Shown here in pieces: positions 1 to 64,000 of a stretch of DNA of 64,000 bases. The notes under the pieces are model-generated. The model ran no database searches and was not told the DNA's origin. It saw only the letters and a list, made by a program, of their open reading frames with translations. A program made the translations under genes and the position numbers. How positions within the stretch are numbered: position 1 is the first letter of the stretch; each line of letters begins with the position of its first letter. The stretch spans positions 1,426,001-1,490,000 of the forward strand of contig NZ_BQYL01000001.1 of assembly GCF_023706045.1 (NCBI RefSeq), given 5' to 3'. Origin of the DNA: Kangiella sp. TOML190 (GTDB taxonomy: Bacteria > Pseudomonadota > Gammaproteobacteria > Enterobacterales > Kangiellaceae).

Positions 1-657
1 ATCGATGCGATTGTGGTAACCGGCGATATATCACAAGATTATTCGGTAGAGTCCTATCAGTTTTTCGCCCAACAGATGGAGCAATTTGCTTGTCCTGTTT
101 TATGTTTGGCGGGTAATCATGACGAGCAGGAGCTACTGGAGCAAATTCTTTCTCAGAAGAACATTTCCACTCAAAAACAATTTAGCAGCAGCTATTGGCA
201 GCTATTATTAGCGCATAGCCAAGTTAAAGGTGAAGTTTTTGGTTATATCGATGAAACCGAAATGCAGTGGTTGGCGCAGCAAGTTGCTAGCGAGCAAAAA
301 CCCACTCTAGTCTTCACTCATCATCATCCGGTTTATTCCAAGACGGATTGGATCGATGTCTTGGGGATTAAAAATTGCGAAGCTTTTACTGAGTTCTTAG
401 CGAGCCAACAACAAATTAAGGCCTGTGGTTTTGGTCATATTCATCAAGAGCTACACATAACCCAAGGTGGGGTGGACTATTATGGCGTACCTTCTACTTG
501 TATTCAGTTTAAAAAAGAGGCGACTGAATTTGCCGTTAGTGAGGAGATGCCCGGTTATCGACGCTTTTGTTGCTATCCTAATGGACGCTTTGAGACTCAA
601 GTAGAGCGCTTGCAAGAGTTTGAATTAAGCCTCGATCATGCTGCGGGCGGTTACTAA
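1..657 (+). CDS. cpdA: 3',5'-cyclic AMP phosphodiesterase CpdA (5' end missing)
   Basis: The reading frame is open from base 1, so the first part of the gene lies outside the window; 218 codons are visible. The calcineurin-type metallophosphoesterase motifs are present in order: VVTGDIS, GNHD, a THHHP histidine cluster and GHIHQE, which bind the two catalytic metals. CpdA hydrolyses cAMP to AMP in the cytoplasm. The assignment is supported by position: cpdA lies upstream of parE in E. coli and Pseudomonas. In those genomes yqiA sits between them; here the 163 bases before parE leave no room for it. The only real alternative is another metallophosphoesterase of the same class. Confidence 0.88.
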   Translation: MDAIVVTGDISQDYSVESYQFFAQQMEQFACPVLCLAGNHDEQELLEQILSQKNISTQKQFSSSYWQLLLAHSQVKGEVFGYIDETEMQWLAQQVASEQKPTLVFTHHHPVYSKTDWIDVLGIKNCEAFTEFLASQQQIKACGFGHIHQELHITQGGVDYYGVPSTCIQFKKEATEFAVSEEMPGYRRFCCYPNGRFETQVERLQEFELSLDHAAGGY

Positions 658-820
658 AGCGGATTCTGCCGCTATCACTAAAATTCCCAATATTTTACTT
701 GCACTTGCGGATCGAGCTTTATAGGATAAGTAGCCGTGGGAAGCGCAATCGAACGCGCTTTAAGCCTACTGACTGAAACAATAATAATCCCCATACTTAT
801 TATTTTTAGACCTAAAATTT

Positions 821-2710
821 ATGTCGAATCAGCAATATAATGCAGAAGCGATCGAGGTTTTAAGTGGCCTCGAACCCGTTAAAAAACGTCCAGGTATGTA
901 CACGGACACCAGCCGCCCCAACCATCTAGCACAAGAAGTTATCGATAACAGTGTGGACGAAGCCTTAGCCGGTCATGCGCGCACGGTGCAGGTGATTTTG
1001 CATAAAGACGATTCACTTGAAGTGCTGGATGATGGTCGCGGGATGCCTGTGGATATTCATCCCGAAGAAGGTATTCCCGGAGTGGAGCTGATCTTAAGTA
1101 AACTCCACGCCGGCGGTAAATTCTCGAATAAAAACTATCAATTTTCAGGCGGTTTGCACGGCGTTGGGATCTCGGTGGTCAATGCCTTATCCAAACGAGT
1201 GGAAGTCACGGTCAAGCGCGATGGTAAGCAATACGCAATGGCCTTTGAAGACGGCTTTAAGAAAACAGATTTAGAAGTTACTGGCGAGGTAGGTAAACGC
1301 AATACCGGCACTTCGGTCAAGTTTTGGCCCGATCCTCAGTATTTCGATTCGGATAAATTTTCTGTTTCACGCTTACTGCATTTATTAAAAGCCAAAGCGA
1401 TTTTGTGTCCAGGCTTAAAAGTCATTTTCGATAACAAGAAGAAAGGCGAAAAGGAAGAGTGGCTGTATGAAGATGGATTAACCGCTTATTTGTTGGAAAC
1501 TGCGGGTGGCTTTGAAAAGTTACCGGATGAGCCTTTTACCGGCTCTATGCAAGGTGAGTCCGAAGCGGTGGATTGGGCCTTTATGTGGTTGCCTGAAGGC
1601 GGTGATTGTTTGGCTGAATCTTATGTTAACTTGATCCCCACAGCGCAAGGTGGCACGCACGTTAATGGTTTAAGGAATGGCGTGATCGATGCCATGCGGG
1701 AATTTTGTGAGTTCCGAAATTTGTTACCTCGCGGAGTCAAACTCACTGCGGATGATATGTGGGAGCGCATATCTTATGTCTTGTCAGTGAAGCTTGACGA
1801 CCCCCAGTTTTCTGGCCAAACCAAAGAAAGACTGTCATCGCGCCAGTGTGCTACTTTTGTTGCTGGGGTAGTCAAAGATGCCTTTAGTTTATGGCTTAAT
1901 CAGAATCCAACCGTTGGTGACTTACTGGCTGAACGAGCTATTGCTAATGCTCATAAGCGGATGCGGGCTGGTAAAAAAGTAGCGCGTAAAAAAGTCACTC
2001 AAGGTCCTGCGCTTCCGGGAAAACTCGCTGATTGTGTCGGCCAAGATGCGATGGCCAGTGAGCTGTTTTTGGTGGAGGGGGATTCCGCGGGCGGTTCGGC
2101 TAAGCAAGCGCGAGATAAAGAATTTCAGGCCATCATGCCACTGCGAGGAAAAATCTTAAATACTTGGGAAGTGGATTCGACACAGATTCTAGCTTCGCAA
2201 GAAGTACACGATATTTCGGTGGCGATTGGTCTTGATCCTAATTCCGATGATTTATCCAAGTTACGTTACGGTAAAATTTGTATTTTGGCTGATGCCGACT
2301 CGGACGGGTTGCACATTGCAACCTTACTTTGCGCCTTATTTTTAAGACATTTTAGACCTTTGGTTAGAGCTGGTCATGTGTATGTGGCGATGCCACCTTT
2401 GTATCGAATTGATATTGGTAAAGACGTTTATTATGCGTTGGATGAAGGTGAAAAAGAAGGCGTCTTGGATCTGATTAAGGCTGAGAAAAAACGTGGCAAG
2501 GTGCAAATTCAACGCTTTAAAGGTTTGGGTGAAATGAACCCTAAGCAGCTACGGGAAACTACCATGGCGCAAGAAACACGACGCCTAGTACAGCTGACGA
2601 TTGATGGTGGCGATAACTCTGAAAAAATGATGGATATGTTATTGTCTAAAAAGCGGGCAGCCGATCGTAAAAACTGGTTAGAAAAAGAAGGCAATAAAGC
2701 GGACTTCTAA
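821..2710 (+). CDS. parE: DNA topoisomerase IV subunit B
   Basis: This is the ATPase subunit of topoisomerase IV, which unlinks daughter chromosomes together with ParC. The 629 residues match the usual ParE length (E. coli about 630) and align nearly without gaps. A GHKL ATPase fold lies at the N-terminus (NSVDEA, DDGRGMP, the GGLHGVGISVVNALS lid region), followed by a transducer domain and a C-terminal TOPRIM domain with EGDSAGG and the DADSDG metal site. The closing RFKGLGEMNP motif is typical. The start at 821 fits the E. coli N-terminus, though the Shine-Dalgarno sequence is poor. parC follows 38 bases later, so the two subunits are probably co-transcribed. Confidence 0.98.
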   Translation: MSNQQYNAEAIEVLSGLEPVKKRPGMYTDTSRPNHLAQEVIDNSVDEALAGHARTVQVILHKDDSLEVLDDGRGMPVDIHPEEGIPGVELILSKLHAGGKFSNKNYQFSGGLHGVGISVVNALSKRVEVTVKRDGKQYAMAFEDGFKKTDLEVTGEVGKRNTGTSVKFWPDPQYFDSDKFSVSRLLHLLKAKAILCPGLKVIFDNKKKGEKEEWLYEDGLTAYLLETAGGFEKLPDEPFTGSMQGESEAVDWAFMWLPEGGDCLAESYVNLIPTAQGGTHVNGLRNGVIDAMREFCEFRNLLPRGVKLTADDMWERISYVLSVKLDDPQFSGQTKERLSSRQCATFVAGVVKDAFSLWLNQNPTVGDLLAERAIANAHKRMRAGKKVARKKVTQGPALPGKLADCVGQDAMASELFLVEGDSAGGSAKQARDKEFQAIMPLRGKILNTWEVDSTQILASQEVHDISVAIGLDPNSDDLSKLRYGKICILADADSDGLHIATLLCALFLRHFRPLVRAGHVYVAMPPLYRIDIGKDVYYALDEGEKEGVLDLIKAEKKRGKVQIQRFKGLGEMNPKQLRETTMAQETRRLVQLTIDGGDNSEKMMDMLLSKKRAADRKNWLEKEGNKADF

Positions 2711-2748
2711 GCCAGTGGATAGTTAAGAGTAAAAATTAGAGAACCCTA

Positions 2749-5001
2749 ATGACTGAAGAAATGAATTACGAAGGTATTGAGCAGAAATCCCTAGCAGAGT
2801 TTACCGAGCAGGCTTACTTAAATTACTCCATGTATGTCATCATGGATCGCGCCCTGCCGCATATTGGGGATGGTTTAAAGCCAGTGCAAAGGCGAATTGT
2901 TTATGCCATGAGCGAGTTGGGTTTAAAGGCTACCGCTAAATATAAAAAATCTGCTCGTACCGTTGGTGATGTGTTGGGTAAGTTCCACCCACATGGCGAT
3001 TCTGCTTGTTACGAAGCTATGGTGCTAATGGCGCAACCGTTTTCCTATCGGTATCCACTGGTGGATGGGCAGGGCAACTGGGGTGCTCCGGACGATCCAA
3101 AGTCATTCGCTGCAATGCGTTATACCGAATCACGTTTAGCGGCTTACTCGGAGGTATTGCTCAACGAAGTCAGTCAAGGCACGGTGGATTGGGTTCCTAA
3201 TTTTGATGGCACTATGCAAGAGCCAAAAGTGCTACCGGCTAGGTTACCGAATTTGCTCTTAAACGGCACCACGGGTATCGCGGTGGGTATGGCGACTGAT
3301 ATTCCACCCCATAACTTAACCGAAGTGGCCAGTGCTTGTGTGCATTTATTGGAGCATCCGAAAGCTGATATTCCTGAACTAATGGAGCATATTCAAGGCC
3401 CTGACTTCCCGACCGATGCGGAAATTATCACGCCGGTTAAAGAGATCTTGGAGTTGTATGAAAAGGGACGCGGTTCGATACGAATGCGTGCGCGTTTTGA
3501 GGTTGAAGATGGCGAAGTGGTGATTGATGCATTGCCGCATCAAGTCTCTGGCTCGAAAGTGTTAGAGCAAATCGCGGCACAAATGCAGGCAAAAAAATTA
3601 CCCATGGTTTCAGATTTACGGGATGAATCGGATCATGAAAATCCTACCCGCTTAGTAATTATTCCGCGCTCTAACCGTGTTGATCTTGATGAGTTAATGC
3701 GTCATTTGTTTGCCACTACCGATCTTGAACGAACCTATCGCGTGAACATGAATGTGATTGGTATTGATGGTCGCCCACAGGTCAAAAACTTGCGTGCTTT
3801 CCTAAAAGAATGGCTCGATTATCGTTTTGAAACGGTACGTCGCCGTTTGCAGTTCCGCCTCGATAAGGTGATGGATAGGCTGCATATTTTAGACGGTTTG
3901 CTGGTTGCTTTTCTGAATATTGACGAAGTGATCCAGATTATCCGCACCGAAGACAAACCGAAACCAAAGCTTATGGAACGTTTCGACATCAGTGATCGAC
4001 AAGCCGAAGCGATTTTAGAGTTAAAGCTTCGCCATTTGGCTAAGCTCGAAGAAATGAAAATCCGGGCGGAGCAAGAAGAATTAGAAGACGAGGCTGATTA
4101 TTTACAATTGACGCTTGGCTCTAAAGCCCGTATGAAAACTTTGATCAAAAAGGAAATTAAAGAAGCTGCGGAGCAATTCGGCGATACGCGTCGTTCACAA
4201 ATTGTCGAGCGCGATGAGGCAAAAGCGTTATCGGAGACGGATCTAATGCCTACCGAGCCAGTGACTGTGGTTTTATCAGAAAAAGGCTGGGTGCGCTGCG
4301 CCAAGGGACATGATATTGATGCTGCTGGCATGAATTATCGTTCTGGCGATAGCTACTTGGATTCGAGTAAAGGCAAGTCTAATCAGTATGCGGTATTCCT
4401 TGATTCCACGGGACGTACTTTTTCTCTACTGGCCAATACTCTGCCATCGGCACGTGGATTGGGCGAACCGGTGACCGGCCGAGTGAATCCAGTGGCTGGT
4501 GCTGAGTTTCTTGCTACCATCATGGGCGAAGATGAACAGCAATTTTTATTCGCCTCTGACGCTGGCTATGGCTTTGTGGGCAAATTTTCAGATTTAGTGA
4601 CCAAAACGAAAAATGGTAAAGCTTTTATCTCCTTACCTGCGGGTTCAAAAGTATTAAAGCCGCGCCGCGTTAACGATTATGATAACCAATATTGTGTTGC
4701 GGTCTCTAACGAGGGGCGAATGTTGGTGTTTCCTTTAAAAGACTTGCCAGAGTTGGCGAAAGGAAAAGGTAATAAGATTATTAGTATACCGACGCCGCGT
4801 TTGAAGTTGCGTGAAGAGTATGTTGTCGCGATAGCGGTGGTTTCTGAGCTTGATTCTCTGGTGATTTATTCGGGCAAACGTCATCTAACCTTGAAGCCAA
4901 AGGATCTTGAGCATTATCGTGGTGAGCGTGGTCGTCGAGGCAGTAAGTTGCCCAGAGGTTTTCAGCGCGTTGATGGTATGGCGGTGGAAAGCAAAGATTA
5001 G
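2749..5001 (+). CDS. parC: DNA topoisomerase IV subunit A
   Basis: ParC is the DNA-cleaving subunit of topoisomerase IV. The 750 residues match the E. coli length. The catalytic tyrosine is Y125 in AAMRYTESR (E. coli Y120). The quinolone-resistance region reads [10 protein letters not shown], with Ser85 and Glu89 at the positions of E. coli S80 and E84, so the common resistance substitutions are absent. The winged-helix and tower domains are followed by a coiled coil (about 400-470) and a C-terminal beta-pinwheel that wraps DNA. It forms a probable operon with parE upstream and meets the YtjB-like gene tail to tail downstream. Confidence 0.98.
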
Positions 5002-5026
5002 CGCAATTACTGTAAAGGCATTCCAA

Positions 5027-5068
5027 GGCCGTTTTATTGCAGATTGTTTATTGTAAATAAAAACGGCT
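5027..5068. terminator. Putative bidirectional terminator between parC and the ytjB-like gene
   Basis: An inverted repeat with arms of about 11 bases (GCCGTTTTATT against AATAAAAACGGC, one extra A) separates the convergent genes. Its A-rich and T-rich arms could stop transcription from both sides. It overlaps the last codons of the minus-strand gene. The loop is long, so this is a moderate call. Confidence 0.45.
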
Positions 5069-6154
5069 TTGCCGCTCGATAGCCATACTTTGTTCGGCTT
5101 TAATTTTGGGTAGCTTAATTAATTCCACTATCCCAATATCTTCAATATCAATTTCGATAACTTCAGTTGTCGCTTGCTCGTTACTCTCGGTTGCTATTTC
5201 GCCAGGTTCTAAATGGTGCTCGGTCCAAATCCCAGTGCTAACCACTTGGAAAAAATGTTGGTAAATAGACTGGCTAAAACTTAAGCTATGAATTAAAAGA
5301 GTAGGCTTTAGCTTTAATTGTTGAAGGCTAAGCTCTAAGGCTTGAATTTGCTGTAGCTGCTGGTTGCTTAAGCTTTCGGTAAGACCAAGTTGTAATAGGT
5401 CACTATCAAATTCCATGATGATGGCTTTAGCATGAGCGGTCCAGCGATTAAGTAAGGAAACTAATTCGGTGCGTATAGGTAAAGATTCCCAGTTAGCACT
5501 AATGATCAGTAAGGCTTCCACCGGAGTTTCAATTTTTTGCTTTTTATTGCGTTTAAGAAGTTGCTGCAGTTCTTGTTTAGGCGTTATTTTGCTAACGCTA
5601 GGTGCATTCGCTTCAGTTGTAACCGCGCGGGTTTTAGAGCTCCTTTTCAAGCCAATCAAAAGAGCGGCGAATAATAGCCATAGCAGCAGAGCTGAAATAT
5701 ATAACCAATACTGGGCTTGGAATTGGTTGGCGGTTGGGTGGGTAAATGCTAAGAGCAAATAGCCATAAATCTCACCATCAAGCACTAATTCGCTTGCTTT
5801 GGTGTTTTCATTGGAGTTAAGGTCCGCTTCAAAAGTTGTTGGATAAAGCTGCTGTCCGTTTATGTCGAAAACTCGAATGGCTTCAACTAGCTCCAAGCCG
5901 GCGATTTGCTGGGAGGCTTGAGTAAGCGAGTCTATATCCAATGAAGATAAGCTTGGCGATAGTTGTGTTTTGGCTTCATCGACTATCTGCTGTTGCGATG
6001 CTTGTTGTTGCTGCTGATAAAACCGGGTCGACTGATAGTTGACTAGCAAATTCGCAAAATAGCTATGCAAGGCTAAAAGAACGGCGGCTAATAGCAACAG
6101 TAAAATAAGGTTTTTGTTGGATAATTGCTTGACGACAGCTCGTCGGAATATCAC
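5048..6154 (-). CDS. YtjB/AhpA-like membrane protein
   Basis: A 368-residue protein with an N-terminal membrane segment (about residues 16-35), a periplasmic-looking stretch with a Gln-rich start, a second membrane segment (about 147-170) and a long cytoplasmic tail. In E. coli the small membrane protein gene ytjB (smp) lies divergently next to serB, exactly the arrangement here (65 bases apart), and the two-helix N-terminal half fits that family. The C-terminal 200 residues are acidic and I recognise no enzyme motif in them. The start is a GTG preceded by AGGA at a suitable distance. Function is unknown; family membership is inferred from topology and neighbourhood. Confidence 0.7.
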   Translation of the reverse strand: MIFRRAVVKQLSNKNLILLLLLAAVLLALHSYFANLLVNYQSTRFYQQQQQASQQQIVDEAKTQLSPSLSSLDIDSLTQASQQIAGLELVEAIRVFDINGQQLYPTTFEADLNSNENTKASELVLDGEIYGYLLLAFTHPTANQFQAQYWLYISALLLWLLFAALLIGLKRSSKTRAVTTEANAPSVSKITPKQELQQLLKRNKKQKIETPVEALLIISANWESLPIRTELVSLLNRWTAHAKAIIMEFDSDLLQLGLTESLSNQQLQQIQALELSLQQLKLKPTLLIHSLSFSQSIYQHFFQVVSTGIWTEHHLEPGEIATESNEQATTEVIEIDIEDIGIVELIKLPKIKAEQSMAIERQSRFYLQ

Positions 6155-6219
6155 CGCTAGTATTCCTAAGTTTTTTTGTTAATATAACATACATCATATT
6201 GAAATAATCTCGATACTCA

Positions 6220-7128
6220 ATGCCTTTTTATCTTTACCTACTCGGTTACCATCAAGCGGATCAAGAGTTTATTCAAACTCTGCTTAAGGTTTTTCCGCAA
6301 CTCAAGATTATTAGTCAAACTAGCCAGAAACTACAGGCTTGTGACTTTATTGTTTTGTTGCAAATGGACACAAAAGATCAGTCACCGTCGCAAATAAAGA
6401 CTTCGCACAGTGAATGGCAAGCTATTAAGGAATTACTACTTAACGGACCATTCGATTTTATAAAAAGTAATTACTTATTACGTCTACCTAAACTCGTGGT
6501 CTTTGATATGGATTCGACCCTTATTCCTGTGGAGGTTATCGATAGGTTGGCTGCTAAGGCAGGGGTAGAATCAAAAGTTGCTACCATTACTGAAGCGGCA
6601 ATGCGAGGCGAATTAGATTTTAATCAAAGTCTTATTGAGCGAGTTAAATTGCTTAAAGGGCTGCCCCAAAATAGCATCGGGCAGATCGCGCAAGAACTGA
6701 CTTTTAACCCTGGAATTGTAGAGCTTTGCGAATATTTGTTGGTCGCAAAAGCTAAGCTTGCAATCGCTTCGGGCGGTTTTATGCCTTTTGCGCAACAGCT
6801 GCAAAAAAGTATCCCCTTTGCCAAAATCAAAGCCAATCAGCTAGCGCTTAACAATCAGCAGCTGTCGGGCGAAGTCGATGGCATCATTATTAATGCCGAA
6901 GAAAAAGCCAAGGCTCTTAAGCTTTGGACTAAAGAATATGCTTTATCGCCCAGACAAACCATGGCTGTTGGTGATGGTGCAAACGATCTAAAAATGTTGC
7001 AGCAAGCTGGGCTGGGGATTGCGTATCACGCCAAGCCAAAGGTTAATCAAGCTGCCGATGCGGTGATTCAACATGGCGAGATTAACGCTTTAGTGGATTT
7101 GTTCGAACAATTAGAGCAGCTAAATTAA
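6220..7128 (+). CDS. serB: Phosphoserine phosphatase SerB
   Basis: SerB catalyses the last step of L-serine synthesis, dephosphorylating O-phosphoserine. The 302 residues carry the HAD-family motifs: nucleophile loop FDMDSTLI (Asp96 and Asp98), EVID for substrate recognition, the IASGGF motif II serine, and the metal-binding GDGANDLKML motif. An N-terminal extension of about 90 residues resembles the regulatory ACT-like region of long gammaproteobacterial SerB. It is divergent from the ytjB-like gene and converges on the FimX-like gene, as in Pseudomonas where serB adjoins fimX. Confidence 0.96.
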   Translation: MPFYLYLLGYHQADQEFIQTLLKVFPQLKIISQTSQKLQACDFIVLLQMDTKDQSPSQIKTSHSEWQAIKELLLNGPFDFIKSNYLLRLPKLVVFDMDSTLIPVEVIDRLAAKAGVESKVATITEAAMRGELDFNQSLIERVKLLKGLPQNSIGQIAQELTFNPGIVELCEYLLVAKAKLAIASGGFMPFAQQLQKSIPFAKIKANQLALNNQQLSGEVDGIIINAEEKAKALKLWTKEYALSPRQTMAVGDGANDLKMLQQAGLGIAYHAKPKVNQAADAVIQHGEINALVDLFEQLEQLN

Positions 7129-7129
7129 G

Positions 7130-7164
7130 CGATAACGACCGCTAGTGGCTAGAAGTCGTTATCG
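7130..7164. terminator. Hairpin between serB and the FimX-like gene
   Basis: A perfect 10-base inverted repeat (CGATAACGAC against GTCGTTATCG, loop 15) starts just after the serB stop and runs into the last codons of the convergent gene. There is no clear U-tract. Its position suggests a shared terminator or an mRNA 3'-end stabiliser. Confidence 0.4.
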
Positions 7165-9206
7165 GTGAAGTCGTAATTCATACTGTTGAGGGGTTTCGAG
7201 ACATAGTTACCCATCGCAAAGTCTATCCCCAGTGGCCAGATTTGCGCCAAGGTGGAAGCATCTTCTAATTTAGTTGCAATGGTCATAATGTTGTTTTGCG
7301 AAGCGGCATTAGTTACTGCAAGTACCTTTTCTGTACCTTCGTTTTTAATGGTTTCGATGAACTCTCCGCTAAGCGTGATGTAAGTGGGCTTGATAGAACT
7401 AACCAACTCTTTATCGGTGATTGCAACATTGTTAATACAAAGACCAATATCGCAATCGGAAAGGGCTTCACTGAGCAAGATAACTCGGTTAAGGTAAGCT
7501 TGCGCAACAGTGGCTTCAACACAGAGTACGATCTGATTGGTTTCAATTACTGCATTCTCAATTTTAGTCAGCAGCCACTCGATCAAATCTTCTGTAACCA
7601 AAGTACCAGGGCTTAGCTTAGTGAAAAGTTTTAAGCGCTTATCTTTATCTTTATCCGCCAACTCTTTTAAAGCCGTTTTAATGCTTAAGCGATCAATATC
7701 GGCATCAACTCCGAGCTTTTCGAAAATTTCGAAAATACCTTCGCCTAAAATTAACTCACCTTGTTCGTTCTGGTAACGGAAAAAGGATAGGTATTGGCGA
7801 TTACTGCTACCTTTAAGCGGCATCATCGGCTGATACTGCACTCGAATTCGATCCATTTCCTTAGCTTCTAGGAACTCTTCATAAATAGCTTTTTCTTGTT
7901 CGCTCAGAAGTGTATCAACGGTCGGGTTAAAGATTTTGTAGCTGTCGCCGCCTTCGCTCTTTACTTTGGTGCAAATAGCGTTAGCTTGAGCTAACAATTT
8001 ACCAGACTCAAGCTGATTTTCGGTAGTGGTCACGGTGCCAATACTTAAAGTGAGATTGACGGTTTGTCCGGCAAGGTCAAAGTTAGCATTTTTAATATTG
8101 TCCACTAATTGACGGGCTAATTCGCTGGGCAAGTTTTCCGAATCACTGAGCATTACAGCAAAGCTACTATCGCTAATGCGGCCTTTACTGGCATTCTCAG
8201 GGCATTCTGTAGACAACCAGTCCCCTAAGCCTTTCAATAACTCGTCGCAGGCGGCAATGCCGAACTGGCTTTGGTAATCTTGAATTTGATCGATTTCGAT
8301 AAAATATAAAATCGCGTCAATGCCCGACTCTTCGGATTGGGCCACCGCTTGAGTCAGCTTTTTCAAGAAAGCGGGGCGGTTTAGTAAACCCGTTACCTGA
8401 TCTGTGGAGCTAACTTCTTTGAGTTTCGCCATCAGCTCGGTTTGATCAGCGACCTCACGAACTAATAATTGCAGGCAAGGCTCTTCATCATAAATGGCAG
8501 AAGATAAAATGAAGTTGGCTTCAAACTCAGTAGCATCTGCTTTTTTGCACTTGATAATCGCTTCGACTTCTTCGTCAGTTTCTTTTTGCTGTTTGAGCAA
8601 GTCTTTGACTGTTTGAGTCGCTGACGGAGCAACCATATCCATTAGAGTTAAAGCAATTAAATCATCGTTATCATAACCAAAGCGCTCTGAGTAAGTAGGA
8701 TTGGTATAAATATGCATCCCTTCGGCGATGTAGGCTATCGCATCTTTGGAACTATCTAGCAGCAGTTCATTGCGTTTAGTGGTTTCTAAAACCTGCTTAA
8801 AAGCTTCTTGCTTTCCTAACTCGTAGGCAACGGTTTTTTGATCGCGCTTAACTACCCAGCCCAATAAATCAAAATTATCTTTACCCACACAGTCGGTAAT
8901 GCCTTTGCGCATCATTGCAAGGCGGTACTCTTCGCTCGGATCAGCGGTAAGGTAGACCGTAGGTAGAATCGTTTTTTGGGATTTGAGTAAGCCCATCGCT
9001 TGCTCAATACTTAAATTGTCGGACTCACCCACAAAAATTGCTTGATGCCAAGTTTTGGCTTTAATCTGCTCGCTGAGCTGTTCGCTATTGTTGATTTGCT
9101 GATGGCGAATCGCCAAGCCCTGATTTTTTAATTGGCTGGCAATTTCTTCACAAGCATTCGCCGACGTCGAAAAGATTAAGGTATTGATGTGTTTTGCTTT
9201 GCTCAT
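7149..9206 (-). CDS. fimX: FimX-like degenerate REC-PAS-GGDEF-EAL protein
   Basis: The 685-residue chain has the size and order of P. aeruginosa FimX (about 691): a receiver-like domain (1-120) without a usual phospho-acceptor (IFVGES at the Asp position), a PAS domain (about 145-255), a GGDEF domain (about 262-425) and an EAL domain (about 435-680). The GGDEF signature is replaced by SDSSF (345-349). The EAL tripeptide is lost (YLSFF near 472-476) although the upstream YQP motif (458-460) remains. Catalysis in either direction is therefore unlikely; by analogy it would be a c-di-GMP receptor controlling type IV pili. The neighbours serB and the PilZ-like gene are those of Pseudomonas fimX. 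The Shine-Dalgarno sequence is weak. Confidence 0.8.
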   Translation of the reverse strand: MSKAKHINTLIFSTSANACEEIASQLKNQGLAIRHQQINNSEQLSEQIKAKTWHQAIFVGESDNLSIEQAMGLLKSQKTILPTVYLTADPSEEYRLAMMRKGITDCVGKDNFDLLGWVVKRDQKTVAYELGKQEAFKQVLETTKRNELLLDSSKDAIAYIAEGMHIYTNPTYSERFGYDNDDLIALTLMDMVAPSATQTVKDLLKQQKETDEEVEAIIKCKKADATEFEANFILSSAIYDEEPCLQLLVREVADQTELMAKLKEVSSTDQVTGLLNRPAFLKKLTQAVAQSEESGIDAILYFIEIDQIQDYQSQFGIAACDELLKGLGDWLSTECPENASKGRISDSSFAVMLSDSENLPSELARQLVDNIKNANFDLAGQTVNLTLSIGTVTTTENQLESGKLLAQANAICTKVKSEGGDSYKIFNPTVDTLLSEQEKAIYEEFLEAKEMDRIRVQYQPMMPLKGSSNRQYLSFFRYQNEQGELILGEGIFEIFEKLGVDADIDRLSIKTALKELADKDKDKRLKLFTKLSPGTLVTEDLIEWLLTKIENAVIETNQIVLCVEATVAQAYLNRVILLSEALSDCDIGLCINNVAITDKELVSSIKPTYITLSGEFIETIKNEGTEKVLAVTNAASQNNIMTIATKLEDASTLAQIWPLGIDFAMGNYVSKPLNSMNYDFTDNDF

Positions 9207-9399
9207 TTTATTTTATCGATTGGGTTAAGCGCACGAACTCCGAGTTGGAGCTCATAATAACGAGATTTAAAATAAAAAATCATAACTAAGGCACAAATTT
9301 AACAGTATTCTTACCATTACTAAAGTGAAAGCTTACTTTCGCTAAATCTTAACACGACTAGCCCAATTTTAAACCTATAAGCTCTAACCCTATAGGCTG

Positions 9400-11169
9400 C
9401 TATTTGGGTTGATAGTGAAATTGCAAAAAGTTGGACGTTTGCAAAACTCGTTTGGTCAACTCGACTTTGTATTCCTGCTCAGGAGTCATTATGGCAACGG
9501 TTTGCCCAGAGCGATAGCCCATTGGCGGTAGAATAATACTAGCATCCACTCCAATATTTGGCATTTCCGGCAATAACAATCCATTGTGGTGATAAGCTGG
9601 CTTGGCGTAATCCCAGTCTAGGGTAGCTCTGACCGGAGTGGCTTGGGGTGAAATCAGCTCCACTCCGATTAAAAAAGTATCGTTATCATGCCAGCGATTC
9701 CAACGAATAAGTCCTAAGTTGTATTGAATTTCGCCATCTCTGTAATTTTGTATGGTCACTAATTCATTGCTTTCTACATGCTGCGAGGGGGATTGCTCAA
9801 AGGCCAAACAAAAGCCCGCGGGACTCACGTCCTTAATCAAGCCTTTCACCCACTCATAAGCTGGGCGTGACTTAAATTCTTTAAAGGGCTTATCTTGTTT
9901 TTGTTCCTTAATTTCCTCATAGCTGCGAGGCTTGTATATTGACTGAAAAGCATCGTCTGCTTTTTGTTTGTTAGCTTCTGCTCCAAAATGGTTCTCGCGA
10001 CGCCAGACAAAGGCATGCTGACTATCGTCTTCGCTGGATAAACTTAAACCGCTAGACTCAAATACTGGCTTGGGTTTTTTCTTACCAAAAAAGCGCTCTC
10101 GTACTTCACTGCCTGCCCGTTCGACTAAGAAGTGATGTGAAGCCGCCATACCAATAGCTGCTTGGGTAGAGTCGTCGGTATTAACACGAATAAAGTTACG
10201 ACTTTTAACGCTTTTCCAATGGCTTAACAGGTGCAGCTTTAAGCTGTCAGTGATTTCCAGTCGCGTGCTGCGTTTAAAAAGACTTAAAAAACCATCGCGA
10301 TTCTCAATCGCATTGTTTTCGATGGCATTAACCGCCTCGGTTAAATTTATGCCGATCCAATCGTCATCGTCCGAATCAATGGCGTCGCTTGGTTGGGGCG
10401 CAATGTTTTTCTGCACCGAATAGGCATACAGGCACAAAGCGTCAATCTTCGGTTGTAGCTGAATCAATGGTGCCAGTTGATCAAGGATCTGATAGGACTC
10501 ATTGACTTCGCCGTGCTTCATTTGAAACGGATTGCAGGTAGATAGACTGATATTTTTCAACAATTGGTGTTTTACTGAATGTAAGTCAGCGGTATCTCCT
10601 TTGAGCTTATGCTCAAAAAAGTCTTGTTGTTTAGCCGCTTGATAAATGGCGTTTTGTTGTTCCCAGACTTTACTGCCAACAGTTTTATACAACTGGTAGC
10701 GTTGCAATTGGATCAAGCCCTGGCCTTTAAGAGAATTAGCGCAGGCCGCAGGTAATAGTGAGTGGCGATATTTATCCACCAGCTCCGCATCCAGCATTAT
10801 ATCTTCGATCACCGCGTTATAGCCAAATACCTGTTCACTAGCAAGAGCATGCACCAGCTCAGAGGCTGAGCGCAGCTTAGGGGCATAATTTAGCGGGCTA
10901 TGGATATAGGTTTCAGACAAGGCTCCTACTAATTCATCGCAGGTTTCGCGCGTTGCTTCTAATAGCTGTAAACGCTCTTTGGGTGAAAACTGGGATTGGT
11001 TAAGATCGTAAAGTAGGTGAAATACTGACGAAGCACTTTCGCCAAGATCAATAACGGGCAACTCTCGGATCCAAGATTGGATCTTGCGAGGCGTGTTTGG
11101 TATTTCTGAAACTCCTGTTCCGGACTTAACTCTTATGGTTAAGCCTAGCTTGCCTTCCGTTAAGGCCAT
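9400..11169 (-). CDS. PilZ-like domain protein next to FimX (PA4958-type)
   Basis: A 589-residue soluble protein with no signal peptide or clear membrane segment. Most of it is helical with no enzyme motif that I recognise. The C-terminal part (about 435-540) looks like a degenerate PilZ domain: IKDVSPAGFCLAF resembles the D/NxSxxG strand, followed by a GVEL strand. The usual RxxxR c-di-GMP motif is not clear, so binding is uncertain. The position next to the FimX-like gene, same strand and 193 bases upstream of it, mirrors PA4958 beside fimX. A good Shine-Dalgarno (AAGGAG) supports the start. A role in c-di-GMP-dependent pilus or surface control is inferred from context only. Confidence 0.6.
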   Translation of the reverse strand: MALTEGKLGLTIRVKSGTGVSEIPNTPRKIQSWIRELPVIDLGESASSVFHLLYDLNQSQFSPKERLQLLEATRETCDELVGALSETYIHSPLNYAPKLRSASELVHALASEQVFGYNAVIEDIMLDAELVDKYRHSLLPAACANSLKGQGLIQLQRYQLYKTVGSKVWEQQNAIYQAAKQQDFFEHKLKGDTADLHSVKHQLLKNISLSTCNPFQMKHGEVNESYQILDQLAPLIQLQPKIDALCLYAYSVQKNIAPQPSDAIDSDDDDWIGINLTEAVNAIENNAIENRDGFLSLFKRSTRLEITDSLKLHLLSHWKSVKSRNFIRVNTDDSTQAAIGMAASHHFLVERAGSEVRERFFGKKKPKPVFESSGLSLSSEDDSQHAFVWRRENHFGAEANKQKADDAFQSIYKPRSYEEIKEQKQDKPFKEFKSRPAYEWVKGLIKDVSPAGFCLAFEQSPSQHVESNELVTIQNYRDGEIQYNLGLIRWNRWHDNDTFLIGVELISPQATPVRATLDWDYAKPAYHHNGLLLPEMPNIGVDASIILPPMGYRSGQTVAIMTPEQEYKVELTKRVLQTSNFLQFHYQPK

Positions 11170-11257
11170 CCCATGCTCCTTGTCACAACCTAATTATAGC
11201 TACATATTAGCGAATGAAGCAGTGGAAATCTAGGCTTTTCTATCCCAAGTTATTGAT

Positions 11258-12289
11258 TTAACTAGTCAAATTTATCAAGGTTTTATTCGGTTTACCCGCT
11301 TCTTCGCGAACCAATTTCGGCACTAAAAATCCAGCAACTTGCTTTTGCAATTGCGCCAACAGTTGCAAGGCTTCGGATTGAGATACATCAAAATGTGAGC
11401 TACCACTCACTTTATCCAAAAGGTGCAAATAATAAGGCTGGATCTGCGCATCGAAGAGTCGCTCACTAAGTTCAGTAAGCGTTTTGGCCGAGTCGTTGAC
11501 GCCTCGTAATAAGACACTTTGATTGAGTAAATGAACGCCCGCTTTTTTCAGCGTCGTCATGGCGTTTTTGACGTTATCATCAATTTCGTTGGCATGGTTG
11601 ATATGAACCACCATCACCAATTGTAAAGGACTTTGCTCAAATCTGCTGACTAAACTCTGGGTTATCCGCTGTGGAATAACGACTGGCAAGCGAGTGTGGA
11701 TACGCAGACGTTTGATTTGCGGGATCGATTCGATAAAACTTATAAAGTCGAATAGGTACTTATCACTAACCGCCAAGGGATCGCCGCCACTAATAATCAC
11801 TTCGTTTATTTTGGGATCAGTTGCAATATAGTCCTTTAGCCGCCGCCAATCCTCGCGGCTTGCCCGATTTTCGGCATAAGGAAATTCCCGTCGAAAACAG
11901 TAACGGCAATTAATCGCGCAGTGAGTCGCCAACATAAACAAAACTCGCGATTGGTATTTGTGTAACAGCCCCGGAATGGATTGCGGCTTTTCCTCAAGCG
12001 GGTTTGCACTAAAGCCCTCGGTGGCTTGATTTTCTTGGGCTAGCGGCAACACTTGTCGTAACAGCGGATCTTTTGGATTGGCCTTTTCCATTCGCGCAAT
12101 AAAAGGCAAAGGGACTTTTTGCGGGAATTTTTGCTGAATATCAATGGCGTTAGGCAGTTGTTGCGGCGCTAAATCGAGCAACTTTAGTAGCTCTACCGGT
12201 GACTCAATCGCATTAGAGAGTAACTTTTTCCACTCATGATCCTGCCAATAGGCGGCGTTTTGAGCTAGAATCTGCACGTTTTGAATCAT
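11258..12289 (-). CDS. epmB: EF-P beta-lysylation enzyme EpmB (lysine 2,3-aminomutase)
   Basis: EpmB converts (S)-alpha-lysine to (R)-beta-lysine, which EpmA attaches to elongation factor P. The 343-residue protein has the radical-SAM cluster motif CAINCRYC (Cys124, Cys128, Cys131), the GGDP motif of the SAM pocket (SGGDPL), and the C-terminal region that carries the PLP lysine in this aminomutase family. The length matches E. coli YjeK. It is divergent from efp with only 23 bases between start codons, and epmA follows efp, so all three parts of the pathway are together. The start has only a weak Shine-Dalgarno. Confidence 0.95.
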   Translation of the reverse strand: MIQNVQILAQNAAYWQDHEWKKLLSNAIESPVELLKLLDLAPQQLPNAIDIQQKFPQKVPLPFIARMEKANPKDPLLRQVLPLAQENQATEGFSANPLEEKPQSIPGLLHKYQSRVLFMLATHCAINCRYCFRREFPYAENRASREDWRRLKDYIATDPKINEVIISGGDPLAVSDKYLFDFISFIESIPQIKRLRIHTRLPVVIPQRITQSLVSRFEQSPLQLVMVVHINHANEIDDNVKNAMTTLKKAGVHLLNQSVLLRGVNDSAKTLTELSERLFDAQIQPYYLHLLDKVSGSSHFDVSQSEALQLLAQLQKQVAGFLVPKLVREEAGKPNKTLINLTS

Positions 12290-12312
12290 AATTAGCTAAA
12301 TTTAGAGGATTT

Positions 12313-12876
12313 ATGGGTACTATAACCACCAACGATCTGCGCAATGGTCTGAAAATCATGCTGGATGGCGAGCCATGCAGTGTGGTCGATAATCAATTTG
12401 TGCGCCCAGGTAAAGGCCAAGCCTTCAGCAAAACCAAGGTATTATACTTGTTAACGGGCCGTACCGTCGAAAAAACTTTCAAGTCAGGCGAATCAATTGA
12501 AACTGCCGATGTTTTAGATACTTCAATGGAGTATCTATATACCGATGGTGAGTTTTGGTATTTTATGGATCCCGATACCTTCGAGCAAGTTTCGGCAGAC
12601 TCTAAAGCGGTGGGTGACAACGCCAAGTATTTGATTGAACAAGATAAATGCCACATCACTTTATGGAATGGCAATCCTATCCAAGTTTCTCCGCCAAATT
12701 TTGTCGAATTAGAAGTAACCGATACCGATCCTGGTTTAAAAGGCGATACCTCAGGCGGCGGCTCTAAGCCTGCGACCATGCATACTGGCGCGGTGGTGCG
12801 AGTACCTTTGTTTGTGAATATAGGCGACAAATTAAAAATCGATACGCGCACAAACGAATATGTATCCCGCGCTTAA
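12313..12876 (+). CDS. efp: Elongation factor P
   Basis: EF-P rescues ribosomes stalled at polyproline stretches. The 187-residue chain has the normal three beta-barrel domains and the modifiable Lys34 in the loop RPGKGQAF, the site beta-lysylated by EpmA with EpmB product. The C-terminal region [17 protein letters not shown] is the family signature of domain III. GAGGA precedes the ATG at proper spacing. The gene lies between epmB (divergent) and epmA (same strand, 143 bases downstream). Confidence 0.98.
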
Positions 12877-12947
12877 AACAGCTAAATTACTTTGATACTC
12901 TGTTATTAGCTTTGCTCAAGTGCTCATTTACTGGTGGTAAACTCAGC

Positions 12948-12965
12948 GCTTTCGCAAAGCTTTTC
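12948..12965 (+). terminator. Weak hairpin terminator after efp
   Basis: A short stem GCTTT-CGC-AAAGC followed by TTTT lies 71 bases after the efp stop. The stem is only five pairs, so termination may be partial, allowing some readthrough into epmA. Confidence 0.35.
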
Positions 12966-12981
12966 CTACGCTAAAATTAAT

Positions 12982-13011
12982 ATCGTCATTGCGAGTGAAG
13001 CGAAGCAATCT
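12982..13011 (+). repeat. REP-like palindromic repeat copy upstream of epmA
   Basis: The stretch begins CGTCATTGCGAG and ends GCGAAGCAATCT, which closely matches a palindromic repeat scattered in many bacterial genomes (pattern GTCATTGCGAGnGAAGCGAAGCAATC). The ATTGC and GCAAT ends can pair into an imperfect hairpin. It ends nine bases before the epmA start. I see no other full copy in the window. Confidence 0.6.
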
Positions 13012-13019
13012 ATAACATT

Positions 13020-13979
13020 ATGTCTTGGAAACCCACCTGCTCTATCCAAACCCTTAAGGCTCGTGCTGAGCTAAATTCACTAATCCGTAATTTTTTTGCG
13101 GGAAAAAAAGTTTTAGAAGTTGAGACGCCTTTGTTGATGGAACATGGGGTAACGGATCGCTATATGTACTCGATGCGGGTCGATGGTGTTTTTAAAAAAG
13201 CAGGGGAGTATCAAAAGGGGTTTCTGCAAAGCTCGCCAGAGTATGCAATGAAGCGGTTGTTAGCGGCGGGGTCGGGTTCGATTTATCAAATCTGTAAGGC
13301 GTTTCGGCTAGAAGAGTCGGGCGCGCGACACAATCCTGAGTTTACCATGCTGGAGTGGTATCGAGTTGGTTTTGATCATTGGGATTTGATGCGGGAAGTG
13401 TTTGAGTTGTTGCTTGAGGTGCTTGGGCAGCGTACTCGAATTGACTATTCCTATCAGCAGGTCTTTGAGCGATTTTTATCCTTTGATCCATTTACCATTT
13501 CGCTAACAGAGCTTAAAAATTTATCACAAAACGTGTTAGGTGAACTGCCAGCGGATTTAGAGTTTGATGACTATTTAAGCTTATTGTTTGAGGCAAAAAT
13601 TGAACCACACTTAGGCCAAGCCAACAGCATTACCTTTATCTACGATTATCCGGCGAGTCAATCATCTTTAGCACGACTTGATAAGGATAACCCTGCGGTG
13701 GCCAGTCGGTTTGAAGTCTATGTGGATGGTTTTGAATTAGCGAATGGTTTTTTTGAATTAGAAGATCCGAAAGCCCAACGGAACCGTTTTGACGTTGACA
13801 ATAAGTGGCGACAAAGCAATAACTTAGAAACTATTGAGATCGATCAAGCTTTTATTCGGGCTTTAGAGGCGGGCTTACCCGATTGCTCTGGGGTCGCATT
13901 AGGCTTGGATCGATTACTAATGATCCAACAATCGATCATCAATATTGAGGAAGTGTTAACTTTTCCAATCAAACGCTAA
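13020..13979 (+). CDS. epmA: EF-P lysine ligase EpmA (GenX/PoxA)
   Basis: EpmA is a class II lysyl-tRNA synthetase paralogue that attaches beta-lysine to Lys34 of EF-P. The 319 residues contain only the catalytic core, without the anticodon-binding domain, as in E. coli EpmA (325). Motif 2 is visible as RLEESGARHNPEFTMLEWYR and motif 3 as SGVALGLDRLLM; the FELANGFFEL stretch lines the amino-acid pocket. The ATG aligns with the E. coli start but has no visible Shine-Dalgarno: the preceding bases belong to a palindromic repeat. Expression may therefore be low or depend on RNA structure. Confidence 0.96.
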   Translation: MSWKPTCSIQTLKARAELNSLIRNFFAGKKVLEVETPLLMEHGVTDRYMYSMRVDGVFKKAGEYQKGFLQSSPEYAMKRLLAAGSGSIYQICKAFRLEESGARHNPEFTMLEWYRVGFDHWDLMREVFELLLEVLGQRTRIDYSYQQVFERFLSFDPFTISLTELKNLSQNVLGELPADLEFDDYLSLLFEAKIEPHLGQANSITFIYDYPASQSSLARLDKDNPAVASRFEVYVDGFELANGFFELEDPKAQRNRFDVDNKWRQSNNLETIEIDQAFIRALEAGLPDCSGVALGLDRLLMIQQSIINIEEVLTFPIKR

Positions 13980-14006
13980 TTGTTTGGCCGCAACACTAGC
14001 TCAATA

Positions 14007-14360
14007 TCAGCTGGAAGCCACTGCGTTAGGCGCGACTTTTCGATCTTTTTGACTTCTTAGCGCCTCGACTAATTTAATAAACGTTTGCTTATCGGCAATA
14101 CCAATAAATTTGCGTTTATCTTTTAGGGTTGCGATAAAGGTAGTTTGTTCGGGATTTTGTCTAACCAGTTTTAACTGCTCAGGATCCTTGATAATCACTT
14201 CCAACATATCCATTGGCGCGCGACTAATGTGAAAAACCTCTTTTAAAGCAACGGTTTCAAATAAGGCTTTTCGATTAAAACTCGGCAGTGAAAAATTGCG
14301 GATGGTAAATCGACCTCGTCCTGTCTTGAAGTCACCGCCCAACACTCTAAATTTCGCCAT
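14007..14360 (-). CDS. Uncharacterised basic 117-residue protein
   Basis: I do not recognise the family. It is a small soluble protein with no signal peptide or membrane segment. It is rich in Lys and Arg and starts with a Gly/Arg-rich stretch (GGDFKTGRGRF). The middle looks like alternating strands and helices (EVFHISRAPMDMLEVI, FIATLKDKRKFIGIADK) and could be a small alpha/beta or PH-like fold, which is inference. GGAG precedes the ATG. It converges on epmA, with only 27 bases between the stops. The reading frame and Shine-Dalgarno make it a likely real gene. Confidence 0.6.
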   Translation of the reverse strand: MAKFRVLGGDFKTGRGRFTIRNFSLPSFNRKALFETVALKEVFHISRAPMDMLEVIIKDPEQLKLVRQNPEQTTFIATLKDKRKFIGIADKQTFIKLVEALRSQKDRKVAPNAVASS

Positions 14361-14718
14361 AAACTGTTTTCTCCATTCATTACAATTAATACAAGTTCCT
14401 TCAAGGCTCAGCTATTACTATTCAGCTTTTAATAGTTTGGTATGTCAAAATTTTTATTATTGCTTTTGGTTGTGCTGTTTAGCGGTCAACCATGACACTA
14501 TATTTTGCTAGCCGACAATTTTATGGTTACAGCTCCAATGTAGAGGTTTAAGCGGGGGTTAGGCAAGTAATAAATTGTAAATTTGGCGAGAAAAATTTAA
14601 AAAGTGTGACATTAGAAAAAATCTTTGTCCACAACGTCAGATTACTTTACATAAAGTTAAGAATTCGCCAAGCTAGTCTTCAGATTTTAGTAAGAAAAAG
14701 TTAAGGCAAAAATAGCAA
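14361..14718. other. AT-rich intergenic stretch, no convincing gene
   Basis: This stretch separates the start of the 117-residue gene from the end of nudC, both on the minus strand. It is AT-rich and should hold the promoter of the 117-residue gene. A 71-codon plus-strand frame that begins inside that gene has no Shine-Dalgarno or family resemblance. I see no RNA gene or strong hairpin. Confidence 0.5.
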
Positions 14719-15636
14719 TCATTTATTTCGCCATTGCTCTACTAACATTCTGGAAATGGAAAACTCCATAGGCAACAGTAGTTCGTCTTGCTTGAGCAGC
14801 TGGTTAATTTTTTGGCGGCTGAACCAGCCTGCATCTTCAAGCTCTTGATCTTGGAGCTGAATCTGCTGATTAATCGCGGTCGCACTAAAACCAAGCATGA
14901 CCGATTGTGGAAAGGGCCAAGGTTGTGAGGCTTGGTACTGGACATTGGTTACTTCGATCCCAGCTTCTTCAAGCGCTTCGCGTTTGACCGCTTGCTCTAA
15001 ACTTTCTCCAGGTTCGACAAAACCGGCGACTAGCGAATAACGCTTTTCTGGCCAGCTGGCTTGGCGGCCTAATAAAAGCTGTTCTTCGCCATTTTCGTCG
15101 GTATGGCTAATGGCGACGATAATGGCTGGATCGGTGCGTGGGAAATGGTCTTTTTGGCAATCATTATTGCTACAGCGGCGAACAAAACCTAAGCTGCTGG
15201 CAAAAGTTTCAGCACCGCAGAAACCGCAGTATTGATGACTCGAATGCCATTGATTAAGGGCGCTGGCAACGTTCGCAAGATAGCCATCTTGCGCGGTGAG
15301 TATCTTGGCAATATCGCGTAGCCCATAGGTTTGTGCGCCGACAGTGTGCGCAAGCTCTATTAAGGCTGTTGCAGAAGGCATACGGTAGGCGCAATAGTGA
15401 ATTGAGTCGTTTTCGACTTTGCCAAGATAAATTAAATGGTGCCGTGATAAGTCGCCAATTTGAGATGTCAGTTGGTCTTTAGTCAGCCAAGCTAGAGAGT
15501 CTTCTTTGGCGGCAATAACCTGCTTATAGATGGGTAAAATCTTGATTCTATTACCGCTAAATAATTGCTGCAGCAATTGCGGATCTTGTCGCAATTCTCC
15601 GTGTCGGTTCAAGTGATCGAATTGAAAAGCAAACAT
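14719..15636 (-). CDS. nudC: NADH pyrophosphatase / RNA decapping Nudix hydrolase NudC
   Basis: NudC cleaves NADH and removes NAD caps from RNA 5' ends. From the chosen start the protein has 305 residues: an N-terminal domain, a zinc ribbon (CGFCG ... CSNNDC) and a Nudix domain with the box GFVEPGESLEQAVKREALEEAG, preceded by the FPRTDPAIIV strand typical of NudC. The frame is open to 15687, but ATG at 15636 shares one base with the TGA stop of the upstream exporter gene (TGATG). This points to translational coupling and fits the family N-terminus. Confidence 0.93.
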   Translation of the reverse strand: MFAFQFDHLNRHGELRQDPQLLQQLFSGNRIKILPIYKQVIAAKEDSLAWLTKDQLTSQIGDLSRHHLIYLGKVENDSIHYCAYRMPSATALIELAHTVGAQTYGLRDIAKILTAQDGYLANVASALNQWHSSHQYCGFCGAETFASSLGFVRRCSNNDCQKDHFPRTDPAIIVAISHTDENGEEQLLLGRQASWPEKRYSLVAGFVEPGESLEQAVKREALEEAGIEVTNVQYQASQPWPFPQSVMLGFSATAINQQIQLQDQELEDAGWFSRQKINQLLKQDELLLPMEFSISRMLVEQWRNK

Positions 15637-16601
15637 CAGAAATACCGAATAATTAGATAAAGGCTGATAGCAGAAATTGCCAGCCACAAGCTAATCCCCA
15701 GCAGCAACGCTTTGGGCGATAAGCTTTTGAGTGCGCTTTTATTCAAAGTTGCGCCCATCCATAAAAGACTCAAAGCGAATACATTTTTCGCGAGGGTTTT
15801 GAGATAAGCTAAGGTTTGCTCAAGCTCTATATCAAGCGTGAGGAGATACGAGCCCACAATACTGGCGATAATGAACAAAACGATAAACCATGGGATTTGT
15901 AGTTTGAAACTACCACCCTGTTGGCTTATTGAGGCGAGTAGGGCAACTGGAATAATCCATAACGCGCGTGCCAGTTTGGTAGTGGTGGCTACATCCAGCG
16001 CTTGGTTGCCGTATTGCGCTGCGGCTCCGACGACGCTGGAAGTATCGTGAATACCAATCGCGGCCCACAGCCCAAATTGGTTTTGGCTCAGTCCAAACCA
16101 ATGGCCAATAGCGGGGTAGATAAAGAGGGCGGCAGCGTTTAATAAAAAGACGATCGCTAATGAAATAACCACATTGGCTGGCTGCGCTTTGATCGAAGAG
16201 GCTACTGCGGCAATGGCGCTGCCACCACAAATGGCGGTGCCGGAACTGATCAGCCAACCTTGTTCTTGGTTAAGTTTCAAGAGCTTAGCTGCTATTAATC
16301 CCACCAGTAAGGTTCCGCCAATCACGCCGAGCGTTAACCAAAAGCCTTGCTGCGCATTTTCCAATAAAGAACCTATGGGTAAGGTCAGTCCCAATAATAC
16401 AATGGCGATTTTGAGCAGTAACGACGCCCATTTGCCAATAGTGCCAGTTTCCAGATAGGCATAGTGCGCATTACCAAACCAACCCAGCAGCAAGCCAGCG
16501 CCAAGCGCATAAGCCGCTGGCAGCTGTCCGACTAGGGTCAGAGCGCTTAATATCAGTAAAATCACACTGCTTAAAAGGGAAAACGCGGTGTTTTTAGCCA
16601 T
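15636..16601 (-). CDS. YeiH/YadS-type inner-membrane exporter
   Basis: A 321-residue, very hydrophobic protein with about ten predicted membrane segments. Family features include the N-terminal AYALGAGLLLGWFGNA helix, SSGTAICGGSAIAA and IHDTSSVVGAAAQYG, the hallmarks of the YeiH family (conserved hypothetical protein 698), annotated as putative sulfate exporters; the true substrate is unproven. Its stop overlaps the nudC start by one base, so the two genes form an operon. No regulator of the LysR class that often accompanies yeiH is adjacent. Confidence 0.85.
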   Translation of the reverse strand: MAKNTAFSLLSSVILLILSALTLVGQLPAAYALGAGLLLGWFGNAHYAYLETGTIGKWASLLLKIAIVLLGLTLPIGSLLENAQQGFWLTLGVIGGTLLVGLIAAKLLKLNQEQGWLISSGTAICGGSAIAAVASSIKAQPANVVISLAIVFLLNAAALFIYPAIGHWFGLSQNQFGLWAAIGIHDTSSVVGAAAQYGNQALDVATTTKLARALWIIPVALLASISQQGGSFKLQIPWFIVLFIIASIVGSYLLTLDIELEQTLAYLKTLAKNVFALSLLWMGATLNKSALKSLSPKALLLGISLWLAISAISLYLIIRYF

Positions 16602-16724
16602 AAGTCCGTTGGGCCTAGCTTATCTATGGAGCTATTCTAACCAATAAACCCCAGTGCTAACCACTGAAAAACAGTAACTTACCACCAATAAGATGCCGAT
16701 TTAGCATAAAAGCTTGAAAATAGC

Positions 16725-16754
16725 TTGATCTGATTAGGTGTTATATATTAGTAT
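16725..16754 (+). promoter_or_regulatory. Candidate sigma70 promoter of the GntR-ABC operon
   Basis: TTGATC at 16725-16730 and TAGTAT at 16749-16754 are 18 bases apart, upstream of the GntR regulator gene. The -10 element lies inside the inverted repeat described at 16738-16759, an arrangement suited to repression. Confidence 0.4.
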
Positions 16755-16759
16755 ATCAC
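16738..16759. promoter_or_regulatory. Candidate GntR/YtrA operator
   Basis: An imperfect palindrome with half-sites GTGTTATA and TATATCAC (one mismatch) lies about 75 bases before the regulator start and overlaps its likely -10 element. GntR-family dimers of the YtrA type bind such AT-rich dyads beside their own operons, so autorepression is probable. Confidence 0.5.
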
Positions 16760-16834
16760 TAAGTCAGCATGACAGTGCTTTTACAATCACTGCAATTTAT
16801 GACCGAATCAAGAATTTAACTTTGGGAAACTGGT

Positions 16835-17269
16835 ATGCAAATACATTGGGATGATACCCAACCTATCTATCTACAACTGCGTGACAGGATGCTTAATATG
16901 ATCCTTGAAGGCGCGATTGCAGAAGGGGAAGCGTTACCATCGGTGCGGAATATTTCAGCGGAGTATCAGTTAAACCCTATAACCGTATCGAAAGCTTATC
17001 AATTATTGGTAGATAACGAATTGGCAGAGAAGCGTCGAGGATTAGGCATGTTTGTCACGATTGGAGCTAAAAATAAATTACTGGCAGCGGAGCGCGAACA
17101 GTTTTTAAGCGTCGAATGGCCAGCGTTGTTAGAAAAAATTGAACGGTTAGGGTTGTCACTGGAGGATTTAGTCAAAGGTGTTGATGACGCTGATCATAAA
17201 TATAAAGATCCACAACACAATGATTTATCAGAAGAGAATAACGAGGGTAGGGAACACAACAATGACTAA
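16835..17269 (+). CDS. GntR-family (YtrA subfamily) transcriptional regulator
   Basis: A 144-residue regulator with an N-terminal winged helix: QPIYLQLRDRM, then GEALPSVRNISAEY and NPITVSKAYQLL (recognition helix), and a wing RRGLGMFV. The short C-terminal part with no large effector domain is typical of YtrA-type regulators, which control linked ABC transporters and often respond to cell-envelope antibiotics. The gene overlaps the ATPase gene by eight bases and has a probable operator over its promoter. The signal it senses cannot be read from the sequence. Confidence 0.92.
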   Translation: MQIHWDDTQPIYLQLRDRMLNMILEGAIAEGEALPSVRNISAEYQLNPITVSKAYQLLVDNELAEKRRGLGMFVTIGAKNKLLAAEREQFLSVEWPALLEKIERLGLSLEDLVKGVDDADHKYKDPQHNDLSEENNEGREHNND

Positions 17270-18119
17270 TGTCTTGCAAGCTTCGGGTTTAAGTAAACGT
17301 TATGGCAATTATCAGGCCTTGAATAACGTTAACTTGAATTTAGAATCTGGCCGAATTTTAGGTTTAATTGGCCCTAACGGTGCCGGCAAAACTACTTTGC
17401 TTAAGTCGATTTTAGGTTTAACGCCTTTCGATGGCAGCTTATCGGTGTTTGGCTTAAACCCACACAAACAGCGCGATCAGCTGATGGAGCGAGTATGTTT
17501 TATCGCTGATGTGGCGGTACTGCCGCGCTGGATCAAGGTGAGCCAGTCGATTGATTATGTGCAAGGCGTTCACCCACGCTTTAATCGCGAGCGTTGCATG
17601 CGCTATTTGGGGAAAACCAAAATCAAGCAAAACGCTAAAGTTAAAGAACTTTCCAAGGGTATGGTGGTGCAACTGCATTTGGCGCTGATCATGTCGATTG
17701 ATGCGGATTTGTTGATTTTAGATGAGCCAACCTTGGGCTTGGATATCTTATTTCGCAAGTCGTTCTACGAGCAGTTGCTGAACGATTATTTTGATGAAGA
17801 TCGCACCATCATCATTACCACCCACCAAGTGGAAGAAGTGGAGCATATTTTAAGCGATCTAGTGTTTATCCAAAACGGCGAAATTGTATTGGACGATTCA
17901 ATGGACGCAGTGGCGGAAACCTATTACGAAGTGATGGTTGAGAAGGAGTATGAGGAACAAGCCTTGGCGATGAACCCACTATCGGTGCGCGAAGTCTTCG
18001 GACAAAAAGTGTGCTTGTTTAGTGGCGTCGCCAAGCCTCATCTTGAAGAAATGGGCAAGGTCCGCAAACCCAGTGTGGCCGATCTGTTTGTGGCAAAAAT
18101 GCAAGGAGAAGCCGAATGA
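17262..18119 (+). CDS. ABC transporter ATP-binding protein (YtrB-like)
   Basis: The 285-residue ATPase has Walker A GPNGAGKTT, Walker B LLILDEPTLGLD and the H-loop TTHQVEE. The signature motif is unusual (LSKGM instead of LSGGQ), which is common in the YtrB/CcmA-type group linked to ABC-2 permeases. The frame is open from 17178, but ATG at 17262 follows a GAGGGTAGGGA Shine-Dalgarno and aligns with the family start; upstream residues overlap the regulator gene. The stop overlaps the permease start (ATGA). Together with the GntR regulator this forms an efflux or envelope-stress type operon; the substrate is unknown. Confidence 0.93.
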   Translation: MTNVLQASGLSKRYGNYQALNNVNLNLESGRILGLIGPNGAGKTTLLKSILGLTPFDGSLSVFGLNPHKQRDQLMERVCFIADVAVLPRWIKVSQSIDYVQGVHPRFNRERCMRYLGKTKIKQNAKVKELSKGMVVQLHLALIMSIDADLLILDEPTLGLDILFRKSFYEQLLNDYFDEDRTIIITTHQVEEVEHILSDLVFIQNGEIVLDDSMDAVAETYYEVMVEKEYEEQALAMNPLSVREVFGQKVCLFSGVAKPHLEEMGKVRKPSVADLFVAKMQGEAE

Positions 18120-19081
18120 ACACCTTTATGACCTTACTTAAACGCGAATATTGGGAACATAAGACTGGTTTTCAGTGGGTGCCAATCGGTATCGCTGCAT
18201 TAGGACTTTTTGCAACCTTATTGGCGGTAGTATTTTTAACTAACGATACGGTAAAAATCAGCATTGGCACTCAAAATCCAACGGATTTAGTTGGTTTGTG
18301 GGAAGCTACCGCTTCTAGGGGTGATAAGTCGCTGGCTATGACCGCTTGGTATTATTCAAACGTATTGAATTTAGCGATAGTGATGGGCTTTGTCGGCTAT
18401 TTTTATTGCTTAGGCGCTTTGTATGACGATCGCAAGGATAAAAGCATCCTGTTTTGGAAATCGTTGCCGGTGTCGGATACCGAAACCGTTTTGTCGAAAG
18501 TGGTTAGTGTTTGTATTGTATTGCCGCTGATTATCTTTGTGATTTCGGTCTTGTCGAACCTTGGCATGATGTTGATTGGTTTATTATTCGCGGCGCTGTC
18601 AAATTGGGACATTGCGGGCATGGTGTTTTCGCCCGGTATCATTCTAAAAGCAAGTTGGTATCAACTGGTGGCGGGTGTGATGGCGGTATTATGGATTTTC
18701 CCCTTTATCGGTTATCTGTTGTTTGTGTCTAGCGCCACCAAGCGAGTGCCTTTCTTGGTCTCTTGGTTGCCGATTATCGTGATTGTGATTGTGGAAAGTA
18801 TTGTTTTTCGCTCTGGTCACTTTATTAGCTGGTTAGGCGGCCACTTCTCTGGTGTGGTGAAGGCTTACACAACCCCTTACTCGATTATGTCGCAAATTGA
18901 CGAAAAGGGTTTGTCGGAGCTCAAAGAAGTGACCAGTAAGATTGGCTGGGAATTTGATAGTGGTTGGGGCAGTTTTGCGAATCAGCTCACCGATATGGGC
19001 TTATGGTTTGGGTTGGTGATTGGTGCAGTATTTATTGTCGGCGCTATCTTTATTCGTCGCTATCGTGATGAAGCCTTGTAA
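18116..19081 (+). CDS. ABC-2 type transporter permease
   Basis: A 321-residue integral membrane protein with about six membrane segments and a large external stretch after the first one, the layout of ABC-2 permeases. The segment LYDDRKDKSILFWKSLPVSDTE, just after the second helix, is the typical coupling region of this class. It begins within the stop of the ATPase gene, so the pair is translationally coupled. A single permease probably acts as a homodimer with two ATPase subunits. The substrate is not evident. Confidence 0.9.
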   Translation: MNTFMTLLKREYWEHKTGFQWVPIGIAALGLFATLLAVVFLTNDTVKISIGTQNPTDLVGLWEATASRGDKSLAMTAWYYSNVLNLAIVMGFVGYFYCLGALYDDRKDKSILFWKSLPVSDTETVLSKVVSVCIVLPLIIFVISVLSNLGMMLIGLLFAALSNWDIAGMVFSPGIILKASWYQLVAGVMAVLWIFPFIGYLLFVSSATKRVPFLVSWLPIIVIVIVESIVFRSGHFISWLGGHFSGVVKAYTTPYSIMSQIDEKGLSELKEVTSKIGWEFDSGWGSFANQLTDMGLWFGLVIGAVFIVGAIFIRRYRDEAL

Positions 19082-19247
19082 ACGTGGCGTTATCAATAGG
19101 AAGCAGTAGCAAGTTTGGAAAAAATTTAGCAGCAACTAATCCAAAATGGTCATTGGTTGCATCTAATAGATAGAAAGTGGATTTAAACAGCTTTAATGAA
19201 TGTTTAAGACATGATTTGAAATGGTATTTAGGACAGAGGATAGGAAT

Positions 19248-19427
19248 ATGACATTAAATAGACAAAGCATTAAATGGTTGCCAAAGGTGAGTTTTTTGGT
19301 AGGAATGGTGTTATTAACGGCTTTGATTCTGGTCAAGGCAACCAGTGCCAGCCCTGAAATGGAAATGCTGAATTCGCTGGAGCGGATCAACAGCGTGCAG
19401 GTGTTTTTAAAGGACATTTTCTTTTAA
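19248..19427 (+). CDS. Small single-span membrane protein (59 residues)
   Basis: ATG at 19248 follows a good Shine-Dalgarno (GAGGATAGGAAT). The product has a basic N-terminus, one hydrophobic helix (FLVGMVLLTALILV, residues about 14-31) and a short tail with acidic residues. This topology would place the tail in the periplasm. It lies 167 bases after the ABC permease on the same strand and might be co-transcribed with it. No family is recognised; the call rests on the ribosome-binding site and the membrane helix. Confidence 0.5.
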   Translation: MTLNRQSIKWLPKVSFLVGMVLLTALILVKATSASPEMEMLNSLERINSVQVFLKDIFF

Positions 19428-19786
19428 AGTCATTGCATTACGACTTTGAAGGAACCATCACTTTGCTGGCCACATCAAGGCAGAGTAATTAAAAAAACGT
19501 CCTAAATCATTGAAAAAGCAAAAGGATTTGCTTTTCTTCAGCCCATGCAAGTAATGCCATTCAGGGCTGACAGCTTCAATCATCGAATAATCAATTCCAG
19601 CCTTTTCTTAGGCTATTCAGACTCCATTCAGCCGATAGCTCAAAAAATAGACACATATACGATAAACCCTTGCTAGGGCAGTGAAATTACTGCTAGTATG
19701 CGTTTAATCAAGTGGTATGATGTCTTGATAGAATCTGGCGCTTATATTAAAAAAAACACCAAATTCCTACACGGGGGAAGGAATTA
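19428..19786 (+). promoter_or_regulatory. Intergenic region with candidate promoter for the DUF1302 cluster
   Basis: No gene is seen here. A weak AT-rich hairpin (stem 19514-19522 and 19527-19535) lacks a U-tract. A possible sigma70 promoter has TTGCTA at 19670-19675 and TAGTAT at 19694-19699, spacer 18. A strong Shine-Dalgarno (GGGGGAAGGA) precedes the DUF1302 start. Confidence 0.35.
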
Positions 19787-21733
19787 ATGAAAATGAACGA
19801 TTTAAATCGAACCAAGTCTCCGCTTAAATCCATTTCGAAAGTTGCAGCTGGCGTGGCTCTTGCCTTGAGCGCTGCTTCGGCTTCAGCAGTGGAAATCGAG
19901 ACTGACAACTTTGATATTAGTTTTGATAGCACCTTTAGCGTAGGTGCTAGTTGGCGAGTTGAAGAACGCGACAAAGACTTAATTGGTAAAGCAAATCTTT
20001 TTCCCATTTTAAACAACGGCGCACCAATTGCGGCTGCCTATGCGAGTGGCCAAGTTCCTCGCGGCGCCTGGTCTAATAACTCCGATGATGGCAACTTGAA
20101 CTATGATGATGGTGATATGTTCTCCAATGTTTTTAAGGGAGTGCATGAGTTAGATGTTCGTCATAAAGATGGTGATTACGGTTTGTTTGTCCGTGCCTTA
20201 TGGTATTACGACCGCGAAATTATGGATGGCTCGACTCGCTTTAAAGATTTAGATGCTTACCCAGCTGGTGCATGGGCTGCAGGCGATGATACCGCTCGTA
20301 CCGAACAAGGTTACGATGCTGAGTTTTTAGACTTCTACGCTTGGGCGACTTGGGATGTGGGCGAAGCTTCGACTTTGCAGGTGCGCTTGGGTGAGCAAGT
20401 GGTGAGCTGGGGTGAGTCTACCTTTATTCAGCACAGCTTAAATGAAGCCAACGCCGTAAATTTGCGTACTTTGCGTAATCCGGGCGCTGAATTAAAAGAA
20501 GCGCTAATTCCCTCAGGTATGTTATGGGCTTCTTTAGATCTTACCGAAAGCATTGCCTTAGAAGCTTTTTATCAATACGAGTGGGAGCCGGTTAAGGTTG
20601 ATGAGCCGGGAACTTATTTCGCTACCCGTGATTTCTTAGGATTTACTGGTCAAGACGTACATTTAGGTTTTGGTCAACCGCCAGAAGGTACGCCGAATAC
20701 GGTTGCCTTTAGAGATCGCACGCGCAATGCTGATGATCAAGGCCAATACGGTTTGAAATTGGCTTATTTTACTGAGGGCGGAACGGAATTTGGTTTCTAC
20801 TACATGAACTATCATAACCGTCGTCCAATCATTTCAGCTTTGTCGGCTAATACGGCTGGGCAAGTCCGCGGTTTCTTGGAATATCCAGAAGATATCCAAA
20901 TGGGTGGTTTGAGCTTTAATACCGCTACTGACAGCGGCTGGTCGATTGCCGGTGAAGTCTCTTATCGTAAAGATGAGCCTTTGCAGGTTGATGATGCCGA
21001 ATTGTTGTTTGCTACCTTAGAGCCACTTGACGGCCTAACTGGCGCTCCTGGCCCTGTGATCCGTGGCACCAGCCAAGTAGCCAATATCACTACCTTTGGT
21101 ACTGAAATTTCTGGTTATCGTTTGTTGGATACGATTCAGGCGCAAGCCACCTTTACCAACTTATTGGGTTCGGTTTGGGGCTCTGATCAAACGGTTTTCT
21201 TGTTAGAAGTGGGCTTGAATAAAATTCAAGATATGCCGTCGGAAGATGAGCTGCGTTTTGAAGCGGAAGGGACTTTCCGTTCCGGCAGTAGCGCGCGAGT
21301 TTGGGATGCTAACGGCAACGGTATTGGCGAAGGTTTCTTTGTACCTTCGGGTAATACTGCCTCGCCTTGTGGCTTTACTAACCCAGGCAATGGTCAGCGG
21401 GTTTATACCGAGTGTGAGGGTATGGAAACTAACGGCTTTGCTGACGACTTCTCTTGGGGTTATCGAATTGCCATGCGCTGGAGTTATGAGAATGCTTTGG
21501 CGGGCGGTAATTTAGCACCGCGTATTGTGTTCCAACACGATGTATCGGGTAATACCCCTGCGCCAATTTCTAACTTCCTAGAAGATCGTAAAGCAATCTC
21601 TTTAGGACTGAGTTGGGATTATCAAAGCACTTGGAAACTCGACTTCGGGTATAACCGTTTCTTCGGTAACGAGAGTGCAAACTTAATTCATGACCGTGAC
21701 TATGTGTCGCTTGCGGTTAGTTATTCAATTTAA
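19787..21733 (+). CDS. DUF1302-family outer-membrane protein
   Basis: A 648-residue exported protein. The N-terminus has a basic stretch, a hydrophobic core (VAAGVALALSAASASA) and a probable cleavage site before VEIE. The rest is rich in alternating polar/aromatic strands, as expected for a large beta-barrel, with DUF1302 features (FDSTFSVGASWRVEERD near the start, QVRLGEQVVSWGES about 195-210). Such proteins almost always accompany DUF1329, a YCF48-like protein and an RND transporter, as here. The family is linked to handling of hydrophobic compounds (for example steroid or hydrocarbon metabolism loci); the precise substrate is unknown. The gene starts the cluster behind a strong ribosome-binding site. 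Confidence 0.85.
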   Translation: MKMNDLNRTKSPLKSISKVAAGVALALSAASASAVEIETDNFDISFDSTFSVGASWRVEERDKDLIGKANLFPILNNGAPIAAAYASGQVPRGAWSNNSDDGNLNYDDGDMFSNVFKGVHELDVRHKDGDYGLFVRALWYYDREIMDGSTRFKDLDAYPAGAWAAGDDTARTEQGYDAEFLDFYAWATWDVGEASTLQVRLGEQVVSWGESTFIQHSLNEANAVNLRTLRNPGAELKEALIPSGMLWASLDLTESIALEAFYQYEWEPVKVDEPGTYFATRDFLGFTGQDVHLGFGQPPEGTPNTVAFRDRTRNADDQGQYGLKLAYFTEGGTEFGFYYMNYHNRRPIISALSANTAGQVRGFLEYPEDIQMGGLSFNTATDSGWSIAGEVSYRKDEPLQVDDAELLFATLEPLDGLTGAPGPVIRGTSQVANITTFGTEISGYRLLDTIQAQATFTNLLGSVWGSDQTVFLLEVGLNKIQDMPSEDELRFEAEGTFRSGSSARVWDANGNGIGEGFFVPSGNTASPCGFTNPGNGQRVYTECEGMETNGFADDFSWGYRIAMRWSYENALAGGNLAPRIVFQHDVSGNTPAPISNFLEDRKAISLGLSWDYQSTWKLDFGYNRFFGNESANLIHDRDYVSLAVSYSI

Positions 21734-21753
21734 GAAAGGGCTAAGTAACAATT

Positions 21754-23130
21754 ATGGCTAGAATTATGAATAAATGGTTTTTGGCAACGGCAGTAACCTC
21801 AGCACTATTGAGTGTCACTGCAGAAGCTAAAGTTTCGGCTGAAAAAGCGGCACAGTTAGGTGGCGATACTTATACCCCAATGGGTTCGATTAAAGCTGGC
21901 AATGAAGACGGCTCGATCCCGGCATGGAATGGTGGTATCACCACGACTCCAGCGGGTTACACCCAAGGTGATCATCACCCGGATCCGTTTGCTGATGATA
22001 AAGTATTGTTCACCATTGATGCGCAAAATTATCAGCAATATGCGGACAATCTAACGCCAGGACAAATCGCTTTATTTAAAGCTTATCCTGATAGTTATAA
22101 GATGAATGTTTACCAGTCTCGTCGAACCGCTTCTTATCCACAGTATGTCTATGATGCGATCAAGCGCAATGCAGGTACTGCCGAGTTAGTTGATGGTGGT
22201 AACGGCATCAAAGGTGCTTCGATAGGTATTCCTTTCCCGTTCCCAGAAACAGGCGTTGAGCTGATTTGGAATCACTTAACCCGTTATCGTGGTATTGCGG
22301 TCGAGCGTGAAGCAGGACAAGCCACTCCGCAAGCAGACGGTAGCTATGTATTGATTAAACTGAAAGACGAGTTGGATCAAATTTATAACCGTCCTGATAT
22401 GACGCCAGAAAAGCTAGCCGAAGGCAATGTCTTGTTCTTATTCCGTCAATACGTGACTGCGCCTGCACGTTTAGCGGGCACTGCTTTGTTGGTTCATGAA
22501 ACCATGGATCAGATCAAAGAGCCGCGTAAAGCTTGGGTATATAACGCAGGTCGTCGTCGTGTTCAGCGCGCTCCTAACATCGCTTACGATGCGCCAGGTA
22601 CTGCTTCTGATGGCTTGAGAACTACAGATGATTTCGATATGTATAACGGTGCTCCAGATCGCTACAACTGGACCATCAAAGGTAAGAAAGAGTTATATAT
22701 CCCGTATAACACTTACAAGTTACATTCGGATAAAGTCGCTTATGATGACATTATCAAGCCAGGTGTGATCAACCAAGAGCTAGTGCGTTATGAAAAACAC
22801 CGAGTTTGGGAAGTGGAAGCGACTTTAAAAGAAGATACGCGTCACCAATATGCCAAAAGAGTTTTTTATATAGACGAAGATAGCTGGCAAATTTCAATTG
22901 AAGACATCTACAACGAAGCCGGTGACTTATGGCGCGTGGCGATGGCTCATGCAATTAACTACTATGATGTGCCAACCTTATGGTCAACCTTAGAAGCATA
23001 TTACGATTTGCCTTCTGGTCGCTATTTGGTGATTGGGCTTGATAACCAAGAAGAGATGTATAATTTCAAAGCTGACTTTAGAGGCAACCACTTTACGCCT
23101 TCAGCATTGCGTCGTTTAGGCCGTCGTTAA
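21754..23130 (+). CDS. DUF1329-family exported protein
   Basis: The 458-residue protein has a signal peptide (hydrophobic core FLATAVTSALLSVTAEA, cleavage near residue 25) and then the DUF1329 start (AAQLGGDTYTPMGSIKAGNEDGSIPAWNGG). These proteins have been compared with LolA/LolB-like lipid-binding folds, as I recall, which would suit a periplasmic carrier between the RND pump and the DUF1302 barrel. It is 20 bases after the DUF1302 gene and is followed by a strong terminator, so these two form one transcription unit. A second in-frame ATG four codons later is possible. The substrate is unknown. Confidence 0.85.
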   Translation: MARIMNKWFLATAVTSALLSVTAEAKVSAEKAAQLGGDTYTPMGSIKAGNEDGSIPAWNGGITTTPAGYTQGDHHPDPFADDKVLFTIDAQNYQQYADNLTPGQIALFKAYPDSYKMNVYQSRRTASYPQYVYDAIKRNAGTAELVDGGNGIKGASIGIPFPFPETGVELIWNHLTRYRGIAVEREAGQATPQADGSYVLIKLKDELDQIYNRPDMTPEKLAEGNVLFLFRQYVTAPARLAGTALLVHETMDQIKEPRKAWVYNAGRRRVQRAPNIAYDAPGTASDGLRTTDDFDMYNGAPDRYNWTIKGKKELYIPYNTYKLHSDKVAYDDIIKPGVINQELVRYEKHRVWEVEATLKEDTRHQYAKRVFYIDEDSWQISIEDIYNEAGDLWRVAMAHAINYYDVPTLWSTLEAYYDLPSGRYLVIGLDNQEEMYNFKADFRGNHFTPSALRRLGRR

Positions 23131-23146
23131 TCTTTTCCTTGCTCTA

Positions 23147-23174
23147 AAAAAGCGGTCGTTTTCGGCCGCTTTTT
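23147..23174 (+). terminator. Rho-independent terminator after DUF1329 gene
   Basis: A 12-base stem (AAAAAGCGGTCG against CGGCCGCTTTTT, one G-U pair) with a TTTT loop ends in a T run. It lies 17 bases after the stop and splits the four-gene cluster into two transcription units, or attenuates the second half. Confidence 0.85.
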
Positions 23175-23250
23175 AGTATTAGGGTAAAAAGTGTAGTAAA
23201 TTAATTCAGTAACACTAAAGAAATACCACAAGAAATAAGGTTATAACTTT

Positions 23251-24291
23251 ATGCAGCTACAAAAATTCACTTTTGCCGCCTTGAGCTTGCTACTGACTGG
23301 GTTGCTTTTCGCTAGCTCGCCAGCTCCGGCACAACCAAAAGAAGTTATCATTTCTAAAAAAGCTCAAGACTCGCTACTGCTCGATGCGGTGCAACTTGGT
23401 TCAGGACGAATTGTTACTCTGGGCGAGCGTGGCCATATTCTGATTTCCGATGATAATGGCGAGAGTTGGCAACAGGTGCCAACACCGACTCGAGATACCT
23501 TAACCGCGGTCGACTTTATCGACGATAAGAATGGCGTCGCGGTGGGCTTTGAGCAAAGTATTTTAGTCACACGCGATGGTGGCGAAAGCTGGCAATTAAA
23601 ACATCATCTAGAGAATGCTTTTGACCAACCTGCTTTTTTTGATGTGGAATATTTGGATCAGAATCGCGTCATCGCGATTGGTGCCTATGGGCTCTATTTT
23701 GAGTCTGAGGATGGGGCAGAAACTTGGCAAGCGCAGGAGTTTGAAAGCTTAGCGGATATTTATGGTGGCTTTAGCCACTTTTATGGTTTTACGCAGGTAG
23801 GGAATAGTGAGCAGTTATACCTTGCTGGCGAAAAGTACGTGGCCAGCGAGGATCAAGATGGCGTCGAAACCAGCACCGGTTTATTAGCCATGTCAGCAGA
23901 TGGTGGCAAAAGCTGGAAGAAGTTGAGTTCGCCTTATAACGGCTCCTTTTTTGGCATTGCGGTATCGGCCGATCAACAAGTTTTTGCCTACGGTTTAAAA
24001 GGTAATCTCTATCGCTCTTCCGATCAGGGTTTGAGCTGGAACAAACTCAACACCAATAGCGCTTCAGGCCTACACGATATAGTATTCGATGGGCAAAACG
24101 ACTGGTATTTAGTGGGAACCAGCGGCACTTTAATCGAGGGTAAAACCCTTGTCATCAATAAACGTTCTGATTTAAAAGGGCGCGCAGCAATTTTGCTATT
24201 GGATGATGGTCAACTACTGATCGTCGGTGAAGGCGGAGTTGAAAAACGCTCATCCCAACTCGAATCAAAAGCAGCCGCAGAGACGGAATAA
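23251..24291 (+). CDS. YCF48/BNR-like beta-propeller protein, exported
   Basis: A 346-residue protein with a signal peptide (FAALSLLLTGLLFASSPAPA) and at least five Asp-box repeats of pattern S/T-x-D-x-G-x-x-W (for example SDDNGESW, TRDGGESW, SEDGAETW, SADGGKSW, SSDQGLSW). These form the blades of a YCF48/sialidase-like propeller; no catalytic sialidase residues are evident. YCF48 is a photosystem assembly factor, but non-photosynthetic bacteria carry this version next to DUF1302/DUF1329/RND genes, where it may assist assembly or bind the cargo. The RND gene follows after 16 bases, so the two are co-transcribed. Confidence 0.85.
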   Translation: MQLQKFTFAALSLLLTGLLFASSPAPAQPKEVIISKKAQDSLLLDAVQLGSGRIVTLGERGHILISDDNGESWQQVPTPTRDTLTAVDFIDDKNGVAVGFEQSILVTRDGGESWQLKHHLENAFDQPAFFDVEYLDQNRVIAIGAYGLYFESEDGAETWQAQEFESLADIYGGFSHFYGFTQVGNSEQLYLAGEKYVASEDQDGVETSTGLLAMSADGGKSWKKLSSPYNGSFFGIAVSADQQVFAYGLKGNLYRSSDQGLSWNKLNTNSASGLHDIVFDGQNDWYLVGTSGTLIEGKTLVINKRSDLKGRAAILLLDDGQLLIVGEGGVEKRSSQLESKAAAETE

Positions 24292-24307
24292 GGGAGGGTC
24301 AACAATA

Positions 24308-26647
24308 ATGAAAACGAGCAAATTAGAATCCATAGTCAGAACCCTATTCAAACAACGTATTCCTTTAATCGCACTGTTTGTAGTAATTACCGCGGCGATG
24401 CTGTACTTTGCTTCGCAACTTAAAGTCGATGCCAGTTTCGAAAAAAATATCCCGCTCAAGCATGAATATATGCAAACTTATATCCAATATCAGGAAGAGT
24501 TTGGCGGCGCTAATCGAGTGTTGCTGGCGCTTAAGGATAAAAGTGGTGATATTTTTAATGCAGACTTTTTTGCTGCGCTGAATGATGCGACCAAGCAGGT
24601 TTCGGCCATTCCAGCAGTCAGTCAACCGCAGGTACAATCGCTGTTTACGCCTAATACTCGCTATATAGAAGCCAGTGAGTTGGGGCTCGAAGGTGGCCCG
24701 GTTGTACACGCCCGCTTTGATGGCTCGGCAAAAGAGCTAGCCAAAGTTAAAGAAAACATTTTAAAAGCCGGTATCGTTGGTCGTTTGGTTGCCAATGATT
24801 TTTCTGCGGCTATGGTGACTGGCCAATTATTATCGGAATTTAATACCACCAATGCGCAAGGTGAAACTGAAAAAGTTAAAGCTGATTTTGTAAAAGTAGC
24901 GCACCAACTAGAAAAAATCCGCAGCGATATCGAAGCCCAATATCCTAATACCGAACTGCACATTATTGGCTTTTCTAAAATGATTGGTGATGTCAGCGAT
25001 GGTGCTCAAGGAGTCTTAATGTTCTTCTTGGTGGCGCTGGCGATTACCGCGGTGTTAGTTTTTTGGTATTCGCGTTCGATAAAACTGACCATTTTGCCAT
25101 TGCTGACTTCGATCATTGCGGTCATTTGGCAGCTGGGTTTGTTGACCGCGCTCGGCTATGGCATTGATCCTATGTCGATTTTAGTCCCCTTTCTGATTTT
25201 TGCGATTGGGGTGAGTCATGGAGTGCAGATGATTAACGGGGTGTCGCAAAATGTGGCAGCGGGTAAGTCTGCTTATGACGCGGCAGTCATCGCTTGTGCC
25301 AGTTTACTGGTACCCGGAGGGATAGCTCTGCTCAGTGATACCGTAGGCTTTTTGACCTTACAGCTTATCGAGATCGACATTATTCGAGAATTGGCAGTCA
25401 CCGCCAGTATTGGTGTGGCAGTTTTGATCCTAACCAACTTGATTTTGTTGCCGCTGCTTTTGTCTTATTGCACTTTCGACGATGGCTTTATCAAAGCAAC
25501 TCATCAGCGCGAAATTCAGCGTGAGAAATGGTGGACAGCTTTATCAGGTTTTGCCAAAAAGCCGCTGGCCTTGGTCGTGGTTTTAGTTGCGGTGTTATTG
25601 GGAATGTTTGGCTATTGGCAGTCACAGTATATGAAGATTGGTGATTTACATGCGGGTGCGCCAGCTTTGCGCCAAGATTCTGTCTATAACCAAGATACCA
25701 AATACATTACCGAAAACTTTTCCATTGGAACCGATGTCATTTCGATTTTAGCCGAAGTACCGAAAGACGGTTGTACCATGTACAGCGTCATGAATACTAT
25801 TGATGACTTCCAGTGGCAACTGGCGAATGTTGACGGCGTTCAATCCACCATCAGCCTGCCGCAAGTTTCGAAAATTGTGAACGGGATGTTGTCTGAAAAT
25901 AACTTAAAGTGGAAAATCCTGACCAATGATGAATCGATTTTACCGGAGACTATTGGTCGAATTGAAACCAGCAGTGGCTTGTTAAATTCTGATTGTAGCG
26001 TGATGCCGGTGCTGGTTTTCCTGAATGACCATAAAGCAGAAACCATTGAGCGGGTGGTGGCTTCGACTAAAGATTTCATTGCTAATAATGATAATGAACA
26101 AGTAAGCTTTCGTTTAGCCACAGGTCCGGTTGGCGTTATGGCGGCCACCAACGAGGCGGTTTCTGCGGCGCAGCTACCAATGTTATTGTGGGTTTATGCA
26201 GCAGTAACGATTCTGTGTTTGATAAGCTTCCGTTCGGTGCGCGGTACTATTTGCGTGATTTTACCGCTGATTGTGGTTTCCTATTTAGCGCAAGCTTTAA
26301 TGACTTGGCTGGAAATTGGGCTCACCGTCGCCACCTTGCCTGTGATTGCATTAGGGGTGGGGATTGGTGTTGATTATGGGATTTATATTTTCTCGCGTAT
26401 GGTCAAGTTTATTCGGGCGGGTGATTCAGTAGCCGATGCTTATTTTAAAACCTTAAAGCTTACCGGTAACGCGGTGATCTTTACTGGTTTGACCTTAGCT
26501 ATCGGCGTTAGCACTTGGATTTTCTCGGCGCTACAATTTCAAGCTGATATGGGGATTATGCTGACCTTTATGTTCTTAGTGAATATGCTTGGCGCCATTA
26601 TTCTGTTGCCAGCGTTAGCAGCAGTTCTTTATCGCAAGAAAAAATAA
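24308..26647 (+). CDS. RND/MMPL-superfamily transporter
   Basis: A 779-residue inner-membrane protein with the RND plan: one N-terminal helix (about 19-38), a periplasmic loop of about 200 residues, a six-helix bundle, a second periplasmic loop and a final bundle. Motif GVGIGVDYGIYIFSRM in the second half is the proton-relay segment of the MMPL/HpnN branch, whose members move lipids and hydrophobic molecules. The frame is open from 24227, but ATG at 24308 follows a GGGAGG Shine-Dalgarno and removes overlap with the upstream gene. With DUF1302, DUF1329 and the propeller protein it probably forms a trans-envelope route for one hydrophobic compound. Confidence 0.9.
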   Translation: MKTSKLESIVRTLFKQRIPLIALFVVITAAMLYFASQLKVDASFEKNIPLKHEYMQTYIQYQEEFGGANRVLLALKDKSGDIFNADFFAALNDATKQVSAIPAVSQPQVQSLFTPNTRYIEASELGLEGGPVVHARFDGSAKELAKVKENILKAGIVGRLVANDFSAAMVTGQLLSEFNTTNAQGETEKVKADFVKVAHQLEKIRSDIEAQYPNTELHIIGFSKMIGDVSDGAQGVLMFFLVALAITAVLVFWYSRSIKLTILPLLTSIIAVIWQLGLLTALGYGIDPMSILVPFLIFAIGVSHGVQMINGVSQNVAAGKSAYDAAVIACASLLVPGGIALLSDTVGFLTLQLIEIDIIRELAVTASIGVAVLILTNLILLPLLLSYCTFDDGFIKATHQREIQREKWWTALSGFAKKPLALVVVLVAVLLGMFGYWQSQYMKIGDLHAGAPALRQDSVYNQDTKYITENFSIGTDVISILAEVPKDGCTMYSVMNTIDDFQWQLANVDGVQSTISLPQVSKIVNGMLSENNLKWKILTNDESILPETIGRIETSSGLLNSDCSVMPVLVFLNDHKAETIERVVASTKDFIANNDNEQVSFRLATGPVGVMAATNEAVSAAQLPMLLWVYAAVTILCLISFRSVRGTICVILPLIVVSYLAQALMTWLEIGLTVATLPVIALGVGIGVDYGIYIFSRMVKFIRAGDSVADAYFKTLKLTGNAVIFTGLTLAIGVSTWIFSALQFQADMGIMLTFMFLVNMLGAIILLPALAAVLYRKKK

Positions 26648-26674
26648 CCATAGCAATAAGCTTATTGTTCAAAG

Positions 26675-26709
26675 ATGGCACTGAATTAACAAAATTCAGT
26701 GCCATTTTT
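26675..26709 (+). terminator. Rho-independent terminator after RND gene
   Basis: A perfect 13-base stem (ATGGCACTGAATT against its complement) with loop AACAA is followed by TTTT. It cleanly separates the envelope cluster from the glutamate dehydrogenase gene. Confidence 0.92.
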
Positions 26710-26785
26710 GTTTTAAATGTCCTAAAATTGGAAAATCTAATGCCGTACGATAGGCTTTGTATAGTCGGGAATATAGGATACCAAG

Positions 26786-29700
26786 ATGGCAAGTTCTCAA
26801 ACTAAAAAGCAGCTTTCACAAGTAAAAAAATTAATCGCGCAAAAAATTGCTAAAACTAAAGTGCCTTTAGTTCAAGATTTCGCAGAAATCATGTACAGCA
26901 GCGTATCGCAAGAAGAATTTGCAGAAAAGGATCCGCGCTATATTTATGACTCGGTGTTGAGTCTCTGGAATTTTATTCAAGGTTTTGATGGTACCAGCAA
27001 AATTCGCGTTTTTAACCCAACGCTAGAAACTAATGGCTGGCAAGCCAAACACAGCATTATTGAGCTGGTTCATAAAGATATGCCATTTTTAGTGGACTCC
27101 ATTCGGATGGAATTAAACCGGCATGGTATTGATGTGCATATGCATCTGCACGTTCCGATGAGCATAGCGCGAACCAAGACTGGCAAAGTTAGCGCTATTG
27201 AAGTCAAACCGGGCGGCAAAGCAGATTTAGAAACTCCGATGTATTTGGAAGTGGATCGGATCTTGGATGAGGAAAGTCTTTTCAAGGTTCAGGAGGACTT
27301 GTCACGGGTTTTGGCCGATGTGCGCTCAACGGTCGAAGACTGGAAGCCGATGCGCAATAAATTGACTTCAATTATTGATGAATTGGAACAAGAACCACCG
27401 CCGCTATTGCCCGAGCGAATTGATGAAGCTTTGGAGTTTTTGCGTTGGGTTGGGCAAAATCATTTTGTGTTCATGGGCTTTAGAGCATACGAATTGAAAA
27501 AAACCGCCAAAGAAACGGCTTTGAAATCGGTAAAAGGTTCCGGCTTGGGGATCTTATCTAACGAAAGAAAATATAAAGAGTATGTATTGTCGCGAGCTCC
27601 CAAGGGCGCACAAAAACTGGCGTTATCGAATGAGCACCTGTTGATCCTGACAAAAACCAGTAACGTATCGACCGTCCATCGTCCTAGTCATATTGATTAT
27701 ATCGGTATCAAGCGGGTTAATCGTAAAGGTGAAGTGGTTGGAGAGTATCGCTTTTTTGGACTCTTTACCTCGGCGGCCTATAACATGGATCCACAACGCA
27801 TTCCGGTACTGCGTAAAAAGATTATCAACGTATTATCCGAATCGGGTTTACGTCGCGGTGGGCACGATTATAAAGCGCTGAAAAATATTTTAGAAACCTA
27901 TCCTCGTGATGAGCTATTCCAAACCCCGACCAAACAACTACTGGAGTTTGGTTTAGGCATTCTACACATCCAAGAGCGACGTCAGGTAAAAGTGTTTGTG
28001 CGGCGCGATCCTTTTGGTCGTTATTTCTCGGTATTAACCTTTATTCCAAGAGAAACCTACAACACCAAAATTCGCCGTAAAGTAGAATCAATTTTATCCA
28101 AAGCCTTCAACAGTTCTTCGCAAATTGAATTTAATACACTATTCTCAGAGTCTATTTTGGCGCGAACGCATTTTGTGGTGCCGGTAGATAACGCGGAAAA
28201 CGTAAAATACGATTTGGCTGAATTGCAGTCTGAAATTCAAGAAGCCGCGCTTAGTTGGGAAGAAGTTTTGGCGGACGAAATTAGCTATCATTTTGATGAT
28301 AAAAAGACCGCATCGCTACTGAAAAAATATGATCATGCTTTCCCGCCTGGATATCAAAATCAGCAATCGGCTCAATCGGCTATTGTCGATATTAAACATA
28401 TCGAAAACTTAAGTGAGTCGAAGCCTTTGGGAATGCTGCTCTACCAAACACAAGAAAGTCAGGATGGCGATTTGCGGTTCAAACTCTACCGCAAAGAACA
28501 ACCGATGCATTTGTCCAATGTGTTGCCGATGCTTGAGAATATGGGGCTGACGGTGATTGATGAAACGCCTTATCGGGTGGAATCAAAAGAGCTGGGCTCA
28601 GTTTGGATTATGGATTTTAATGTTCGGTATGAAAAATCAATTGCGCTAGAAAAGGTCCGTGATAATTTTCAGCAAGCATTTGCTAAAGCGTGGAACAATG
28701 AAGCCGAAAAAGACGGTTTTAACCGCTTAATTATCGCTGCTTCGCTTAATTGGCGTCAGGTAGCGATGCTTCGAGCTTACGCCAAATATATGTGGCAAAT
28801 TGGTTTTAATTATAGTCAAACTACTATCGAAGAAACCCTAAGTCTTTATCCCAAAATTGCAGTGGCCTTGGCAAACTTGTTTGCCGTTAAATTTGATCCA
28901 AGTGAAGAATTTAGTGTTCGTAAATACAATAGCTTGTGTCGTGATTTGCAAAAAGAAACTGAAAAGGTCGAAAGTCTTGAACAAGATCGGATCATTAACA
29001 AGTACCTAGAGTTAATGAATGCGACGGTGCGTACCAACTTCTATCAACAAGATAAAAATGGGCAAGACAAAAGTTATATTTCTTTTAAGTTAACCCCAAA
29101 TAAAATCGCCGGTATTCCAAAGCCTGTGCCAATGTTCGAAATTTTTGTGTATTCGCCTCGGGTGGAAGGTGTCCATTTGCGTGGCGGCAAAGTCGCACGT
29201 GGTGGCTTGCGCTGGTCGGATCGTCGTGAAGATTTCCGAACTGAAGTTTTAGGTTTGGTTAAAGCGCAGCAGGTTAAAAATTCGGTTATTGTGCCGGTCG
29301 GAGCTAAGGGCGGTTTTGTTTGTAAACAATTGCCAAAGACCGCTGGTCGTGATGCTTTCTTTGCTGAAGGCGTCGAGTGTTATAAAACCTTTATTCGTGC
29401 CTTATTGGACATTACCGACAATATCGTTAACGGGAAAGTTAAGCGTCCGGCACAGGTAGTGATCCATGACGATGAAGATCCTTACTTGGTAGTTGCTGCG
29501 GACAAAGGAACCGCTACCTTCTCGGATATTGCTAACGGCATTTCCGAAGAATATGGTCACTGGTTAGGCGATGCTTTTGCTTCGGGTGGAAGTAACGGTT
29601 ATGACCATAAGGCGATGGGAATTACCGCAAAAGGTGCTTGGGAATCGGTGAAGCGCCATTTCCGCGAGATGGGTATTGATTGTCAGTCGGAAGACTTTAC

Positions 29701-31612
29701 TGTTGTCGGCTGTGGTGATATGTCGGGTGATGTTTTTGGTAACGGTATGTTGTTATCAAAGCATATTCGTTTGCAGGTAGCCTTTAACCATTTACACATT
29801 TTTGTCGACCCGAATCCTGATGCTGCGAAATCTTATAAGGAACGTGAGCGTTTGTTTGCACTGCCGCGTTCCGGCTGGTCAGATTATAATCAAAAGTTAA
29901 TTTCCAAGGGCGGCGGCGTGTTCGAACGTAGCGCTAAGTCGATTGATTTAACGCCAGAGATTCAATCGATGCTTGGTATAAAGGCGAAAACTTTGTCGCC
30001 TAACGAATTTATCCATGCGGCACTAAAGATGAAAGTGGACCTTTTCTGGAATGGTGGGATTGGAACTTATCTTAAAGCTACTAGTGAAACTAACGCCGAA
30101 GTGGGTGACAAAGCGAACGATAATGTACGTGTTAATGGTAAAGAGATGCAAGCGCTGGTAGTTGGCGAGGGCGGTAATCTTGGTTGTACTCAGTTAGGTC
30201 GTATCGAGTATATGCAGCATGGAGGTCGCGCTAATACGGACTTTATTGATAATGCTGGTGGCGTTAACTGCTCTGACAATGAAGTTAATATCAAAATTTT
30301 GCTAAACACTATTTTGGAAGACGGAGACTTAACCTTAAAGCAGCGTAACAATTTATTGGCCAAGATGACCGATGAAGTGTCGGATATTGTTATCGAGGAT
30401 AATTACCGTCAAATTCAATCGATCAGTATTACCGAGCGTCGTGCTGGAGCAATGGTTAAAGAACACTTGCGCTTTATTCATGGTCTTGAAAAACGCGGTC
30501 TACTCGATCGTGAATTGGAGTATTTACCCTCTGACGAAGAGATGATGGAGCGTGAAGCTAAACGTAAAGGGTTAACTCGTGCTGAGCTCTCGGTACTATT
30601 GGCTTACGGTAAAATGGAACTGAAAGATGAACTGCGTATCCCAGCGGTAACTCAAGAGCATTATTTTGAGCGCTACCTAACTCGCTATTTCCCAAAACCG
30701 CTGCGCAGTAAATATGCCAAGCAAATGTCTAAGCATCCGCTGAAAGACGAAATCATTGCCATGAGTGTTGCTAATGAAATGGTGAACTTGATGGGCACTA
30801 ACTTTGCTTTCCGAGTGATGGATGAGGTCGGTGCTAATATTGGCGAGGTGGCGCAATGTTACGCCATGGCTAAAGAAGTTTTTGATATGCAGGGCTTGTG
30901 GCGCAGTATTGAAGAACTCGACAATAAAATCCCCGCAGATGTACAGATTCAGATGATGTTCCAAGCGCGTCGCATTGTGCGTCGGGCTACTCGCTGGTTT
31001 GTACGTAATCGTCGTAAAGATCAATCTATTGAATCGATTGTTGATTATTTCCGCGATGGCGTTATTGAGCTACAAGGAGTGGTACACAAAACCTTGGAAG
31101 CCAAAGAAGCGCAAGATATTGAAAAGCATGTTACAGCGTTAGTTGATAAAGGAGTGCCCTTAAAACTTGCCAAGCAGGTGGGATACTTGAGCACTATGTT
31201 CTCGGCAATGGACATTATCGAGCTAGCCCGTCAATATGAATTACCGATTCAACTGGTAGCAGAAGTTTACTACAAACTTGGTAATCAAATAGGCTTACAC
31301 TGGTTCCTAGAGCAGATTATTGCGCAACCAGTGGGTAATCATTGGCAGGCCTTCGCCAGATCTGCTTTCCGTGAAGAATTGGATTACCAACAGCGTAATT
31401 TAATTGAAGCAGTCCTACCCTTAACGGCTAAGTACAAAGCTGCAGATACACGGATAAAACACTTTTTAGCGGAGCATGATGATCTCTTATCTCGCTGGAG
31501 CGAAATGGTCAGTGACTTCAGGCAAAGTTCTACTCACGAATTTGCAAAGTTCTCAGTGGCACTGCGCGAGTTACAAATTTTGGTGCAACGTAGCCATCGT
31601 TTAATCAAGTAA
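26786..31612 (+). CDS. gdhB: NAD-specific glutamate dehydrogenase, 180-kDa class
   Basis: At 1608 residues this belongs to the large NAD-dependent GDH class (GdhB in P. aeruginosa, Streptomyces GDH180), which deaminates glutamate to 2-oxoglutarate and ammonia for catabolism. N-terminal ACT-like regulatory segments (LVDSIRMELNRHGIDV) cover the first 600-700 residues. The catalytic core is marked by RGGKVARGGLRWSDR, VPVGAKGGFV, the DDEDPYLVVAADKGTA strand, and FWNGGIGTYLKA with GEGGNLG of the NAD-binding part. A helical C-terminal domain completes it. AGGA sits seven bases before the start. It is monocistronic: a terminator lies before it and a hairpin after it. Confidence 0.97.
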   Translation: MASSQTKKQLSQVKKLIAQKIAKTKVPLVQDFAEIMYSSVSQEEFAEKDPRYIYDSVLSLWNFIQGFDGTSKIRVFNPTLETNGWQAKHSIIELVHKDMPFLVDSIRMELNRHGIDVHMHLHVPMSIARTKTGKVSAIEVKPGGKADLETPMYLEVDRILDEESLFKVQEDLSRVLADVRSTVEDWKPMRNKLTSIIDELEQEPPPLLPERIDEALEFLRWVGQNHFVFMGFRAYELKKTAKETALKSVKGSGLGILSNERKYKEYVLSRAPKGAQKLALSNEHLLILTKTSNVSTVHRPSHIDYIGIKRVNRKGEVVGEYRFFGLFTSAAYNMDPQRIPVLRKKIINVLSESGLRRGGHDYKALKNILETYPRDELFQTPTKQLLEFGLGILHIQERRQVKVFVRRDPFGRYFSVLTFIPRETYNTKIRRKVESILSKAFNSSSQIEFNTLFSESILARTHFVVPVDNAENVKYDLAELQSEIQEAALSWEEVLADEISYHFDDKKTASLLKKYDHAFPPGYQNQQSAQSAIVDIKHIENLSESKPLGMLLYQTQESQDGDLRFKLYRKEQPMHLSNVLPMLENMGLTVIDETPYRVESKELGSVWIMDFNVRYEKSIALEKVRDNFQQAFAKAWNNEAEKDGFNRLIIAASLNWRQVAMLRAYAKYMWQIGFNYSQTTIEETLSLYPKIAVALANLFAVKFDPSEEFSVRKYNSLCRDLQKETEKVESLEQDRIINKYLELMNATVRTNFYQQDKNGQDKSYISFKLTPNKIAGIPKPVPMFEIFVYSPRVEGVHLRGGKVARGGLRWSDRREDFRTEVLGLVKAQQVKNSVIVPVGAKGGFVCKQLPKTAGRDAFFAEGVECYKTFIRALLDITDNIVNGKVKRPAQVVIHDDEDPYLVVAADKGTATFSDIANGISEEYGHWLGDAFASGGSNGYDHKAMGITAKGAWESVKRHFREMGIDCQSEDFTVVGCGDMSGDVFGNGMLLSKHIRLQVAFNHLHIFVDPNPDAAKSYKERERLFALPRSGWSDYNQKLISKGGGVFERSAKSIDLTPEIQSMLGIKAKTLSPNEFIHAALKMKVDLFWNGGIGTYLKATSETNAEVGDKANDNVRVNGKEMQALVVGEGGNLGCTQLGRIEYMQHGGRANTDFIDNAGGVNCSDNEVNIKILLNTILEDGDLTLKQRNNLLAKMTDEVSDIVIEDNYRQIQSISITERRAGAMVKEHLRFIHGLEKRGLLDRELEYLPSDEEMMEREAKRKGLTRAELSVLLAYGKMELKDELRIPAVTQEHYFERYLTRYFPKPLRSKYAKQMSKHPLKDEIIAMSVANEMVNLMGTNFAFRVMDEVGANIGEVAQCYAMAKEVFDMQGLWRSIEELDNKIPADVQIQMMFQARRIVRRATRWFVRNRRKDQSIESIVDYFRDGVIELQGVVHKTLEAKEAQDIEKHVTALVDKGVPLKLAKQVGYLSTMFSAMDIIELARQYELPIQLVAEVYYKLGNQIGLHWFLEQIIAQPVGNHWQAFARSAFREELDYQQRNLIEAVLPLTAKYKAADTRIKHFLAEHDDLLSRWSEMVSDFRQSSTHEFAKFSVALRELQILVQRSHRLIK

Positions 31613-31965
31613 TTATTTTAGTAACATTCAAGCAAGAGTTCGAACTTAGGCTTTTACTAAAACTGACTTCTTGTGTTATTCAACAAGAGAACTTCCTCAG
31701 GACACCTGCGAGAGCAGGTGTCCTTCCTGATTAAAACACCACACTCCGTAACTCATCTTCGCTAAAGTGGAGATGCGGCGCTTCTGTCGGATACTGATAT
31801 GACAAAACTACAGACTAGGGTAAAAAAACACGACATATCAGAAATATTTATAGGGGATTCCAATGCCACAATTCACCATATTTTGAACCTAATTAGACAA
31901 TGTTTCTTTGCTTAAATGTACTGGTGACTAAAGTGAAATTAACTAGAAATAGCGAGGAAATAAAT
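31613..31965. other. Intergenic stretch after gdhB with a GNRA-loop hairpin
   Basis: The main feature is a perfect hairpin at 31699-31724. A 38-codon frame at 31799-31915 has no Shine-Dalgarno and is not called. The 3' part should hold the promoter of the small gene at 31966, but I see no convincing -35/-10 pair. Confidence 0.5.
31699..31724. repeat. Perfect GC-rich hairpin with GAGA tetraloop
   Basis: AGGACACCTGC and its exact complement are separated by GAGA, a GNRA-type tetraloop. The 11-base stem lies 86 bases after the gdhB stop. No U-tract follows, so it may be a mobile palindromic repeat, an mRNA-end stabiliser or a Rho-assisted terminator rather than a classical terminator. Confidence 0.6.
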
Positions 31966-32145
31966 ATGTGTGTATTAATTGTCCCTGATGAAATGCGCGT
32001 TTCAATAAAAGCAAAAAATCAGGCTTACAGCCAAGCATTTGATGCCTATTGGCAACGGCAACAACTCGATCAGCAACACAATATTAACCTGATCGAAGCA
32101 GAGCGAGAGTCAGATAGAACTTTTTTGCAGATGGTAAAAAAATAA
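31966..32145 (+). CDS. Small uncharacterised protein (59 residues)
   Basis: ATG at 31966 follows GCGAGGAAA, a good Shine-Dalgarno; the frame is open further upstream but without one. The product is hydrophilic and helical, with a Gln-rich middle (YWQRQQLDQQHN) and no signal peptide. A strong hairpin terminator overlaps the stop codon, which supports a genuine transcribed gene. I recognise no family. Confidence 0.6.
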   Translation: MCVLIVPDEMRVSIKAKNQAYSQAFDAYWQRQQLDQQHNINLIEAERESDRTFLQMVKK

Positions 32146-32176
32146 GCGCTAATCTGGCTAGATTGAGCGCTTATTT
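32140..32176. terminator. Bidirectional terminator between the small gene and the SDR gene
   Basis: An 11-base arm AAATAAGCGCT pairs perfectly with AGCGCTTATTT, and an inner AATCT/AGATT stem adds five more pairs with one bulge. A-rich bases precede it and T-rich bases end it, so it can act for both convergent genes. Confidence 0.8.
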
Positions 32177-32197
32177 ACTGAAAAAAACCTATAGGAA

Positions 32198-32956
32198 TTA
32201 TTGTAATCTTGCAGCAGCATCCAAGCGGATAGTGGTGCCATTAAGATACTGGTTCTCAAAAATATGCTTTACCATCGCGGCAAACTCTTGAGGAGTACCA
32301 AAACGAGACGGGTTCGGAATTCCGGCAGCGATTTGTTCGCAAATCTCAGGCGTGATTTTTTCCATCATGGGAGTTTCAAACACGCCTGGAGCGACTGCCA
32401 TTACTCGAACTCCGATACGGGCAAACTCTCTAGCTAGCGGTAAAACCATGCCCGTTATGGCTGCCTTGGTGGCGGAGTAGGCAGTTTGGCCAATCTGACC
32501 TTCATAAGCGGCAATCGAGGCGGTATGTAGGATAAGGCCACGCTCACCATCGACAGCTTGGTTATTCTGCATATGTTGTGAAGCCGCTCGAGTAAGTAAA
32601 AAACTACCCATCAAGTTGATGTTGACCACTTGCTGAAAATAGTCCGCCGGCATAGGGCCTTTTTTACTGTGGATCAACGCTGCGCCTAGAATACCAGCGC
32701 ACCCAATCGCAAGATTGATAGCGCCCATAAATTCTGCGGCTTTATCCACGGCAGACTCTACTTGTTGTTCTTGGCTGATATCGGTTTGGATAAATAAAGC
32801 TTGCTCACCCAGCTCGCTAGCGGCGTGTTCACCTTGCTCTTGATTAATATCGAGCAGCACCACTTGGCCACCTTCGGTAATGATGGATTGAGCACAAGCA
32901 AAACCTAAACCGGATGCGCCGCCACTAATAACGGCTTTGGCAGAAGAATAATTCAT
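32198..32956 (-). CDS. Short-chain dehydrogenase/reductase, 3-hydroxyacyl-CoA dehydrogenase type II-like
   Basis: A 252-residue classical SDR. The cofactor motif is SGGASGLG with an acidic residue after the second strand (LLDIN), favouring NAD(H). The catalytic Ser and the YSATK Tyr-Lys pair are present (HTASIAAYEGQIGQTAYSATKAA). The overall pattern, including APGVFETPMM and the C-terminal NGTTIRLDAA, resembles the HSD10/type II 3-hydroxyacyl-CoA dehydrogenase branch, which acts on short or branched acyl-CoAs. fadIJ lies some 7 kb away, so a fatty-acid role is plausible but not shown. It stands alone downstream of the Bat operon stop on the opposite side of a terminator. Confidence 0.85.
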   Translation of the reverse strand: MNYSSAKAVISGGASGLGFACAQSIITEGGQVVLLDINQEQGEHAASELGEQALFIQTDISQEQQVESAVDKAAEFMGAINLAIGCAGILGAALIHSKKGPMPADYFQQVVNINLMGSFLLTRAASQHMQNNQAVDGERGLILHTASIAAYEGQIGQTAYSATKAAITGMVLPLAREFARIGVRVMAVAPGVFETPMMEKITPEICEQIAAGIPNPSRFGTPQEFAAMVKHIFENQYLNGTTIRLDAAARLQ

Positions 32957-32998
32957 GACAGTTCTCTATTAAAAAAATTACCCTATTGTAGCAATAAA

Positions 32999-34687
32999 TT
33001 ATTCAGGATAAAGAGGCGCTAACCCATCTTTGTTGCTTTTGCTCGGTTTTGATAGCGACTCTTGGTTTAATAAAGTGAACAGGCTGCTACCCTGCCAATT
33101 TGAGGCCATTTCAGAGTTAGAGCCGCCATATAGAGCTACCTGTAGGCTTTTCAGTTGTGCGGCTAACGCTTCAGATTTGATGTTTTTAGTCAGCTCATCA
33201 AGGTTAGTAATTCGGTTAGCGCTATTGCTTGCTGCCCAGCTTAAAATAATTGCTGATGCTTGCTGCGGATCGCTGGTTGATTTTAGAGCGGATAAATCAA
33301 CTTTTTGACTGCCACTGCTATCTTTAGCTTCTTCAAAAGTTGTTGCTCGAGCCACTTTTGCAGGTGAAGAGCGCCAGCGAGCCCACAACAATAAACTGGT
33401 GGCTAGCCACAAGGCTGCGAATACAAGGGTCGCTAACTTCCAGTGTTGCTGATCAGTAGCGGACGACAGGGTGCTGGTATCCATCTGGGGGTTATTGGTA
33501 GCGGTGCTAAATGCGGGTAACGCTGTTGTGTTTGTTTGCTGTGCTACTTGCAAAGTGATTTTTGGTAATACTGCGTAAGCCTGTTGATCTTGGGTGGTGT
33601 CCCAATAGGGGACCCGGATTTCGGGGATCTCTAAAGTGCCGGCCTGACTGGGGATCACCGCAAGCTTTTCTAAATGATAACTGTTGACACCATTTGCATT
33701 AATGATGGTTTCAACATTGGGCTTATCGCGATAGAGCTTTAAACCCTCTACTTCTGGAAATACAATCTCTGGCAGCTGCTCAGGCAGCAGGGCAACCCCT
33801 TTAATAATAAAGTCGAGCGAGGCGGGAGTGCCCACTTCAAAGGTTTGATTAGCAGGTTGCCACTCGGCTTTTAGCTCAATAGATTTAGCGGGGATCCAAG
33901 GTTCAATCGCTGACTCAGGTTTGGTTTTGACATTAACGCTGAAAGGTTGCGATTGCAATTCAATCGGACGATAGCGACTTAAACTACTAAAGGAAGCGTC
34001 TGTGTCGATGATATTGGTTCGAAATTGTATCGGAGGAATTTTCAGCTCGCCGCTTTGTTGCGGAAATATTACATACTTTTCTTCTAGCACATTATAGGTA
34101 ACACCTTTGGAAACCATTTGGAATTCAGCCGCATCATCAAGTTTATGTACCACTGCATTAGGTACTTGCAAGGGCGTTATGCTGCGACGTCGAGTTGGTA
34201 CTGAACTGTATATTCTAACCGTGTAGAGAATTTGCTGCTGCACATACACTTGTTCTTCGCTGATACTGGAGCTGAGCTTTATTTTTGAATTGGGATTGAT
34301 ATCTTCTAGTTCATCTAAAGCCGGTAAGATCCGAATGGTAAAATTATCCGAACTTTCATTACCAATAGTAAAAGCCGGCAAGGTAAAGGTTCCTGCGCTA
34401 TTGGAAATTAACTGTAATGACCAGCCCATGCGATTAGCAAATTTCCCGTTGATTACGGTACTTTTCTGGAATCTTTGGCTAGAGATTACTTGAAACTCTG
34501 GTGGCAAAAATTGTAAGTTTTGACTCGCAGTTAGGGTTGCAGGATTTTCTACTAGCAAGGTCAGCTCAAAAGTTTCTTTTTCACGAATATTGTTTCTATC
34601 CAATTGCAAATCAATTTTAGCCAAGCTAGCAGGGCTAAAACTAACAATGCCAAGCAAAATTAATAAAGAAAAAAATAGTCGGTTCAT
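32999..34687 (-). CDS. batD: BatD-family protein
   Basis: BatD proteins are secreted or membrane-anchored partners of the VWA proteins BatA and BatB. From ATG 34687 this one has 562 residues: a signal peptide (LFFSLLILLGIVSFSPASLA), several Ig-like beta domains (QLDRNNIREKETFEL at the start is typical), one membrane helix near residues 420-440 (LATLVFAALWLATSLLLWA) and a cytoplasmic tail. The frame opens at a TTG 12 bases earlier; the ATG is preferred. It is the last gene of the moxR-DUF58-DUF4381-batA-batB-batD run and begins six bases after the batB stop. Confidence 0.9.
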   Translation of the reverse strand: MNRLFFSLLILLGIVSFSPASLAKIDLQLDRNNIREKETFELTLLVENPATLTASQNLQFLPPEFQVISSQRFQKSTVINGKFANRMGWSLQLISNSAGTFTLPAFTIGNESSDNFTIRILPALDELEDINPNSKIKLSSSISEEQVYVQQQILYTVRIYSSVPTRRRSITPLQVPNAVVHKLDDAAEFQMVSKGVTYNVLEEKYVIFPQQSGELKIPPIQFRTNIIDTDASFSSLSRYRPIELQSQPFSVNVKTKPESAIEPWIPAKSIELKAEWQPANQTFEVGTPASLDFIIKGVALLPEQLPEIVFPEVEGLKLYRDKPNVETIINANGVNSYHLEKLAVIPSQAGTLEIPEIRVPYWDTTQDQQAYAVLPKITLQVAQQTNTTALPAFSTATNNPQMDTSTLSSATDQQHWKLATLVFAALWLATSLLLWARWRSSPAKVARATTFEEAKDSSGSQKVDLSALKSTSDPQQASAIILSWAASNSANRITNLDELTKNIKSEALAAQLKSLQVALYGGSNSEMASNWQGSSLFTLLNQESLSKPSKSNKDGLAPLYPE

Positions 34688-34692
34688 AACAG

Positions 34693-36402
34693 TTACCAAG
34701 TTTTAGATGGTTGCGAGCGGTAGCCGCGTCGGTTGTACTCAAGTTTCATTTTGTTACGGATCAAACGACCTGGGTCATCGGAAATCCGCTTTAATAGCTG
34801 TTCGAGTGCTTGATCTTTTTCTTCTTCGCTCATCTCTTGCTGCTTTTCTTGCTCGGTTTTTTTATCTTGCTGTTCTTGTTGTTGCTCTTGTTGCTGTTGC
34901 TCTTGCTCAGAGTCTTGATTTTGTTCTTGCTGGTTTTGTTTGTCCTGTTGCTCTTGTTGTTTTTCTTGATCTTGCTGATCTTGCTCGTTTTGATTTTGTT
35001 GCTCTTGCTGTTGTTCTAGTAAGTCTTCGATGATCTTTTTATTGTATTTGGCATCGGCATGATTTTTATCTAACTCTAAAGCTGTATTGTAGGCATCAAT
35101 AGCTTCTTGATACTGCTCATTTAAGGCTAAAGCATTACCCATGTTGTAATGTTGGTTAGCAGTTTCAGCATGGTTATAACTGGAGATTGCGGTGGCATAA
35201 TCCCCCTCACGATAGGCCGAAATCGCTTTCCAATCACTATTTTCAAAGGTTTGCTTAGCTTTATCATACTCGCCAGAGTTAAAGTGTTTTTTGGCTTGCT
35301 GATCTTTATTTAAAAACAACTTGTCAGCAACTGAAGCGGAAACACCAGAGTTTGGTGTGATAAACAAAACAGCAGATACCAATAGGCTGGCAACGATGTT
35401 CTTATGTTTAAAGCTAAACAAGGCTATCGGCAGTAACAACAAGACAAGCCAGTAACCGGAGTCGTGCCAGCGATCCGCAAAAATATCTTCTTTTTGAAAG
35501 TCTTTATCCAGCGGATTGCGATAGGAGCGGGTTAAAACTTCGATATCTTGGTTATCAGAACTTAAGGCTGTTAAACTGACCGCATGTTGATTAGCAAATT
35601 GTGCTAATTGCGCATAATTCAGTTTAGGCACTACGATATTGCCACTACGATCTTTTAAAAAACGTCCACCGGCCATTCTAATCGGTGCTCCTTCTTCAGT
35701 GCCGACGGCGAGTATTTTTAATTGAAAATTGGTGGCGGCTAAATCTTCTGCAATGGTGGCTAACTGGTTAGCTTCTGCACCATCGGTAATCCAAAAAATA
35801 TTACCAGAAACTTGCTCGGCATTATTGAGCAGCTCGATAGCTTTTTGGATCCCTTTTTGTGGTTGGCTGCCTTTAATCGGCATTAGATCAGTCGCTAATG
35901 GACCGATTAGATTCTCAATGGTCTTTTCATCACTGGTAAGTGGACTTAAGGTGAATGCATCTCCGGCGTAGACCACCAAAGCGCTGTTACCTTCCTGAGT
36001 TTTATCTAGTAAGTCTGTTAATTTGAACTTGGCTCTTTGCAGGCGGGTGGGCTTGATATCATCTGCATCCATCGAGGTCGATAAATCCAATACAATCACA
36101 TTTGCTTGCTCGCTCGAATAGATGGGTTGCGGTAATTTTTGCCAACTGGGGCCTGAAATAGCCATCACTGCTAATAGCCAGAAAATGAACAATAGGCTAT
36201 TGCGAAGCTTATTAAAGGATTTATTTTCGGTATGTGGCATGATCCAAGCGAGTAAATGCTCGTCGATCAAATTAGCCCAATTGGTCTGCCGGCTACTACT
36301 TTGCTGTTGCCAAATAAACAGTAGTATCGCGGGTAGCAACAACAACCAAGCCCAAGGACGGATAAAATGTACCTGAGTTATGCTGTTTATCCACTCAAAC
36401 AT
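34693..36402 (-). CDS. batB: BatB-BatC type VWA/TPR membrane protein
   Basis: From ATG 36402 the protein has 569 residues: N-terminal membrane helix (about 15-31), second helix (68-84), a VWA domain with MIDAS motif DLSTS (106-110), further helices near 320-365, then TPR repeats (about 375-470, NQHYNMGNALALNEQYQEAI) and a long Gln/Glu-rich segment (about 470-530). It thus fuses the BatB and BatC functions. The frame is open to 36450, but ATG 36402 has a clear CAGGAGA Shine-Dalgarno and overlaps batA by only eight bases. Bat proteins are linked to aerotolerance and envelope stress; the molecular role is unsettled. Confidence 0.92.
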   Translation of the reverse strand: MFEWINSITQVHFIRPWAWLLLLPAILLFIWQQQSSSRQTNWANLIDEHLLAWIMPHTENKSFNKLRNSLLFIFWLLAVMAISGPSWQKLPQPIYSSEQANVIVLDLSTSMDADDIKPTRLQRAKFKLTDLLDKTQEGNSALVVYAGDAFTLSPLTSDEKTIENLIGPLATDLMPIKGSQPQKGIQKAIELLNNAEQVSGNIFWITDGAEANQLATIAEDLAATNFQLKILAVGTEEGAPIRMAGGRFLKDRSGNIVVPKLNYAQLAQFANQHAVSLTALSSDNQDIEVLTRSYRNPLDKDFQKEDIFADRWHDSGYWLVLLLLPIALFSFKHKNIVASLLVSAVLFITPNSGVSASVADKLFLNKDQQAKKHFNSGEYDKAKQTFENSDWKAISAYREGDYATAISSYNHAETANQHYNMGNALALNEQYQEAIDAYNTALELDKNHADAKYNKKIIEDLLEQQQEQQNQNEQDQQDQEKQQEQQDKQNQQEQNQDSEQEQQQQEQQQEQQDKKTEQEKQQEMSEEEKDQALEQLLKRISDDPGRLIRNKMKLEYNRRGYRSQPSKTW

Positions 36403-37453
36403 CAATCGTCTCCTGAAATGGCGTTGAGCCCTGCTCGTTTGCTTTGGCAAAACTTTTCTCGCGTTGGCGACGACGACGGTGTTGCAGGACTGTCGCCGCT
36501 AGTTTTGTAATAAAGCTTAACACCAGTGCCATAAACAATGGCAAAAAGAATAAGGCTTTAGTGGGGCGGTAAGTCTCTTTAGCGTCTTCAACCGGCTCTA
36601 ATTGATCGATAATTTGATAAATTTGCTCTAACTGTTGGCTATCGCGTGCTCGAAAATAGCGACCGCCGGTGGCTTCAGCCACTCGTGTTAAGGTTGCTTC
36701 ATCAAGTTCGCGTGAGGGATTAAACTTACGTCTAAAGAGGCCGTTATTGGTGATCACTTCGTCTGCCCCAATGCCAATGGTATAAATGGTCACGCCAGCA
36801 TGCGCTGCCAGTTGTGCCGCCTGAATTGGGCGTAAAATACCCGCATTCTTGACACCATCGGTGAGTAAAATCAGAACACGGTTTTTAGCATCGCGATCCT
36901 TCAGCCGCTTAACCGCTAAACCGATACTGTCACCAATAGCGGTGGCAGAAGGCCCTGCGAGCCCGATTTCGCTTTCGTTAAGCATAATTTGTACGGTTGT
37001 TAGGTCAAAACTTAGTGGCGTTTGTAAATAAGCTTGTTCGCCAAATAAAATCAAGCCGATACGATCGCCACGGCGGCGTTCGATAAAATCGTTTAAAATA
37101 TGCTTAACCGCGATCAATCGGTTCACTTGCTGGCGCTCGATTACCATATCCTTCATTTCCATACTGCCAGAAACATCTATCGATACCATTAAGTCGCGCC
37201 CGCTGGCAGGTAGCCGAACTGGATCGCCAACCCATTGTGGTCGTGATAAGGCCAAAACCAGTAGTAACCAAATAATAAACATCAACCAAGGAAAGTTAAA
37301 ACTACTTTGCTGATGCTCTTGATTAAATTGTTGCCATTGCAAATACAGTGGCGCTTTTAAGGCATTTTGTTGCTCTTTTTTACGGCTTAACCACCAAACC
37401 AGTAGCGGCAACGGCGTAACTATCCAAACCCAAGGCCAAACTAACTCAAGCAT
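36395..37453 (-). CDS. batA: BatA-family VWA membrane protein
   Basis: A 352-residue protein with an N-terminal pair of membrane helices (about 5-22 and 57-72), a VWA domain with a full MIDAS motif DVSGSM (about 94-99), the conserved FGEQAYLQTPL and DGVKNAG segments, and a C-terminal helix near 305-325. The VWA domain faces the periplasm and probably binds BatB or BatD through a metal ion. It overlaps both neighbours by eight bases, as expected for coupled translation of a complex. Confidence 0.93.
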   Translation of the reverse strand: MLELVWPWVWIVTPLPLLVWWLSRKKEQQNALKAPLYLQWQQFNQEHQQSSFNFPWLMFIIWLLLVLALSRPQWVGDPVRLPASGRDLMVSIDVSGSMEMKDMVIERQQVNRLIAVKHILNDFIERRRGDRIGLILFGEQAYLQTPLSFDLTTVQIMLNESEIGLAGPSATAIGDSIGLAVKRLKDRDAKNRVLILLTDGVKNAGILRPIQAAQLAAHAGVTIYTIGIGADEVITNNGLFRRKFNPSRELDEATLTRVAEATGGRYFRARDSQQLEQIYQIIDQLEPVEDAKETYRPTKALFFLPLFMALVLSFITKLAATVLQHRRRRQREKSFAKANEQGSTPFQETIDV

Positions 37454-37949
37454 GCGCAGTTCCTAGCTTGAGCGTTTTAGGGGCATCTGCTAGTTGTGTT
37501 AACCATTGCCGTGCTTCTTGAAACATTAGTGTCTTATCAATGGGGTCGATGGTGGAAGGATCTTGGTAAACATAATCGCGTAATGCGTACAGCGATTTAT
37601 CACTCCATACCTCATCGCCCGTTTTGATCAAAAAATTGATCCACTCTTGCTCGTTTAACTGAGCAATTTTGGTGGCCGGAAAATAACTTAAAGCAGCTCG
37701 TTTGAGTAAAACTTCTAATTCCATTAGCCAATTATCGGGCTTGTTAGCTTCGATCTCATCCAACTCTTGGATTGCCAACTTACTCATGCGGTGTTTTTTA
37801 TAGCGTCGGTAAGCGCGGATTACAATCGCGAGCAATAAAGCAAGCAAGATGCTAAGCAGCAACCACCAGCCGATCGCCAATGGCCACCAGCTAACTTCGG
37901 TGGGTAGGCGCACATCTTTGAGTTGGCTCAGCAGTTCTTGTTTATCCAT
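37446..37949 (-). CDS. DUF4381-family membrane protein of the Bat operon
   Basis: A 167-residue protein with one membrane helix (about 24-46, WWLLLSILLALLLAIVI) followed by a basic stretch and a helical cytoplasmic domain (YRRYKKHRMSKLAIQEL, then WINFLIKTGDEVW). DUF4381 proteins sit between the DUF58 gene and batA in many gammaproteobacterial Bat operons. No enzyme motif is visible; a scaffold role is inferred from the operon. Confidence 0.85.
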   Translation of the reverse strand: MDKQELLSQLKDVRLPTEVSWWPLAIGWWLLLSILLALLLAIVIRAYRRYKKHRMSKLAIQELDEIEANKPDNWLMELEVLLKRAALSYFPATKIAQLNEQEWINFLIKTGDEVWSDKSLYALRDYVYQDPSTIDPIDKTLMFQEARQWLTQLADAPKTLKLGTAHA

Positions 37950-37958
37950 AGACTAACC

Positions 37959-38987
37959 TTAACTCGCGATCGCTTGATTGGTTTTAACTCTTGCTCCGAG
38001 AGCGTTGTTGTTTTGCTCCATTTGCAGAGGATTTAAATGTAAACGACTAATGGAATCGGCAGTGCTAAGATCGGTGAAATAACAGCGATTAGCGACAAAC
38101 TTTTGTTGCAGCCTAGTTAAACGCTGTTCAAAAGCTGCTCGGTATTGCTGTAACCGCTTATTACTGCTGGCGTTAAATCCAATCGAGTCAATACCATCCG
38201 TTACCTGATAATGCCCTGCAATAGGAATATCTTTTTCCAGCGGATCATGCAGCATAATGGCATAAATATCGTTATTTTGTGACAGATAAGAAAGGTGTTT
38301 ATCGCATTCTTGAGTAAAGTCCATAAAGTCGCTAAATAGGTATATCAGACAGCCACCTTTGGTAAGGTGACGCAGTCTTACCAGCGAGTCGAGCAAGGCA
38401 CTTTGATTAATGCGGTAGCCACTGCTTTGAGCCGTCTTAGGATTTTTTGTGAGTGGTTTAGCTTGATACAGTTGATCGAGTTTTTGATTGTGCAACTCTA
38501 AGATTTTTTGTAATAAACGCAAACCATCTTTCCGTCGATTCGAGGGTTTTAATTCGATATGTTGACTGCTGGTAGTTAACAAGGCGCCAACTCGATTACC
38601 GCTGTCAAAGGCCGTCCAAAAAGCGCGCGCCGCTTGCAAACAGGCCAAAGTAGATTTAAAGCGGTTGCGGCTGCCAAAAAACATTGAGTCTTGTAGATCT
38701 AAAACGATAAAAACAGGTCTTTCGCGCTCTTCTTGAAAAATTTTGGTATGCACTTCGCCAGTGCGCGCGGTGACCCGCCAATCAATAGTACGAATGTCAT
38801 CCCCAGGCTGGTATTGCCTGACTTCAGAAAACTCCATACCGCGGCCTTTAAATGGTGACAAATGACCACCCACTAAATGCGCTTTGGTCTTTTTATTGGG
38901 CAATGGAATTTTATCATTTGCCCAATATTGACATGCGATCAATTGCTCTAAACTAAGTTCAATGGTTTCGGCGGCTTGAGCGTTCAT
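37959..38987 (-). CDS. DUF58 domain protein (Bat operon)
   Basis: A 342-residue soluble protein whose centre has the DUF58 signature GRGMEFSEVRQYQPGDDIRTIDWRVTAR and then a VWA-like fold (FIVLDLQDSM). DUF58 proteins accompany MoxR ATPases and are thought to be adaptors or substrates. This copy lacks membrane helices, unlike the second DUF58 protein at 46664. It lies 25 bases after moxR. Confidence 0.92.
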   Translation of the reverse strand: MNAQAAETIELSLEQLIACQYWANDKIPLPNKKTKAHLVGGHLSPFKGRGMEFSEVRQYQPGDDIRTIDWRVTARTGEVHTKIFQEERERPVFIVLDLQDSMFFGSRNRFKSTLACLQAARAFWTAFDSGNRVGALLTTSSQHIELKPSNRRKDGLRLLQKILELHNQKLDQLYQAKPLTKNPKTAQSSGYRINQSALLDSLVRLRHLTKGGCLIYLFSDFMDFTQECDKHLSYLSQNNDIYAIMLHDPLEKDIPIAGHYQVTDGIDSIGFNASSNKRLQQYRAAFEQRLTRLQQKFVANRCYFTDLSTADSISRLHLNPLQMEQNNNALGARVKTNQAIAS

Positions 38988-39012
38988 AGCTAGGATAATG
39001 GTTTAGGCAAAT

Positions 39013-39972
39013 TTAAGGTGCTGGAACCAATTGAATCAACTTCTCGATGATCTGATTGGTCGTCACACCTTCGGCTTCCGCCTGATAGCTCAATAAAATT
39101 CGGTGGCGTAGAGTATCGAACAACACTGTCTGTACGTCGCCAGGCGTAACATAGTCGCGTTCGCTTAGCCAAGCATTGGCTCGTGCACAACGATCTAAGG
39201 CGATGGTTGCCCGTGGGCTGGCACCAAACTCGATATAGTTGGCAAGGGCTTGATCGTATTTTTGCGGCTCGCGAGTGGCTAACACCAGTTGAATCAAATA
39301 CTCTTCTACTTCTGGCGCCATATAAATCGACATTACTTCTTGCCTAGCAGCAAATAACTTTTCCTGTGATAACTCTTCTGGCGTTGCTAATTCTTGCTTA
39401 AGCGCTTCTTTGCGGTTGAGCGCAAGAATTTGTGCTTCGGCTCCTGAGTCGGGATAACCGACTTCGACGTGCATTAAAAAGCGATCCAGTTGTGCTTCTG
39501 GTAGCGGGTAAGTGCCTTCTTGTTCAATCGGATTCTGCGTCGCCATCACTAAAAATAATGGCGGTAGCTCAAAACTGTTATTGCCAACGGAAATTTGTCG
39601 CTCGGCCATGGACTCTAGTAGTGCTGATTGCACTTTAGCCGGCGCTCGGTTTATTTCATCAGCCAAAATCAAATTATGAAATAAAGGACCTTTTTGGAAG
39701 CTAAAAGAAGCGTCTTGCGGGCGATAAATTTCAGTACCGGTTAAATCCGCAGGCAGCAAATCAGGGGTGAACTGTATTCGTTGAAAATCACCTTCAACCA
39801 CTAAAGACAACTCTTTAATCGCGCGAGTTTTGGCAAGTCCAGGCGCGCCTTCGACCAGCAAATGACCATCAGCTAATAGCGCGATCAAAGTTTTATGCAC
39901 TAAATCTTGCTGGCCTATAATACGCGAGCTTAAATGTTGTTCGAGTTGGTTAAATTCTTGTTTTAGAGTCAT
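39013..39972 (-). CDS. MoxR-family AAA+ ATPase (Bat operon)
   Basis: A 319-residue AAA+ ATPase of the MoxR class. Walker A is GAPGLAKT (about 42-49), Walker B LILADEINRAPAKVQSALLE, sensor 1 MATQNPIEQEGTYPLPEAQLDRF. MoxR ATPases act as chaperones that install cofactors or mature complexes with VWA proteins. It is the first gene of the six-gene Bat operon; the promoter should lie in the 284-base gap shared with fadI. Confidence 0.93.
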   Translation of the reverse strand: MTLKQEFNQLEQHLSSRIIGQQDLVHKTLIALLADGHLLVEGAPGLAKTRAIKELSLVVEGDFQRIQFTPDLLPADLTGTEIYRPQDASFSFQKGPLFHNLILADEINRAPAKVQSALLESMAERQISVGNNSFELPPLFLVMATQNPIEQEGTYPLPEAQLDRFLMHVEVGYPDSGAEAQILALNRKEALKQELATPEELSQEKLFAARQEVMSIYMAPEVEEYLIQLVLATREPQKYDQALANYIEFGASPRATIALDRCARANAWLSERDYVTPGDVQTVLFDTLRHRILLSYQAEAEGVTTNQIIEKLIQLVPAP

Positions 39973-40179
39973 TGCTGGGCTTCTGAGGTTATTTAAAGTT
40001 GTGATTGAGCTTTTAAATGTTACTAAAGCTATTCTATAGAGGCTAATCTATAGAAGTTAAAGGGTCATTTGTATCAGAAATCGGCAAAAAATTGCAACTA
40101 ATTGTTTCTAGAAGCAATCTTTGGCTAAAGCATGAGTCTTAACTTGAGTCAGCGAGTCACTAATAGGGCTTGTTACTTG

Positions 40180-40200
40180 TATAATTTAAACGATTGTTTG
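40180..40200 (+). promoter_or_regulatory. Candidate fadIJ promoter with PsrA-type operator
   Basis: A perfect TATAAT (40180-40185) is followed at once by AAAC-GATT-GTTTG (40188-40200), which fits the PsrA consensus C/G-AAAC-N2-4-GTTT-G/C. PsrA represses beta-oxidation genes in pseudomonads until fatty acids bind it. No good -35 is visible. The site is 57 bases before fadI. Confidence 0.4.
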
Positions 40201-40256
40201 AAATTTGAGAATCATCAGGTACAATCAGTTGAATAAGATAAATTTGGAGTCCCTCT

Positions 40257-41630
40257 ATGAGCGCTGAAGCCCAGCCTAAAGATAGTGAAAGCAACCAAAG
40301 CGAAAGCAAAAAAGCTCCCGCTAAGAAAGCCAGTGTGCGTCGCCCCAAGCAAGATCGAGTGGCGATTGTTTCTGGTCTGAGAACCCCGTTTGCGAAACAA
40401 GCCAGCTTTTATCGCGGTATTAATGCCATTGAGCTGGGTAAGATGGTGGTTAATGAATTAATGATTAAAACCGAGCTTGATCCCAAATTGATTGAGCAAG
40501 TGGTGTTTGGGCAGGTAGTGATATTGCCGGAAGCACCAAACATTGCCCGTGAAATCGTACTGGGTACGCCAATGGACGTGCATACCGATGCTTATTCAGT
40601 CTCGCGTGCTTGCGCTACTAGTTTCCAGTCAATTGCCAGTTTAGCCCAGTCGATTATGGTCGGTGATGTGGCGGTGGGTATTGCTGGTGGTGCCGATTCG
40701 TCTTCGGTGGTACCGATTGGAGTGAGTAAAAAACTCTCTCTATCTTTGGTGGATCTACAAAAAGCTAAAACCTTCGGTCAGAAAATGGCGATTTTGAAAA
40801 ATCTTCGGCCAAAAGATTTGATGCCAGTTCCGCCGGCGATTAAAGAATATTCAACTGGGTTGACGATGGGGCAAAATGCCGAGCAAATGGCCCGTGATCG
40901 CGGTATTACGCGCGAAGAGCAAGATGCATTGGCGCATCGCTCGCATACTCTGGCAGCGCAAGCTTGGGAAGCAGGGCGCTTGGATGATGAGGTGATGACC
41001 GCGCACGTTCCGCCTTACACTAAAGAAGCTTTGAGTCGCGATAATATTGTGCGTTTTAATTCGACCTTAGAAGGCTACGCCAAACTAAGACCGGCCTTTG
41101 ATCGTAAGTACGGTACTTTAACTGCGGCTAATTCAACGCCCTTGAGTGATGGTGCTGCAGCGGTGATTTTGATGAGCGAGTCTAAGGCTAAAGCTTTGGG
41201 CTATGAGCCATTGGGCTATATCAAAAGCTATGCTTTTGCCGCGATTGAAGCGGATCACGATATGCTGATGGGGCCTTCTTACGCGACACCTAAGGCCTTA
41301 AAAAAAGCCAAGATGCAGCTTAAAGATTTGGATTTGATTGATATGCATGAAGCGTTTGCAGCGCAGGCGTTATCCAATGTTCAGGCTTTCGGCTCGACTC
41401 AGTTTGCCAAAGAAAAGCTTGGGCAGAGAACCAAAATTGGTGAAATTGATATGGATAAATTTAACGTTAACGGTGGCTCTATTGCTTTTGGCCATCCGTT
41501 TGCGGCAACTGGCGCGCGTATGATCACGCAAACCTTAAACGAATTAAAACGCCGCGGTGGCGGAGTAGGCTTGACCACCGCTTGTGCTGCTGGCGGGCTT
41601 GGCGCCGCCATGATTGTGGAGGTGGACTAA
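40257..41630 (+). CDS. fadI: 3-ketoacyl-CoA thiolase FadI
   Basis: FadI performs the last step of each beta-oxidation cycle, cleaving 3-ketoacyl-CoA to acetyl-CoA and a shortened acyl-CoA. Thiolase motifs are present: the nucleophile Cys in [27 protein letters not shown] with the conserved His, and the second Cys in [10 protein letters not shown]. At 457 residues it is about 20 longer than E. coli FadI, due to a Lys/Ser-rich N-terminal extension of about 33 residues. Its stop overlaps the fadJ start (TAATG), as in the E. coli fadIJ operon, so the two subunits are co-translated. Confidence 0.95.
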
Positions 41631-43792
41631 TGGCTGACACTAATATCTTTGAATACCAGCTACACGATGATGATATTGCGGTTATTAGCTTTGGCTTGAA
41701 AGATGAAGCGCAGAATGTTTTAAAGCAAGCTTTTATTGATGAAGCCGAAGCAATGATCGAAAAAATTGCTAGCGATAGTGCGATAAAGGGCGTGATTTTT
41801 ATCAGCAACAAGTCTAAAAGTTTTATTGCTGGTGCTGACATAAATATGCTGGATGCGGCTAACAGCTTGCAAGAAGCTGAACAAATTAGCCGTAACGGCC
41901 ATGCAATTTTCAAGAAACTCGAGGATTTAAAAGTTCCGGTAGTGGCGGCAATTGATGGCGCTTGTTTAGGCGGCGGCTTGGAGTTTGCATTGGCTTGTCA
42001 TGGGCGGGTAGCTTCTGACTCAAAGTCTACAAAATTAGGTTTGCCTGAAGTCCAGTTGGGTTTGTTGCCTGGCGGCGGCGGCACTCAGCGTTTACCGCGC
42101 CTAGTTGGCATAGCGGCATCTTTAGATATGATGTTAACGGGCAAGCAGCTATTTCCAAAACAGGCACTGAAATTAGGCTTGGTGGACGAGGTAGTGCCGA
42201 GTGCTAACCTGATGAAGGCGGCGCGTAAAAGGGTTATGGATTTACGCAAAGGTGTGAAAAAGAAGCAGTCTTGGTTGTCGCTAAAAGGCTTACAAAAGCT
42301 AGCGCTTGAGAAAAATCCTTTGGGTCGCAATCTGTTGTTTGATCAAGCAAAAAAACAGCTGCTGAAGAAAACTAAGGGCAATTATCCAGCACCAGAGAAG
42401 ATTCTTGAGTGTGTCGAAAAAGGTGTTAATCAGGGGCTTGAGGCGGGCTATGCGATTGAGGCAAAAAACTTTGCTGAACTGGTGATGTCGCCCGAAGCTA
42501 AATCGCTGATCAGCATTTTCTTTGCGACTACCGAGCTGAAAAAAGATACTGGCATCGACTCTGATGCACAAGCTGTGGAATTAACCAAAGTTGGAGTCTT
42601 AGGTGGCGGCCTGATGGGCTCTGGTATTGCTTATGTCACCGCAGATAAAGCCGAGAAAATGGTGCGCATCAAGGATATTAATAGCGAAGGGATCAACAAG
42701 GCGCTGAATTACTCTTGGAAACTTATTTCGAAAAAACTTAAACGCCGGTTTATTAGCGACGCGCAGGCCAAAAAAGCCATGTCTCGCTTAACCGGAGCGG
42801 TGAATTATTCAGGTTTTGAAGATTGTGACATGGTGGTGGAAGCAGTATTTGAAAAGTTGGAATTAAAACACCAAATGGTTCAAGAGGTGGAGCAGCATTG
42901 TGCTGAAAGCACCATTTTTGCGACCAATACCTCGTCTATTCCCATCGCAGAGATTGCCAAAGGTGCCAAGCGTCCTGAGCAAGTGGTGGGGCTACATTAT
43001 TTCTCGCCTGTCGAGAAGATGCCATTGTTGGAGATTATCACTACACCGCAAACACAGGATTGGGTAGTGGCCAGCTGTGTCGAGCTGGGCAAGCAGCAAG
43101 GCAAAACGCCGATAGTGGTCAATGATGGCGCTGGTTTTTATGTCAATCGGATTTTAGCGCCTTACGTCAACGAGGCAGGGATGTTGCTAACCGAAGGTGT
43201 TGCGATTGAAAGTATTGACAAAGCTTTGGTTAAAGCCGGCTTCCCTGTGGGACCTATTACCTTGCTGGATGAAGTGGGGATTGATGTGGCCACTAAAGTC
43301 GCGCCAATTTTAGAAGCTGCCTTTGGTGAACGGATGGCGCCGCCTAAAGCATTTGCTAAGTTGATAGAGGATAACCGTTTGGGCAAGAAAAACGGCAAAG
43401 GCTTTTATCGTTATGATGCGGCGAAGTCAGGGCTTAAGAAAAAAGGGCCTAAAGAAGTCGATGACAGTGTCTATCGGGTGTTAGGTGTTGAACCAAACAA
43501 GCAAGTTGCCAGCCAAGAGATTGTGGAGCGGGGGATCTTACTGATGGTCAACGAGGCCGCTCGTTGCTTGGACGAAGGCATTATCCGCAGTGCTCGTGAT
43601 GGTGATATTGGGGCTATTTTTGGCATCGGCTTCCCACCATTTCATGGCGGTCCTTTCCGCTATATGGATGCTCTGGGGATTGAGCAAGTGGTTGAGCGCT
43701 TAAAACACTATCAACAGTTGTTAGGCGAGCGTTTTGCCCCTGCCGAGCTATTGATTAAGATGGCAGCGCAAAAACAGACTTTTTACCACTAA
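41630..43792 (+). CDS. fadJ: Fatty-acid oxidation complex alpha subunit FadJ
   Basis: A bifunctional enzyme of 720 residues: N-terminal enoyl-CoA hydratase (AGADINML, GACLGGGLEFALACHGR, LPEVQLGLLPGGGGTQRLPRLVG) and C-terminal 3-hydroxyacyl-CoA dehydrogenase (GVLGGGLMGSGIAY NAD site, VFEKLELKHQ, NTSSIPI, GLHYFSPVEKMPLLEII). The frame is open from 41582, but ATG 41630 shares a base with the fadI stop and follows GGAGGTGG. It forms the alpha2beta2 complex with FadI. Confidence 0.95.
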   Translation: MADTNIFEYQLHDDDIAVISFGLKDEAQNVLKQAFIDEAEAMIEKIASDSAIKGVIFISNKSKSFIAGADINMLDAANSLQEAEQISRNGHAIFKKLEDLKVPVVAAIDGACLGGGLEFALACHGRVASDSKSTKLGLPEVQLGLLPGGGGTQRLPRLVGIAASLDMMLTGKQLFPKQALKLGLVDEVVPSANLMKAARKRVMDLRKGVKKKQSWLSLKGLQKLALEKNPLGRNLLFDQAKKQLLKKTKGNYPAPEKILECVEKGVNQGLEAGYAIEAKNFAELVMSPEAKSLISIFFATTELKKDTGIDSDAQAVELTKVGVLGGGLMGSGIAYVTADKAEKMVRIKDINSEGINKALNYSWKLISKKLKRRFISDAQAKKAMSRLTGAVNYSGFEDCDMVVEAVFEKLELKHQMVQEVEQHCAESTIFATNTSSIPIAEIAKGAKRPEQVVGLHYFSPVEKMPLLEIITTPQTQDWVVASCVELGKQQGKTPIVVNDGAGFYVNRILAPYVNEAGMLLTEGVAIESIDKALVKAGFPVGPITLLDEVGIDVATKVAPILEAAFGERMAPPKAFAKLIEDNRLGKKNGKGFYRYDAAKSGLKKKGPKEVDDSVYRVLGVEPNKQVASQEIVERGILLMVNEAARCLDEGIIRSARDGDIGAIFGIGFPPFHGGPFRYMDALGIEQVVERLKHYQQLLGERFAPAELLIKMAAQKQTFYH

Positions 43793-43840
43793 CGGTCTCG
43801 CATGGCTTATTATTCCTAGAGCCAAGATTTGAGCTTAAAA

Positions 43841-43879
43841 AAAAGCCCAGGACTCTAAGAACAGAGTTCTGGGCTTTTT
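43841..43879 (+). terminator. Rho-independent terminator after fadIJ
   Basis: A 16-base stem (AAAAGCCCAGGACTCT against AGAGTTCTGGGCTTTT, one G-U pair), loop AAGAAC, ending in a T run. The A-rich start means it could also work for the convergent small gene. Confidence 0.93.
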
Positions 43880-43959
43880 GTTACATCCCTGTAAATTTCA
43901 AAAAAAATTGGCGGGGTTACCGCCAAATTCTTTCGGGAGGACAAATGACAAACTAAAAA

Positions 43960-44118
43960 TTAATCAAAAATACGCTTTAAAAAAGGACGTGAAGCCAAAG
44001 TAATGGCGAGAGCTACAACTAACTCTTTGTTATTACTCAATAAAGTCATTATTTCAGGATTGGTAAGCACAAACTTGGTGCTGACTAAAAGTGCTAGGAT
44101 GCCTAATAAATACTTCAT
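43960..44118 (-). CDS. Small hydrophobic protein (52 residues)
   Basis: A short frame with ATG at 44118, preceded by AAGG at a plausible distance. The product starts MKYLLGILALLVSTKFVL, which could be a membrane helix or a signal sequence, has a polar middle (NPEIMTLLSNNKEL), and a second hydrophobic stretch (VVALAITLAS) before a basic end (RPFLKRIFD). Two hydrophobic segments suggest a small inner-membrane protein. The strong terminator of fadIJ lies just beyond its stop and could serve it. No family is recognised. Confidence 0.5.
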   Translation of the reverse strand: MKYLLGILALLVSTKFVLTNPEIMTLLSNNKELVVALAITLASRPFLKRIFD

Positions 44119-44303
44119 GATTTTGCCTTGCTTGCTACCTTATTACGGTGTTTTTTAATTAACTGTCAGAAAATTTAACAGTCATTGCTGAGCTTTTCTG
44201 TGCGGCAAATCGCATTTGATCGGGGATTTGTGTGAACTGAGTAGCAAAAGTGTCAGGAATTTATACAAAAGACTGTTTTTAGAACAAAACAGCCCGTTTA
44301 TTA

Positions 44304-44320
44304 GCGCTGGGAGCCAGCGT
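44304..44320 (-). terminator. Possible hairpin terminator after the 206-residue OMP gene
   Basis: On the minus strand ACGCTGG and CCAGCGC form a seven-pair stem (one G-U) with a three-base loop, 10 bases after the stop. The following bases are only moderately T-rich. Confidence 0.4.
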
Positions 44321-44329
44321 TTTTAAGGG

Positions 44330-44950
44330 TTAGAAGCTAAAGCGAATATTCAGTTGCGAAGTATCGCCAGTAGCTTCTTCGCCAATGCTCAAACCTAATG
44401 ACCAGCTTGGTGACAGAGAGTAGCGGACTTCTATGCCGTAGCTAGTATCGTCATCTTCATAGCGCGCCTCATCGACGTAATCTGAAATGTCAATATCTCG
44501 ATAGCTGGCATAAATGGATGACTCCCAGTCGGCAGCCCAGCGGGTGCGTACACCTAGCGTGCCAATAAAGCCATCTTCATCATTGCCATAGGTCGATTGA
44601 GGAATAACATCAGTGGCATCTTGTCGGATGTAACCTAGTTCAGCAAAAAAGTCCGAAGAGCGGGTCATGGCGCCATGGTAGCCTAGAGACAAGCCAAATT
44701 CGGAAGCGTCCACATCGGCTTTTTGACCAGCAGCCCAAACATCGGCTGACTGGGTGTTGTAGCGAGTGCGCCAATAAATAGAGTCTGTCCATTCAAGGCT
44801 GATATCAAAATTGTAGCCTGATTTGTCACTTGTTAGCTCGCCAGCACTGTGTATCAAGCCAAACTGAACGTAGTTATAACTAAGCTTGTCATTAGCGCTA
44901 AGGCTAAGACCTACGGCTGCAATGGCAAGGCCAAATAGAAATTTTTTCAT
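44330..44950 (-). CDS. Small outer-membrane beta-barrel protein (paralogue 1)
   Basis: A 206-residue protein with a signal peptide (FLFGLAIAAVGLSLSA, cleavage near 18) and a C-terminal strand ending LNIRFSF, the outer-membrane sorting signature with a final Phe. Alternating strands (WRTRYNTQSAD, LSLGYHG, FFAELGYIRQ, VRYSLSPSWSLGLSIG) suggest an eight-stranded barrel of the OmpA/OmpW size class. It resembles the 178-residue protein encoded just upstream on the same strand (YNYVQFG/YDYVDLG at the N-terminus, AELGY in the middle), so the pair looks like an old duplication. Function is unknown. Confidence 0.75.
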   Translation of the reverse strand: MKKFLFGLAIAAVGLSLSANDKLSYNYVQFGLIHSAGELTSDKSGYNFDISLEWTDSIYWRTRYNTQSADVWAAGQKADVDASEFGLSLGYHGAMTRSSDFFAELGYIRQDATDVIPQSTYGNDEDGFIGTLGVRTRWAADWESSIYASYRDIDISDYVDEARYEDDDTSYGIEVRYSLSPSWSLGLSIGEEATGDTSQLNIRFSF

Positions 44951-45022
44951 TGGAAAACCGGTTAATATGGATTAGATGAAGGAATCATACTATAAATTGG
45001 CAATCAGCCAAGTATTTGCATT

Positions 45023-45045
45023 AAAAAAGCCGCATAAAGCGGCTT
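45023..45045 (-). terminator. Rho-independent terminator after the 178-residue OMP gene
   Basis: Read on the minus strand, AAGCCGC-TTTAT-GCGGCTT is a perfect seven-pair stem followed by TTTT. It gives the second barrel gene its own 3' end, so the paralogues are separately transcribed. Confidence 0.85.
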
Positions 45046-45062
45046 AATATGCAATGGAACAG

Positions 45063-45599
45063 TTAGAAGTTATAGCGGAAACTAACACCATAATGCTCGT
45101 CCAGCTCTTCATCGTTACCCACCTCTAGCGCAACCGAGAATTGGTTGTTGATATGATAACGACCTTCAACCGTCAAATCCGTTGATTCAAGCACATCGGA
45201 GTAGGATACAAAACCGCCAAGCTCAAAGTTTCTGGTAGCCATTCCGCGAAGACCAAGACGAGCATTGAAACCATCGTCATCGCCTAAAAAGTCAACATCA
45301 ATATCTTCATAGCCTAACTCGGCAATAAAGTCAGTCGAAGAGGAAATAGGCATTTTATAACCTAAGTTTAGGCGTAGAAACTCAATGTCGATATTCGAGT
45401 TATCAGCTTCTAAATTGGTATAGTCAAGACGACCATAGAAGTCTGCGCTGAACGACTTTGACAGTTCAAAAGCAAAGCCATCGGCTCCGTCATAATCTTG
45501 ATAGCCAAGATCTACATAGTCGTAACTAACGTTATCGGCTAATACTAGGCTGCTGGATAAAGCTAGGGTGGTCGCTAAAAACACTTTCTTTAATGACAT
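45063..45599 (-). CDS. Small outer-membrane beta-barrel protein (paralogue 2)
   Basis: A 178-residue protein with a signal peptide (VFLATTLALSSSLVLA, cleavage before DNVS) and a C-terminal strand ending YGVSFRYNF. Acidic turns (YDGADG, DVDFLGDDDG, GNDEELDE) alternate with aromatic strands, typical of surface-exposed loops of a small barrel. It shares the N-terminal and central patterns of the 206-residue protein. It is divergent from the second MoxR operon. No named family is recognised. Confidence 0.75.
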   Translation of the reverse strand: MSLKKVFLATTLALSSSLVLADNVSYDYVDLGYQDYDGADGFAFELSKSFSADFYGRLDYTNLEADNSNIDIEFLRLNLGYKMPISSSTDFIAELGYEDIDVDFLGDDDGFNARLGLRGMATRNFELGGFVSYSDVLESTDLTVEGRYHINNQFSVALEVGNDEELDEHYGVSFRYNF

Positions 45600-45742
45600 T
45601 ATTGTATCCTCATGTATATTATTAATGTTCGTGGGATATTGTCTCGCCGCGAGCCTGAATTATAACTGAACGAAATTCTCTTTTAGTCTACTGTTAAAGT
45701 TTTGTTACATCTAAGAGTATTTTACTAACAATAAGGAATTCA

Positions 45743-46660
45743 ATGAACAGCCACATTGCGCCGATTTTAACCCAGCTAAACAAAGTCGTTTTAGGAAAAT
45801 CTCATCAAGTTAAACTCTCAGTAGCCTGCCTTTTGGCGAAAGGGCATTTATTGATCGAAGATCTACCTGGCATGGGTAAAACCACCTTAGGCCAAGCTAT
45901 CGCCAAGGTGTTTGGATTAGAGTTTCAGCGTATTCAATTCACCAGCGATATTTTGCCCGCAGATATTATTGGTACTAATATTTTTGATAAAGAAGACGGA
46001 CAGTTTAAATTTCATCGAGGCCCTGTGTTTAGTCAGCTGATCTTGGGCGATGAAATCAACCGCGCCACGCCCAAAGCGCAAAGTGCCTTGCTGGAAGCGA
46101 TGGAAGAGCAGCAAGTCACTGTCGAGGGCGAGACCTTTGCCTTGCCAGAGCCTTTTTTCGTGATCGCAACGCAAAATCCTTCCCACCAAATTGGTACTTA
46201 TCCGCTACCAGAATCGCAGCTGGATCGGTTTTTATTTCGAATAGAGTTGGGTTATCCCGATCCCAGTTTTGAACGGGTGCTGCTAAAAGGTCAGTCGGGG
46301 CGGACAAACCTTGTGAGTTTAGAGCCGTTATTGGAGCATTCGAAATTACAAGAGATCCAAGCAGCGGTTAACCAAATTACGGTCAGCGAGCACTTATTGT
46401 CCTACGTTATGAGCTTGGTCAATGCGACCCGACAAAGCCCTGATTTTGCTCATGGACTATCGCCGCGTGGTGGTTTGGCGCTTATAGCTGCGGCTAAAGC
46501 TTGGGCGTTTTTAGACGGGCGAGATTATGTATTGCCAGAAGATGTGCAGCAGATTTTTATTCCAACAGTTGCCCATCGATTGGAGTTTTCGCAAAAAGCC
46601 TCTGGCGGAGTTAACCAGTTGGTTGAAACCATTTTAGAGCAAGTCGCCGTTCCCAGTTAA
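45743..46660 (+). CDS. MoxR-family AAA+ ATPase (TgpA operon)
   Basis: A second MoxR ATPase, 305 residues. Walker A is DLPGMGKTT (about 40-48), Walker B LILGDEINRATPKAQSALLEAMEE, sensor 1 IATQNPSHQIGTYPLPESQLDRF, and the sensor 2 region LSPRGGLAL. It belongs to the branch found with DUF58 and transglutaminase genes, distinct from the Bat-linked copy at 39013. The DUF58 gene starts three bases after its stop. Confidence 0.93.
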   Translation: MNSHIAPILTQLNKVVLGKSHQVKLSVACLLAKGHLLIEDLPGMGKTTLGQAIAKVFGLEFQRIQFTSDILPADIIGTNIFDKEDGQFKFHRGPVFSQLILGDEINRATPKAQSALLEAMEEQQVTVEGETFALPEPFFVIATQNPSHQIGTYPLPESQLDRFLFRIELGYPDPSFERVLLKGQSGRTNLVSLEPLLEHSKLQEIQAAVNQITVSEHLLSYVMSLVNATRQSPDFAHGLSPRGGLALIAAAKAWAFLDGRDYVLPEDVQQIFIPTVAHRLEFSQKASGGVNQLVETILEQVAVPS

Positions 46661-46663
46661 TTC

Positions 46664-47611
46664 ATGCGTGTTTTTACTGCTATTAAAAACCGCTTTTTTA
46701 AGTGGATTGATAAACGGTTGCCAGCGCAAGTCGAAATTGAATTGCGACAAAAAAATATTTATATTTTGCCCACGCGATACGGCTGGTTATTGTTAGCGAT
46801 TATCTTGTTGATTTTAATTGCGGCGACCAACTATCAAAATAATATGGGTTATATGGCCGGTTTTATTTTGTTGGCAATTGGTGCTTTATCGACGTTTTAT
46901 ACCTACCGCAATCTACGACACCTAAAAATAAAGTCTTTAAAACCTGAACCCGTCTTTGTCGGTCAAAAAGCACAGTTAGTTTTATCCCTAACCAACCAAA
47001 CGGATCAATACCGAGCCAGTGTTGGCCTTGGTCAAAACAAACAGCAGTTGGCTTTACTGGATATCGCTAGCCAAGACAGCAGTCTTCATAAAATGACCTT
47101 TAGAACTAAGCAAAGAGGCTGGTTCAAGCCGCCGCGAATGGTCTGCTCCAGCGTGTTTCCATTTGGAATATTCCAAGTTTGGTCTTGGTTTAAATCGCCC
47201 TATCAAATTTTGCTCTATCCCAAACCATTAGTGCCGCCAGTAGCCTTATTTCAAGGTGCTCAAGGTGATGAAGAGGGGAGTCAGTCGCAAAAAGGTAGCG
47301 AAGATTTTTACAGTATCAAAGAATATCAACACGGTGATTCGCTTAAACAAGTAATGTGGAAAGCCTATGCACGTGAACGTGGGCTATTGACTAAAGAGTT
47401 TGAAGATAAGGTTGGTGAGCAGCAATTATTTACTTGGCAGTCGGTGGCGCATTATGAAAAAGAACTGGCTTTGTCTTATTTATGTTATGAGCTGATTGAA
47501 GCGGATAAAAAAGGCATTGATTATGGTTTACAACTACCAAAGCAAACCTTTGAGTTGTCTCGCGGCGCTAAGCATTTGCATCAATGTTTAGAGGCTTTGG
47601 CATTATTTTAA
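46664..47611 (+). CDS. DUF58 membrane protein (TgpA operon)
   Basis: A 315-residue protein with two adjacent N-terminal membrane helices (about 39-55 and 62-78), a beta-rich region, and the DUF58 signature GSEDFYSIKEYQHGDSLKQVMWKAYAR near residues 205-235. The helices distinguish it from the soluble DUF58 protein of the Bat operon. By position it works with the MoxR ATPase upstream and the transglutaminase downstream. Confidence 0.9.
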   Translation: MRVFTAIKNRFFKWIDKRLPAQVEIELRQKNIYILPTRYGWLLLAIILLILIAATNYQNNMGYMAGFILLAIGALSTFYTYRNLRHLKIKSLKPEPVFVGQKAQLVLSLTNQTDQYRASVGLGQNKQQLALLDIASQDSSLHKMTFRTKQRGWFKPPRMVCSSVFPFGIFQVWSWFKSPYQILLYPKPLVPPVALFQGAQGDEEGSQSQKGSEDFYSIKEYQHGDSLKQVMWKAYARERGLLTKEFEDKVGEQQLFTWQSVAHYEKELALSYLCYELIEADKKGIDYGLQLPKQTFELSRGAKHLHQCLEALALF

Positions 47612-47661
47612 TAGAAAGGATCTGGACGGAAGTGATTTTAAAAACAGTGGTTAATCGCTAA

Positions 47662-49629
47662 ATGCAGTCGAAAGAGCTAAATATATTTCGAGCTGGAATA
47701 ATCCCTCTGCTGATTTTAGTCCAGCTGATCGTTTTATTGCCCTTGTGGTTTGAAATTCCACTGTGGGTAACTTTGCTATCGATTGCTTTGCTTGGCATGA
47801 AGTATCTCAGTTATCGATTTGATTTTCGTTACCCTAACTGGTTGATTTTAGCGTTGGTAATAGGGGCTTTCGTTGGTGTTTATGCCTATTTCAAAACCAT
47901 CAGCGGCCGTGATGCTGGGGTCAGTTTAATCTGCTTGATGTATTGTTTTAAGCTGCTGGAAAGTAAATCTTATCGCGATGCGACCCTGGTACTATTCATT
48001 TCATTTTTTGTGATGGTGATGGCCTTTTTATTTAACCAGTCCATTGCCATGGGTTTGTATCTGTTAATTGCCATGGCGGCAATTTTATCAGCGATTGTTG
48101 CGTTAAATTCGCTGCAAGGCATAAGCGGCATTAGGAACCTAGGGCGCATCTCTGGGACCGCTTTACTGCAAGCCCTGCCCATTATGTTGGTATTATTTCT
48201 ATTGTTTCCGAGACTGCCAGGGCCTTTATGGGCGATGCCAGATTCTAGTCAAGCGGGCACAGGTATTTCAGACAGTATGAGTCCTGGCGATATTGGTGCT
48301 TTGACTACTTTTGACGACCCCGCTTTTCGCGCGAAATTTAAAGGCCAAGCGCCGAGTGCTACCGATATGTATTGGCGCGCTATGGTATTTTCCGATTATG
48401 ATGGATTTACTTGGCGCGAAGGACCAAGAGCTCCAACCCGCACTAATCGCCTACCACCGTTTGAACCGAGTTATGAGTATCAAGTGCAGATGGAACCGAA
48501 TAAGTCGCGCTGGCTGTTTGGCCTTGAGCAGCTTGCTAGTTCGCCAAAAGGAACGTTTCTATTTAATGATCTAACTTGGCGCAGGCCGCAAAAAATCATC
48601 AATCAATTTAGTTATAACGCTCAAGCGGTCAAGTATGATTATCAAGGTGTAGAGTTAGAATCGTTTAAAAGACGCATCAATTTGCAGCTACCAGATGACG
48701 GAAACCTGAGAACTCGACAATGGGCACAGACCCTGTTCCAGCAAGCTAATGGCACTCAGGATTTTATCAATCGAGTTTTAAATCATATTAACCAGCGGCA
48801 ATACTACTATACTTTAACGCCAGAAGTATTAGAAGAAGAGGTGGTGGATGGTTTTTGGTTTGGCACTCAAGAAGGCTTTTGCGAGCATTACGCGGGTGCC
48901 TTTGTGTTTATTATGCGCGCCGCCGGTATTCCAACGCGAGTAGTGACGGGTTATCAAGGCGGCGAATACAATCCTTATGGCGACTATTATTTGATTCGCC
49001 AATCCGATGCCCATGCATGGACTGAAGTCTGGGTGGAGAATCAAGGTTGGCTTCGGGTTGATCCTACCGCGGCAATTGATCCCAGTCGAGTAGAGGCAGA
49101 TTTACGCAGTCGCGCTAATCGTCGTGATAGCTGGTTTGAAGATAAAATGATTGGTTTTGATTTACCCCAAGGCTTCCTAGCTAAATTGCAAATGCGCTGG
49201 GATGCGATCAAAAGTTTTTGGGATGATACTTTAATGGGCTACGGGCAAGATCAGCAAAACGATTGGTTGTCTAAGCTAGGCATTAAGGCCGATCAATGGC
49301 GCTATTTGGGTTATGGCTTGGTTGCAACCTTAATTTTGTCCGGACTGATATTTGGTTTGTGGTTACTGCGAAAGTCTGCGCGCAGAGATGTTATTGAAAA
49401 ATATTACGAACGACTGAAGCAGGAATTAGTAAAGTCCGGAACTGAGATCCCTAGTCATTATGGGCCTATGGCGATATTAGATCGATTAAAAGGAAACCAT
49501 CCTGAATTGCACGCTAAATTTGCAACACCGATAAAATACTATATTAAAATTCGCTACCAATCTGAACAGGCTGATCAGGTGGATGAAGACTGGATTAGGC
49601 GTTTTAAAACTCAGGTCAAAAAGCTATAA
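47662..49629 (+). CDS. tgpA: TgpA-like membrane transglutaminase
   Basis: A 655-residue protein with about six N-terminal membrane helices (first 190 residues), a periplasmic transglutaminase-like domain and a last helix (about 557-575) before a cytoplasmic DUF4129-type tail. The papain-like triad is intact: Cys407 in EGFCEHYA, His451 in SDAHAWTEVW and Asp467 in RVDPTAA. TgpA of P. aeruginosa is essential there and is thought to act on an envelope substrate. MoxR-DUF58-TgpA is the conserved gene order. The Shine-Dalgarno is weak; 50 bases separate it from DUF58. Confidence 0.93.
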   Translation: MQSKELNIFRAGIIPLLILVQLIVLLPLWFEIPLWVTLLSIALLGMKYLSYRFDFRYPNWLILALVIGAFVGVYAYFKTISGRDAGVSLICLMYCFKLLESKSYRDATLVLFISFFVMVMAFLFNQSIAMGLYLLIAMAAILSAIVALNSLQGISGIRNLGRISGTALLQALPIMLVLFLLFPRLPGPLWAMPDSSQAGTGISDSMSPGDIGALTTFDDPAFRAKFKGQAPSATDMYWRAMVFSDYDGFTWREGPRAPTRTNRLPPFEPSYEYQVQMEPNKSRWLFGLEQLASSPKGTFLFNDLTWRRPQKIINQFSYNAQAVKYDYQGVELESFKRRINLQLPDDGNLRTRQWAQTLFQQANGTQDFINRVLNHINQRQYYYTLTPEVLEEEVVDGFWFGTQEGFCEHYAGAFVFIMRAAGIPTRVVTGYQGGEYNPYGDYYLIRQSDAHAWTEVWVENQGWLRVDPTAAIDPSRVEADLRSRANRRDSWFEDKMIGFDLPQGFLAKLQMRWDAIKSFWDDTLMGYGQDQQNDWLSKLGIKADQWRYLGYGLVATLILSGLIFGLWLLRKSARRDVIEKYYERLKQELVKSGTEIPSHYGPMAILDRLKGNHPELHAKFATPIKYYIKIRYQSEQADQVDEDWIRRFKTQVKKL

Positions 49630-49659
49630 TGGCGCATCTTTTTCTAACGCTTTACTGGT

Positions 49660-50271
49660 ATGGCTGATATTACGCCTATTCACAACTTTCTGCTTTGTAA
49701 GACTCCTGTGGTTTGGCTGGAAAAAGCCACGACCGAGTTAGAGACGGTGTTAATTGATCATGCGCACTGTGAAAAAAAAGCCGCCGCGACTGCGGTAAAG
49801 CAAATGTTTCGTTATCCTGAGCGAATAGAGCTTTTGAAAAAACTCTCGCAACTGACTCGCGAAGAAGTTTTGCATTTTGAGCAGGTGTTAGAATTTATTG
49901 AAAAACGCGGGATTAAATACAAAGCCATTAAACCCTCTCGCTATGCTGCAGGTTTGCATACATTTGCTTCTAAAGATGAGCCGCAACGATTAATCGACGG
50001 CTTAATCATCGGCGCGATTATTGAAGCACGCTCCTGTGAGCGCTTTCATGCTTTAGTGCCTTATTTTGCAGAAAGTGAACCGGAACTCTCAAAATATTAC
50101 CAATTTCTATTAAAGTCAGAATCACGCCACTTTATGGATTATTTGGATTTGGCCAAGCGTTATTCGGATCAAGATATTAGTGAGCGAGTGCAGTTTTTCT
50201 TAGCAAAAGAACAAGAATTGATCGAGTCACCCGATCCGCTGTTTCGTTTTCATTCGGGTGTACCAGTTTAA
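49660..50271 (+). CDS. miaE: tRNA-(ms2io6A37) hydroxylase MiaE
   Basis: MiaE is a non-haem diiron enzyme that hydroxylates ms2i6A at position 37 of tRNAs reading UNN codons. The 203-residue chain has the ferritin-like carboxylate bridge pattern: Glu in HAHCEKKA, EEVLHFEQV (E-x2-H), IIEARSCERFH and SESRHF. The length fits short MiaE forms. It starts 30 bases after tgpA, has a weak Shine-Dalgarno and is followed by pepE after 17 bases. Confidence 0.92.
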   Translation: MADITPIHNFLLCKTPVVWLEKATTELETVLIDHAHCEKKAAATAVKQMFRYPERIELLKKLSQLTREEVLHFEQVLEFIEKRGIKYKAIKPSRYAAGLHTFASKDEPQRLIDGLIIGAIIEARSCERFHALVPYFAESEPELSKYYQFLLKSESRHFMDYLDLAKRYSDQDISERVQFFLAKEQELIESPDPLFRFHSGVPV

Positions 50272-50288
50272 AGTTTTAAGGAATTATC

Positions 50289-50996
50289 ATGCCAAAATTA
50301 TTATTACTTAGCGCCTCGCGCGAAGGCCAAACCGCTTATCTTGAGCATGCCTTGCCAATGATGGATAGCTTTCTCCAACCGTCCATCAGCAATATGCTGT
50401 TTATTCCTTATGCAGGTTTTGCCATGGGCTTCGATGCTTATGAGCAAAAGGTTAATAGCGCGCTTAAAGCGATTAATAAAACCGTTACTTCCATTCACCA
50501 ATTTGCCGATCCGATTAAAGCGGTAACAGAGGCCAAAGCCATCGCGATTGGTGGCGGTAATACGTTTTATTTGCTAAAGCAGCTTTATGATAATGAACTG
50601 GTCGATGCTATTCGACATAAAGTTAATAGTGGCACGCCTTACATTGGCTGGAGCGCGGGCTCCAATATGGGTGGCCTAACTATTTGCACCACTAATGATA
50701 TGCCGATCGTGCAACCGCGAAGTTTTAACGCGCTAGGCTTGGTGCCATTTCAAATTAATCCCCATTACACTGACTATCAGCCACCCAATCATAATGGCGA
50801 AACGCGCGCCGAACGGATTTACGAATATACTTGCGCAAATCCTGATAAATATGTGGTTGGAATTAAAGAAGGCACAGCGCTAGAGCGGGATGGCGATAAG
50901 CTCTATTTACGCGGTACCAAAGACGGTCTGGTGTTTAGAGATGGCGAAGGTATTCGAACCATTAAAGCTAACTCCGATGTGAGTTGGTTGCTTTAA
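50289..50996 (+). CDS. pepE: Dipeptidase E (alpha-aspartyl dipeptidase)
   Basis: PepE is a cytoplasmic serine peptidase that cleaves Asp-Xaa dipeptides. The 235 residues contain the nucleophile elbow GWSAGSN (Ser122), an upstream AIAIGGGNTFYLL strand, and INPHYTDYQP with the catalytic His. The Ser-His-Glu triad of peptidase family S51 is thus supported. The ATG has AAGGA upstream. It converges on lpxH. Confidence 0.94.
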   Translation: MPKLLLLSASREGQTAYLEHALPMMDSFLQPSISNMLFIPYAGFAMGFDAYEQKVNSALKAINKTVTSIHQFADPIKAVTEAKAIAIGGGNTFYLLKQLYDNELVDAIRHKVNSGTPYIGWSAGSNMGGLTICTTNDMPIVQPRSFNALGLVPFQINPHYTDYQPPNHNGETRAERIYEYTCANPDKYVVGIKEGTALERDGDKLYLRGTKDGLVFRDGEGIRTIKANSDVSWLL

Positions 50997-51007
50997 AAGT
51001 TACCTTC

Positions 51008-51027
51008 ATTATGACGGAAGTCATAAT
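51008..51027. terminator. Hairpin between pepE and lpxH
   Basis: ATTATGAC and its exact complement flank GGAA, a GNRA-type loop. No T run follows, so it may protect mRNA ends or act with Rho. Confidence 0.4.
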
Positions 51028-51065
51028 CTAGCAATCCAATCCCAGCTTTCTATTGAGATGACAAC

Positions 51066-51794
51066 TTAACTGAAATAACGGCTCTCTATTTCATTTCCTT
51101 TGATAGTTAAGTAATTTCCTTGCTCGCCCCAGTCGCTGAGCACTATACGCTGGCAGTGTTTGCCATTCACTTCTAAGTCGTGAAAGTCAGGGCGGTGAGT
51201 GTGACCGTGAATCAGAATAGTGGCATTATTATCTTGCAAAACTTCTGCAACTGCCTGTGGATGCACGTCGGTGATGGATTCGGCTTTATTTTCTTGCGCC
51301 TCTTTACTTTTTTGGCGTAAGTCGGCAGCAATCGCGCGTCTTACTGCTAGCGGTTGTGATAGTAATTGGTTTTGCCATTCTTCAGAGCGCACCATTTGCC
51401 GAAATTGCAGGTACTCTTTATCGTCCCAGCAAAGGGAGTCGCCGTGCATCAATATAGCACTTTGACCGCCAATACCAGCTCCTATAGAAAGCGGATGAAT
51501 TTCATCAAGAATTTCGCCACCAGTTTTATTGGCAAATTCATCACCTAATAAAAAATCACGGTTGCCATGCTGAAAATAGAGTTTTTTCGCCGAATCTGAA
51601 TAGGTTTTAAATTGCGCAATAATGGATTCGACAAATTGTGAGTCATCATCATCGCCAATCCAGCTTTCAAATAAATCGCCTAAAACATAGAGTTCATCAG
51701 ACAGCGGCGCAATTTCAGCCATATAGTGAGTAAAGAGCGCCGTGAGATCGGGGCGCTCTTCGCACAAATGTAGATCGGAAATAAAGTGTTGCAT
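51066..51794 (-). CDS. lpxH: UDP-2,3-diacylglucosamine diphosphatase LpxH
   Basis: LpxH hydrolyses UDP-2,3-diacylglucosamine to lipid X in lipid A synthesis. The 242 residues show the calcineurin-like motifs: ISDLHL, GDLFESW, HGNRDF, and HGHTHRPDFH. Length and sequence match E. coli LpxH. It follows ppiB on the same strand, as in E. coli, 142 bases downstream. Confidence 0.96.
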   Translation of the reverse strand: MQHFISDLHLCEERPDLTALFTHYMAEIAPLSDELYVLGDLFESWIGDDDDSQFVESIIAQFKTYSDSAKKLYFQHGNRDFLLGDEFANKTGGEILDEIHPLSIGAGIGGQSAILMHGDSLCWDDKEYLQFRQMVRSEEWQNQLLSQPLAVRRAIAADLRQKSKEAQENKAESITDVHPQAVAEVLQDNNATILIHGHTHRPDFHDLEVNGKHCQRIVLSDWGEQGNYLTIKGNEIESRYFS

Positions 51795-51936
51795 GGTTAA
51801 CCTATTGCGCTGGCAACTAGTTTGTTAAAAGATTGCTTGAAAATACTCATTTAGTTGACTAAACTCCGTTTTTTGCGCAATCTTTTGCCGCCTATTTGCG
51901 GCGCTCATTACGGTTAAGCGGAGTCGTTAATTTGGT

Positions 51937-52449
51937 TTATTCGCTTATAATGGCCTTTTCAATCATGACCGACTCGACAGGCACATCTTGATGCACGCTG
52001 TATGAGCCCGTTTCCACTTCTTTAATGCTATCGACTACATCCATGCCTTCCACTACCTGACCAAATACGCAGTAACCCCAACCTTGGCTAGTTTCGCTGG
52101 AAAAGTTGAGGAAATCATTGTCTTTGGTGTTAATAAAGAACTGGCAAGATGCTGAATGTGGATCCATGGTGCGTGCCATGGCAATTGAACCATTAACATT
52201 TGATAGCCCATTATTAGCTTCATTTTCGATTGGCGATTGAGTATCTTTTTGCTCCATATCGGGCGTAAAGCTGCCACCTTGAATCATAAAATTCGAGATC
52301 ACTCGATGGAAGATGGTGCCGTCATAATGACCATTGCGCACATAATTTAAAAAGTTCTCGACCGTTTTCGGCGCTTTTTCAGCGTTGAGCTCTAAAACGA
52401 TATTGCCATGATTGGTAGTAAGGGTAACTTTTTGCATAGTTTCAGACAT
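51937..52449 (-). CDS. ppiB: Cytoplasmic peptidyl-prolyl cis-trans isomerase B
   Basis: A cyclophilin of 170 residues with no signal peptide, so cytoplasmic like E. coli PpiB. Cyclophilin motifs include [13 protein letters not shown] (with the catalytic Arg), [16 protein letters not shown] and SCQFFIN. It is divergent from cysS and upstream of lpxH, the E. coli order. Confidence 0.95.
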
Positions 52450-52634
52450 AATTTAACCTATTTGTTTAGCTTTTCTTGCCTATGGGTTCTAGCCTAGGCT
52501 TAATGCAAAGGCTACAATGCTGATCCCCATTAGGCTATTAATGGGGGACAAATACGATTTTGCGGCATATGATACTGCCTTTTAAATTGAAAATCTAAAA
52601 ATAGAGACGATTCGGAGTGAGCAAGAGAGTTCCC

Positions 52635-54047
52635 ATGTTACAGATCTACAATAATTTAACGCGCCAAAAAGAAACCTTTAAACCTTTAGTTGACGGCAAG
52701 GTTTCTATGTACGTTTGTGGGGTGACAACTTACGATCTGTGTCATATTGGGCATGCTCGAACCTATTCCTCGTTTGATGTGATTAATCGCTATTTGCGTT
52801 TTCGCGGCTATGACGTGACTTATGTGCGCAACATTACCGATATTGACGACAAGATTATCGAGCGCGCCAATCTTAATCAGGAGCCTTTTGGCGATCTGAC
52901 TGAGCGCTTTATTGCCGAAATGTACCAAGACTTTGATGCCATTGGTTTGATGCGCCCCGACGTAGAGCCGCGTGCCACTACGACCATGGATGGCATTATC
53001 GAAATCACCCAAACCCTAATTGACAAAGGCTATGCCTACGTTACCGAGCAAGGTGATGTTTATTATCATGTGCCTAAATTTGCCGATTATGGCAAATTGT
53101 CGAAACAAGATCTGACTCAGCTTAACGCTGGTGAGCGGGTGAATGTGGTGACCGATAAAAAAGATCCGATGGATTTTGCACTGTGGAAATCCGCAAAGCC
53201 GAATGAACCCACTTGGGAGTCGCCTTGGGGTAAGGGGCGTCCGGGTTGGCATATCGAATGTTCGGCTATGTCCAAAGAGTATTTAGGTGAAACCTTCGAT
53301 ATTCATGGCGGTGGCTCGGATCTACAATTTCCGCACCACGAAAACGAAATTGCTCAATCAGAAGCGGCCAATGGTTGTCAGTTCGCACGCACTTGGATCC
53401 ACACGGGCATGGTGCAGGTGGATGCTGAAAAGATGTCGAAATCTTTGGGTAACTTTTTTACCATTCGTGATGTCTTGCAGCAATATCGCCCTGAATCGGT
53501 GCGTTATTTCTTAATGAATGGTCATTACCGCAGCCAACTAAGCTATACCGAAGCGAATTTGCAAGCCGCCGATGCCTCCTTGGAGCGTTTATATACGGCT
53601 TTACGAGGGGTTGATTTTTCGGTGCTAGAAAGTGCGCAGGCAGCTGACGAAGAATTAGAACTTCTAGCGCAAGCCGAAGCGCAGTTTATCGAGTCGATGG
53701 ATGATGATTTTAATGTGCCGGAAGTGTTGCCGGTGCTGTTCGATCTGGCGAAGGAAGTCAATCGCTTAAAAACTAGCGATATGGCAAAAGCCGCCACCAT
53801 CGCCGTCAAGTTAAAACAATTGGCTGGGGTTTTAAGCTTATTGCAGCAAGATCCAGAAGACTTTTTGAAATCAGGGGCAGGGGAGTCCGATGTTTCGGAT
53901 ACAGAAATTGATGAGTTAATTGAGCAGCGCCTACAAGCCCGCGCCGATAAAGATTGGGCAAAGGCCGATGAAATCCGTGACAAATTAAATCAATTGAATA
54001 TCGAACTGGAAGATGGCGCCGGCGGCACTAGTTGGCGAAGAAAGTAA
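52635..54047 (+). CDS. cysS: Cysteinyl-tRNA synthetase
   Basis: A class I synthetase of 470 residues. HIGH motif is [13 protein letters not shown] is KMSKSLGNF, and zinc ligands are visible (CGVTTYD near the start, [17 protein letters not shown]). The frame extends to a GTG at 52617, but ATG 52635 aligns with the E. coli start (MLKIFNTLTRQKE) and is preferred. The C-terminal helix bundle with [11 protein letters not shown] is normal. It is divergent from ppiB and ends in a strong terminator. Confidence 0.96.
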
Positions 54048-54065
54048 TTTCTAGTGCATTTAAAC

Positions 54066-54101
54066 AAAAAACCGTAGCTGATAGGAGCTATGGTTTTTTT
54101 T
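54066..54101 (+). terminator. Rho-independent terminator after cysS
   Basis: A stem of 14 pairs (AAAAAACCGTAGCT against AGCTATGGTTTTTT, one G-U), loop GATAGG, and a run of eight T. It lies 18 bases after the stop. Confidence 0.93.
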
Positions 54102-54186
54102 AGAGCTTGTTTTTGATTTTCAAAAATCCTGATGTTTAAAGACTTCTTGTACGCTTAAAGATCGTCCCGCTTAAAGATCATGCTGC

Positions 54187-54591
54187 TTAAAGTACCAAGC
54201 TTAAAACTGCACAAATGGCCAATGCAATCCCTAGAGGTGCTTGTATAGGTATTAATTTTGCAAGGGTTTCCGCGCCTTTTTTCTGCGCTTCTTCGTTTTT
54301 AGGCAGGACATACTTTGCGACCAAACCGTAAGATAAGATAAATCCTACAAGGATCATCAGTACCAAGGTTGCGATACCCAAAATACCGCTAATGGAGGTT
54401 AGCATAGTACCTAAGTTGGGTATCATGTGGAAGATAAGGTAGTACAAGCCATAAACCAACAGCGCCAAACCAATCCAGCCTTGATAGGGAGCTAGCTTGC
54501 TTAATGCTTGTGCAGCATCATCAGACTTCTTTGTGACTAAACCGATAGCAGCGAGTAAGCCGCCGATAATAGAAAGTATTGCTAATACCAT
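54187..54591 (-). CDS. Small membrane protein with internal duplication
   Basis: A 134-residue protein with four predicted membrane helices. The two halves resemble each other: a helix ending GLVTK or GLVAK, a charged linker (KKSDDAAQA or KNEEAQKKGAE), then LSKLAPYQGWIGLALL or LAKLIPIQAPLGIALA and a final helix. No family or function is recognised. A good coding start is supported by TTCC (GGAA on the minus strand) just upstream. It stands alone between the cysS terminator and the SWIM gene. Confidence 0.7.
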   Translation of the reverse strand: MVLAILSIIGGLLAAIGLVTKKSDDAAQALSKLAPYQGWIGLALLVYGLYYLIFHMIPNLGTMLTSISGILGIATLVLMILVGFILSYGLVAKYVLPKNEEAQKKGAETLAKLIPIQAPLGIALAICAVLSLVL

Positions 54592-54809
54592 AGTAAATTT
54601 TCCTTGGTTATTGTTAAGTTGAACACTGATAGAGTAGTCAGGCTGGTTTAGTAGGTAAAGTCCCGAATGGTAAAATTATGAAGTGAGTCGCGTTGGCGGT
54701 TTTTTGCTGTGTCTTGTTGCTCGGAATGTTTGACATTGAAGCTGCTCTAGGTCAGGGGTTTATGTTATAACTTGAGTACATTGGCATTAAACTAAAGTCA
54801 TATCACTCT

Positions 54810-55820
54810 ATGAAAAAAGGGCGCTTAATTAGCGACGAATTGCTGATCCGCTTGGCGGGAGAGCCTGCATTTCGCCGAGGCTAGCAGTATTTTAAGGAAG
54901 GGCGAGTGATGGATTTGCTCGAATACAAGCTTGGATATCAGGCTTTGGTTGCTGGAAGCGCCAATTATCGGATGAAAATTGAACACACTGCTAAGCAGCT
55001 TAATGGTTCTTGCAGTTGTCCTGCCTCTGAAAATTTTGATTTTTGTAAGCATTGTATGGCGGTTGCCCTGTGTTTGGCACAGATGCAAACCGAACAGCTA
55101 GAGCAAGGCGCTAAGCTAACGCCAGCGCAAAATGAGCTGCTGCAAATCGAAGCATTTTTACAAGCGCAATCGGTACAAACTCTGTCAGAAGCTTTGATGG
55201 AATACATCGTTAAAGATAGATCAGAGCGTAATCGCTGGTTGTTAAAAATTGCGCTAAGTGGTGAATTTGATGCTAAAGCCGTGAAAAAACGCATTACCGC
55301 AGCGACTCGTGGGCGGCATATTTGGGAATATGCCAAAGTTCGAGCTTTTTTCGAACCGATAGAAGAGTTGAGTTTTCATTTGTTGAAGTTAGCCAATTCG
55401 CAGGCCGATACTGAACAGGTGATTAAGCTGATTGATTATTGCTGCGAACGGATAGATCTCGCTTGTGATAAAGTGGACGACTCGGGTGGTTTCCGTTTGG
55501 GAGCAGTCGAGTTATTGGGGCAGGCTTATGAGGCAGCGTTGGATAAGTTGAAACTGAGCGACGAGAAACTGACCGCTTATATTTTCGACCGCCTAACTCA
55601 TCGCAATGATATTTTCTATTATTCTTTGGAGCTTTATCAGTCTCTGCTTAATAGAAATGTGTTATCAAAGCTTCGTTTATTAGCGCAGGAAAAGTTTGCC
55701 AAAACCCCTAAGGCCAGTTATGAGCGCAACAGCTTTGAGCAGGATTGGCAAGCGATTCGGCAATACGACAATATAAAAAGACTAGTTGAAGAGCTGGAAC
55801 AGTTTTCTGGAATAAACTGA
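54810..55820 (+). pseudogene. SWIM zinc-finger protein gene interrupted by an in-frame TAG
   Basis: ATG at 54810 begins a frame typical of SWIM proteins (LLIRLAGEPAFRRG), then TAG at 54882-54884 interrupts it exactly where the family has RGxxYFxxGxV; after the stop the frame continues QYFKEGRVMDLLEYK without a shift. The SWIM motif is CSCPASENFDFCKHC (CxC-x8-CxxC, where family members usually have CxH). The rest, about 230 residues, is helical. A GTG at 54906 or ATG at 54909 behind AAGGAAGGG could restart translation and give about 304 residues containing the SWIM motif. Options are a recent nonsense mutation, sequencing error, suppression or reinitiation. SWIM domains bind DNA or protein; the partner is unknown. 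Confidence 0.7.
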
Positions 55821-55847
55821 TAGAAAATTGGAGAGTTGGTTTTGATA

Positions 55848-55883
55848 AGCCTTGCTGGACACTTCTAAATACCCAGCAAGGCT
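55848..55883. terminator. Hairpin between the SWIM gene and the exported-protein gene
   Basis: AGCCTTGCTGG and its exact complement (11 pairs) are separated by 14 bases between convergent genes. No T run follows on either side, so it is a possible bidirectional or Rho-assisted terminator. Confidence 0.45.
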
Positions 55884-55899
55884 ATGATGTACTTATAGT

Positions 55900-56358
55900 T
55901 TACTTTTCTTTGACAGGAATGTTAGGCTTTGGTTTCCTACTTTCGCTTGTCATCACGTCTATCAATTCACCATCGCGATAAATGTAGGTAGTGGTTACTG
56001 TTATTGTCTCAGTCGTGGTTTCATAAGTGCGTGAAACAGGCAAAGAACAAGAACCTGATTGACATGGTGCTGGAGGTGCTCCGCTGTCCGATTGAGTTGC
56101 GTACTCATTATTGTTACTATTGAGATTGGCTATTTTAGATTGTAATTTTGCGGATTTATCAAGCTCAAAAGTATAGCTGTGAATTATATTGCTTTCTCCA
56201 GTCCAGACAATAAGAGTAGCTTTATTGAGTTTTTTATTGTGCAATACTGTTTCACAAGTCTTTGCTTCACAATAAGATAGACTGCCTGAACCTGCTATGA
56301 CTTTTGCATTGGCAAAAAGACCGATAACTATAAGAAGCGCTATATGGTAAAATTTCAT
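55900..56358 (-). CDS. Small exported protein of unknown function
   Basis: From ATG 56358 (GGAG six bases upstream) the protein has 152 residues. It begins with a signal peptide (FYHIALLIVIGLFANAKVIA) and contains four cysteines outside it (YCEAKTCETV and PCQSGSCSLP) that could form disulfides in the periplasm. A Thr-rich stretch (YETTTETITVTTTYIY) follows, then a basic end. The frame extends 14 codons further up without a better ribosome-binding site. The promoter region holds a 13-G tract, so expression may be phase-variable. I recognise no family. Confidence 0.65.
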   Translation of the reverse strand: MKFYHIALLIVIGLFANAKVIAGSGSLSYCEAKTCETVLHNKKLNKATLIVWTGESNIIHSYTFELDKSAKLQSKIANLNSNNNEYATQSDSGAPPAPCQSGSCSLPVSRTYETTTETITVTTTYIYRDGELIDVMTSESRKPKPNIPVKEK

Positions 56359-56414
56359 TATTAAACTCCATTTGTTTATTAAATTGATAAGTAAGAACAC
56401 TCAGGTTCAGGGGC

Positions 56415-56447
56415 ACGCTACCCCCCCCCCCCCAAGATATTTGTCAA
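56415..56447 (-). promoter_or_regulatory. Candidate phase-variable promoter with a G13 spacer tract
   Basis: On the minus strand a perfect TTGACA (56447-56442) is followed by AATATCTT, thirteen G (56433-56421) and TAGCGT (56420-56415). The present spacer is 21 bases; loss of four G would give the ideal 17. The -10 candidate is weak (three of six). Homopolymer tracts between -35 and -10 control phase variation of Neisseria porA. Confidence 0.45.
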
Positions 56448-56468
56448 TTAATTATTTCAACGAAATTT

Positions 56469-57323
56469 TTAGTTGTGCAGATGCTCGCAAGCGAATAGGG
56501 TGTTACTCATTAGCATGGCAACGGTCATTGGCCCGACACCGCCAGGAACTGGGGTGATCCATGATGCGCGCTCTTTGGCTACGTCAAATTCCACATCACC
56601 TGCTAACTTGCCCGTTTCAAGGCGGTTAATTCCTACGTCAATTACGATTGCGCCCGGCTTAATCCAGTCGCCTTTGACCATTTCTGGAATACCTACACCA
56701 ACCACCACAATATCCGCTTCAGAGACTTTTTGCGCTAAGTCTTTGGTTTTACTGTGGCAGAAAGTCACGGTGCAGCGCTCCATCAATAGTTCCATCCCCA
56801 TTGGGCGGCCAACAATATTGGATACGCCAACAACCACCGCATCTTTACCCACTAGATCGATGCCCGTTTCTTTAAGCATCACCATTACGCCATAAGGAGT
56901 GCAAGGGCGCATGGTCGGCATCTTTTGGGTTAGGCGACCCATATTGTAGGGATGGAAGCCATCAACGTCTTTATCGGCTTTGATCCGCTCTAAAATCACA
57001 TTTGAGTCAAGGTGCGCTGGTAAGGGCAACTGAACCAAAATACCGTCAATCGCGGGGTCATCATTAAGCGAGTCAATTTGGCGCAACAGCGAGTCTTGAG
57101 TGGTATCTTCATCCAGCACGTATTTTTGCGAAATAAAGCCGACTTTTTCACAGGCTTCGACCTTTTTATTGACGTAGATCTGCGAGGCGGGATCGCCGCC
57201 AACTAATACCACCGCCAAGCCTGGCGCGCGCAGGCCTTTATCCAAGCGGGCTTTGACCTTTTCGGCCAGTTGATTTTTGACTTTTTCAGAGATGGCTTTG
57301 CCATCAAGGATTTGTGCGGACAT
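56469..57323 (-). CDS. folD: Methylenetetrahydrofolate dehydrogenase/cyclohydrolase FolD
   Basis: FolD interconverts methylene-, methenyl- and 10-formyl-tetrahydrofolate in the cytoplasm. The 284 residues show [13 protein letters not shown] with the catalytic Lys, the dinucleotide-binding [11 protein letters not shown], and the C-terminal [16 protein letters not shown]. Length matches E. coli (288). It is divergent from the tRNA operon. Confidence 0.97.
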
Positions 57324-57461
57324 TAAAGACTCTCTAACCTAAATTAATTCAAATGAGCGTTTGAAAGTGGCATATTCTCTCAGTTATTAAGGATTTGCTC
57401 AATCCTTATTCGGCTTTTCTGGCGAATTACCGAATATCGGTAAAAAATGGCGCAAAAAGTG

Positions 57462-57490
57462 TTGACGCTTTTCATGGGAGTCAGTATTAT
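57462..57490 (+). promoter_or_regulatory. Strong promoter of the tRNA operon
   Basis: TTGACG (57462-57467) and TATTAT (57485-57490) are 17 bases apart, followed by a GC-rich discriminator (TGCGCTCC), a pattern typical of stringently controlled stable-RNA promoters. The first tRNA begins 59 bases later. Confidence 0.75.
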
Positions 57491-57549
57491 TGCGCTCCTT
57501 GTTCGGGTTAGCCCTTTTTAAGGGAAAATTAGCCTGAATAGAGCGAAAT

Positions 57550-57626
57550 CGGCGATTAGCGCAGTCTGGTAGCGCGCCTGCTTTGGGTGCAGGATGTCGG
57601 GGGTTCAAATCCCTCATCGCCGACCA
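57550..57626 (+). tRNA. tRNA-Pro (anticodon TGG)
   Basis: A 77-base cloverleaf with acceptor CGGCGAT pairing ATCGCCG, T-loop GGTTCAAATCC, anticodon loop CTTTGGGTG and encoded CCA. It is the first of four tRNAs in a row. Confidence 0.96.
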
Positions 57627-57657
57627 ATTTTTGTCATTTGTAACGGTTCGATCTAAT

Positions 57658-57734
<77 letters not shown>

Positions 57735-57772
57735 TTTTACGGTCGGCAAACACTACAGATGTTACAGTTAAT

Positions 57773-57849
57773 GGTGGGTGTAGCTCAGTTGGTAGAGCCC
57801 TGGATTGTGATTCCGGTGGTCGTGGGTTCAAATCCCATCATCCACCCCA
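57773..57849 (+). tRNA. tRNA-His (anticodon GTG)
   Basis: A cloverleaf with the extra 5' G (G-1) opposite discriminator C that identifies tRNA-His. Acceptor GTGGGTG pairs CATCCAC; anticodon loop TTGTGAT; CCA is encoded. Confidence 0.95.
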
Positions 57850-57942
57850 TATTTTTACTTTCGGCTACCAATTTACGAAAGTAAGATGAAAATACGGTTC
57901 GATGAGGGCTGTCCGGGCGCGAGCCCAATTGTAAAATGCAAT

Positions 57943-58027
57943 GCGAGAGTGGTGGAATTGGTAGACACGCTGGATTTAGGTTCCAGTGCCGCGAGGCGTG
58001 AGAGTTCGAGTCTCTCCTTTCGCACCA
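57943..58027 (+). tRNA. tRNA-Leu (anticodon TAG)
   Basis: An 85-base class II tRNA with a long variable arm (TGCCGCGAGGCGT), acceptor GCGAGAG pairing CTTTCGC, anticodon loop TTTAGGT and encoded CCA. It closes the Pro-Arg-His-Leu cluster. Confidence 0.95.
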
Positions 58028-58087
58028 TTTACTTTTAAGTCAATTCGAGTAAATGGTTCTTTTTTAACTCCTTCATCAAAAGTATCC

Positions 58088-58130
58088 GACAAGGCAATGG
58101 CGTTTAGCCAACGAGTGCCTTGTCTTTTTT
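58088..58130 (+). terminator. Rho-independent terminator of the tRNA operon
   Basis: GACAAGGCA pairs perfectly with TGCCTTGTC around an inner TGGC-GTTTA-GCCA stem, and six T follow. It ends the tRNA transcript 44 bases before tig. Confidence 0.88.
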
Positions 58131-58173
58131 GCCGTGATACAACAATTTTAGCTTAATCTTACGGAGATTAATG

Positions 58174-59463
58174 ATGCAAGTTTCAGTTGAAACCAGCCAA
58201 GGTTTAGAAAGAGTCTTAACAATTGATGTTCCTGCTGAGAATATCGATGGTGCTGTCCAAAAACGCCTACAAGATATGGCGCGTAACGTAAAAATGAACG
58301 GTTTCCGTCCGGGTAAAGTTCCTTTTAGCGTGGTTAAAAAGCGTTATGGCCAAGCGGTACGTCAAGAAGTGTTGGGCGAAGTGATGCAGCGTCATTATTT
58401 TGAAGCGGTACAGCAAGAAAAATTGATGCCTGCTGGATATCCTCAATTGGAATTGGTTGAAAATAAAGATGGTGAAAACCTAAAATTCACAGCCAAGTTT
58501 GAAATTTATCCGGAAGTGGAAGTTGCCGATTTTTCAAAGGTTGAAATAGAGTCTAACAAAGCGGAAGTTGAAGACGCTGATTTAGATAAGATGCTAGAAA
58601 CTTTGCAGGGCCAGCGAGCTACTTGGAAAGAAGTGAGCCGCAAGTCGAAAAGCGGTGATCAAATCGTTATCGATTTTAAAGGCTCGATTGATGGCGAAGC
58701 CTTTGCTGGCGGTGAAGCTTCTGATTTTCCATTAGAGCTTGGCTCAGACAGCATGATCCCTGGTTTTGAAGAGCAGCTTGTGGGCGCTAAAGCGGGTGAC
58801 GAAGTCGAAGTTAAGGTGGCTTTCCCAGAAGATTACCACGCCGAAGACCTAAAGGGTAAAGACGCGGTATTTGCGACTAAAGTCCATAAAGTGAACGAAA
58901 AAGAATTACCATCGTTAAAAGATTTGGCCGAAGCTTTATCCGCTGATGATGTTGACGCTTTAAAAGAAGATGTTAAATCTAATATGGAGCGCGAGCTTAA
59001 AAATGCACTTAAGGCTGGTGTTAAAGGTCAGGTGATGGATAAGCTAGTGGAAGTCCACGAAGTTGAAGTACCTAAAGCTATGATCGACCAAGAAATCGAT
59101 CGTATGCGTCAAGAAATGTTGCAGCAAATGCGCGCACCACAAGGCGGCGATACTCCTGATTTACCTGCTGAATTGTTCGAAGAGCAAGCTAGTCGTCGCG
59201 TTAAATTAGGTTTAGTGGTTGCTGAAATTATCAAGCAACAAGAATTAAAAGCTGACGAAGAGAAAGTTCGTGCGCAGGTCGAAGAGTTGGCTGCAGTTTA
59301 CGAAGAGCCACAGGAAGTAATCGACTGGTACTATGGCGATGCTCAGCGCTTGCGTGAAGTTGAATCGCTGGTATTAGAAGATACAGTGGTTGACTTGGTG
59401 CTAGAAAAAGCTAAAGTATCTGAAAAGTCAGTTAGCTTTGACGATGTAATGAACAAAAAGTAA
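58174..59463 (+). CDS. tig: Trigger factor
   Basis: Trigger factor is the ribosome-bound chaperone and prolyl isomerase. The 429 residues have the ribosome-docking signature GFRPGKVP (E. coli GFRKGKVP), a PPIase domain (GDQIVIDFKGSIDGEAFAGG, FPEDYHAEDLKGKDAVF, about 150-245) and a helical C-terminal arm. Two ATG codons lie in tandem; the second (58174) has GGAG seven bases upstream and gives the E. coli-like start MQVSVET. Confidence 0.96.
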   Translation: MQVSVETSQGLERVLTIDVPAENIDGAVQKRLQDMARNVKMNGFRPGKVPFSVVKKRYGQAVRQEVLGEVMQRHYFEAVQQEKLMPAGYPQLELVENKDGENLKFTAKFEIYPEVEVADFSKVEIESNKAEVEDADLDKMLETLQGQRATWKEVSRKSKSGDQIVIDFKGSIDGEAFAGGEASDFPLELGSDSMIPGFEEQLVGAKAGDEVEVKVAFPEDYHAEDLKGKDAVFATKVHKVNEKELPSLKDLAEALSADDVDALKEDVKSNMERELKNALKAGVKGQVMDKLVEVHEVEVPKAMIDQEIDRMRQEMLQQMRAPQGGDTPDLPAELFEEQASRRVKLGLVVAEIIKQQELKADEEKVRAQVEELAAVYEEPQEVIDWYYGDAQRLREVESLVLEDTVVDLVLEKAKVSEKSVSFDDVMNKK

Positions 59464-59481
59464 TCATTGCTTCATCAATTT

Positions 59482-59510
59482 AAAAAAGCGGGCTTAAGGC
59501 CCGTTTTTTT
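59482..59510 (+). terminator. Rho-independent terminator after tig
   Basis: CGGGC-TTAAG-GCCCG with flanking A and T runs (seven T). It lies 18 bases after tig and 20 before clpP, so clpP is expressed by readthrough or its own promoter. Confidence 0.85.
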
Positions 59511-59529
59511 GTATTTAACCGGATAAAAC

Positions 59530-60192
59530 ATGAAGAATACGAAAAGTCCTATTATGAGCAACAATAGCAATAACGAATCTATTATTACTGATCCCTACGC
59601 CGGCGGCTTGATCCCAATGGTGGTCGAGCAGACCTCAAGAGGCGAGCGTTCCTACGATATTTACTCGCGTCTTCTAAAAGAGCGAGTGATTTTCTTGGTG
59701 GGTCCAGTGGAAGACTATATGGCCAATTCGGTGGTCGCGCAGATGCTATTTTTGGAGTCGGAAAACCCAGAAAAAGATATTTATCTTTATATTAACTCTC
59801 CTGGCGGAGTGGTGACGGCGGGTATGGCGATTTACGACACTATGCAATTTATTAAGCCGGACGTTAGCACCGTATGTATCGGCCAAGCGGCGAGTATGGG
59901 GGCCTTTTTGTTAACTGGTGGGGCGGAAGGAAAGCGTCATTGTTTACCTAATTCACGCATGATGATCCACCAGCCTTTGGGTGGCTTCCAAGGTCAAGCG
60001 TCTGATTTTGAGATCCATGCTAAAGAAATCATCGATCTTAAGCGTCGTTTAAATCAAATTATGGCCAAACATTGTAAGCGTCCGATTGAAGATTTGATAC
60101 GCGATACGGATCGAGATAATTTTATGACTGCCGAAGAAGCCGTCGACTATGGTTTAATCGATTCGATTATTAATTCTCGCAAAGAAGTTTAA
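59530..60192 (+). CDS. clpP: ATP-dependent Clp protease proteolytic subunit
   Basis: The 220-residue peptidase has the full catalytic triad: Ser122 in GQAASMGAF, His147 in [10 protein letters not shown] and Asp196 in DTDRDNFMT, with the spacing seen in E. coli ClpP. The N-terminal propeptide region is long and Asn/Ser-rich (SNNSNNES); a start at the second ATG (59554) is possible, and neither start has a strong Shine-Dalgarno. In most relatives clpX and lon follow; here clpP ends in a terminator and an unrelated transporter follows, so its ATPase partner must be encoded elsewhere. Confidence 0.97.
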
Positions 60193-60215
60193 TGCCAGAG
60201 TGATCTTATGTAACG

Positions 60216-60238
60216 AACCCGCCGATTGGCGGGTTTTT
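60216..60238 (+). terminator. Rho-independent terminator after clpP
   Basis: AACCCGCC-GATT-GGCGGGTT is a perfect eight-pair stem followed by further T. It lies 24 bases after clpP and isolates it from the next gene. Confidence 0.93.
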
Positions 60239-60360
60239 GCTTATAGATTGTTACATTTTTGTGGTTTAAAACTATGAGACTTGTGTATATTAGAAGGGAG
60301 CAGGATTTAAAAAGCTAGTAATACTATTTAATACAAGTTAGTTAATAGGAAATTTAAGCC

Positions 60361-60396
60361 ATGATATGGAAGATGGGCATTAGCATTGCCGCTTAA
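60361..60396 (+). other. Possible 11-codon leader frame overlapping the transporter start
   Basis: ATG at 60361, with AGGA upstream, opens an 11-codon frame (MIWKMGISIAA) whose stop lies ten bases past the TTG start of the transporter, in another frame. It could couple translation to the TTG start, or signal a one-base sequence error at the N-terminus of the transporter. Confidence 0.3.
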
Positions 60397-62020
60397 ATAC
60401 CGTTATTACAATTGGTCTGAAAGGCTAATTTCGCGCTTTACATGGGTCCAGCAGGGGGAAGGCCATAGCGTTTTATTGATGTTTTTTAGCTTTTTTACCC
60501 TGATGTTTGCGTATTATTTGTTAAAAGTAATCCGTGATCCCTTAATCTTGTCGGAGGGTAGCGCCGAATTAAAAAGTTATACAACTGCTGCTCAAGCCCT
60601 TATTTTATTGTTCATAGTTCCTTTCTATAGCCGTTATTATTACAAATTTTCTAAACATCACGATAAGTCAATTTTCCTTAATCGCGTGATTTATTTTTTC
60701 ATTACTAACTTGCTGGTGTTTGTTCTGTTACTGCACTTGGAAATTCCGATAAGCATAATTTTCTACGTTTGGTTAGGAGTACTAAGTGTCACTTTAGTCG
60801 CTATTTACTGGGCCTTTTGCGCCGATTGCTTCAACGTAAAATCCGGTAAGCGCCTTTTTTCGGTGATAGCACTTGGCGGCTCAATTGGCGCTTGGGTAGG
60901 AGCGAAATCGGCAGGTTGGCTCTATCCAATTATGGGGATAGCCGGATTATTATTGGCCGCCGCATCATTATTACTGATAGTCTCTTTTTTACTTAAGAGT
61001 GCTTGTCGCTCTATTCCTGTTAACTCTCGTGCCGTGAAACATATCGATGAAGACGAACAGTCGCGTGACTGGAAACGCGGATTTTCATTAATTTTCAAAA
61101 AAAAATACCTGCTGTATATTGCCATTTTCGTGGTGTTGGTAAACTGGGTTAACTCCATGGGCGAGTATATTTTAGCCAAGTTTGTAGTAGCTTCGGTAGA
61201 TGAAAAAGTGGCGCAAGGCCTTGGCACTGAGCAGGCCTTAATGACCGAGTTTTACACGGATTATATTGCTTGGTTCACCTTGTTTGGAATTGCCTTACAA
61301 TTATTGATAGTGCCACGCTTGTTTCGTTGGATAGGGGTTGGAGGTAGTATTTTAATATTACCTTTGGTTACCTTAATTAACTATAGTCTAATTTTTATCT
61401 TCCCACTGATGCTGGTGGTTACTTGGGCCATGATCGCTGAAAATAGTGTCAATTACTCGATCCAAAATACCAGCCGTCATGCACTATTTCTTAATATTTC
61501 TCGCGAAGAAAAATACCTGAGCAAAAATACCATTGATTCCTTTTTCTATCGTTTTGGCGATTTGTTATATGGCGGTACTATTGCTTTGACCGTCGGCCTC
61601 TTTGCCTTGGACATAAAGTTGGTAATTGGTATCGCTGTGGTTTTATCTTTGATGAGCTTGTGGGTTGCTTTTCAAATTAAGGTTAAGAAAAAACAAGACA
61701 AGCAAAATGCAGAACCTAATCGACCGCCTACGTTAGCTTATCCATTGCAACCGCAGGCGGTTATTTCTGGCCAGAAAACCATCTTAACTTTGCCAGAAAA
61801 TACCTTTGAAGATCCTGATCTTGGCGACTCCCTGCGTTACTCAATTAAAGCCGTCGATGGTCATGCATTGCCCAAGTGGTGTAAGTTTAACAATACCACT
61901 ATGGCGCTGAGCGTGCGCCCGCCAGAAGGGCTTCGTCAAGAATTAAAAATAGAAATTATGGCTACTGACTACGACGGTCTTACTGCCACCACCCTGTTAG
62001 TGATCGATGTCGAAGGTTAG
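60386..62020 (+). CDS. TLC-type nucleotide transporter fused to a cadherin-like (CADG) domain
   Basis: A 544-residue protein. Residues 28-430 hold about twelve membrane helices and the hallmarks of the TLC (ATP/ADP translocase, NTP/NTP exchange) family in free-living bacteria: YYLLKVIRDPLIL in helix 1, NSMGEYILAKFVV, and ENSVNYSIQNTSRHALF followed by EEKYLSKNTIDSFFYRFGD. Residues about 446-544 form a dystroglycan-type cadherin-like domain (PENTFEDPDLGDSLRYS, DGHALPKWCKF, ATDYDGLTATT). Positive residues after the last helix (IKVKKKQDK) predict this domain on the cytoplasmic side. The only start in frame is TTG. Substrate is unproven; nucleotides are inferred from the family. It converges on the phosphatase-kinase gene. 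Confidence 0.8.
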   Translation: MPLKYRYYNWSERLISRFTWVQQGEGHSVLLMFFSFFTLMFAYYLLKVIRDPLILSEGSAELKSYTTAAQALILLFIVPFYSRYYYKFSKHHDKSIFLNRVIYFFITNLLVFVLLLHLEIPISIIFYVWLGVLSVTLVAIYWAFCADCFNVKSGKRLFSVIALGGSIGAWVGAKSAGWLYPIMGIAGLLLAAASLLLIVSFLLKSACRSIPVNSRAVKHIDEDEQSRDWKRGFSLIFKKKYLLYIAIFVVLVNWVNSMGEYILAKFVVASVDEKVAQGLGTEQALMTEFYTDYIAWFTLFGIALQLLIVPRLFRWIGVGGSILILPLVTLINYSLIFIFPLMLVVTWAMIAENSVNYSIQNTSRHALFLNISREEKYLSKNTIDSFFYRFGDLLYGGTIALTVGLFALDIKLVIGIAVVLSLMSLWVAFQIKVKKKQDKQNAEPNRPPTLAYPLQPQAVISGQKTILTLPENTFEDPDLGDSLRYSIKAVDGHALPKWCKFNNTTMALSVRPPEGLRQELKIEIMATDYDGLTATTLLVIDVEG

Positions 62021-62023
62021 CCG

Positions 62024-63979
62024 TTAACCTTTATCAAAGTATTCAATGATATTATCTCGGCGCTTTAAGATGGAATTAATCTGTTGGCTTTGTAAGTAGT
62101 CCCCGAGAGCTTTATTTAACTCTTCCCGATTAAGAGCTTGTAAGGCCTTTTGGAAAGAAAATGATATTTTGGTTGGGGGTTTGAAGCGTTCATTTTGAAA
62201 TAGTGCATTTTTTACTCTGAATGCGCGGGTGTGATCGATCAGCCATAGTTGAGCGTTCTTTTCTGTATACAGTTCATTGCCCGTATTTCTGTCCTCGTTA
62301 TGAATGAGCCAATCAAAAATTTGCATAATATCGCGACTCGACTTTTGACTACAAAAACCACTCAGTTTTCGTTTTTCTTGAATCAATTCGCTTTTGCTAA
62401 CAGAATCTTCAATCCAGTATTGTAAAATCCCTTTCATATTCTTGTAACGGTACTCCATTGTGAAAGGGACCATATTGAGCCCGAGCAAACGATCCAATTT
62501 GTAGGCGGCAATATCGTAGACAAATCGATCAGCATAATTTCCTATTCGTTTCCAGCGTTTGTCTTCGAGCTTTGGATCGGTATCAAGGTATTTAAAAATG
62601 GCGCGTCGCTGCTTGCCGTCAAGCTCGAAAGTTAGGCGCAAGGGCCGAGTATAAAAATCACCGAGCGTCTTCTCTTCTACAACTTTTGCTTTTTGGTAGA
62701 AAGGCGCCAATTGAGCATCGCCAAGATCGTTGGCATAGAGTGGTTTTCGAACCGGATCTGGGGTTGGTTGAGTGTTAGCGCTATCATGCAGATTTAACAC
62801 TTTTAAGCCGGCAGTATCAATCTGAACCAAGCTTGGGTGGCCTTTGTAATGACTTTGCAGCATACCAGTATCAAGCATGATGACCTTGCCATCAAAGCGT
62901 GAACGAACTAGGCGGCTTTTATCGGGAGTATGCCCTAGAAAAATTTGATTAGCATTGAAGTAGTTTAAAGCATGATCAACGGTTAACTCCTCGGAAAATT
63001 CATGGCAATACATATTACCGCGATACCAAGTTGGCCCGAAACTATCGAAAATAAGGGAGTCAGATAGCGTTATAAACTCCCGAGCTTTTTTTCTAATCGA
63101 GCGTTTATTGAGGGCTCGACTTCTAATTTTGCCGTCAATCAGCGACTGGGCGACATCGTGTCTATCGAGTTTGTTAAAATAATACTTAAATAGCCCAGCT
63201 TCGGTTAGTTCTCTCCATAGCGTTGCATATTGAGTCAACTCATCGCGAAATTGTTGATTAAGCTGTTGCTCGCTTAGGCCAGTAGCTAATAGCTTTGGTG
63301 AAAAGCCGCCATGAGCGAATAGTTTGTTTTGTTGGCTCAAGATAAAGTCCTTACTCAATAGCCAACGACCATAGTGTCCATCCGGGGAATAGGCTTGGAC
63401 TAAACCAAAATAACCCAATGGGTAAAGATTGGTAAACTTTGCTTTACTCTCAGCATTGTCTTTTAGCGATGAGTAATCCAAAAAATCCTGATAAACCGAT
63501 TGGCGTTTTTCGGCAAGCTCTATATCGGCAAAAGAGGCATATTCAGCATCCGAGACGTAGCGCAGATCACCGCGAATATTCATGACTTCATGATTACCCA
63601 ATACCATATAAAAAGCCCCGCCAGCTTTTTCTGCTTGCACTTCCAGTTGCATAAAAAAGTCGAGAATTTTCCTAGAGTCAGGGCCGCGGTCGAGCAGATC
63701 GCCTAAGCTGACGAAAATGCGATCGCCAGCTATCCAGTTGAGCTTTTCATCGATGATTTTGCCTGCTTGTAGCAGAGTTATCATGGTTTGGTAGTCACCA
63801 TGGACATCTGCCATTACCGTCATCGGCTTAGCGCTTGCGGGTAATGCAGTCATAGCATTGATGGTAGTGGATAGCTGTGCTTTCTGAGCAGAGCGCTCAG
63901 CGGCTACAAGCGTCGCGGTGGCTAGGTTGCTAATTTGCAGAAAGACTGCTAACAAAGTGGACGATAGATAGACCTTCAT
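62024..63979 (-). CDS. Exported metallophosphatase fused to an atypical kinase-like domain
   Basis: From ATG 63979 (GGAG eight bases upstream) the protein has 651 residues: a signal peptide (LSSTLLAVFLQISNLATA), then a PPP-type phosphoesterase with ADVHGDY (57-63), GDLLDRG (93-99), GNHE (128-131), AHGGFSP (222-228) and GHTP (349-352). The second half (about 440-610) has kinase-like motifs: AIFKYLD with a candidate ATP-binding Lys463, WLIHNEDRNTGN with candidate catalytic Asp563, and LIDHTRAF with candidate metal-binding Asp582. These resemble FAM20C (GNMDRHH, HLDNGRGF), PI3/4-kinases and HipA. The order phosphatase then kinase in one exported chain is unusual. Activity and substrate are unknown. 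Confidence 0.75.
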   Translation of the reverse strand: MKVYLSSTLLAVFLQISNLATATLVAAERSAQKAQLSTTINAMTALPASAKPMTVMADVHGDYQTMITLLQAGKIIDEKLNWIAGDRIFVSLGDLLDRGPDSRKILDFFMQLEVQAEKAGGAFYMVLGNHEVMNIRGDLRYVSDAEYASFADIELAEKRQSVYQDFLDYSSLKDNAESKAKFTNLYPLGYFGLVQAYSPDGHYGRWLLSKDFILSQQNKLFAHGGFSPKLLATGLSEQQLNQQFRDELTQYATLWRELTEAGLFKYYFNKLDRHDVAQSLIDGKIRSRALNKRSIRKKAREFITLSDSLIFDSFGPTWYRGNMYCHEFSEELTVDHALNYFNANQIFLGHTPDKSRLVRSRFDGKVIMLDTGMLQSHYKGHPSLVQIDTAGLKVLNLHDSANTQPTPDPVRKPLYANDLGDAQLAPFYQKAKVVEEKTLGDFYTRPLRLTFELDGKQRRAIFKYLDTDPKLEDKRWKRIGNYADRFVYDIAAYKLDRLLGLNMVPFTMEYRYKNMKGILQYWIEDSVSKSELIQEKRKLSGFCSQKSSRDIMQIFDWLIHNEDRNTGNELYTEKNAQLWLIDHTRAFRVKNALFQNERFKPPTKISFSFQKALQALNREELNKALGDYLQSQQINSILKRRDNIIEYFDKG

Positions 63980-64000
63980 GTCAATGACTCCAAGCAATGA

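Follow-up and report, generated by a model that had tools for sequence, protein, structure and literature searches.

An exported-type phosphatase/kinase-fold fusion in Kangiella and its linkage to a nucleotide-transporter-type gene: a possible extracytoplasmic phosphorylation module

AceK, PFK2/FBPase2 and Pnkp are cytoplasmic bifunctional kinase/phosphatases, and they combine two activities in one protein, as we propose for the fusion described here, but act in a different compartment and are built from other folds. Type II phosphatidylinositol 4-kinases (PI4KII) are membrane-associated lipid kinases of eukaryotes, and HipA is cytoplasmic. For the FAM20 kinases, a part of PMC5865150 gives the residue roles, including a Lys-acidic pair formed in hmFam20 by Lys133 and Asp152. 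In sections of PMC9758233, FAM20 stands among eukaryotic- or Metazoa-specific clusters, and four novel Legionella families cluster with the FAM20/CotH group; CotH is described in an excerpt of PMC12189002 as a bacterial kinase similar to Fam20C. The main text of PMC5865150 contains no word beginning with 'bacteri' or 'prokaryot', and the excerpts of PMC7948968 and PMC10870513 mention no bacterial FAM20 system. Among the matches listed from open-access PubMed Central, none describes a secreted kinase of the FAM20 type in bacteria, a chain that joins a PPP phosphatase to a kinase, kinases of the periplasm or the module proposed here. For the NTT/TLC translocases, an excerpt of PMC5381601 states that functional characterisation is confined to members from parasites or endosymbiotic organelles, although many free-living bacteria carry the genes. 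In plant NTT1, residues K155, E245 and K527 are functionally important and K527 is tied to ATP binding, according to a part of PMC3306366.

We analysed a window of 64,000 nucleotides of Kangiella sp. TOML190 (contig NZ_BQYL01000001.1), which holds a gene for a phosphatase and a kinase-like domain in one chain. We rate this polypeptide as a new combination of known kinds, a FAM20/PI4KII-like kinase with a Shewanella-type phosphatase. Its features are as follows.

62024..63979, minus strand: PPP phosphatase/kinase-fold fusion coding sequence, exported-type, 651 aa (open reading frame and homologues)
63905..63979, minus strand: signal-peptide-like N-terminus, about residues 1-25 (hydropathy heuristic; extent by eye)
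62777..63835, minus strand: PPP metallophosphatase domain, residues 49-401, Shewanella-type (Shelph-like)
63005..63007, minus strand: codon of Cys325 in the phosphatase domain (together with Cys543 in 39/41 fusions)
62027..62704, minus strand: predicted FAM20/PI4KII-like kinase-fold domain, residues 426-651 (profile and fold searches)
62591..62593, minus strand: codon of Lys463, candidate ATP-lysine (K in 46, R in 21, H in 1 of 68)
62351..62353, minus strand: codon of Cys543 in the kinase domain (Cys there in 1/27 stand-alone kinases)
62291..62293, minus strand: codon of Asp563, candidate catalytic base (68/68; residue inside one search pattern)
62234..62236, minus strand: codon of Asp582, candidate metal-binding residue (68/68; outside both search patterns)

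The reading frame runs on the minus strand from the ATG at 63979 to the TAA at 62024-62026, and the plus strand opposite it contains many stops. The motifs and numbering given in a first-pass annotation of this DNA (ADVHGDY, GDLLDRG, GNHE, HGGFSP, GHTP, Lys463, HNEDRNTGN with Asp563 and LIDHTRAF with Asp582) were all found. The host genome, a single contig of 2.45 Mb, encodes one copy of the protein. A search with the fusion protein returned Kangiella homologues at 51-64% identity, and in L008/L009, the single close pair with both domains intact for which this was measured, the phosphatase is 92.5% identical (dN/dS 0.07) and the kinase 89.5% (dN/dS 0.11). Because of these homologues and the low dN/dS, the frame is not a chance one. 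In the kinase tree, the window protein has as its nearest rows L031, from an uncultured Kangiella, and those of three named species of the genus. Elsewhere in the window, a protein encoded at 54906-55820 has, by eye, a SWIM-like zinc-finger motif (CSCPASENFDFCKHC).

The phosphatase half is intact. Pfam Metallophos matches the window protein above cut-off (1.3e-12), and the metal-ligand and signature motifs of PPP enzymes (DxHG, GDxxDRG, GNHE, HGG and GHT) are all present, which bears out the earlier assignment to PPP-type metallophosphatases and places the domain in the Shewanella type. Unlike the fusion, the cold-active tyrosine phosphatase of Shewanella (1v73/2z72) and the Shewanella-like phosphatases are chains without a kinase domain. 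The PPP part also has a weak similarity, far below cut-off, to NCBIfam Ap4A hydrolases. This is what could be said for a role in nucleotide salvage or dinucleotide processing, where the PPP domain would hydrolyse, the neighbouring NTT would import and the kinase would act on a nucleoside-like molecule; we consider such a role very unlikely. A polynucleotide kinase-phosphatase was rejected, as NCBIfam bacter_Pnkp matches the phosphatase part alone and far below cut-off. Two relatives depart from the usual arrangement. A K189A-clade MAG fusion (L041:450-2081) has lost the phosphatase metal-ligand positions but kept an intact kinase, the opposite of what is described for Kangiella below, and in L019:73-2115 a related PPP phosphatase is followed by a long repetitive C-terminal part and no kinase.

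For the C-terminal half, a fold search had been named beforehand as one test that could overturn the kinase assignment. The search returned a kinase-like fold, and the assignment stands. In the profile search, Lys463, Asp484, Asp563 and Asp582 align, by our mapping, with the Lys-acidic pair, the catalytic Asp and the metal Asp of FAM20. These results support a predicted kinase fold of the FAM20/PI4KII type with the named residues in place. The full-length model alignment comprised 32 of the 40 fusions and 12 of the 27 stand-alone kinases. The domain differs from the FAM20A/B/C proteins of animals in scoring below the Fam20C gathering score of 26.8 in Pfam (20.3 bits as an isolated domain, 18.2 in the whole protein), in comprising only about 226 aa, in being bacterial and in having a PPP phosphatase as its fusion partner or companion. 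The positions of the sugar-binding His301 and Lys321 of FAM20B are Asn565 and Arg585 in the window kinase by our mapping. The sequence-profile match to PI4KII is only 0.03, and PI3_PI4_kinase of Pfam stays below cut-off with the whole protein. HipA_2 of Pfam, with a cut-off of 27, gave 27.9 bits with the isolated kinase domain and 25.7 with the whole protein, and matched about 50 of 240 profile positions. The bacterial atypical kinases CotH, HipT/HipA and CtkA gave a lower Z by fold and are absent from the profile search up to E 10; such absence is not proof, and we rejected membership of CotH or HipA on these two observations together. A cytoplasmic HipA-type toxin was likewise set aside on the evidence of the flanking genes, which are NTT-type and clpX-like, the latter a name that we gave from sequence.

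Relatives of the kinase were collected by scanning a genome collection with one genome per species (84,980 species), using a 10-row kinase alignment as the profile. The degenerate congeners, three in number, were left out of the profile, and of the two search patterns one, FDxLI[YHF]N[DE]D, contains Asp563. Of the 71 kinase loci found, 40 are long fusion frames. Residues were counted in 67 loci plus the window protein (68 in all), after L091, L099, L100 and L101, cut off or distant, were dropped. Besides the two aspartates listed above, Asn568, which lies outside both search patterns, is conserved in 68/68. The earlier note had made its kinase proposal depend on relatives keeping Asp563 and Asp582. 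Among the relatives obtained with the fusion protein as query, the pair is kept in 14 of 17 aligned rows; both residues are lost in L010 and L012, and Asp582 alone in L011. In the degenerate pair L010/L011 the kinase is 71.8% identical (dN/dS 0.19) and the phosphatase 90.4% (0.08). Because the losses all fall in one genus and the kinase decays faster than the phosphatase in the pair measured, we read them as secondary.

These losses bear on a different reading, namely that the kinase fold binds nucleotide without transferring phosphate and serves the exported phosphatase as a nucleotide sensor or a structural regulatory element, with the NTT setting the nucleotide level. Such a role would fit the arginine that replaces the ATP-lysine in 21 of the 68 (19 of these cases among the 27 stand-alone kinases), the three congeners that retain a degenerate kinase beside a better-conserved phosphatase and both cysteines, the Acidobacteriota paralogue in L120 without a catalytic loop, and the nearest family, where FAM20A is a known pseudokinase (part of PMC5865150). 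It does not readily account for Asp563, Asn568 and Asp582 being kept in 68/68 (Asp563 being partly built into the search), for the stand-alone exported-type kinases with no phosphatase in the chain, or for the faster change of the L010/L011 kinase (72% against 90% identity) once its residues were partly lost, as if catalysis had been selected. We regard a purely regulatory domain as unlikely and continue with an active kinase as the preferred reading. The L120 paralogue itself (L120:6911-8359, minus strand) lacks the catalytic-loop motif and lies beside an intact kinase, an NTT and a fusion; this combination of a degenerate and an intact kinase is reminiscent of the pseudokinase pairing of FAM20A and FAM20C.

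The signal peptide claimed in the first-pass annotation agrees with a hydropathy heuristic, by which the window protein has a signal-peptide-type N-terminus. With the same heuristic, which is generous in taking the best of several starts, signal-peptide-like starts were seen at 63 of 67 kinase loci (L083, L091, L100 and L101 left out). The window protein has no lipobox. A lipobox-like Cys was seen by alignment and heuristic in L002, L031 and the degenerate L010-L012, which may make the fusion a lipoprotein in these congeners.

The only cysteines of the window protein are Cys325, on the phosphatase side, and Cys543, on the kinase side. Of the 41 fusions, 39 have both and two (L081 and L083) have neither. 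The pair is present in all 12 fusions of the genus returned by the search with the fusion protein (own genome included), even in the three with a degenerate kinase. This pattern suggests that the two cysteines form a disulfide between the domains and that the protein resides in an oxidising compartment.

The earlier note cited no described bacterial example of this architecture. It is no oddity of one genome but belongs to a family found in several phyla. The fusions are mostly from Gammaproteobacteria (Kangiella, Halieaceae, Neiella, one Shewanella and one Thalassotalea MAG), and those outside this class come from a Deltaproteobacteria MAG (L039), a Latescibacterota MAG (L081) and one member of the Acidobacteria (L083). 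The loci from the protein query and those from the kinase scan overlap, and L031 and L002 appear to be one gene. Among 14 further Acidobacteriota stretches, six contain additional fusions (L115, L116 and L119-L122), and L117 and L118 have long frames without a phosphatase match. L091 and L100, truncated where their contigs begin, may or may not be fusions, and L092 is also absent from the kinase alignment and tree. A scan of 398 Pseudomonadota genomes for the kinase gave five, namely the own genome and four weak partial matches.

Stand-alone PPP phosphatases and stand-alone kinases occur in one locus in L068, L074, L076, L086 and L091, and this split arrangement recurs in L125 and L127. The phosphatases of the first five of these loci look exported by eye. 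Thus, the pairing of the two functions does not depend on fusion alone. For most stand-alone kinase loci of the global scan, no phosphatase was found near the kinase in the stretch fetched. In the kinase tree, the state switches between fused and unfused five times, and at least three of these switches are forced by starred branches. The idea that two unrelated exported domains were joined by chance and have no joint function could draw on the halves decaying singly, the phosphatase in L041 and the kinase in L010-L012. Yet the fused state changed at least three times and the split genes are still found near each other, and the cysteine pair bridges both domains, so that we give chance joining hardly any credence.

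The gene beyond the stop codon of the fusion encodes a putative transporter.

60386..62020, plus strand: NTT/TLC-family (ATP/ADP-translocase-type) membrane protein with a C-terminal Ig-like domain, 544 aa (Pfam and PDB profiles)
61724..62011, plus strand: He_PIG Ig-like domain of the NTT-type protein (6.9e-10)

The two genes are convergent, with three bases between their stop codons. Pfam TLC (PF03219) scores 22.2 bits in the window gene against a gathering score of 21, and nine of ten other NTT members scanned also reach the cut-off (L031 is below). In a PDB profile search, the membrane part of the NTT group matched ADP,ATP carriers best (9.5e-27 and 8.2e-17). The NTT-type protein of the window resembles the NTT/TLC translocases in both respects, but differs from characterised NTTs in that its hosts are not the characterised parasites, in its C-terminal Ig-like domain, and in not keeping the equivalents of K527 and E245.

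The kinase and phosphatase had been proposed to form a 'self-contained' switch. By contrast, we found the kinase linked to the nucleotide-transporter-type gene by both adjacency and co-occurrence. An NTT accompanies 26 of the 40 fusions, in 17 directly downstream on the same strand, in seven convergently and in two otherwise; it is absent from the fetched stretch in the remaining 14. In L076, four closely packed genes on one strand are ordered PPP, kinase, NTT and kinase, and in L120 the order is fusion, NTT, kinase and kinase. Within the genus (13 genomes, own included), nine have an intact kinase and an NTT adjoins it in 9/9, three have a degenerate kinase and an adjacent NTT in 0/3, and one further genome lacks both. 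In the three with a degenerate kinase, the sole match along the NTT membrane part is distant and lies elsewhere (about 1e-67); it resembles a second NTT-type gene of the own genome. At two of these three loci, the flanking genes, which we name clpP-like and clpX-like, are retained and no NTT lies between clpP and the fusion, and at the third, genes that we take to be pilin-like lie there. The losses of kinase and NTT in the genus may amount to as few as two events.

The association extends beyond the genus. Across 197 genomes of the order, an NTT (E<1e-100) is present in 14 of the 15 with the kinase (E<1e-60; own genome among them) and in 0/182 others (Fisher 1.6e-20, kinship ignored). In 139 Acidobacteriota genomes, all 21 kinase carriers have an NTT-type gene compared with 31 of 118 kinase-free genomes (Fisher 4.8e-11, kinship ignored); the 21 include G562, the centre of the sample, which was picked as a kinase carrier. 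Kinase and NTT lie no more than 6 kb apart in nine of these 21. All 26 genomes behind the 27 kinase loci with a stand-alone kinase or no local NTT have an NTT-type gene somewhere. The genus and order sets, the 26 genomes and the Acidobacteriota set share members. NTTs are not confined to kinase carriers, since an NTT-type gene (E<=1e-25, counted by hand) occurs in at least 55 of the 398 Pseudomonadota genomes, the own genome among them. These NTT counts may be low because at most three candidates per genome were scored in Pseudomonadota and at most 10 in Acidobacteriota.

The reading frame, predicted fold, residue conservation, cysteine pairing and the genomic association of kinase and phosphatase with the NTT in several phyla were computed directly. 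From here on we infer that both halves are active, that the protein is exported and that the disulfide forms, as well as what is phosphorylated, what the NTT carries and in which direction. We propose an extracytoplasmic phosphorylation module in which the kinase would write, the docked PPP phosphatase would erase, and the NTT would pass ATP out and ADP back; we put the chance of this at about even. The fusion would be exported to the periplasm, where the protein of this species would be soluble and that of some relatives probably a lipoprotein. Its C-terminal FAM20/PI4KII-type kinase would phosphorylate an envelope protein, glycan or lipid, the N-terminal PPP domain would strip the phosphate, and the two would stay docked, probably through a Cys325-Cys543 disulfide. 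A periplasmic kinase would need a nucleoside triphosphate on site and removal of ADP. An ATP/ADP antiporter driven by a high cytoplasmic ATP/ADP ratio could meet both needs with no net loss of adenine, so that the kinase could work where ATP is otherwise scarce. In a more specific reading, an ATP/ADP antiporter of the NTT family runs so as to export ATP and supplies a FAM20-like kinase in the periplasm that is docked by a disulfide to its own phosphatase; this we hold tentatively, at a little under even chance.

The cargo of the NTT is where this proposal meets its other serious competitor, an exported kinase-phosphatase that the NTT does not fuel, the NTT carrying something other than ATP/ADP and the kinase using an outside nucleotide or another phosphate donor. 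In an alignment of 17 members that we chose, and by our mapping, the K155 position of NTT1 is K/R in 14/17 and that of E385, which we take to be a functional charged residue of plant NTT1, is E/D in 17/17; the E245 position is Gly in 14/17 and the K527 position is Asp in 15/17. Because equivalents of K527 and E245 are absent, the cargo may not be ATP. This is the main difficulty for the module, and the second is the arginine at the ATP-lysine position in 21 of the 68 kinases; NTT-type genes in genomes that lack the kinase also speak against it. The two missing functional residues and the 14/40 fusion loci with no local NTT would both suit a separate cargo. However, the closest PDB profiles are those of ADP,ATP carriers, as given above, and the presence and adjacency of the NTT follow kinase integrity in the genus. 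On balance, we think a kinase not fuelled by the NTT improbable, and we keep the NTT-fed module as the preferred reading.

Should its function be confirmed, the three-part module would represent a type of system new to bacteria, with dedicated reversible phosphorylation outside the cytoplasm and its own fuel line. It would be a complete bacterial counterpart of the secretory-pathway phosphorylation of animals, would give NTTs of free-living bacteria a role, and would overturn the view of the periplasm as a place without ATP-driven phosphorylation of proteins or glycans. The origin of FAM20-type kinases would become testable, as would NTT function in free-living bacteria. The fusion, the split clusters and the natural loss series of Kangiella are experimental material for this in marine bacteria that are not known to be pathogenic.

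Some NTT-type genes of the collection have features of their own. Two NTT-type proteins beside a kinase (L079:2519-5725 and L081:6781-9537) contain HEAT repeats, and the one in L079 also contains a cyclic-nucleotide-binding domain. In a Shewanella sp., the locus L095:6711-9155 holds a second kinase-like frame, and the NTT-type gene is split over two reading frames. Away from the kinase, the own genome carries another NTT-type gene, a distant one (contig C1:30377-31642).
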